Of a DNA stretch of 27,842 bases, positions 1 through 27,842 are shown one piece after another; the first letter of the stretch is position 1; each line of letters begins with the position of its first letter. Where the stretch lies: positions 1 to 27,842 of IMG/VR virus record IMGVR_UViG_3300035698_012874; one strand, written 5' to 3'. The position numbers and the translations under genes were made by a program. Below the pieces are notes generated by a model. The model saw only the letters and a list, made by a program, of their open reading frames with translations, was not told the DNA's origin and did no database searches. Origin of the DNA: a virus.

Positions 1-625
1 GCATAAGTTTTAGGTTCGCTCCGCCTGAAACAAAATAAATGCTCCCGCCGTAAGCCGCTGGAACGTCTGGCACGGCTACGACCCAAACTCGAACGTCACT
101 GTTAGGGGCTGCCGCTTGATAAAACTTGCCGGCAATGATCTCGTAATTGACGGAATCGGGTTCGAAGTCGAGCTGAGTTTTTACAATCGTTCCCTCGTCC
201 GCAACTTCAGTCACTTCGTCACCATTGGAATCAAAAAACTTTAAAGTGCAAAAGCCTAAATCTGTGCCTGCAATGTTTGTGTGCTTTAAGCTTCCAATCT
301 TTGCGGTCGTAAATTCAAAGAAGTTAAATCGAACGGCAACACCCGACTTGAACATTTTGACACGAGTCATCTCAGCGCCGTCAGCGTCTTTTGGAGTTAC
401 CAGGTATTGCAAAAGCGCGTGAACCTGGTCTGAATAATCCGTGTATTCTGTCCCATCCCGCTCGATCTTTATATTGCCAGCGGTGATTTTGGTAAGAAGG
501 TCTTGAGAGCCCTGCCATTTGTGTTCGTCACCTTTGGCGATTTCTTTAGACTCGTCTGCGTTTACGCTTTCGATAATGTCTTCTAAGACAATGACTTCGC
601 TCGTTTGATTGTTAATTTTAAGCAT
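1..625 (-). CDS. Virion/fibre-like protein, 3' end outside window
   Basis: An open frame starts with ATG at 625, directly after the TAG stop of the preceding gene, and runs 208 codons to the window edge without a stop, so the C-terminus is missing. The product begins MLKINNQTSEVIV, is acidic, lacks a signal peptide and membrane segment, and is predicted by eye to be rich in beta strands. I do not recognise a family. It lies last in a run of fibre-like genes, and its N-terminus resembles the short LKI-containing starts of the two genes before it, which suggests another virion-associated or fibre-accessory protein. No separate promoter or strong ribosome binding site is visible, so it probably depends on translation of the gene before it. 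Confidence 0.75.
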   Translation of the reverse strand, partial: MLKINNQTSEVIVLEDIIESVNADESKEIAKGDEHKWQGSQDLLTKITAGNIKIERDGTEYTDYSDQVHALLQYLVTPKDADGAEMTRVKMFKSGVAVRFNFFEFTTAKIGSLKHTNIAGTDLGFCTLKFFDSNGDEVTEVADEGTIVKTQLDFEPDSVNYEIIAGKFYQAAAPNSDVRVWVVAVPDVPAAYGGSIYFVSGGANLKLM

Positions 626-1327
626 CTAGTCTTCCTCTAAATATAAGTTCACTAAAGCGTTATGAACGGAAACGACATTGCTTGCACCAGTGACTCGTAT
701 GAACTTCAAACCCAATAAGTCACCCCGTGTGACCGGAATGTTTAGGCTATCGTTTGTCTCGTTAAAATCTGTATTCACGGAACTATTCCAAAAGTTTCCT
801 ATGGTTTTACCTGCGGTTGAAAAGGTGACTGAAACATCGCCAAGCTTTGTTCCCTGGCCACCGGTAACGCCCACCCGCCAAAGCTCATAAAGAAGGGTCA
901 TGTTCGCCGCAGGTGTTCCGGTAGACTGAGCGACTCCACGATTTCGAAAAGTCGCCTCTTTTACGGTTCCGTTAAAAGGGCAAAGAATCGGTGAACTATT
1001 ATTAAATTGCCACCCGTTTGAGGGGTCGCCACTTCTGTCGTTTGAGTTTCCGTCGTGCTGCCAGGAATAAAGATATTGGTCAAAATTCATTTGCCCGACG
1101 AATTGAAATTGAATGTTCTGCTTTTTAATTCGAAACTTCTCAAAGGTCGAAGTAACCGTATCTATAAAACCTAAGTCACCGTCTGCATCCTCTTCGATAA
1201 GGACATCGGACTGCCCCTCAAAAGACACGCCCTTGACTGCGACGTAGTCATCGGTGACGTCAAACTCTTTGGTGAATTGTACGTCTTCATCGTCGTCGCT
1301 AATTTTTAAAGGCTTAATGATGCTCAT
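626..1327 (-). CDS. Putative virion/fibre accessory protein (233 aa)
   Basis: The chosen start is ATG at 1327, giving MSIIKPLKISDDDED. A TTG at 1348 is also in frame but lies inside the terminator hairpin. The protein has an acidic N-terminus (about residues 10-60). The rest looks beta-rich, ending with a compact region (about residues 110-230) of the jelly-roll style often seen in receptor-binding or fibre proteins. There is no signal peptide. It sits immediately after an intrinsic terminator, and no Shine-Dalgarno sequence lies between the T tract and the ATG, so its expression must rely on read-through or an unusual initiation. Its N-terminal IIKPLKI resembles IKLLKI of the gene upstream. 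The function is inferred from context only. Confidence 0.7.
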   Translation of the reverse strand: MSIIKPLKISDDDEDVQFTKEFDVTDDYVAVKGVSFEGQSDVLIEEDADGDLGFIDTVTSTFEKFRIKKQNIQFQFVGQMNFDQYLYSWQHDGNSNDRSGDPSNGWQFNNSSPILCPFNGTVKEATFRNRGVAQSTGTPAANMTLLYELWRVGVTGGQGTKLGDVSVTFSTAGKTIGNFWNSSVNTDFNETNDSLNIPVTRGDLLGLKFIRVTGASNVVSVHNALVNLYLEED

Positions 1328-1329
1328 AG

Positions 1330-1360
1330 AAAAAAATAGGGGGGCCAAAAGACCCCCCCA
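1330..1360 (-). terminator. Intrinsic (Rho-independent) terminator
   Basis: Read on the minus strand, a run of seven G is followed by TC, a TTTT loop, GG and six C, giving a stem of about nine pairs (one or two G-T wobbles), then TATTTTTTT. The U-tract lies only on the minus-strand side, so it acts on the main transcript. It falls between the stop of the 276-aa fibre gene (1369) and the ATG at 1327, and probably reduces or ends transcription of the late operon before the last two genes. Confidence 0.85.
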
Positions 1361-1368
1361 AGCTTAAA

Positions 1369-2199
1369 TTAAGCTGCCTTTCTTCCAAGGTATTGAACGT
1401 CGATAAACAATTCCGTTGCGGATTTTGCAATCCCTGCAATCAAGATTGTATTTCCAGACCCGTTAGGCCGCGTGGACGTAATAAGTCCAGGCGTTGCGGG
1501 GTCAGAATAATAAAGAGCGCCAGGCGTTAAGCCACTGAAGCCGCCCAAAACTCCGTCAGTTTGAACATTTACGCTGGCTGTGTCGGCTGCGGCGGCTGTC
1601 GCAAATCCAAACGCTCTTGCGGGCGCACCGCCACCAGAAACGTCAGCTTTTGAAACATTGTCAGCCGCAGAAATGTAAACCATATCTCTTGCATTTAGAG
1701 CTTCGTCAGCGACAAACGCTGAAATCACTGAGTTGGCATCCGAAGCTAACCCTAAGTTTTTCCACTGAGTGTTGACATCGTCCCACATGTACAAATCACC
1801 AGCGTACTCCACTAAGAATCCGCCGTTAGCATTGTTTGCCGGTGTGGCAGTAGGCATGGCAGAAGCTTGTGGCACCTGAATAGCATCAAGCTCAGCGGCA
1901 ACGTCACCCACAGAACCGAACAAAATAGACGAGCCACCAGCCATGATATTATCACGCTCTTTGGCCATGATGTTATCAACAATCAAAGCCCCCGCAGTTT
2001 GCTCTATAGTGTCGACACTTGGGTCATCGAAATCAATATTGGTTAAGTTGCTGAGAGGTGTCGCGTTCATGTCAATGCCCGTTGGCGAAACCACCGGACC
2101 TGCACCCGCAGTAAATGAGTTTAGTGTAATGTCATCCGCCGAATCAAATTCAACAGGAATCCCGTCAGTATCAATTTTCAAAAGTTTTATCTGAGCCAT
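1369..2199 (-). CDS. Fibre-like virion protein with GFSGL-type C-terminal domain (276 aa)
   Basis: ATG at 2199 is preceded by GGAGG with five bases between. An in-frame TTG at 2211 overlaps this Shine-Dalgarno and is less likely. The protein has three parts: a conserved-looking N-terminus (MAQIKLLKIDTDG, residues 1-15), a middle with a fibre-type motif around residues 116-148 (PTATP, then GGFLVEYAGDLYMWD), and a C-terminal domain (residues 162-276) with RDMVY and GFSGLTPG motifs. The same C-terminal domain recurs in the 138-aa protein two genes upstream. Such domains are common at the ends of phage fibre or capsid-surface proteins. It is probably a structural or host-contact protein; whether it decorates tail or head cannot be told from the sequence. 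Confidence 0.8.
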   Translation of the reverse strand: MAQIKLLKIDTDGIPVEFDSADDITLNSFTAGAGPVVSPTGIDMNATPLSNLTNIDFDDPSVDTIEQTAGALIVDNIMAKERDNIMAGGSSILFGSVGDVAAELDAIQVPQASAMPTATPANNANGGFLVEYAGDLYMWDDVNTQWKNLGLASDANSVISAFVADEALNARDMVYISAADNVSKADVSGGGAPARAFGFATAAAADTASVNVQTDGVLGGFSGLTPGALYYSDPATPGLITSTRPNGSGNTILIAGIAKSATELFIDVQYLGRKAA

Positions 2200-2236
2200 T
2201 TTAGCCTCCAAATTAATTTAAGTTAAAACATCCTGT

Positions 2237-2662
2237 CTAAGTTCGGCGTCCTGCCTTTTTCTTAGTTTTCTTCTTCGGATTTAGAGTTTTCTCATCGATA
2301 GACCCCTCCCCCTTATCGACCGATTCTGTCGGACAATATGTAACCTCAAGAGTCACATCATCGATTATACAGTCTGAGATGGTATGTCCCAATGCCGTCT
2401 CTAATTTTTTACGGTCTTGCTCTAATACGGCCTTGTGATGAGCTACAAATCCAGCCTTTGCTTTTAGAAGGGACTCCATACTGGAAGCCCGTAGCTTCAT
2501 CAGCTCGATGTCCTTGGAGTATAAAGCCATTTTAAGGCTCTCCATCTTCACATCCTTCTCTGCTATTTCCACATTAAGCATCGCGCATCGGTATTCCCAA
2601 TACTGCGCGTGCGTCAATTTTCCGACTACGGTCCCATCTAAACGCTCTGCTGCTAAACTCAT
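2237..2662 (-). CDS. Coiled-coil hypothetical protein (141 aa)
   Basis: The start is taken as ATG at 2662, which overlaps the TGA of the preceding gene as ATGA. The longer open frame back to 2803 would lie entirely inside that gene. The protein begins MSLAAERLDGTVVGKLTHAQ. Residues about 20-100 form a long charged helix with heptad-like leucines and methionines, and the C-terminus is a lysine-rich tail (KKKTKKKAGRR). There is no membrane segment. It is bracketed by two genes sharing a fibre-type C-terminal domain, so a role in fibre assembly or as a trimerising accessory is possible. I do not recognise a family. Confidence 0.75.
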   Translation of the reverse strand: MSLAAERLDGTVVGKLTHAQYWEYRCAMLNVEIAEKDVKMESLKMALYSKDIELMKLRASSMESLLKAKAGFVAHHKAVLEQDRKKLETALGHTISDCIIDDVTLEVTYCPTESVDKGEGSIDEKTLNPKKKTKKKAGRRT

Positions 2663-3075
2663 GCTAGTTTTCTTCTCCCCGTTCTCTGTATAAAAATATC
2701 CACAACTGTTGGCCGATCCACCACTCCTACTTGCACCATATAGGAGGCGTTTGCTGTTGGCGGCGTTGTCTGAAAAGTCCCCGCAACCGTCTCTGAAAGC
2801 CATAAAATGTCATTTACGCTTAGACCTGAAAAACCTGAGATGGAACCAAACTTCCTCACTCGGACAATCCCTGCGGAAGCATTGCCCACGCTCACCCAAC
2901 CTATCACCATAGCCTTTTGGACTGTATCGTTAGCGATTGCCTTCATGACGGTATTATCGGCGAATAGATAGACGATATCGCGCTCTGAGAGATCTTCCCC
3001 CGCAAAGTATTCTTTCCCTGCCAGCTCCTCTAAAACATCGGTATCTAAGACCCTCTGGCCGGAGTATGCGCTCAT
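2659..3075 (-). CDS. Small virion protein with GFSGL-type domain (138 aa)
   Basis: ATG at 3075 overlaps the endolysin stop as ATGA. Apart from a short leader (residues 1-23), the protein is a single domain that aligns by eye with residues 162-276 of the 276-aa fibre-like protein: ERDIVY against ARDMVY, GFSGLSVND against GFSGLTPGA, a P-rich turn, then VQVG and a GRR-A ending. This is a stand-alone copy of a domain otherwise fused to a fibre N-terminus, probably arising by duplication or recombination within the fibre block. Its likely role is in a fibre tip, capsid cement or fibre cap. The exact function is unknown. Confidence 0.78.
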   Translation of the reverse strand: MSAYSGQRVLDTDVLEELAGKEYFAGEDLSERDIVYLFADNTVMKAIANDTVQKAMVIGWVSVGNASAGIVRVRKFGSISGFSGLSVNDILWLSETVAGTFQTTPPTANASYMVQVGVVDRPTVVDIFIQRTGRRKLA

Positions 3076-3650
3076 GCTTGCTTGACTCCTTTGGCCAAAT
3101 TATAAATCCGCATAACCTTATCGACATAGTATTGGTTCACAAATTTTGTATCGTCCACATAGCGAGGACTTCCAGAATTATAGGCAGCGACAGCCTTTGG
3201 GATGGAGACATATCTCTTTATCTTCCCTTTGAGATGTTTTGCTCCAATTTCTAGGCCAGTGGCGGGGTCGCAAAGAGATGGGAACCATCCACGGAAGCCA
3301 TGCTCTCTCGCCACCCCACCCATGACCTGACAAAGACCCCAACTTGTTTTTTGGCCAATTTCTTCGGTTTCTTTGCTAGACCCAACTTTCGATGCAAAAA
3401 AGGCTGGTTCTAAAAGCCATTTATAATGTGGTTCGTATCGAATTGCGAAAGGATTGCCAGCGGACTCAGCAATCACAATGGAAGCTAGGAGAAGGTGGTC
3501 TATTTCTTCAGACACGCCAACCGCGCAAACAGCATTCCAAACGCTAGGACTTAGCTGCTCAATTCCACTTGTTAAAGGTTTCGTCGGCATCTCGAATGGA
3601 CTCATTAACGGTTTGGGTTTCTTTTCCGGCTTCTTTGGCGAGTTCGTCAT
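3072..3650 (-). CDS. Endolysin, SLT-family lytic transglycosylase
   Basis: The protein cleaves the glycan backbone of peptidoglycan to release progeny. The catalytic domain shows the family landmarks: an ESAGNP motif carrying the catalytic glutamate, a SWGLCQVMGG motif, and AVAAYNSGSPR near the C-terminus. No signal peptide or anchor is seen, so export would need a holin. The start is uncertain. The frame is open to 3782, which would overlap the 85-aa gene almost completely. ATG codons at 3650, 3605 and 3590 are possible and none has a good Shine-Dalgarno; 3650 is listed, but the domain is intact from any of them. The proline- and lysine-rich stretch before the domain looks like a linker. It follows the membrane genes of the lysis cassette. 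Confidence 0.88.
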   Translation of the reverse strand: MTNSPKKPEKKPKPLMSPFEMPTKPLTSGIEQLSPSVWNAVCAVGVSEEIDHLLLASIVIAESAGNPFAIRYEPHYKWLLEPAFFASKVGSSKETEEIGQKTSWGLCQVMGGVAREHGFRGWFPSLCDPATGLEIGAKHLKGKIKRYVSIPKAVAAYNSGSPRYVDDTKFVNQYYVDKVMRIYNLAKGVKQA

Positions 3651-3816
3651 AGTCTTTGGATTCTCGTTCGGATCGTTCGGTGTTTTCTTTATTAATTGCT
3701 CTTCGCTTAGAAGTATAACGGATGATGAGGGCCACCACGCCCGAAGCCATTCCAATAAGCGCGGCGATGACTTTTGGGTCACTGAGGATTGCCCCCCAAA
3801 CGCTTGCTTCGATCAT
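3559..3816 (-). CDS. Small membrane protein of lysis cassette (85 aa), holin or inner-spanin candidate
   Basis: ATG at 3816 overlaps the lipoprotein stop (ATGA). One hydrophobic segment spans about residues 14-33 (KVIAALIGMASGVVALII), followed by a positively charged patch (TSKRR) and a hydrophilic, highly charged helical tail of about 50 residues. This layout fits a small holin, or an inner-membrane spanin if the tail faces the periplasm; the positive-inside rule instead suggests the tail is cytoplasmic. Its 3' part overlaps the endolysin frame. It is certainly membrane-linked; which lysis role it has is inferred from context. Confidence 0.72.
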   Translation of the reverse strand: MIEASVWGAILSDPKVIAALIGMASGVVALIIRYTSKRRAINKENTERSERESKDYDELAKEAGKETQTVNESIRDADETFNKWN

Positions 3817-4424
3817 TTAAGTGCCTCATACCCACATTCTCCACATACAGCCGTTCGATAACCAGAAGAAAACTCTGCGCTACAGGATCTCCCTATGTGA
3901 GTTTCCCAACCCTTTTCAGGGTCTCCACAAACCAGCTCTGTATACAGGTCTTTGACCACCCATAAACGGATTAGACCTTGAGTCTTCATCTGATATTTAA
4001 AGTCACCATCCTTGTACCAAACCCTGATTAAGACTCGATACTCGCCATTATCTGAAGTGGAAACGGGTTTTGCATGGCCTAAGATATCAGCCAAAATAAG
4101 CTCTAAAGTGGTGTCCCCCCTTTTTAAGGCTCCACCCAATCCAAAAGTCGATCCGTCCCGTCTTAAAAACTGATATTCAATACAGCTCTCTCGGTCACAG
4201 TCCACTTTCGGAAAGATGAGCTGAATTATTTGAGTAGGCGGCATCCCATTGTTAACACGAAGGAATAAATAGCCTGTCGAGCATCCATCCAGATCAGAAC
4301 AAAAGACTGCCGTTATATCATTCCCCTCTCTTGCAGAGGGAGACATATCAATGACTTTTGGGCCGTAGCAACTAGATAGTAGGCTTAGGCTCAGAAGGCT
4401 GAGTAACAGGCTCCTTTTTCTCAT
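3813..4424 (-). CDS. Cysteine-rich outer-membrane-type lipoprotein (203 aa)
   Basis: The start is ATG at 4424, preceded by GGGGGA five bases upstream. The longer frame back to 4526 lies inside the holin candidate. The N-terminus MRKRSLLL...LLSSC is a lipoprotein signal with the modified cysteine at residue 19; the next residues (YGPK) include no aspartate at +2, consistent with outer-membrane sorting in enterobacteria-like rules. The mature part has eight further cysteines, suggesting disulfides, and looks beta-rich. It sits among lysis genes, so an outer-membrane spanin subunit is possible, but it is longer than usual o-spanins. A superinfection-exclusion lipoprotein blocking phage entry is an equally good guess. 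I do not recognise the family. Confidence 0.78.
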   Translation of the reverse strand: MRKRSLLLSLLSLSLLSSCYGPKVIDMSPSAREGNDITAVFCSDLDGCSTGYLFLRVNNGMPPTQIIQLIFPKVDCDRESCIEYQFLRRDGSTFGLGGALKRGDTTLELILADILGHAKPVSTSDNGEYRVLIRVWYKDGDFKYQMKTQGLIRLWVVKDLYTELVCGDPEKGWETHIGRSCSAEFSSGYRTAVCGECGYEALK

Positions 4425-4845
4425 CTTTGTCCCCCATGACTTGTCTAATGGTTTGGTGAGCAAACACCTGGAAAGTCGATAGCGTGAATGAGTGAACAAT
4501 AACGGCTCCCCAATCAAGCCCTGCAACCTTCAGACTAATAATTCCAGACACCAGAGATAATCCGGTCACAATCATCAGTTTCCAGGCTCCAACAAGCTTT
4601 CCGAACCAACCACCCGCAAGAGGAGATTTCATGGCAGCCACGAGGAGCTGAGTGACGATAGCGGCTATTCCCATAGCTGTTGCGCCCTTAATTCCATTCA
4701 AAGACCCCATAAACATCTCAAGGAAATTTATGTCTGTTAGTTCAAAGTCAACCAGGACAGGCGGTACCTGAACCTCTTGACCAAGTAAAATCAGCGGGAT
4801 CAAGCCCACAAAAAAAAGTAACATTCCTGCAATTATCCTATTCAC
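4372..4845 (-). CDS. Holin-like multi-pass membrane protein (157 aa)
   Basis: Translation starts with GTG at 4845, with GGGGAG eight bases upstream and the previous stop just before it. Hydrophobic segments are at about residues 4-22 (possibly a signal anchor), 56-73 and 83-107, with another moderately hydrophobic stretch at 110-130. The tail is charged and proline-rich (DKDEKKEPVTQPSEPKP). Size and topology suit a holin that forms membrane lesions allowing endolysin to reach the wall. Its 3' end overlaps the lipoprotein start by about 50 bases. The identification rests on topology and neighbours, not a recognised motif. Confidence 0.7.
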   Translation of the reverse strand: MNRIIAGMLLFFVGLIPLILLGQEVQVPPVLVDFELTDINFLEMFMGSLNGIKGATAMGIAAIVTQLLVAAMKSPLAGGWFGKLVGAWKLMIVTGLSLVSGIISLKVAGLDWGAVIVHSFTLSTFQVFAHQTIRQVMGDKDEKKEPVTQPSEPKPTI

Positions 4846-4847
4846 TT

Positions 4848-5192
4848 TTATTTCTCCCCATTTAGTTTGTCGCTCGCTCTACTTTTGACGTGTGCAATTT
4901 TTTGCAAAACTTCCCACACCTTATCCAGTGAACTTTGAATTTTCACAATCTTATGCTTATCAGTAGTGATGTCTCGCCACATAAGCTGAGTCTCGGCCTT
5001 GAGCTCACCCATTTTTTCAGCGCGCTCTAATTTGATTGAATGAATGTCATCCTTTGCTTCTGATAAATCTTTTTCGATTCCATCCAATCTTTTTGTTATG
5101 ATGCTCACAGAAAATCGAATCAACGCTCCAAGTACGGTCATAATGACCCCGCTTGAGATGAGTTGACCTAACCATGTGGGCATGGAATCCAT
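4848..5192 (-). CDS. Membrane-anchored coiled-coil protein (114 aa), spanin/holin-accessory candidate
   Basis: ATG at 5192 is used; an in-frame ATG three codons later (MPTWLG) is also possible. A single hydrophobic helix at about residues 9-32 is followed by a long charged helix (35-105) with heptad spacing of I, L and V, ending in a basic tail. The layout resembles XhlA-type haemolysin/holin partners in mirror orientation, or an inner-membrane spanin. It is the first gene of the membrane cassette and lies just upstream of the holin candidate with two bases between stop and start. No sequence motif fixes the role. Confidence 0.7.
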   Translation of the reverse strand: MDSMPTWLGQLISSGVIMTVLGALIRFSVSIITKRLDGIEKDLSEAKDDIHSIKLERAEKMGELKAETQLMWRDITTDKHKIVKIQSSLDKVWEVLQKIAHVKSRASDKLNGEK

Positions 5193-5238
5193 CTAGTGTG
5201 CCAGCCTCTCAATCACTAAAATTTTACCCACTCTGGCA

Positions 5239-7389
5239 TTAAAAGTTTGCAATCGTTTCTAATGGGAATGGCATTTCAATCACTTCAATCCAAGTTCCAC
5301 CAATAGCAGTAGAACCCTTTGTCCCATTACCTACTATAAAAGCCGTTCCCGATACACCATCGGCATTAAAGATTATAGAAGTGGCCGTTGCTGTAAAATT
5401 CTTAGTGATGTTCATCGTAAAAGATCCCGTTGCTGAAACTGTTTGTGCTTCATTTTTTCCTATGAGATTCCCATCGTGAATAATATTAAAATCAGGGTTC
5501 TGGGTTGAGGTAGAAATAACAAGCCTGGCCTGTGTATTGACCTGATAATGCCTTCCAATAGTTAAGCCCGTAACTGTTAGGTCGGTCATAGTGCCATTGG
5601 CAGTCTGATTTGCTGCTAGGATTTTCTCTACTCTTCTTGCTGGAGTATTAAGCAAGATGGCTTGAGGCAATTGCTGGTCAATAGGGAAAACTTCAAACCA
5701 TGTTTCATCAATAGAGTTCCCGCCCAAGGTTCCACTATTAATTTCAGTCAGCTCTTCTAAAACAAAAGAATTTAAACCTGATGACACTTCAAAAACATCG
5801 CAAATAGTGACGTTTTCTGTGGTAATCACATTGGCCACATTTGTGTTTTCTCTTCGTTCTGAATAATTTATTCCCGCTTGAGCTAATGTAGAACTTCCAT
5901 TTACATACCTAGATATTCTAAATTGCTGAATAGCATCAAAGTCACCTGTAAATTCATGCGTCGTCCTCATACACGCGCGAACTAAACCCGCTTTAGGGAT
6001 ATCGACGGCTAAACCAAAAAAGGAGCTACCCGAAGTGCACGTATCGCCATTTGGTGTAACGGTGTCACAAGGTAAAAATGCACTTACATTTTTTAATGAT
6101 TTTCTAGTCAAAGCAGCACTGACATTTACTTCTCCGACCCAATCACCGTCGGTTGACAATCCAAGAGAAGAGGCTAAGTCAATTTGAGCCGCTGCATACC
6201 ATGCACTCGTCTCCACTTTTTTAATTGGGTTAATGGAAGAGGGTGCGTTCGCAGGGTCGATTTCGTAAATCACATGAGCTCGAAACCTTCTGTCCGAGCC
6301 AATAGTCCAACTATTGCCGTCTTCCAATTCAATTTCCAGACGAGGGACTGATGGAGACATCGAGGCCGTGCAAGGGATATCATCACCAGCCGGCGAATTT
6401 CTACAGGCTGCTGGGTTAGGTTGTTCGCCGCCAGCCAGAGTTTTTGGAACGATTGGAAATTCTGCGGACTGAACTTGAATTGAACTTGTAGTGGCAACAC
6501 CAACGTCGCAAACAGACTGAAAAATCCACTCGACTGAATTTGTGCCTAAAACGCGGTATCGGCTTTGGGTTCCAGAGCATCCCGTTATGGTAGTCGTGCC
6601 GTTTGCGCTAAAAGTGTCGTCATCAACCGTGAAGTCTTGCCATTGTGAGGTAGAAACAAAATCGACAAGGCTTGAGCTTTTACCCACAACCCATTGATCG
6701 ACATTAATCGCAGCAGCATCAGCCGTCGCAACTAAACGTCCTTGGATCGTTCCACTCGTAGGACAAGTAATTGTAATACTAGATTTTGTAAAATTGGCAG
6801 AAGCAACAAGGGTCACGGTTCCTAAAACGGCTGAACCATCATAGATCTCAAAATCAATATTACCGTCACCGCCTTTATATTGGAGCTCGACATTACAAAG
6901 ATTCCCTCTTAGACCACCTGGAATAGTCACCGCTTCCGAATCAAGTCTATCGGCATTGGCTGAAGCATCCCAAAGTGCTGATTTATCTCCCACATAAACG
7001 TCTGCCGCATCGGTATCCACCGTAAAAGAACCACCCCCAACATTTGTCCAGCCGGTAAGATCTTTCTCATAACCAGGGTTATCCAAAAGCTGAACAGAAC
7101 CGCTGCCGCCTGAGCCTGATCCAATTTCTGCGAAGTTCGTTCCGTCTTGGGTAAACTCTAAGCGGTCTGTCGTGTTGTTTCCTCGAATCTGAGGGTTATT
7201 CGCCCCTAGACCAAGGTCGAAGATAAGGGCTGGATTCCCCGTAGAACCCAATCCGAGCTGCAAGATCAACTGTCTGATCTTAGCTCCATAAACGTCATAA
7301 GCATAAAACGAAGTGACTAAGAATAGTGCTGCCACCATCCCGCCTACAAAGTTCTTAGAAGGCATAATTTTCTTAAATAAGTTTTTCAT
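5239..7389 (-). CDS. Large fibre-like protein with N-terminal signal/anchor sequence (716 aa)
   Basis: ATG at 7389 has GGAG six bases upstream. The N-terminus is a basic stretch (MKNLFKKIMPSK) followed by a hydrophobic core (about residues 14-31) ending near VYGAK, which reads as a signal peptide or anchor. Next come repeat-like fibre residues (LGLGSTGNPALIFDLG, 45-60; RLEFTQDG, 76-83), a Gly/Ser linker (90-98), and a region at about 100-235 resembling a carbohydrate-binding jelly roll (GWTNVGGG, DKSALWDAS, GDGNIDFEIYDG). The rest is beta-rich. Ten cysteines are spread through residues 165-560. Its position after the fibre adaptor suggests a receptor-binding fibre, but a signal sequence and probable disulfides are unexpected for a virion protein assembled in the cytoplasm. 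Confidence 0.8.
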   Translation of the reverse strand: MKNLFKKIMPSKNFVGGMVAALFLVTSFYAYDVYGAKIRQLILQLGLGSTGNPALIFDLGLGANNPQIRGNNTTDRLEFTQDGTNFAEIGSGSGGSGSVQLLDNPGYEKDLTGWTNVGGGSFTVDTDAADVYVGDKSALWDASANADRLDSEAVTIPGGLRGNLCNVELQYKGGDGNIDFEIYDGSAVLGTVTLVASANFTKSSITITCPTSGTIQGRLVATADAAAINVDQWVVGKSSSLVDFVSTSQWQDFTVDDDTFSANGTTTITGCSGTQSRYRVLGTNSVEWIFQSVCDVGVATTSSIQVQSAEFPIVPKTLAGGEQPNPAACRNSPAGDDIPCTASMSPSVPRLEIELEDGNSWTIGSDRRFRAHVIYEIDPANAPSSINPIKKVETSAWYAAAQIDLASSLGLSTDGDWVGEVNVSAALTRKSLKNVSAFLPCDTVTPNGDTCTSGSSFFGLAVDIPKAGLVRACMRTTHEFTGDFDAIQQFRISRYVNGSSTLAQAGINYSERRENTNVANVITTENVTICDVFEVSSGLNSFVLEELTEINSGTLGGNSIDETWFEVFPIDQQLPQAILLNTPARRVEKILAANQTANGTMTDLTVTGLTIGRHYQVNTQARLVISTSTQNPDFNIIHDGNLIGKNEAQTVSATGSFTMNITKNFTATATSIIFNADGVSGTAFIVGNGTKGSTAIGGTWIEVIEMPFPLETIANF

Positions 7390-7392
7390 ATT

Positions 7393-8466
7393 TTACTCCG
7401 TAATCGTTCCAATTTCATCTGACGTTGAACTGTTGTCCGTTATTGGCGTGGCAACAGAGGAAAATCTCATATCTCTAAGCATTGTGTAGTCCGCTGAACC
7501 GTCTAGCAATAATCCAACAGTGAAGCCTGACATACGTCCGTTTCGGATCTTACATCCAGACCCCTGAACTTGGATTCCTGTTCCTGCTCCGCCATCGGAT
7601 AAGGTCACAGAAGGGTTAATAAATTCTATTTCTACATTGTCCTCTGTGACAACGACCGTAGAAGCTAAAGCCTCATTTTGCTTAATCAAGATCTTTGAAT
7701 CTGCTCCCGCCGCCGCTACTGCTGCCGCCAAAGTCGAATAGATATTCTTTCCTGATCCTGCTCCAACGATAGCGTCATAATGAAGATGTCCTTCAACATC
7801 ATCAAAGAGCTGGTTAAGGCTCGCTGTAAGACTGGCCGTCAATCGGCTATGGCCTGAGCTAGTGTCTGTCGTAATCCCACCACCCGAAGGCATCAAAGAT
7901 CTTGTATCGGTAATGGCTCCCTGATTCGCTATTCCAGAAACCGCCGTGACTAAAATCTCAGCCACTTTAATTTTTCCCGCAGGAGTCGCTGGAGCCGAAG
8001 GAGATCCTGCTGGCGTTCCTGCCACAACAGCGATATCTGCCAACCACTCGTCTTCTACATCAAAATTCTCTGTTGTAATCGCGCCGCCAATGGAAACCTT
8101 TTTCTTTCGTGACTCTGTATCCGTCACAGCTCTACTGGCATTCACTACGATGATATCAATTCTATTGTCCGTCGCATCCGGCGCGGAAACAGCCACATTT
8201 AAGTCTGCTGTTCTATAAACAGGGCGGATCTTCGATTCTGGAGAAACTTGGGCTAAGTCTTCTTGAAGACCAAGGCCAGCTCTTACAGAGACGTTCGTCG
8301 CATTGACAAAATCCACAAAAAAGGAATCGTCAAAGAAGGCATCTACCTGCTCTTGAGTTAGAAATTTTACGACCGTTTCGTAGAGTTCTTTTTGTCTTAA
8401 AAGCTGGACCCTATTCCAGTCTTCAAAAACTACTTCTTGGCCATCGTTAAATAATGCTTTTCCCAT
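7393..8466 (-). CDS. Baseplate-attached fibre protein with beta-helix C-terminus (357 aa)
   Basis: ATG at 8466 follows the TAG of the baseplate gene by one base. Residues 1-200 form an adaptor region with motifs common in phage fibre or baseplate proteins (FNDGQEVVFEDWNRVQ near the start; RIDIIVVNA; DEWLADIAVVAG; an Ala/Pro linker; KIKVAEILVTA). Residues about 225-350 look like a right-handed parallel beta-helix: NIYSTLAAAVAAAG, then short turns such as TVVVTEDNVEIEF, GIQVQGSGCKIRN and GLLLDGSADYTML. Such a fold is typical of tailspike or fibre shafts. There is no catalytic motif I can identify. It probably links the baseplate (gpI-like neighbour) to the distal 716-aa protein. Confidence 0.8.
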   Translation of the reverse strand: MGKALFNDGQEVVFEDWNRVQLLRQKELYETVVKFLTQEQVDAFFDDSFFVDFVNATNVSVRAGLGLQEDLAQVSPESKIRPVYRTADLNVAVSAPDATDNRIDIIVVNASRAVTDTESRKKKVSIGGAITTENFDVEDEWLADIAVVAGTPAGSPSAPATPAGKIKVAEILVTAVSGIANQGAITDTRSLMPSGGGITTDTSSGHSRLTASLTASLNQLFDDVEGHLHYDAIVGAGSGKNIYSTLAAAVAAAGADSKILIKQNEALASTVVVTEDNVEIEFINPSVTLSDGGAGTGIQVQGSGCKIRNGRMSGFTVGLLLDGSADYTMLRDMRFSSVATPITDNSSTSDEIGTITE

Positions 8467-8467
8467 G

Positions 8468-9103
8468 CTATGCTGCCTCCGACTTCATTTCGATAAGAGT
8501 CCATAAGATACCTGCTGCTCTCACTCGATCTATCGTCTCAAAGATAATATCGAACAACTCCGCTGAGGGCAGCAATGAATTTCTACCGAAGAAATCTTCT
8601 CGGTTTAGAAAATACTCGCGATCATAAAACGTAATGGGATCGGGGATCTGGGCCGGAATAATCAAAGTGAAGGCGTTGTACTCCTCATCAATTAAAAGCT
8701 CATCCCGATTGAAAAAATGCTCTCGGTTAAAAAAGACTGAATCCTCAAAATGCTCTAAAACAGTCGCTTCTGGCTGTGTAAGCAAGGCATCGGCTAGTGT
8801 CTTAATCGAAACACGATCTGACTGGTTGACCAGATTAACGATACGAGAGGCAAAAGCGGGGTCGCTTTCCATCTCGAATCTTACCTTATTTCGGTCTAAT
8901 CCATGCTCATCTAGGAACCGATCAAAAGCTGCCTGGATGAAGGTCTCCGAAACATGGTCCGAAGCGTCTTGATCCACCTGCTGCAATAAAGCGGCAAGGG
9001 CTGTGAAATGAGCGGTGTTGTTCTCCTCGACAATAAAGAATCCTTGAGGAACCCAAGACTTGAGCTTATTAAACCACTGCTCTTTTGTTAGGGGGGTTGT
9101 CAT
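8468..9103 (-). CDS. gpI-like baseplate/tail protein with repeated NRE motifs (211 aa)
   Basis: ATG at 9103 overlaps the baseplate J stop (ATGA). Its place directly after baseplate J and before the fibre adaptor is that of P2 gpI or Mu gp48-type proteins, which join the baseplate wedge to the fibres. Residues 1-115 are helical, with the PEATVLEHFEDS stretch leading into two copies of an aromatic repeat: FFNREHFFNRDELL at 124-137 and a related FYDREYFLNRED...NSLL at 159-178. The last 25 residues are helical (LFDIIFETIDRVRAAGI). Assignment is by synteny and general character; the repeats are unusual. Confidence 0.75.
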   Translation of the reverse strand: MTTPLTKEQWFNKLKSWVPQGFFIVEENNTAHFTALAALLQQVDQDASDHVSETFIQAAFDRFLDEHGLDRNKVRFEMESDPAFASRIVNLVNQSDRVSIKTLADALLTQPEATVLEHFEDSVFFNREHFFNRDELLIDEEYNAFTLIIPAQIPDPITFYDREYFLNREDFFGRNSLLPSAELFDIIFETIDRVRAAGILWTLIEMKSEAA

Positions 9104-10302
9104 GCGATGGTCATTGTCCCTGGAACAATCTTCTCGTTATCATCCGTTTCAACGTCTCCACTTGGATTTGTTGTTGTGAATCCTACAGAGGTTAAGTCCC
9201 CACTTCCGGCTGGACCCCATATAGATAAAATAGCGGCATTCGCTGTGGCCCTTATGAAGTCGTCTCCAATATTAAGGCCGTCAATATAGTCAGTCATAGA
9301 GTCCAAGATCGCTTGAGGATCTACACTCAATGTCGCAAAATTAGGTCCACCTGAATCTAATGTGATTGAAGCCGTCCAGTCTTGAGAGATCGCGGTGGCT
9401 CCTAAAACTGTTATCTGAACCCCTGCGGCTCTCTCATCTCGAATCGCTTGCTCCACTAAAGAGACAAGCGCTGCATTGGCCGAACCATTCGCATCAGCAA
9501 TATAAAGCGTGGCAAAGAGTATTCTAAAAATCTCTGAAGCAGGGACAGGGTCTCCTGTTGTAGGATCAACCTCTCTCACATTCAGTAGGGTCTCTATAAT
9601 CGTTGCGATCTCAACCCCTGAAACCGTAAGAGCTTCTGCCTCAATAGCAGCAATCGTTGCCCCTGTGAGCTGAGTAATCTTCTGCTCAATCGTGTCTCGA
9701 TATTCAGCATCGGTCTCGGTATCGGCTCCCCCCGAAAAAGCTTCATCATTGTTGACCTCAAAGCTGCTGTCGAAAAGTGTGGTCTCCACCACAACAACCG
9801 TATCGGCTTCGACATTTCCAGCAGGTCCATCGACGAGAGCTTGAACAGAAGCATTTACTTCTAATTCAGCCGCCCCCACGGACACATCAATCAATGTTTC
9901 GTATTGCTGAGATCCACCACCCGCATCGGTTTCAGTTCGGACAATAGATCCCGCTAAAATTGTTCCAGCCCCGTTTGTGGCGTCTGGTCTTGTGAAAGTC
10001 ACAATCCCTACGGCTGGCTGTGGGCCAGGTCTGGCAAAGTCTGATCCAAAACGATCGACAGCCAAATTTTCCAGCTCATCTGGGCCGCCTGTTTCTTCAG
10101 GGCCACCCGCTGTCTTAAAGAAGGTGGCTCTAAATCGGTCGATGATAAGTTTATTGGCTTCGGATACCGCAAAGGAGGTGACACCAGCCAAATGATCTTG
10201 GATAGATCCTTCAGAAAAATCAGTTAAATCTGGGCGTGAGTTTTGGGCTTCATTTCGATAAAGCTCGATTAATTCCTGTGGTGATCTAACTCTGGTTGCC
10301 AT
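9100..10302 (-). CDS. Baseplate J-like protein (400 aa)
   Basis: This is a baseplate wedge component of the Mu gp47/P2 gpJ family, which forms the periphery of the contractile baseplate with gp25-like and gpI-like partners. Visible landmarks are the conserved beta domain (about residues 100-190: GIVTFTRPDATNGAGTILAG, QYETLIDVSVGA, ALVDGPAGNV) and the family signature NNDEAFSGGADTETDAEYRDTIEQ at about 183-206, followed by helical and beta segments to the C-terminus. Start ATG at 10302 overlaps the gp25-like stop (TAATG). The length is slightly above typical for the family. Confidence 0.92.
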   Translation of the reverse strand: MATRVRSPQELIELYRNEAQNSRPDLTDFSEGSIQDHLAGVTSFAVSEANKLIIDRFRATFFKTAGGPEETGGPDELENLAVDRFGSDFARPGPQPAVGIVTFTRPDATNGAGTILAGSIVRTETDAGGGSQQYETLIDVSVGAAELEVNASVQALVDGPAGNVEADTVVVVETTLFDSSFEVNNDEAFSGGADTETDAEYRDTIEQKITQLTGATIAAIEAEALTVSGVEIATIIETLLNVREVDPTTGDPVPASEIFRILFATLYIADANGSANAALVSLVEQAIRDERAAGVQITVLGATAISQDWTASITLDSGGPNFATLSVDPQAILDSMTDYIDGLNIGDDFIRATANAAILSIWGPAGSGDLTSVGFTTTNPSGDVETDDNEKIVPGTMTIA

Positions 10303-10706
10303 TAAATCTGTATCCCCTCGCTAAAAGGCGTAAATTCCATCTGCTGCTCGTCAATGCCCCGAATCTTAACGCTTACGCTAATCTTAACCAACTCCGGTCT
10401 CGCATCACTAGCTTCAATTCTCACCGAATTGACAGAAACTACCCTATCATCCCGAAGGAATTGGGATTCTATTCTTCTGGCAAGCTCTCTCTGATTATCT
10501 ATCGTGGACATGGCATTCTGGAAATTCTTGATTCCCACCCCATACTCAGGGCGATGAATCAGGCTTCCTGGTTGAGTAACAAGTCTTCTTAGAAGGGCTA
10601 AACGTATGTTTTCCGTTCCACTTATCGGATTAAGGTCTCCATCCGTTTCGGTTAGATCCCCTCGATGCTCGATATCTGTCAGAAGTATTTCGTCAACCGT
10701 TGCCAT
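10302..10706 (-). CDS. Baseplate wedge protein, GPW/gp25 family (134 aa)
   Basis: It is the T4 gp25 / P2 gpW homologue that nucleates sheath assembly at the baseplate. The family core covers about residues 28-125: GTENIRLALLRRLVTQPGSL, then PEYGVGIKNF with the RPEYG element typical of the fold, and the strand SVNSVRIEASD near 92-102. The length matches the family. It lies between the spike-associated 76-aa gene and baseplate J, the usual order, with TAATG overlaps at both its start (10706) and its stop (10302). Confidence 0.92.
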   Translation of the reverse strand: MATVDEILLTDIEHRGDLTETDGDLNPISGTENIRLALLRRLVTQPGSLIHRPEYGVGIKNFQNAMSTIDNQRELARRIESQFLRDDRVVSVNSVRIEASDARPELVKISVSVKIRGIDEQQMEFTPFSEGIQI

Positions 10707-10936
10707 TATAAATCATCCGATGCTGTTAAGGTGGCCGTTCCTGCGCCTGTTTGAACGCCTGTGACGACACTTCCGCCATTTGCTGAGATCCACTGAACCA
10801 CTGATTTTGCTAAAGCCTTAGCGTATCTGTCATGAGCTTCTTCTTGAGTCATGTTTGGCTCTGTTCCAATAGTTCCAAACTCCGCCTCGATATTGCTTTT
10901 GATGAGAGGTTTTAATGTGGATGCGGTTAATGCCAT
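10706..10936 (-). CDS. Small baseplate-region protein (76 aa)
   Basis: ATG at 10936 follows the spike gene by three bases; the Shine-Dalgarno is weak. Residues 1-55 are helical (MALTASTLKPLIKSNIEAEF, then AHDRYAKALAKSVVQWI), and the end is a short beta/Gly-Thr stretch (SVVTGVQTGAGTATLTA). Similar short proteins occur beside spike and gp25-like genes in other contractile phages, where their role is not settled. A structural role near the spike or wedge is likely. I do not recognise a named family. Confidence 0.75.
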   Translation of the reverse strand: MALTASTLKPLIKSNIEAEFGTIGTEPNMTQEEAHDRYAKALAKSVVQWISANGGSVVTGVQTGAGTATLTASDDL

Positions 10937-10939
10937 AAT

Positions 10940-11560
10940 TTATTTTTCAGTAAAGCTAAGGTCGCTCAATATGTCCTCATTATCAACGGGATCTGCTTTT
11001 TGGTCTAAATATTCCTGACGATTATCCGGTGTCTTGGTCAGATAGCCTGTGGGCATTGAAATGTGCCTATGATCCGCCACATCCTGAAGATATTTGCTCA
11101 TCATACTCTTGAAGACCTGCCCCAAAACCACGTTTTCCGTAGGATCTCCCTCTCCTGTGGAAGGTCTCATAAGAGATATCAGAGTGTCTGAGACGTTTTT
11201 AACCTTGTTTCCGGCTAATGACCGAACCACTGTTGAGCCGTCCTTGGCTTGTACGGGGATCTTATCTTGGAGGGAGGATAACCGTTTTAATACAAACACC
11301 TTGTCATTATCTTTGTCGGCAATTCCTAATATCACCATATCATCGACTTGAGGAAATGCGAATATCCCCGCATCTGGCCCTACCTGCTCCCAAGTCATCC
11401 TAGCCACAACCTCTATCTTTTCAGGCCATATCTCTGCCATGACACGCAGCTCCGAACGATCCTCTAATAAATCAAGCCGTGTAATTTTCCCAATTGCAAT
11501 ATGAAGAGCCCCGTCCCCAAAAATTTCTTTCAAAAGCTCAAGTTGTGGCTTCTTAGGCAT
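10940..11560 (-). CDS. Baseplate spike / assembly protein, gpV-like (206 aa)
   Basis: Residues about 15-95 form an OB-fold-like region (IAIGKITRLDLLED, then ARMTWEQVGPDAGIFAFPQVDDMVILGIADKDNDKVFVLKRL) typical of the central spike of P2 gpV / Mu gp45 type, which trimerises below the hub and pierces the outer membrane. Residues 105-150 are beta-rich. H164 and H166 form an HRH pair, reminiscent of the HxH motif that binds iron at the tip of phage spikes; here it is followed by a 40-residue tail, so an apex role is uncertain. Start ATG at 11560 overlaps the hub stop (TGATG). Confidence 0.85.
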   Translation of the reverse strand: MPKKPQLELLKEIFGDGALHIAIGKITRLDLLEDRSELRVMAEIWPEKIEVVARMTWEQVGPDAGIFAFPQVDDMVILGIADKDNDKVFVLKRLSSLQDKIPVQAKDGSTVVRSLAGNKVKNVSDTLISLMRPSTGEGDPTENVVLGQVFKSMMSKYLQDVADHRHISMPTGYLTKTPDNRQEYLDQKADPVDNEDILSDLSFTEK

Positions 11561-13020
11561 CAGCCCCCCCTCAGTGTTCTTGGCAATTCAATGAAATTCA
11601 CAAATTCGATCTTTGCAGAGAATCCGCTGCTTTGGTCAATCGAGTATTCAATCGAACGAAGGTAAAAAAGAGGGTCAAACCGGCCTAAAGCGGTGGCAAA
11701 AACCTGGGCTACCTGTCGAGAATATCCCTTCAAAATGAAGTATTGGACCCTCTCTTGGGTGGTGTTAAGTCTCCTCACCTTATCCAAGTCTCTCTCGTCA
11801 TTAATCTCGATCTTGAGAGGGTCGCCTATTCTTAGCTTCGTCACATCAAACTCGATAGGGCTGACAGGATCATTTCCAGAACAGACAACCATCTCCCTAG
11901 TCTCCAAATCACCCTCTAGCTCTTGCCTGGAAAGCTCCTCAAAGATGTTTTCACCGATCTTAATAAGCTGAGTTCTGGAGTTCACATCAGGAATCAGGAA
12001 AGACAGAAAGGGGGCTGGCTCCTGTGTTGTTTTATCCACAACTCCCTCCGAATTAACTTTATTAACCGTCACCCTTTCGAGAGGGATTCCAGTTTCCTTA
12101 GAAAACTCCTCTGTGGCCTCCTCTGGAATCTTAACCTCGATGACATCCTTGTTCTTAAAATCAAGGGATCGAACCGCTATATTAAAGCCCTGGATTCTTC
12201 CAATTTTGCGCTTGAACGTGAGGTTCTTTAAATTTCGACCATAGATAAGCTGTTTGGCTTTTATATCATTGTAGAGAGCTCTAGGCTTCGTGATGACCAA
12301 CTTGTCTAGCTCGATATAGGCAATCAGACCTGCTCGTCGAACAAGATCTTGTATTACATCCCAATATTTCTCTTTCTTCCTAGCATTTCTCTTTCCAGCC
12401 GTCTGACCCTGATCGGAGTAAAATTGAGACAAGACAGGAAGCTCTTCGCCTGTTCGATTTACAACTTTTATGTTCCTAGTCGATTTAAGCTGATCCACCA
12501 GATCTTGCACGATTTCATTCAAAGGAAGGTTTAACCTTATAGGAGCCTTATTCGTTCTCTCTTGGGAGTTATTGAAATCGCTATTGATATTGCCGAAAAA
12601 CTGCTGATCTAAAAGAAGGGCTGTGAAGTCTCGCCCCTCAAAGCTGACCGTCCTTGAGCTGTCATCCAGATTAATAGACTCCTCATCCGCAAACCCTTGA
12701 AAAACAATATTTCCGGAAGCCTGATTTGCGTCTGGGACAATGCTATTTTTTCGACCATCCTTCGTCAGGATCGAGCCCATATCCTGCATGAATATCGTCA
12801 CCCCAAGGGCTCGAACGGATCTTGGATCAAATGGGAAATTCTTATAGTCCAGCTCACAAGTAAAAGTGTCGGCTTCTGTGTAATCATTGATATTCACAGA
12901 GACTTTTTTCGGACGAATATTCAGGGTGGTTTCCTTGGTCAAAAGAGCATCGCTTTTATTTCCGAAGTCTTCCCAACGAACCCTTAGAATCATCCCCGCC
13001 TGTGGAAAATACAGCCCCAA
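11560..13020 (-). CDS. Baseplate hub protein, gpD-like (486 aa)
   Basis: It corresponds to Mu gp44 / P2 gpD / T4 gp27, the trimeric hub between tube and spike. Recognisable are the N-terminal tube-like domain (VSVNINDYTEADTFTCELDYKN, about residues 39-60; FQGFADEESINLDDSSRTVSFEGRDFTALLLD, 107-138) and the central part with IQDLVRRAGLIAYIELDKLVITKP (about 225-248). Size fits the family. The start is TTG at 13020, with GAGGGAG seven bases upstream and the preceding TAG directly adjacent. ATG at codon 10 is a possible alternative but lacks such a signal. Confidence 0.87.
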   Translation of the reverse strand: MGLYFPQAGMILRVRWEDFGNKSDALLTKETTLNIRPKKVSVNINDYTEADTFTCELDYKNFPFDPRSVRALGVTIFMQDMGSILTKDGRKNSIVPDANQASGNIVFQGFADEESINLDDSSRTVSFEGRDFTALLLDQQFFGNINSDFNNSQERTNKAPIRLNLPLNEIVQDLVDQLKSTRNIKVVNRTGEELPVLSQFYSDQGQTAGKRNARKKEKYWDVIQDLVRRAGLIAYIELDKLVITKPRALYNDIKAKQLIYGRNLKNLTFKRKIGRIQGFNIAVRSLDFKNKDVIEVKIPEEATEEFSKETGIPLERVTVNKVNSEGVVDKTTQEPAPFLSFLIPDVNSRTQLIKIGENIFEELSRQELEGDLETREMVVCSGNDPVSPIEFDVTKLRIGDPLKIEINDERDLDKVRRLNTTQERVQYFILKGYSRQVAQVFATALGRFDPLFYLRSIEYSIDQSSGFSAKIEFVNFIELPRTLRGG

Positions 13021-13275
13021 CTATCTACTCCCTCTTTGGTCTAAATCAAACACTTCTAGCATCATATTCAATAAATCTTTAGGTGGCACGAGTATTGGCT
13101 TCCATCCCTTAAACGGGGACTTTAAGGCCAAGTTCTCCATCTCCATCCAGAGATCCCTTTTATATTCATCTTCGGGGCTGGGCCATTCATCTTTAAGGAT
13201 TGCCTTAACGTACTTCCTGGCCTGTTTTTCCGTAAGCCCTCGACTAGAGGCTGGGAATTTCGAGGACCGTTCCAA
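13021..13275 (-). CDS. Small tail/baseplate protein, TTG start (84 aa)
   Basis: The frame could be read from ATG at 13377, but that would overlap the LysM gene by 134 bases and lacks a Shine-Dalgarno. A TTG at 13275 is preceded by GGAG with seven bases between and overlaps the LysM gene by only 32 bases, so it is preferred. The protein is short, charged and helical (EKQARKYVKAILKDEWPSPEDEYKRDLW), ending in VFDLDQRGSR, with no membrane segment. It lies between the LysM baseplate protein and the hub. I do not recognise a family; an assembly or baseplate accessory role is inferred. Confidence 0.68.
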   Translation of the reverse strand: MERSSKFPASSRGLTEKQARKYVKAILKDEWPSPEDEYKRDLWMEMENLALKSPFKGWKPILVPPKDLLNMMLEVFDLDQRGSR

Positions 13276-14383
13276 TACTAAGCTCCGTGGACTGAAGTTT
13301 GTTATGGTCAAAGATCCTTCTCCACTGGTCAGCATCCCTATAAAATCGAACCGCAATCTTCTGTAGATTGTCGCCATCTTTAACCAAATAACGAGACAAA
13401 GGAGTGGTTTTTCTAAGCTCTAAGATTTGAGCCTCTAAACGACTCATGACATCCGTCAGCTCTGCTTGCCCACTCTGTCTCTCGGATAAGAAGGAAACCG
13501 TCACATATTGCTGCGCCACGTCTAAAGTGGAAAGATTATAGTTCTGCCTTCCTACTCTTCTGGAATAGCTATTCATCTTGGATCTGGAGCTGGAAATAAG
13601 ACCCAAAACTCTAAGGATAGAGTTCTCGATATCGTCACCAGCTTGAAAAATACTGTCGATAAAGGAAGTCACAGAGTTAATCGGAACCGCCACAAACTCA
13701 GAAAATAGAGCCGAGACACGATCAAAAATAGACTGATTGATAAACTCTGGGATTGTAGAGAAGTTCGCAGCCTCCGCTTCTAAGGCGTCCACCATCTCCT
13801 GATTAACCCCAAACGGCTGCTCTTTTGTTCGCTCTAAAATATTACAGTTCGACGGCTCATTGGCTCCGACAATCAAAAAGCTTATCTCATAAGCAAAATC
13901 GGCCAAGTTTCTCATGTCGAAGTTAGTGCCTGAAATGAAGCCAAAGCGAACAAACTCACCCATGACGATCTTCAGAAGATTTCCAGAAAATCGGATATTC
14001 TCAATCAGACCAACCAGCTCCTCAGAAGCTCCATATAGGCCAGGGTCTCTAAGCCTTTTGTCGTAAAGTCTACCCCGTATCGTGATGTCTGACTCCTCTG
14101 GACCTAAGACCTGAATTGTGGCCTCTGGATTTCCAGCATAGAAGTCTTTCGTTAATCTCTGAGATCCACCAAAAGTAAAAGGAACCTGTGGCATCTGGTT
14201 GCCCACGAGTTTGACCTTTCTTCCCTCAGAACCATCATTCAAAATCTCGATGAAATTGAATCCACCCGCGAAGTCGTTCACCCTATTAGGAATGCTCACA
14301 CCAACTTGGAAAGGGTTTCTAATCTTCTCCTCTATTCTGTCCAGGGAGGTCGTGGTGCGGTTTACATTCTCAAGGAGACCCAT
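13244..14383 (-). CDS. LysM-containing baseplate/tube-initiator protein (379 aa)
   Basis: Residues 331-379 form a LysM domain (YLVKDGDNLQKIAVRFY, then GTVLEIPSL). In contractile phages, a protein with a C-terminal LysM encoded after the tape measure sits at the tube/hub junction (Mu gp43, XkdP or T4 gp53 type), where the LysM is a structural element that may also bind cell wall. Residues 25-180 are beta-rich and resemble a tube-like fold (FGGSQRLTKDFYAGNPEATIQVLG; SDITIRGRLYDKRLRDP). The centre (about 190-320) is helical. The ATG at 14383 overlaps the tape-measure stop (TAATG). Confidence 0.87.
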   Translation of the reverse strand: MGLLENVNRTTTSLDRIEEKIRNPFQVGVSIPNRVNDFAGGFNFIEILNDGSEGRKVKLVGNQMPQVPFTFGGSQRLTKDFYAGNPEATIQVLGPEESDITIRGRLYDKRLRDPGLYGASEELVGLIENIRFSGNLLKIVMGEFVRFGFISGTNFDMRNLADFAYEISFLIVGANEPSNCNILERTKEQPFGVNQEMVDALEAEAANFSTIPEFINQSIFDRVSALFSEFVAVPINSVTSFIDSIFQAGDDIENSILRVLGLISSSRSKMNSYSRRVGRQNYNLSTLDVAQQYVTVSFLSERQSGQAELTDVMSRLEAQILELRKTTPLSRYLVKDGDNLQKIAVRFYRDADQWRRIFDHNKLQSTELSIGTVLEIPSL

Positions 14384-16311
14384 TAGAGCCGTCCCCCTTC
14401 AAAAGATCGTCTAAGACCTTGCTGTGGATTCCTAGCTAATTTTAAAAGCTGATCCTGAACCGTAAAAGCAATTCTGTCTGGCTCGATTTGCTCTTTAAAC
14501 TCCTGATTAATGTCCACCTTGCCAATATTCACGTTTAAATTTGAAATGGGCAGATTTTGTTGATCCCCAAGGCGATTTAAAAAGTCTCGGTTCTTATCAA
14601 AAATGTCATTGGCTCCCGCGTTGAAAGCGTCCCCAATACCGCCAAGACTGAAGTTTGATAAAGCCTCACGAAGCTTGGTGAAATCCCCTATCGCTGCCTG
14701 AGCAATAATGGTCCCAATATTCTCAAAGATAGCCTGAAACACATTCACGATCTGACGAGAAAATTCAAGAGCCGCAAAGATTATGGCTTGAAATCCAGCC
14801 TGTGCTAGTACAACAACCGTTCCCAAATTCTCTAAAGTCCCGACCATCAGCTCAAGGGCTGGTATCACAATACTCTCCAGCAAAAAGCTCGTGGCAAAAA
14901 GAGGGGCGATAAACTCAGCCGTCGCATTTATCACCCTTGTAAAAGGAGAAAACATAGCTGAAATAGCCCTCTGAACCCTATTTAGAAGCGGGCTCAATCT
15001 CACCAAAACCCCTGGCAGTTTCTCTAAGTCTGTTAATTTAGCGATTCCTCTCGCTCTTGATATAATTTGAAAAATCCCTAAAAGGGCTGCCAATGGAGCA
15101 ATCAATCGACTAATGAAAACCGTAAACTTGGCTAAAATTCCTAAACCTCCAGCGAAAACGTGCATTGTTCCGGTCAGACCCACGATTATTTTCTCTATGA
15201 AAACAAAAGGCTTCAACAGAGTAAAAATAGCCCCCCCAATAAGAGGAATCTTTGCGGCAAAACGTGAAATCGTGGCAGCTCCCAAAGTAATCGCAGCGAA
15301 TAAAGCCACCGATTTAGTGGCCTGAATATCTCCACCAAGCCTACTTAACTGATTGGCGTTGATTAAAAATTCCCTTGGACTCTTCAGAATGTCCGCCAAA
15401 ACCTTGTTTAAATCCTTAGCAATCTGCCTTCCTTCTACGTTTAAAATGTCTCCTGCCTTATCTAAAACCCCAATAAAAACCTTTCTCAAGGTATCTCCAA
15501 AAGGCTTCAAAACCCCATTTAATCCAAAAACAATATCGCTCACCCGTTGAGTCTGACCCGTTAAGGTCTGGAAGTTCGCATCCAAAACCTCTGTATCAGA
15601 AGAGAATTTATTGAGTGATTTTCGTAAACGATCCACACGATCTGCGGTGGGAAGTAAGTTGAATTGCTTCGTCGCGCTTCCGCCCGATCCTAAACCTTCT
15701 GTCAATCCAGTCTCAGCCGATAGACGCCTAAACAAGGGGTCTCCCTGAGAAGCTCCACCCTCAATCAAACGAAGAAGCTGGCCTCCTACTTGGCTTGGAT
15801 CCACCCCAAGAATAGGAGCTGATTTCAATAAACCTCTCGCAATGTCTTCGGATAACTTTAAGTCGCCTGTTTCCAGACCCTTCTGTGCTAACTGTGGTGC
15901 GAGAAGTTTAGTGAACTGAACCAGCTCTTGCTCTGGAATACCAAACTTAATGGCCGTATTGGAAATCCTTTGGAGTATTTGTTCTGATCTCAACAGCCTA
16001 GTCGAAAAAGTCTCTACCCCATTATTCACGGGATCAAAGGACTGGCCTAAAATGTTGGCAATGGAAATCTGTGTTCTAGCGAAATTCTCAGACGCTATCG
16101 TCGCTTTGAATAAAGCTCCAAAAACACCTGTTGGGCCAAGACCGAAACTAGAGGCGACCGCGACCCCAAGCCTTGCAAAGCTCCCTTGAACATTCTCGAC
16201 AGAATTATTTAAACCATCGACGGAACTTTGAAGGCTCTTCGTTCCAAGTATGGCGCTCCCGATCTCAAATCGAAACTCCGTTAATACTCGAAACGCTGCA
16301 TTTGCTGCCAT
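14383..16311 (-). CDS. Tail tape measure protein (642 aa)
   Basis: It is the rod that sets tail length and is ejected into the host envelope. It follows the tail chaperone frames, as in nearly all long-tailed phages. Residues 1-330 are mainly helical with segments such as LTGQTQRVSDIVFGLNGVLKPFGDTL (about 250-275). Residues 333-417 hold several hydrophobic helices (SVALFAAITLGAATIS, PLIGGAIFTLLKPFVFI, FTVFISRLIAPLAALLGIF), expected for membrane insertion at DNA entry; another hydrophobic region is at 465-520. The C-terminus is polar. At about 1.5 angstrom per residue it would specify a tail near 95 nm. The start ATG at 16311 forms TAATG with the preceding stop. Confidence 0.9.
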   Translation of the reverse strand: MAANAAFRVLTEFRFEIGSAILGTKSLQSSVDGLNNSVENVQGSFARLGVAVASSFGLGPTGVFGALFKATIASENFARTQISIANILGQSFDPVNNGVETFSTRLLRSEQILQRISNTAIKFGIPEQELVQFTKLLAPQLAQKGLETGDLKLSEDIARGLLKSAPILGVDPSQVGGQLLRLIEGGASQGDPLFRRLSAETGLTEGLGSGGSATKQFNLLPTADRVDRLRKSLNKFSSDTEVLDANFQTLTGQTQRVSDIVFGLNGVLKPFGDTLRKVFIGVLDKAGDILNVEGRQIAKDLNKVLADILKSPREFLINANQLSRLGGDIQATKSVALFAAITLGAATISRFAAKIPLIGGAIFTLLKPFVFIEKIIVGLTGTMHVFAGGLGILAKFTVFISRLIAPLAALLGIFQIISRARGIAKLTDLEKLPGVLVRLSPLLNRVQRAISAMFSPFTRVINATAEFIAPLFATSFLLESIVIPALELMVGTLENLGTVVVLAQAGFQAIIFAALEFSRQIVNVFQAIFENIGTIIAQAAIGDFTKLREALSNFSLGGIGDAFNAGANDIFDKNRDFLNRLGDQQNLPISNLNVNIGKVDINQEFKEQIEPDRIAFTVQDQLLKLARNPQQGLRRSFEGGRL

Positions 16312-16472
16312 TAATTGCCCCCTGACTCCTCAGATATTATCTCACGAAGCCTTTCAGTGAACACCCCAAATTGCCAAGGTGTTAGCTTCAGTACATCTCT
16401 AGGAGTCAGAGAAGTGTAGCGGCAAATCCAGGCAATCGTCATCCAAAGGGATTTGCGATCATCTGATGCTTT
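16311..16472 (-). CDS. Tail assembly chaperone, -1 frame extension (gpT-like)
   Basis: This reading frame is the -1 frame relative to the first chaperone and ends at 16311, right at the tape-measure start. It is listed from the slippery site. A -1 slip at CCCAAAG would join the first 104 residues of the upstream chaperone to 52 residues here (ASDDRKSLW to EESGGN), giving about 156 aa, the classic G/GT arrangement. A second route is visible: an ATG at 16442 overlaps the first gene's TGA (ATGA) and could give a separate 43-aa protein (MTIAWICRYTSL). The frame is open back to a TTG at 16514, which has little support as a start. The WxVFTERLREI region is helical. Confidence 0.78.
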   Translation of the reverse strand, partial: KASDDRKSLWMTIAWICRYTSLTPRDVLKLTPWQFGVFTERLREIISEESGGN

Positions 16473-16780
16473 GGGGCTGTAATTTCTGCCCCCACCATGT
16501 TTTTGCCAAACCAATCTTGGACTTGGTTATACTCGGAGTTATCGAAAAGCTTTCCTAAAGACTCTTTCTCTCGTGGCTCTAACTGCTTGCCATCAATTCC
16601 CTGTAGGCACTGCTTAATCAATTCTTTCGTAAGATGATAAGCGATCCCTAGCTGGTTTCCGTCTGTGACCTTCTTTCCTGCTAACTCAATAGCGATATCC
16701 TTGTCTTCCATGACAAGTTCTCTAAAAATTACTTTTTTTCCGGTTGAAAGCTCTAGCTCGTGGTAATTCATGTTTGACAT
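16439..16780 (-). CDS. Tail assembly chaperone, first frame (gpG-like, 113 aa)
   Basis: ATG at 16780 has GGAGG seven bases upstream. The protein lies between tube and tape measure, the defining position of the chaperone that coats the tape measure before tube polymerisation. Residues 6-60 read as a small beta/helix domain (YHELELSTGKKVIFRELVMEDK), followed by helical sequence; the end (TAPKHQMIANPFG) is hydrophilic. The size is normal for the family. The frame shifts or restarts near its end, as described for the overlapping entry. Expected role: binding the tape measure, with the extended form recruiting tube protein. Confidence 0.85.
   Translation of the reverse strand: MSNMNYHELELSTGKKVIFRELVMEDKDIAIELAGKKVTDGNQLGIAYHLTKELIKQCLQGIDGKQLEPREKESLGKLFDNSEYNQVQDWFGKNMVGAEITAPKHQMIANPFG
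16469..16475 (-). promoter_or_regulatory. Programmed -1 frameshift heptamer CCCAAAG
   Basis: Reading the first chaperone frame, the codons are GCC CCA AAG, so the heptamer is C CCA AAG, which satisfies X XXY YYZ in register. A -1 slip keeps both tRNAs paired at the first two positions and enters the frame that stays open to the tape-measure start. It lies nine codons before the first frame's stop. I see no strong stimulatory hairpin just downstream. The position and register match the lambda G-T arrangement. Confidence 0.72.
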
Positions 16781-16810
16781 TGAACAAACCTCCTAAGCCA
16801 AAGCAAACGT

Positions 16811-16843
16811 GATTCCCAGACCTGAGTCAACAAGTCTGGGATC
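16811..16843 (-). promoter_or_regulatory. Stable hairpin between tube and tail chaperone genes
   Basis: Minus-strand TCCCAGAC and GTCTGGGA form a perfect eight-pair stem around a 12-base loop, extendable by GA/TC with one bulge. No U tract follows, so it is not a classical terminator. It fills the 72-base gap between the tube stop (16853) and the chaperone Shine-Dalgarno (about 16788-16792). A likely use is protection of the abundant tube message 3' end or attenuation that lowers chaperone and tape-measure dosage. Confidence 0.6.
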
Positions 16844-16852
16844 TGTTTAAAT

Positions 16853-17278
16853 TTAGACAGGAAGTCGTCCAGCCGCTTGAAAGTCGTAGGTCTTTTGGAC
16901 CTTCTCATTCAATCCAGCGAGACGCTTGTTCAATTTAAGCTGAACGTCGAAATACATATAAGTCTTCACCCGACCGTCTGTGAAGTTCTCCGTCAAAACG
17001 AAGTAATAGTCCTTAATGCCGATCCCGTTAAGGTTATCAGCAACAAGACCGTCGATAAGCTCGTCGATCTCTGGACCCTTCACCTCCATCGTAAGGCTTC
17101 CAGAATATCCATCAACGGACTGATCGCCCTCTGGATATCGGTTTCCTACGAAGAAAGATCGTTGAAAGCTAGACTCTTGGTTCACATCAGCCGAAACAAT
17201 CGTGGTGATGCTCTCCTCGCCGCCATCTTTGAAAATTCTAAACGTCCCTTGGTGTCCTCTAATTGAAGGATTCGCCAT
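16853..17278 (-). CDS. Tail tube protein (141 aa)
   Basis: It forms the inner tube of the contractile tail, following directly after the sheath gene with a one-base gap. The sequence fits the tube fold: SIRGHQGTFRIFKDG at the N-terminus, a central loop (DVNQESSFQRSFFVGNRYPEGDQS, about 31-54), then strands SGSLTMEVKGPEIDELIDGL and VKTYMYFDVQLKLNKRLAGL. The size is typical. A GGGAG Shine-Dalgarno lies before the ATG at 17278. Confidence 0.9.
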   Translation of the reverse strand: MANPSIRGHQGTFRIFKDGGEESITTIVSADVNQESSFQRSFFVGNRYPEGDQSVDGYSGSLTMEVKGPEIDELIDGLVADNLNGIGIKDYYFVLTENFTDGRVKTYMYFDVQLKLNKRLAGLNEKVQKTYDFQAAGRLPV

Positions 17279-17279
17279 C

Positions 17280-19130
17280 TTATTCTCCCTCCGTAACTAC
17301 AACTGATTCGCCGATCTCAGCTTGCAATACGATAAACCGCATCGAGCTGTAAATCCGCTGCTTCCATAGAATCTTGAAGAATCCCGCTGCTATCGAATCG
17401 TCCGTATTAAGGGCGTTGATGTCGATGAGCTTGGCTGCTCCACCTTGGACTTCATCGTCAGTAGGCAAAACCTTGTCTCTTTCAAGACCGTTTACGAACT
17501 GAAGAAGTGATCCACCAACAGCGATTCTGTTATCTTGGTTGTTCACGGCGTTTTGGAAGTTCTTTAAGTAGAACCCTGCTGAGTTCGTTAAAAAATCAGC
17601 CATCCGTCGTCGAAGAACCTGAGTCTTAGAGCTGCTTAGAATCTGGGTAACAATCCCTGATTTAACCTTAAATCCAATGTCAGGATCGTTCTCAAAGGCA
17701 GATACTCCAGCGTCTTTCAACTGAATATAGTCTGATCGAGAAAGGATTCTGTTTAGTCGGGTTACACCTACGAGATACTGAGCGTTTCCTGAGAAAGCTG
17801 GATCCACGCTAGGGGCTGTTTGAGAGATGATGCTTGCGTACCAGCTACCAGGAGATTGAATCACTTCAACCCCATTTAGGACTGTTGCAAGGTATGGATA
17901 AGCGTAAATCACTCGTCCATCTACATCGCGGTAGTTGACCACATCGGCCTTAACATCGGCAACCGTCTGAACCTCTGGGCCAGCCACAATCACCATCTTA
18001 TTCTTGGTAGCGGCGGCGTGAAGCTCTAGGTAGCCATTCTTAACGCTGTTGTAAGTATCAAAGAAAACGACGTTTGCCAGCTTCTCGCCTACTAGCTGCT
18101 CAAGAGCAGTTTCATAGTCAGAGTCAGCAAGAGTCCCGTCATCCCCACCTGTCATTGCTGTCAGGGCTAGGTCAGCGGGCTGCGCTGATGCCAAAGGACT
18201 CGCTGCAACCGGAGTTACAAGAATCGAACCTAAGAAGATCTGGTCTAACTCGTCTTGAGTCTTTCCGATCAAATCAAGGTTATCATAAACTTCGTTTCCT
18301 ACGACTGAATCAGCACTAGAGTCATTTACAGTGATTTTTACACCACCTTCGACCGCCTCTGATCCTTGAGTAGTGACAGCCATCGTGAAACCACTGTCTC
18401 CGGCTGTTGAATCTGCAACATCCCCTGCCGTGGCATGGGTAACAGTCACAACATCTGAAGCTGGAGAGGCAGAGAACTTAGAGTCTCCGTCAATCGCTGC
18501 GGCAACCGCCGTGGCTACACTCGTTGCACTGTCTCCAGCAGAAACGGCGGTAATCTCAATTGCTCTGTCAGCAGCCGAAGCCCCCGCAGGAATTGTTGTC
18601 CCGTCGTCATCTACGTCGAACCAGAAAGCAACTGAGCCGTCTTCGTCGTTGAGAATAAAGAAAGTACCGTCTAAGGAAGAGGCAACGTCCGCTACAGTAG
18701 TAACCGTCTCGACTTCCGCAACAGCATCCACATCATTCGATGCGCTTTCTACTGAAACTTTTAATGAATTTCCAAAAACTCCCTTGCCTTGCTTGGCCTT
18801 GAGAGTAAGGACATCTGCTGCAACCCCGTCTACAAGCGTTATAGAGGCTTGAACGGCATCGGCTGCAATTGCTCTGACGATTTTTAGTCGTCCAAACTTT
18901 TTGTTTTTAAGGGAATTTAAACCGTCGGAGGATTCTTTACCGTAGGCTTCATAGATTTGTTGGTTGTTACCAACTTCTCTTAGAAGACCGTCTCCTCGTG
19001 AAAAACGACCAACGATAGCTGCGATATTAGCCGCGACTCCGTTAATTCGTGGGGCTGGTGCCCTCTCGTCAATGACGATCTGGTCAACATCGTCGAAAGT
19101 GGTTGGATCATTTGATCTGTAAATTGCCAT
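17280..19130 (-). CDS. Tail sheath protein with inserted beta domain (616 aa)
   Basis: It is the contractile sheath subunit. The N-terminus (DERAPAPRINGVAANIAAIVGRFSRG, about residues 21-46) and the C-terminal region (about 380-616: DGRVIYAYPYLATVLNG, VIQSPGSWYASIISQTAP, SRSDYIQLKDAGVSAFEND, ILSSSKTQVLRRRMADFLTNS, GFFKILWKQRIYSSMRFIVLQAEIGESV) match sheath architecture, the last part being the conserved core that makes the contractile mesh. Residues about 139-260 are an insertion with a separate beta-sandwich signature (SSLDGTFFILNDEDG, VAFWFDVDDDGTT, GDSATSVATAVAAAI, VVTVTHATAGDV, GFTMAVTTQGSE), probably displayed on the outer surface. Sheath plus tube defines the phage as a myovirus. Confidence 0.93.
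   Translation of the reverse strand: MAIYRSNDPTTFDDVDQIVIDERAPAPRINGVAANIAAIVGRFSRGDGLLREVGNNQQIYEAYGKESSDGLNSLKNKKFGRLKIVRAIAADAVQASITLVDGVAADVLTLKAKQGKGVFGNSLKVSVESASNDVDAVAEVETVTTVADVASSLDGTFFILNDEDGSVAFWFDVDDDGTTIPAGASAADRAIEITAVSAGDSATSVATAVAAAIDGDSKFSASPASDVVTVTHATAGDVADSTAGDSGFTMAVTTQGSEAVEGGVKITVNDSSADSVVGNEVYDNLDLIGKTQDELDQIFLGSILVTPVAASPLASAQPADLALTAMTGGDDGTLADSDYETALEQLVGEKLANVVFFDTYNSVKNGYLELHAAATKNKMVIVAGPEVQTVADVKADVVNYRDVDGRVIYAYPYLATVLNGVEVIQSPGSWYASIISQTAPSVDPAFSGNAQYLVGVTRLNRILSRSDYIQLKDAGVSAFENDPDIGFKVKSGIVTQILSSSKTQVLRRRMADFLTNSAGFYLKNFQNAVNNQDNRIAVGGSLLQFVNGLERDKVLPTDDEVQGGAAKLIDINALNTDDSIAAGFFKILWKQRIYSSMRFIVLQAEIGESVVVTEGE
18351..18716 (-). other. Inserted beta-sandwich domain within tail sheath
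   Basis: These bases encode residues 139-260 of the sheath. The segment has its own pattern (GTFFILN, AFWFDVDD, GDSATSVATAVAAAI, VVTVTHATAGD, GFTMAVTTQGSE) that I associate with a small domain recurring in different phage virion proteins. Sheath proteins lacking it are complete, so it is best read as a modular surface decoration acquired by recombination. Its boundaries are approximate. Confidence 0.6.
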
Positions 19131-19143
19131 CTAGGATTCCCCC

Positions 19144-19731
19144 TCAAATTGGTTCGTCAGTAATTTCTACCTCATTAGTTGCTTCGTCGTTAATCACTAA
19201 ATCGACCATAGCAAATTCTTCTTTTTCAACGATAGAATTAACGTCCGCTATCAGGTCTATTCTAGCCCGTCGTTCCCTTCGTTGCGAAGCCCCTTCTGCA
19301 TCATTTGGATCAAAAGACCTAATGTGATAGTGGGCAACCTGACTAAAGTATTTCTCTAGCGTCAAATCAAGTCCAGCAGGATTCACTCGCTTATTCAGCG
19401 CGGCATAGACTTCTTCAAACAGATTATTGCGCTCTTTCTTGTCCCTACCCCAAACGTCTAATTGCATTGGCATTTCCCAAATTCCAGTCACCCATTGGAT
19501 CAAAAATCTCTTCTTACCGCTTCCGGTAGTCTCTGGGTCTGGCTTGTTCTTTTGATAAGGCTCTAAATTCTGAACCGTAGGGGATAGCGTTAATACACTT
19601 ATAGAGGGCGTTTTAAGCTTTTCGTTAGGATCTGGAAACTCTTCGTATACCTCTTTGAGTCTTGGAACCTCTTTTCTGAGGTAGTCCGCTAAGGACTCTA
19701 CGACCTGCTCAGATAGACTCTCGCTAGGCAT
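19144..19731 (-). CDS. Tail terminator / tail completion candidate (195 aa)
   Basis: ATG at 19731 overlaps the neck gene stop by eight bases. The position between the gp10-like neck protein and the sheath is that of the tail terminator (gpU-type), which caps the tube. Supporting features: an N-terminal helix (SLSEQVVESLADYLRKEVPRL), the strand pair around TPSISVLTLSP and FLIQWVTGIWEMPMQLDVWGRDKKERN (about residues 41-104), and a helix LFEEVYAALNKRV, the alpha/beta arrangement expected. The C-terminal 50 residues are acidic. Assignment is by synteny and general fold, not by a specific motif. Confidence 0.72.
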   Translation of the reverse strand: MPSESLSEQVVESLADYLRKEVPRLKEVYEEFPDPNEKLKTPSISVLTLSPTVQNLEPYQKNKPDPETTGSGKKRFLIQWVTGIWEMPMQLDVWGRDKKERNNLFEEVYAALNKRVNPAGLDLTLEKYFSQVAHYHIRSFDPNDAEGASQRRERRARIDLIADVNSIVEKEEFAMVDLVINDEATNEVEITDEPI

Positions 19732-20182
19732 TTTCCATCTCTTTTCTCACGTTATCCAAAATCTTATGAAGATTATTTCTCAAGATCGCTTTTGGCTTAA
19801 TCCCCTCACGCTGAATCTTATTCTGAACGCCCTTTGCAAGCGACCAAACTTCTGAAGAATAATTAGGGGGCTGTGAAGGATCATTTAAAACCCTCTTCGC
19901 CCAGGCAAGAAGTGGCCCAATCGGAGGCGTGAAGGGTCTTGCTCCATATTCGATAATAGCCGCGTGTGGAGCTGTATTTCCGATAATGCCACCATTTTCG
20001 GTGACAAGTACATCCCAACTTTGGGCGTACAAACCAGTGTCTACTGGCGAGGCTTGGACTAAATCAGGCACCGAACGCAGAAGGCCGCTAATCGTGGCCG
20101 CCTTCAACTGCTCTTGGCTAAGTCTGGAGTATTCCCCAATCTCCTTAGCGAAGTCCTTAATGCTGACCGTCTTAACAGCCAT
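19724..20182 (-). CDS. HK97 gp10-like neck/tail completion protein (152 aa)
   Basis: The central sequence PVDTGLYAQSWDV (about residues 61-73), followed by IIGNTAPHAAIIEYGARPFTPP (75-100), is the typical signature of HK97 gp10-like proteins: a P-x-D-T-G-x-L turn and a Y-A/H-x-x-x-E-x-G element. They act at the head-tail junction. The C-terminal helix (KPKAILRNNLHKILDNVRKEM) is also usual. ATG at 20182 forms TAATG with the 66-aa gene stop. Confidence 0.88.
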   Translation of the reverse strand: MAVKTVSIKDFAKEIGEYSRLSQEQLKAATISGLLRSVPDLVQASPVDTGLYAQSWDVLVTENGGIIGNTAPHAAIIEYGARPFTPPIGPLLAWAKRVLNDPSQPPNYSSEVWSLAKGVQNKIQREGIKPKAILRNNLHKILDNVRKEMENA

Positions 20183-20382
20183 TAAAAGCCTTTAGGCTGT
20201 CCCACGGGTGCCATAGGCATCTTCTTAGGTGATCGTGGGTGGTGAGTGCTAGTCTCTGCTCTCAATGACCCTGATCGCGCCATATTGGCCTCAGATTGAA
20301 AATTCTCTTTAATTGATCCCGCTTGGCCTACGCATTCAGCAGGTTTACTCATTTTTCCAGTTACGCTTGATTTGCTTTCCAT
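20182..20382 (-). CDS. Small basic hypothetical protein (66 aa)
   Basis: ATG at 20382 has AAGGGGA a few bases upstream. The product (MESKSSVTGKMSKPAECVGQ...) is polar, Ser/Lys-rich, probably disordered, and ends PMAPVGQPKGF. The gene is kept because it lies in the right strand, has a Shine-Dalgarno and is coupled by TAATG to the neck gene. No family is recognised. Proteins of this size near the connector can be assembly factors, but nothing here shows it. Confidence 0.6.
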   Translation of the reverse strand: MESKSSVTGKMSKPAECVGQAGSIKENFQSEANMARSGSLRAETSTHHPRSPKKMPMAPVGQPKGF

Positions 20383-20391
20383 AATTTCCCC

Positions 20392-20838
20392 TTATGAATC
20401 CCTGTTCTCGGCTGGCTCTGCTCTTCTGATCTGAACATCCCAACTAAGATGGTTTTCTTTAATATTGATGACGTGAAAAAGCTTCACGTCCTGACTTCTA
20501 TTCACCAGTTTATAGAACTTTTCGACATTCTTCTCGTCTGTCCTCGTGTCAATGTCCTCTTCACAAGGAAAGGCGTTCTTAGAGATCCCCTGAAGAATCA
20601 CATCGCCCTGCTCAACAGCCGCTCCTTCTTGAAGCCGCACATCTTGAGAAAAATCTCGAATCCAAGGAGTAGGCTTTAAAGATACTTCTGTCTCAAAAAA
20701 GTCTCCATCTCCAGGCTCTTCACCTGTCCAAGACCTAGTAACAATGGTGATCTGAGCCTTTGCAGCCCCTATCTTGTCCCTAATCCCATAAATCTTATCG
20801 ACCTTTGGCAATAGGCTGTCGATGATCCCCTTGCTCAT
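20392..20838 (-). CDS. Head-tail connector/stopper candidate (148 aa)
   Basis: The frame is open to 20871, but the start is placed at ATG 20838, which overlaps the preceding TGA as ATGA. The protein begins MSKGIIDSLLPKVDKIYGIRDKIG. The middle has beta strands (AKAQITIVTRSWTGEEPGDG, about 25-44) and an acidic turn, then VRLQEGAAVEQGDVILQGISK (about 67-87), and the end is HLSWDVQIRRAEPAENRDS. A beta-barrel connector that plugs the head (stopper) fits its location between the adaptor candidate and the gp10-like neck protein. This is inference from order and strand pattern. Confidence 0.68.
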   Translation of the reverse strand: MSKGIIDSLLPKVDKIYGIRDKIGAAKAQITIVTRSWTGEEPGDGDFFETEVSLKPTPWIRDFSQDVRLQEGAAVEQGDVILQGISKNAFPCEEDIDTRTDEKNVEKFYKLVNRSQDVKLFHVINIKENHLSWDVQIRRAEPAENRDS

Positions 20839-21191
20839 GTGCAGACGCCGAACATCACTCCAGAGCTGCATTGACTAGAAATATTGATCCAGTCAGATAG
20901 CTCTGAAACAAGGCGCCCTCTTTCCTTCCGAAGGAGCTCCATCTCACTGCCGTTTAGCTGGATGTCTCCAACCTGCTTCACGCCAACGCGATCAAGGGCG
21001 CACTCCAGACGATCATCCAGCTTATCTATGCGATCAAATAAGACCTTAGCCTCTGCCTCTGCATCAGCAGAAAGGTTCTCGAACCGATCTGCGACGATTT
21101 TAGAATATTCGAGAGAGGTGGGGTCTAAGGTTCTAGCTGGCCAGCAAAGCTGTCTTAGAACAAAGTTCTTTTGTTTCGTCGTCAGTGCCAT
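20835..21191 (-). CDS. Head completion / adaptor candidate (118 aa)
   Basis: ATG at 21191 forms TAATG with the preceding stop. The protein is almost wholly helical: KQKNFVLRQLCW, then EYSKIVADRFENLSADAEAEAKVLFDRIDKLDDRLECALDRVGVKQVGD, a short turn, and helix SEMELLRKERGRLVSELSDWINI. The end has CSSGVMFGVCT. Small helical proteins following the capsid genes often bind the portal as adaptors. No specific motif confirms this. It precedes the connector candidate with a four-base overlap. Confidence 0.68.
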   Translation of the reverse strand: MALTTKQKNFVLRQLCWPARTLDPTSLEYSKIVADRFENLSADAEAEAKVLFDRIDKLDDRLECALDRVGVKQVGDIQLNGSEMELLRKERGRLVSELSDWINISSQCSSGVMFGVCT

Positions 21192-21514
21192 TATTTCTTC
21201 TCAGCTTTTTCGGCATCCTTCTTGGCTGGATTTTTCTTCTTGTCAGACTCCATTGCCTCTAAACGCTCTTTTTCTTTTTCTTCGAGGGCTTTTTTTGCAG
21301 AAGCTTTTTCTTTAGGGAGCGGCTTGGGCTTTTCGCCTTCTTCATGGCCACCTTTGGCTGCTTTTTTCCGTAGCTCATCTTTATGCTTTCTCCACTCATC
21401 ATTGACCTTATGCTCCGCTTCTTGGCGGGTCATTTTAGGGTCTTTATCCATCATGTCTTTAAGACTTTTGGACATTTTTTCCCGCCATTGGCGAGTTCTT
21501 AGTAACTGTGACAT
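21191..21514 (-). CDS. Highly charged Lys/Glu-rich protein (107 aa)
   Basis: ATG at 21514 has AAAGGA about seven bases upstream. The N-terminal 45 residues are a helix with aromatic residues (TRQWREKMSKSLKDMMDKDPK, then AEHKVNDEWRKHKDELRKKA). The C-terminal half is a low-complexity alternation of K, E and A with prolines (GEKPKPLPKEKASAKKAL) ending KKDAEKAEKK. There is no signal peptide or membrane helix. Such composition resembles DNA-binding or internal head proteins, or an assembly chaperone. I do not recognise it. Confidence 0.66.
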   Translation of the reverse strand: MSQLLRTRQWREKMSKSLKDMMDKDPKMTRQEAEHKVNDEWRKHKDELRKKAAKGGHEEGEKPKPLPKEKASAKKALEEKEKERLEAMESDKKKNPAKKDAEKAEKK

Positions 21515-21535
21515 TTGAAAATCCTTTCAAAATAA

Positions 21536-21602
21536 TGCGGGGCTGGTGATTGTTCAGGCCACCAGAGCGAGAGCCTATTCCGCAATTATCTCTCTCCCCG
21601 CA
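21536..21602 (-). promoter_or_regulatory. Structured intergenic RNA, predicted three-way junction
   Basis: Read on the minus strand, TGCGGGG (21602-21596) pairs with CCCCGCA (21542-21536) as a closing stem of seven pairs. Inside it are CTCTC/GAGAG (21594-21590 with 21573-21569) and CTGGTG/CACCAG (21565-21560 with 21548-21543), two side hairpins. ATTATTTTG follows the closing stem. It lies between the decoration gene and the 107-aa gene, so it may be a partial terminator or attenuator that keeps capsid messages more abundant than connector messages, or a processing site. Confidence 0.5.
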
Positions 21603-21609
21603 AATTCAT

Positions 21610-22008
21610 TTATGCACTGATGAGTGACATTACAACAACGGCGTCCGTTAGGGCGACGTTTGTAGCTTGGTCTGTTTCATCATACTTCAGACTCATATTC
21701 TTACCTGCTTCCAAGTAAAGATCTGCGTCTAAAATTCGCATTGGCTTACCGATAAAAGCAACGAGGTCTCCATCATTGCCTGTTTCAGTAGAAACCTCTG
21801 CTAGAACAGCATCCGCGTTGTCTTTGTCTAACAACTGAACTTTAACAAAGTCAGTTGCAGACTCAGAAACCGCTGCGCCGTTCATGAGGTGCATAGAATC
21901 AATTTTCATTCGTTGATCCAATTTAATAGCTGGTAGCTCACCGTCCGCTCCAAGGCTGCCCAAAGGGACAACGATCTGGAGAGGTGAATTAGCTGGATTT
22001 AAACTCAT
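21610..22008 (-). CDS. Capsid decoration-like protein (132 aa)
   Basis: ATG at 22008 has AAGGAG eight bases upstream. It directly follows the major capsid gene, the usual place for a decoration or cement protein. The sequence is beta-rich and acidic (LQIVVPLGSLGADGELPAIKLDQRMKIDSMHLMNG; ADLYLEAGKNMSLKYDETDQ; ALTDAVVVMSLISA), consistent with a small sandwich that sits on the capsid surface. The length fits. I cannot recognise a named family, so a head fibre or stabiliser is also possible. Confidence 0.72.
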   Translation of the reverse strand: MSLNPANSPLQIVVPLGSLGADGELPAIKLDQRMKIDSMHLMNGAAVSESATDFVKVQLLDKDNADAVLAEVSTETGNDGDLVAFIGKPMRILDADLYLEAGKNMSLKYDETDQATNVALTDAVVVMSLISA

Positions 22009-22020
22009 ATTAAATGCTCC

Positions 22021-22911
22021 TTATGAAAGATCCTGAGTTAACATTCGAGCCACTTTGAAGTCCTGGGTAGAAATCTTCGCGTGGAAACCTACAGTTCCGT
22101 ACCATTGAGTACCGATGATGATGTCCTCGCGTGCAAGGATATCTCGGTCAGTCTCAACGTCTGGAGCTGCCTTTAGACAAATTCCGTAAGGATTCGCTTT
22201 CATTAAAAAAGAATAGTGAGATGCCTTACCAGAAATGTCGGCACCCGCAGGAGCTTGATCGTTAACAATAACGGCCATTCCTAAGATACGTCCTTGGAAT
22301 CCAGGGACAGTATAAAGGGGATCGTTAGCGTCCGCTTTCAAGAAGCCTGAAGTCGTGTCATTGATGAGAGCCAAGTAAGACTTGGAGTGCATAATAACAG
22401 CCTGTGCTTCGTCGTGAAGATCTCCGAAAACATCAATACGAGAGGCGTTCAAATCACGGATATTCATGTTTTGACCGTCCGCAGTGGCGATAAAACCATC
22501 CTCGTAGCTTCCGGCAGTGTTAATCAAAGTGACCAAATCAGCGTCAACCTTTTCAGCGTGTCGTCGAGCAATCTGGCGTGCAGATTCTTCTTCGAGGCCA
22601 TTCGGGTTGCGATCTCCAGAAACAATTTTAGCCTTACGTTTGAAAGAAACGGCTTTCGCAACTTCTTTAACGGTGCAGCTAAAGCTGTCGTCTTGGAGAG
22701 CATCAGGAATTACTACATCATTTTCGCCTGGCTCTGTAGCCGCGCCGATAGTCTTGTAATATGGAAACGTAACGGTTTCCCCTGGCTCTGATGTTAATGT
22801 TGGGTCAATTAATGCCAAAGAACCCCAAACGAGTTTTTGGCGAAAGTATGCGTTCGCGTGGTCTTGCCACACTTTTGGTTCAAACGCTAAATCACTACTT
22901 GTTGTAGCCAT
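22021..22911 (-). CDS. Major capsid protein, HK97-type fold (296 aa)
   Basis: It follows the scaffold by 19 bases with a GGGAG Shine-Dalgarno, as expected. Residues about 14-60 (VWQDHANAYFRQKLVWGSLALIDPTL, then EPGETVTFPYYKTIG) match the N-terminal region of an HK97-like major capsid family with a short N-arm; A-domain type sequence is at about 150-230 (DLHDEAQAVIMHSKSYLALINDT, then DPLYTVPGFQGRILGMAVIVND). The C-terminal VGFHAKISTQDF is a usual ending. No prohead protease gene is visible between portal and capsid, and a separate scaffold is present, so maturation probably proceeds without capsid-leader cleavage. Confidence 0.92.
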   Translation of the reverse strand: MATTSSDLAFEPKVWQDHANAYFRQKLVWGSLALIDPTLTSEPGETVTFPYYKTIGAATEPGENDVVIPDALQDDSFSCTVKEVAKAVSFKRKAKIVSGDRNPNGLEEESARQIARRHAEKVDADLVTLINTAGSYEDGFIATADGQNMNIRDLNASRIDVFGDLHDEAQAVIMHSKSYLALINDTTSGFLKADANDPLYTVPGFQGRILGMAVIVNDQAPAGADISGKASHYSFLMKANPYGICLKAAPDVETDRDILAREDIIIGTQWYGTVGFHAKISTQDFKVARMLTQDLS

Positions 22912-22930
22912 TTTATATTCTCCCTAAAAA

Positions 22931-23701
22931 TTATTTAATTTTACCGGAGGTCACAGACTCATTCATCAGCTTTTGATATAGGGTAGGATTTTTGCGGTAT
23001 AACTCGCTCTTTTCCATCATATTCATGCCAATAAACTTATCCACACTAACCTCGTCGCTGCCGCCTGGTGCTGGTGGTTTCCCACCTTCTCCTCCAGTGC
23101 CCACTGATGTAGAGCCTTTTCCGTTGGTATTCGTGCCACCGTGAATCTTCTTTACGTCCTGAACAATGCTCGCCAGATCCTCGTCTGTGATCTCTTCGCC
23201 TTCTTCAAGACCCTCAACTGCGCGTCGCAACTTAAATTCAAAGTAGTCGACGGCATCGCCACCAGAAATCCCATGCTCTATGGCTGATTCCAGAACAGCA
23301 GTTCTCATTGCGGCCTGTTGATTCGCTTCGGTCAGAGTCTTAATCTTCTCCTCTGGGGTGTCAGAATCTTCCTCAATCCCTAGAGCAGTTAAAACTTTCT
23401 TCATCGTCTCTTGAGTAGACGTCAGCTTCTCACCGCTGGCTTTCGCCTTTAAGCGAGCTTGCTTGTTCTCCTCACGAAGTTTCTTCACATAGCCTTTTAC
23501 TTTTTCCGGCTCCCATGAGGATAAATCCTCGTCGTCACCGTCTTGATCTCCTTGACCTTCTTGGCCTTTAGATCCTTCGTCCCCATCTTGAGAACCTTCA
23601 TTCGTACCACCCTCATTGGAACCAGAAGTTCCTCCAGCGTTACCGCCTTCTTGTCCTTCATCGCCATCTCCGGTGTCTTGATTTGTAGCTGGTTCTGCCA
23701 T
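22931..23701 (-). CDS. Capsid scaffolding protein (256 aa)
   Basis: ATG at 23701 is preceded by AAAGGAG. Residues 1-60 are low complexity, rich in G, D, E and Q. Residues 60-180 are predicted coiled helices (EKVKGYVKKLREENKQARLKAK; SDTPEEKIKTLTEANQQAAM), then a Gly/Pro linker (about 195-215) and a basic C-terminal helix (FIGMNMMEKSELYRKNPTLYQKLMNE) of the kind that binds capsid subunits. It lies immediately before the major capsid gene. There is no protease motif, so a dedicated scaffold that exits the procapsid is the best reading. Confidence 0.88.
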   Translation of the reverse strand: MAEPATNQDTGDGDEGQEGGNAGGTSGSNEGGTNEGSQDGDEGSKGQEGQGDQDGDDEDLSSWEPEKVKGYVKKLREENKQARLKAKASGEKLTSTQETMKKVLTALGIEEDSDTPEEKIKTLTEANQQAAMRTAVLESAIEHGISGGDAVDYFEFKLRRAVEGLEEGEEITDEDLASIVQDVKKIHGGTNTNGKGSTSVGTGGEGGKPPAPGGSDEVSVDKFIGMNMMEKSELYRKNPTLYQKLMNESVTSGKIK

Positions 23702-23713
23702 GCTTATCTCCTT

Positions 23714-23728
23714 TGTGAGTCTGTCACA
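23714..23728 (-). promoter_or_regulatory. Small hairpin upstream of scaffold gene
   Basis: In the 44-base gap before the scaffold, minus-strand TGTGA and TCACA form a five-pair stem with a five-base loop, ending next to the AAAGGAG Shine-Dalgarno. It may modulate ribosome loading on the scaffold or block message decay, but a stem this short could be chance. Confidence 0.3.
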
Positions 23729-23745
23729 TTGTTAGTTTAACGATA

Positions 23746-24603
23746 TTACGCTGATTTTGTCCTCTTTTGGACAGAACTATCCCAAGCTTCTCGATAAGGA
23801 ACCAAGATTGCTCGATCATTTGGTCTGTCTGGTGGGGCCATAAATCTGCGCTCTACTCCATTGAATTTAAAAACAAATGGCTCGTCTATGTCTACGATAG
23901 GATTCAAATTCGCCAGTTTTTTGGAGTCATCACCCGTTCTGGAGTCCATTGGATGAATAAGAGTCTTTTGGAGGTCTGGAAGGAGGTCTTCTTGTATTTT
24001 TTCAAACGACCTCATTTTGCCCAGATTATAGATGCCGTGCAGCTCAGTTCTTGCGATGCGTAAAAGCTTCCACTCCTCACCAAGGAAGAACCGGCCAATC
24101 CTCGCCACAATCTCAGAAAGAGAGACCTGCTCGATGGTGGCATTTGTCAGGCCAGCCACGATCGTAGATCTCACACTCTCAGAATATGCCTCCAATGAGG
24201 CTTTCGCCTGATTAATCTTGAAATTCTCCGTCTCCTGAGCCACTAGGACCGCATTGAGATTTATCGGAGTAACTGCTCCTGTAAATTCTCGCTCGAATGC
24301 TCGGGTTTCGGAAAGCGCATCCCTAATTGACCTTTTAATGGCCCTTTGGAGTGCTGGTCTAAAATCTTCTTGTAGGACTCGGTTAAGTTCTCGGATAGCT
24401 GAGTCAACCTGCAAGACAACTCCAGCAAGTCTTTGCGCAGTGAAACTGCCTGGCGGGAGAGAGTCGAGACGATCCCTAAAAGTTCTTCTAACCTCTCGAT
24501 ATCGACGGAGGAGCTTTGTTGCTTCTTCTTCTTCAAGACTTCTTACCTGCTGTATGTGTAGCTCGGCGATCCCCAAAGAATCAACGTCTTCAAAGAATCC
24601 CAC
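23746..24603 (-). CDS. MuF-like minor head protein (285 aa)
   Basis: Translation begins with GTG at 24603, with AGGAG six or so bases upstream. The C-terminal domain shows the Mu F / SPP1 gp7 signature: IARTELHGIYNLGKMRSF (about residues 181-198), then HPMDSRTGDDSKKLANLNPIVDIDEPF and a final PPDRPNDRAILVPYR. The family binds portal inside or beside the procapsid and is needed for DNA ejection or head assembly. The usual PxHPxCRC ending is replaced by PPDRPNDRA, lacking the conserved His and Cys. Residues 1-120 are helical (coil-forming). No toxin domain is fused here. Confidence 0.88.
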   Translation of the reverse strand: MGFFEDVDSLGIAELHIQQVRSLEEEEATKLLRRYREVRRTFRDRLDSLPPGSFTAQRLAGVVLQVDSAIRELNRVLQEDFRPALQRAIKRSIRDALSETRAFEREFTGAVTPINLNAVLVAQETENFKINQAKASLEAYSESVRSTIVAGLTNATIEQVSLSEIVARIGRFFLGEEWKLLRIARTELHGIYNLGKMRSFEKIQEDLLPDLQKTLIHPMDSRTGDDSKKLANLNPIVDIDEPFVFKFNGVERRFMAPPDRPNDRAILVPYREAWDSSVQKRTKSA

Positions 24604-24605
24604 TA

Positions 24606-25160
24606 TTATCTCCTATTTTTGGCTATAAGCTGTTTTAGGGCTTTAGGACTCTTAAACCTTCTTAGAGCAATGGCTGATCCCGCGGCGAATACGGCTGGGG
24701 CTATACTGTCAGTTAAAAGCTCAGAAGACTCTGTAAGCTGTTTCCCTGTCGTCCCCTCGATAACATTCTCAATGCCTTTTCCAACCAAAGAGCCGAAAAC
24801 ACCAAATCCAATAAGCTTCGATGACTTGCCAAAGAATTTAGAGGTTTGCATACCTCTTCGCGCTTGTTTACGAACCTTGGAAAATTCTTTTCCCGTCTTG
24901 AAGTCGTCAAAGGTGAATTGTCCCTTTGGTCCTGTGGGAGTAAGACTTTTGCCGACATTTCCAAAGGAGAATAGTTTTCTTGAGAAGTTCATTTTTTGAA
25001 GTGATTTGGCAAATATGCCTCCAGAGGCCGCTAACCCTAGAGATCCTGCTACTACCTGAGCAGCCCCTCTTTTTTGCTGATCTCGTCGAACCTTGATAGG
25101 AATGATTCGACCCCTTACTCGTCTGAAAACAACTTTATGAGATTTATTATCTTTTGACAT
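24606..25160 (-). CDS. Basic glycine-rich protein D of portal-MuF array (184 aa)
   Basis: ATG at 25160 overlaps the preceding gene by 14 bases; an in-frame GTG at 25178 overlaps the probable GGAGGGG Shine-Dalgarno. Residues 11-25 carry the box VFRRVRGRIIPIKVR found also in the next two genes upstream, and a weaker form in the third. Gly/Ala-rich hydrophobic helices lie at about 32-51, 115-131 and 151-166, separated by strongly basic sequence. No signal peptide is present. Its location between portal and MuF and its membrane-active composition suggest an internal virion protein ejected with DNA, by analogy with podophage pore proteins. No family is recognised. Confidence 0.78.
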   Translation of the reverse strand: MSKDNKSHKVVFRRVRGRIIPIKVRRDQQKRGAAQVVAGSLGLAASGGIFAKSLQKMNFSRKLFSFGNVGKSLTPTGPKGQFTFDDFKTGKEFSKVRKQARRGMQTSKFFGKSSKLIGFGVFGSLVGKGIENVIEGTTGKQLTESSELLTDSIAPAVFAAGSAIALRRFKSPKALKQLIAKNRR

Positions 25161-25656
25161 TTCTATCGTCCCCTCCACTTAGAAAGCCTGGGAGTCTTGC
25201 CCCAAATCTAGTGTTTGCTTGCATGTTGAAGCCAGAGCTTGAAGTCAGAAAGCTCCCAGCGAGGGCCGCCACTAATAACTTGAGTTTGTTTTTTCCAGCC
25301 AAATTTACTGTCTTTTTGAACAAGCTTCTTTGACTGAATTTGACAGGAGTTTTTGACTTCTTATCTAATCCAAAGGTTCGTAAACCTCTCTTTACGGCAA
25401 CGGTACTTTTCCTAGAGAAACGGCTCTGCTTTATCTTCTTACCTAAAAGCCTTGATCCAACAATGCCCACAATTCCAGCCGATGAAAGAGCAGCGCCAGC
25501 CGCTCCAATTTTCTGAAGATCGGCCCCTACTTCCCGTTTATTCACGATAGGAACAATACGGCCCCTAATGCGTCTGAAGATGATTCTTGGCCTTCCAAAT
25601 TGAACCTCTTCCCTTACCGAGTTTATGGGGTTCTGTGTGTCTATTCCTCCAGCCAT
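25147..25656 (-). CDS. Basic glycine-rich protein C of portal-MuF array (169 aa)
   Basis: ATG at 25656 forms TAATG with the preceding stop. The box IIFRRIRGRIVPI lies at residues 25-37, shifted by about 15 residues because of an extra N-terminal stretch (MAGGIDTQNPINSVREEVQF). Gly/Ala-rich hydrophobic helices are at about 50-72 and 124-141, with a basic middle (KKIKQSRFSRKSTVAVKRGLR). The C-terminus ends FGARLPGFLSGGDDRNVKR. It has no cysteines or signal peptide. It is similar in plan to its neighbours; the function is unknown, and an ejected virion protein is the inferred role. Confidence 0.78.
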   Translation of the reverse strand: MAGGIDTQNPINSVREEVQFGRPRIIFRRIRGRIVPIVNKREVGADLQKIGAAGAALSSAGIVGIVGSRLLGKKIKQSRFSRKSTVAVKRGLRTFGLDKKSKTPVKFSQRSLFKKTVNLAGKNKLKLLVAALAGSFLTSSSGFNMQANTRFGARLPGFLSGGDDRNVKR

Positions 25657-26171
25657 TATATGTCTCTCAACTTCAAGGGGAATTTACCGCCCCTTAATCC
25701 AAATTTCTCGAATCTCTTTGCTAATCTAGTCACCGCAAAACCTCCAGTAAGTCCTATTGCAATGGCAGCAGGGCTTATGCCCGATCCTATATTGAAAAGT
25801 CTGCTCTTCTCATCCTTTTTAGTTCTTCGATCGAGGCTGGTCAGTAGAGACGCAGCGGCTACTCCTGGGATGAATTTGGAACTAAACTTTGTGACTTTTG
25901 CCAATTTGTTCAGTCTGAATGACTTCTTTCCCTTGGATGCCAATGAAGACCTTTCAATCTTTCCGGCCCCAAAAACACCACCCAAAGAAACAAAACTAAT
26001 GGCAGCAGCGATGCCCGCGTCCTTTGCTGTTATTGCTCCCAAGAGAGAGCTTGCAGCCCTTACTTCAGATCCGGCAGCTTTTGACAGGCTGACATTTCTT
26101 GGCCTGATAGGGACAATTCTTCCCCTGATTCTTCGGAAGGATACTGGCCTATTTCCTTTTTTTTGCGCCAT
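25656..26171 (-). CDS. Basic glycine-rich protein B of portal-MuF array (171 aa)
   Basis: ATG at 26171 forms TAATG with the preceding stop. The N-terminal box SFRRIRGRIVPIRPR is at residues 11-25. Hydrophobic Gly/Ala-rich helices lie at about 51-70 (DAGIAAAISFVSLGGVFGAG) and 128-147 (IGSGISPAAIAIGLTGGFAV), separated by a basic Ser/Lys stretch, and the tail is basic (AKRFEKFGLRGGKFPLK). It is the closest in the box to protein C. A long plus-strand open frame over it (25600-26232) is an antisense shadow. Confidence 0.78.
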   Translation of the reverse strand: MAQKKGNRPVSFRRIRGRIVPIRPRNVSLSKAAGSEVRAASSLLGAITAKDAGIAAAISFVSLGGVFGAGKIERSSLASKGKKSFRLNKLAKVTKFSSKFIPGVAAASLLTSLDRRTKKDEKSRLFNIGSGISPAAIAIGLTGGFAVTRLAKRFEKFGLRGGKFPLKLRDI

Positions 26172-26707
26172 TATCTTCTCCTCTTCTGGTTATCTAAGAT
26201 CCCTTGAAACTGAGAAGGGCTACTTGAACTGATATTTTTCTTTTTAATTCTAATGCTTCTTTTATCTAGAGCCGTAGAGGCTTTAGATCCGGCGAATAAT
26301 AATCCACCAATGGCGGCGGTGGCTAATCCAAGTTTACCTGCTTTTCGTCCAGCTAAAATCTTTCGAGATCCCTTCCTAAGAAGGTTTGATCTACCTCTTT
26401 TGCTCACTTTTAGAGCCCTTGAAGTCTTTTTGTTAGAAAATAGATTTTTGGTAGCAGATCCACTGGCACCTAATAGGCCACCCAATGAGGCCAATCCTAG
26501 CCCAGCAATAATCGCGCTTTTGCCAACCTTCTCAGATTTCTTATTGAGTTTTATCGACTTTTTTGAAGACTTGATTCCACTCCGTTGAATGGCTTTGAAA
26601 CTCTTATCTGCTCTTTTGGCGTCATCTCCAGGTTTTGCTCGAATAGGAATGACCTTTCCATTCTTGCGAATGAATTTGATCTTGTTGCCTTTTTTATCTG
26701 TTGCCAT
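26171..26707 (-). CDS. Basic glycine-rich protein A of portal-MuF array (178 aa)
   Basis: ATG at 26707 has AGGAG six bases upstream, overlapping the portal stop region. The N-terminal box is the divergent form KFIRKNGKVIPIRAK at residues 11-25. Hydrophobic, glycine-zipper-like helices are at about 63-85 (KSAIIAGLGLASLGGLLGAS) and 124-141, with a very Lys/Arg-rich remainder and a basic C-terminal tail (DNQKRRR). It is the first of the four related genes and the most basic. The presumed role is the same as for its neighbours. Confidence 0.77.
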   Translation of the reverse strand: MATDKKGNKIKFIRKNGKVIPIRAKPGDDAKRADKSFKAIQRSGIKSSKKSIKLNKKSEKVGKSAIIAGLGLASLGGLLGASGSATKNLFSNKKTSRALKVSKRGRSNLLRKGSRKILAGRKAGKLGLATAAIGGLLFAGSKASTALDKRSIRIKKKNISSSSPSQFQGILDNQKRRR

Positions 26708-26715
26708 TTTTTCTC

Positions 26716-27842
26716 CTAAAATCCACCAAAGGGATTGATAACAGGCTGTGCATCTATTTTAGCTTTTTCTGCTTCCACATCCTCGATATTGAAATCTTCC
26801 GCTAGGAATCGAGTTCCAGTCTCTCTGCTGACGATATTCGCGGAAGTCGCACCTGACACCATAGCGACCTTTTTCTGTAGATCCTCAATCGTTTGCTGAA
26901 CCACAGGAGGCCATTTGATATCCATATCCAAAGACTTGGGCGTGAAGCCTGGAGGAATATTAACGGGCACTGGTTCGCCGCGGGAGTTTAACTCTAATAC
27001 GGCAATGGACATCTTGGTGATTAGGCTTCTGAGCTGAAACTCAATAGCCGGTCGAAGTTCATTAATCAGCTCGATCATTGGCCCATGAAGGATCTCTAAA
27101 GCTCTTCCAGACTGAGCATTGGCTACCATCTTTTCGGGGTCCATTAGGACAATCCGAGCAATATCTTGAACTCCTAATCGAATATCATCTCTAAACTCTG
27201 AAGCTCTTTGAATTGCTCCAAGATTAGACTCTAGGAAGCTCGCAGCTCCATCTTTTCCAAGGTTCCAACCCTTTTGGGAGCTTCTAACCAGATCTCCAAT
27301 CTCGTCCATATCCATCCCATTGATAATGAGTTGGGGATCTTGATTGTATTGGATGACCTGAGAGCTTTGCGAAATGTTGTAATTCATCTCATCGATGAAG
27401 TCTAAAATGTCCGCAATAAGGCTTGCCCCATCTGGGGTATCTCTATTTTCAGTGGTCCTAAACCATTCACCTTGAACAAAGCCGAAACCGTGCACGACCT
27501 CTTGTTCTACCTTGAAATCAACATCTATTGGCGTTTCATCCACTTTGAAATCTGGGGTATCGAAAAGGATGTCTTTTTCTTTGCCGAGATCCATGCGAAA
27601 CCACTTCTTTTTAGGGTCTCCCTTCTCGTCCTTCTCTTTCTTATCAGTGAAAACAAACTGTATTCTTGTGCTTTCAAGCTCTCCTGAAGGATCAAATATA
27701 GGAAATACGTGTTTTGATAGGAAATGTTCAACCTGGATTTGACCACCTGTTATATGAAATCGAACAAATACAGATCCAGAGACCGTCATTCGACGAATAG
27801 GCTCCAAAAGACGGAATCTGATTTTAGCCGCCTTCTGGACAA
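26716..27842 (-). CDS. Portal protein, 5' end outside window
   Basis: The frame continues to the upstream window edge, so the first part is missing; 374 residues are visible, the first being VQKAAKIRFRLLEP. The in-frame TTG at 27807 is not a likely start because the reading frame is open and portal-like before it. The visible part fits portal of the SPP1 gp6-like class: SVFVRFHITGG, a wing region with a basic lysine-rich loop (KKEKDEKGDPKKKW), the stem region (EIGDLVRSSQKGWNL; EFRDDIRLGVQDIARIVLMDPEKM), and a C-terminal clip/crown part (SRETGTRFLAEDFNIEDVEAEKAKI). Portal forms the 12-mer DNA entry vertex and binds terminase, which would be further upstream. Confidence 0.88.
   Translation of the reverse strand, partial: VQKAAKIRFRLLEPIRRMTVSGSVFVRFHITGGQIQVEHFLSKHVFPIFDPSGELESTRIQFVFTDKKEKDEKGDPKKKWFRMDLGKEKDILFDTPDFKVDETPIDVDFKVEQEVVHGFGFVQGEWFRTTENRDTPDGASLIADILDFIDEMNYNISQSSQVIQYNQDPQLIINGMDMDEIGDLVRSSQKGWNLGKDGAASFLESNLGAIQRASEFRDDIRLGVQDIARIVLMDPEKMVANAQSGRALEILHGPMIELINELRPAIEFQLRSLITKMSIAVLELNSRGEPVPVNIPPGFTPKSLDMDIKWPPVVQQTIEDLQKKVAMVSGATSANIVSRETGTRFLAEDFNIEDVEAEKAKIDAQPVINPFGGF

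Follow-up and report, generated by a model that had tools for sequence, protein, structure and literature searches.

Four adjacent genes of the phage studied here, A to D, carry near the N-terminus a short conserved sequence of 11 residues, hereafter the box, which belongs to a real, clade-wide system of protein tags. So far as our literature search shows the system is undescribed, and the box itself was not found printed in any phage context. We consider it probable that the box is a terminal hairpin serving as an address tag, by which basic and unrelated proteins would be loaded into the head for ejection with the DNA. With a head-loading sequence tag, injected effectors, most of which are unannotated in metagenomes, could be identified there directly, and the poorly understood question of how unrelated proteins are selected for encapsidation becomes testable. 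Candidates for early host takeover and counter-defence could also be drawn straight from the tagged set.

The window, by which we mean the whole stretch of DNA that was analysed, is a 27.8-kb virus record from a contractile-tailed phage (sheath, phrog_279; baseplate wedge, phrog_6). Its head module lies on the minus strand, where A to D are four abutting or overlapping late ORFs with a portal gene on one side and a MuF-like gene on the other (Table 1). An alternative GTG start of D at 25178 would give a protein of 190 aa. The charge of A to D ranges from +0.15 to +0.23 per residue, and that of the remaining window genes is at most +0.034 (24 window genes tested). The original prediction of four adjacent, strongly basic genes with a short conserved box was therefore borne out by the ORFs, the charge and the box pattern. 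The scaffold-like protein has a net charge of -0.086 per residue, and this acidic protein is a candidate partner of the basic cargo. No signal peptide was seen in A to D when judged by eye, and an unsystematic inspection revealed no protease gene between the portal and the capsid gene of the window. Pfam gave no match for A to D and PHROG gave weak matches for A only, while a PDB sequence search with the D profile gave no match worth reporting.

Table 1. Head-module genes of the window and the boxes that they encode.
Feature	Position	Strand	Evidence or remark
Portal protein, SPP1 gp6 type	26716..27840	-	Pfam SPP1_portal E 5.9e-12; phrog_64 E 1.4e-19; 5' end cut by window
Gene A, 178 aa, basic, box-tagged	26171..26707	-	ORF; end overlaps start of B
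Box in A, FIRKNGKVIPI, residues 12-22	26642..26674	-	
Gene B, 171 aa	25656..26171	-	Orthologues L024, L028, L033, L062, L127 (cluster alignment)
Box in B, FRRIRGRIVPI, residues 12-22	26106..26138	-	
Gene C, 169 aa	25147..25656	-	Orthologues L024, L028, L033, L062, L127 (cluster alignment)
Box in C, FRRIRGRIVPI, residues 27-37	25546..25578	-	
Gene D, 184 aa from ATG	24606..25160	-	Commonest tagged family, usually adjoining MuF
Box in D, FRRVRGRIIPI, residues 12-22	25095..25127	-	Modelled as beta-hairpin
MuF-like head morphogenesis protein, without box	23746..24603	-	phrog_3517 E 1.6e-6; conserved in relatives
Acidic scaffold-like protein	22931..23701	-	phrog_8952 E 7.1e-8 (unknown function); weak phrog_4866 head scaffolding E 0.0045
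Major capsid protein	22021..22911	-	phrog_544 E 1.3e-33

Relatives were fetched by portal and MuF profiles from IMG/VR and, with two MAG contigs, made up 139 loci (1.57 Mb). The box consensus is [VI]-x-F-[RI]-R-[IKV]-x-G-R-[IV]-[IV]-P-I, in which Gly6 and Pro10 do not vary across the set because the pattern itself requires them, and Phe1 is F in 220 of 223 cases. Six-frame translation of the loci yielded 358 matches, 351 of them on the plus strand of the loci, compared to none in the reversed translations, so that the box is far beyond chance. The boxes are confined to protein ends. None of the 230 boxes found in 223 distinct ORFs is more than 35 residues from a terminus (193 are N-terminal and 37 C-terminal, with none between), and seven of the 223 ORFs have a box at both ends. 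Of the 182 proteins that have a single box and a length of 110 aa or more, every one has it no more than 35 aa from an end, where 77 would be expected. A test that is free of start-codon assignment gave the same picture, with 224 of 232 boxes at most 45 codons from an upstream in-frame stop or at most 25 from a downstream one. A protein with a C-terminal box typically ends 2-8 residues after it.

The box is conserved at the protein level, since synonymous codons vary among identical boxes: 16 copies of FIRKNGRIIPI are written in 13 DNA forms, and the four copies in the window all differ in DNA. A recombination site or regulatory repeat that is read as protein only incidentally would recur along the genome as the box does and would explain the shuffling of cargo, but identical boxes in different codons, always in frame and terminal, leave that explanation next to no weight, and the codon diversity rules out a DNA-level repeat. 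Boxes on unrelated cargo of one phage are more alike than chance (0 of 500 shuffles reached the observed similarity, with the same result in a reduced alphabet), a similarity to which base composition or common descent may contribute in part. In an AlphaFold model of D built from 51 family members, the box is predicted to form a beta-hairpin with strands at residues 10-15 and 18-23. The mean pLDDT is 94 across residues 11-20, and the long helices that come after the hairpin are modelled with moderate confidence. A fold search of this model against BFVD returned nothing significant.

The four genes had been described as tandem paralogues. With the box masked, pairwise z scores among A to D were -0.9 to 2.8, values that also occur when cargo pairs are drawn at random from different phages (90th percentile z 2.7). 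Profile, blastp and shuffle comparisons likewise placed A to D no higher than such random pairs, and paralogy was rejected except for the borderline pair C and D (masked E 0.004, z 2.8). By cluster alignment, B, C and D belong to three different families that have orthologues of their own, the D family having about 50 members in the blastp clusters. As judged from these sequence comparisons, A to D are not supported as paralogues, and what they have in common appears to be the tag and not an ancestry by tandem duplication. The expectation of at least two hydrophobic helices in each protein held only in part; a simple 19-residue hydropathy test detected a single segment each in A, B and D but did not detect any in C, and the long helices of D appear in its AlphaFold model. 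It is very improbable that A to D are products of tandem duplication forming a hetero-oligomeric channel, with the box as the best-kept ancestral part. The tandem arrangement and the borderline similarity of C and D outside the box would fit such a history, whereas the random-level masked similarity, the separate orthologous families and the occurrence of an identical box type on GNAT and ART proteins and at C-terminal ends speak against it. The ejection channel of four paralogues is further weakened because enzymes are numerous among the tagged proteins, and a membrane-grade hydrophobic segment is present in no more than about one fifth of the tagged set. The original prediction thus picked the right feature and guessed a tag; its errors were to treat the four genes as paralogous and to see a single channel in them.

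The tagged proteins are highly varied. They fall into 93 blastp clusters, and Pfam recognised 11 GNATs, 7 glycine zippers and ART-PolyVal ADP-ribosyltransferases (E 1.6e-17 and 2.6e-14). ART-PolyVal exceeds the cut-off in L013:8578-9321 and L121:3536-4282. Among GNATs above the Pfam cut-off, the tag is at the N-terminal end in L012:9736-10269 and at the C-terminal end in L121:4863-5348. Even within one homologous GNAT family the cluster alignment shows the tag at the C-terminal end in L055:1641-2201 and at the N-terminal end in the others. Weaker matches or motifs suggest that HEXXH metallopeptidases and a PARP-like, an ATP-grasp-like and an NlpC/LRAT-like protein are also among the cargo, the HEXXH, kinase-like and ATP-grasp-like assignments being weak or made by eye. 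A kinase-like reading of L073:3799-4791 made by eye was discarded, as it had no Pfam or PDB match. Most cargo, A to D included, has no recognisable domain. ADP-ribosyltransferase-type box proteins were also observed in L182 (around 2602) and L184 (around 2827), the latter with a C-terminal box and assigned by eye with no Pfam match.

All tagged proteins are below 350 aa and none has two effector domains. With the box removed, 216 of 216 are net basic (median +0.14 per residue), in contrast to the portal, MuF, capsid and scaffold proteins, whose charge is near zero or negative. Strong basicity and location in the head module are also what would be expected if the box docked permanent structural or DNA-condensing internal proteins on the portal or inner capsid, with no delivery to the host. 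We regard this as unlikely, because a fixed structural set would not be expected to include ART-PolyVal and GNAT enzymes, or to vary as greatly as the cargo does from one related phage to the next.

The original prediction placed the box among portal-adjacent genes, and the tag idea survived a check of this position. In 68 distinct contigs with both portal and MuF, 147 boxes lie between these two genes, in 54 contigs with one to five tagged genes each; a further 13 lie between terminase and portal and 26 past MuF or the capsid gene, and none lies inside portal or MuF. Several of the contigs with no match are explained by a GH variant (e.g. FRRINGHIVPI) that the pattern misses, and the most distant contigs are truly without a box. 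These positional statistics are biased to the portal/MuF region because the loci had been collected by their resemblance to portal and MuF. All of IMG/VR was therefore scanned with four box DNA patterns, independently of the portal. The box was detected on 74 contigs, and almost every one belongs to a single clade of uncultured myoviruses, with membership judged by marker genes or by contigs already assigned to the clade. The exceptions are L175, a 3.3-kb fragment, and L199, a piece with no markers.

In L175:1-3334, a box protein (FIRKDGRIIPI) is found among genes that read, by eye, as siphovirus-like tail genes; given this fragment, the tag may also occur outside the myovirus clade. A set of 50,697 phage records contained no match to the box or D, and tblastn of INPHARED with box peptides, D and MuF gave no match, the 22-aa query being weak. 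Among cultured phages the portal matched only Komagataeibacter phages phiKX1/2, at 25% identity. A host in the phylum of the Chitinivibrionales MAG was considered and rejected, and no host was assigned, since the portal is present in 1 of 168 genomes of that phylum. L138 (the same match as L057), a box-bearing contig of the clade, is binned with a Pacearchaeota MAG. This is probably misbinning; an archaeal or episymbiont-associated host for L138 is possible.

L035 is a member of the box clade and has no box. A box-free D profile identifies its D homologue (E 1.9e-12), which starts with SRGGHIIRYTRGGNPVY. The HEXXH protein of L035 is homologous outside the tag to the box-tagged L007:7711-8361 (E 4e-20) and starts with SRGGKIIGYFKTGRPIY. 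Both start with SRGG[KH]II-type tags, and D of L032 has a tag of this type like L035. The joint change of two unrelated cargos in L035 fits the prediction of a tag with a common receptor. The second tag is also found widely among other, larger phages. Several proteins per contig have it there, and it is not always terminal; one copy is on a NUDIX protein. The motif GEGSRGGKIIGHTKSGKPIY, which is the kind of tag present in L032 and L035, was observed in many large-phage contigs among L205-L236 (e.g. L223, L228, L221 and L215), and is often followed by an HKDFTxxDHxDA stretch.

The replacement bears on the possibility that the box acts in the infected cell as a hairpin binding nucleic acid or directing localisation (to DNA, RNA, membrane or ribosome) and not in packaging. 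A hairpin rich in arginine and lysine on proteins that are all basic would suit such a role. It is nevertheless quite unlikely, since the near-exclusive clustering of boxes in the virion gene module (subject to the fetching bias) and the phage-wide tag replacement in L035 are both easier to reconcile with a receptor encoded by the phage than with a generic ligand. The proposal of a packaging tag is well supported, though indirectly, by a box that is terminal, modular, present on unrelated cargo, located at either end and swapped throughout a phage in L035.

In the head-loading model, the box hairpin would bind one common partner in the procapsid during head assembly, with the acidic scaffold, the portal/MuF vertex and the inner capsid surface as candidates. 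Binding would load basic, otherwise unrelated proteins into the head, and these would exit with the DNA at infection. D, which is near-universal and lies beside MuF, is probably the core ejection protein, helical or interacting with the membrane. The variable cargo of other members (ADP-ribosyltransferases, acetyltransferases and metallopeptidase-like proteins) would act on the host. A more far-reaching version, to which we give an even chance, is that in an undescribed clade of uncultured myoviruses a clade-specific beta-hairpin tag at either end is a universal loading code for fast-changing injected effectors and ejection proteins, and that one lineage swapped the whole code for a tag common among other phages; a phage receptor matched to the tag would then be implied.

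Similar principles are known elsewhere. Encapsulin cargo-loading peptides are short terminal tags that load unrelated cargo into an HK97-fold shell; here the shell would be a phage capsid with DNA, and the tag is a predicted hairpin at either end. The internal proteins of T4 are highly diverse, are injected with the DNA and have in common only a short capsid-targeting sequence (PMC3012670). The logic is alike, in that only a short terminal sequence is common to unrelated phage proteins here, and the best reading, by analogy, is that the box works like a capsid-targeting sequence. However, IPI-III and Alt of T4 belong to another lineage, the box is a predicted beta-hairpin of different sequence, and 37 of 230 boxes depart from the N-terminal location of the T4 type. 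The box was not filed as a T4 element because of this either-end location and the difference in sequence. In phage P1, the first 30 N-terminal residues of DarB suffice to load a reporter, and no consensus has been reported for Dar N-termini (PMC9024508), in contrast to the strong consensus of the box across at least 90 sequence clusters. Dar proteins are packaged in the virion and delivered to the host, as we infer for the box cargo. Polyvalent-protein domains (ART-PolyVal, GNAT, kinase and peptidase) are predicted to be packaged and injected (PMC5512222). This enzyme repertoire overlaps the box cargo (ART-PolyVal, GNATs) in its head-module context, but polyvalent proteins fuse the domains in one multidomain protein, whereas here single domains are on small separate proteins with one tag. 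Effectors of MuF polymorphic toxins are reported to be delivered via the phage head (PMC5576092). A MuF gene is adjacent here too, as a separate gene with no box and not as an effector-MuF fusion.

A dual-tagged family comprises L001:3340-3885, L005:4992-5531, L009:9421-9936, L014:9119-9622 and relatives. Both boxes are predicted to be hairpins in its model, the C-terminal one at lower confidence, and a fold search of the model against PDB gave nothing significant. Bacterial single-stranded DNA-binding proteins end in an acidic tip, DDDIPF. Members of the dual-tagged family end in DDDVPF, DEVPF or EDAPF, like this tip, and might recruit or block SSB-binding host proteins.
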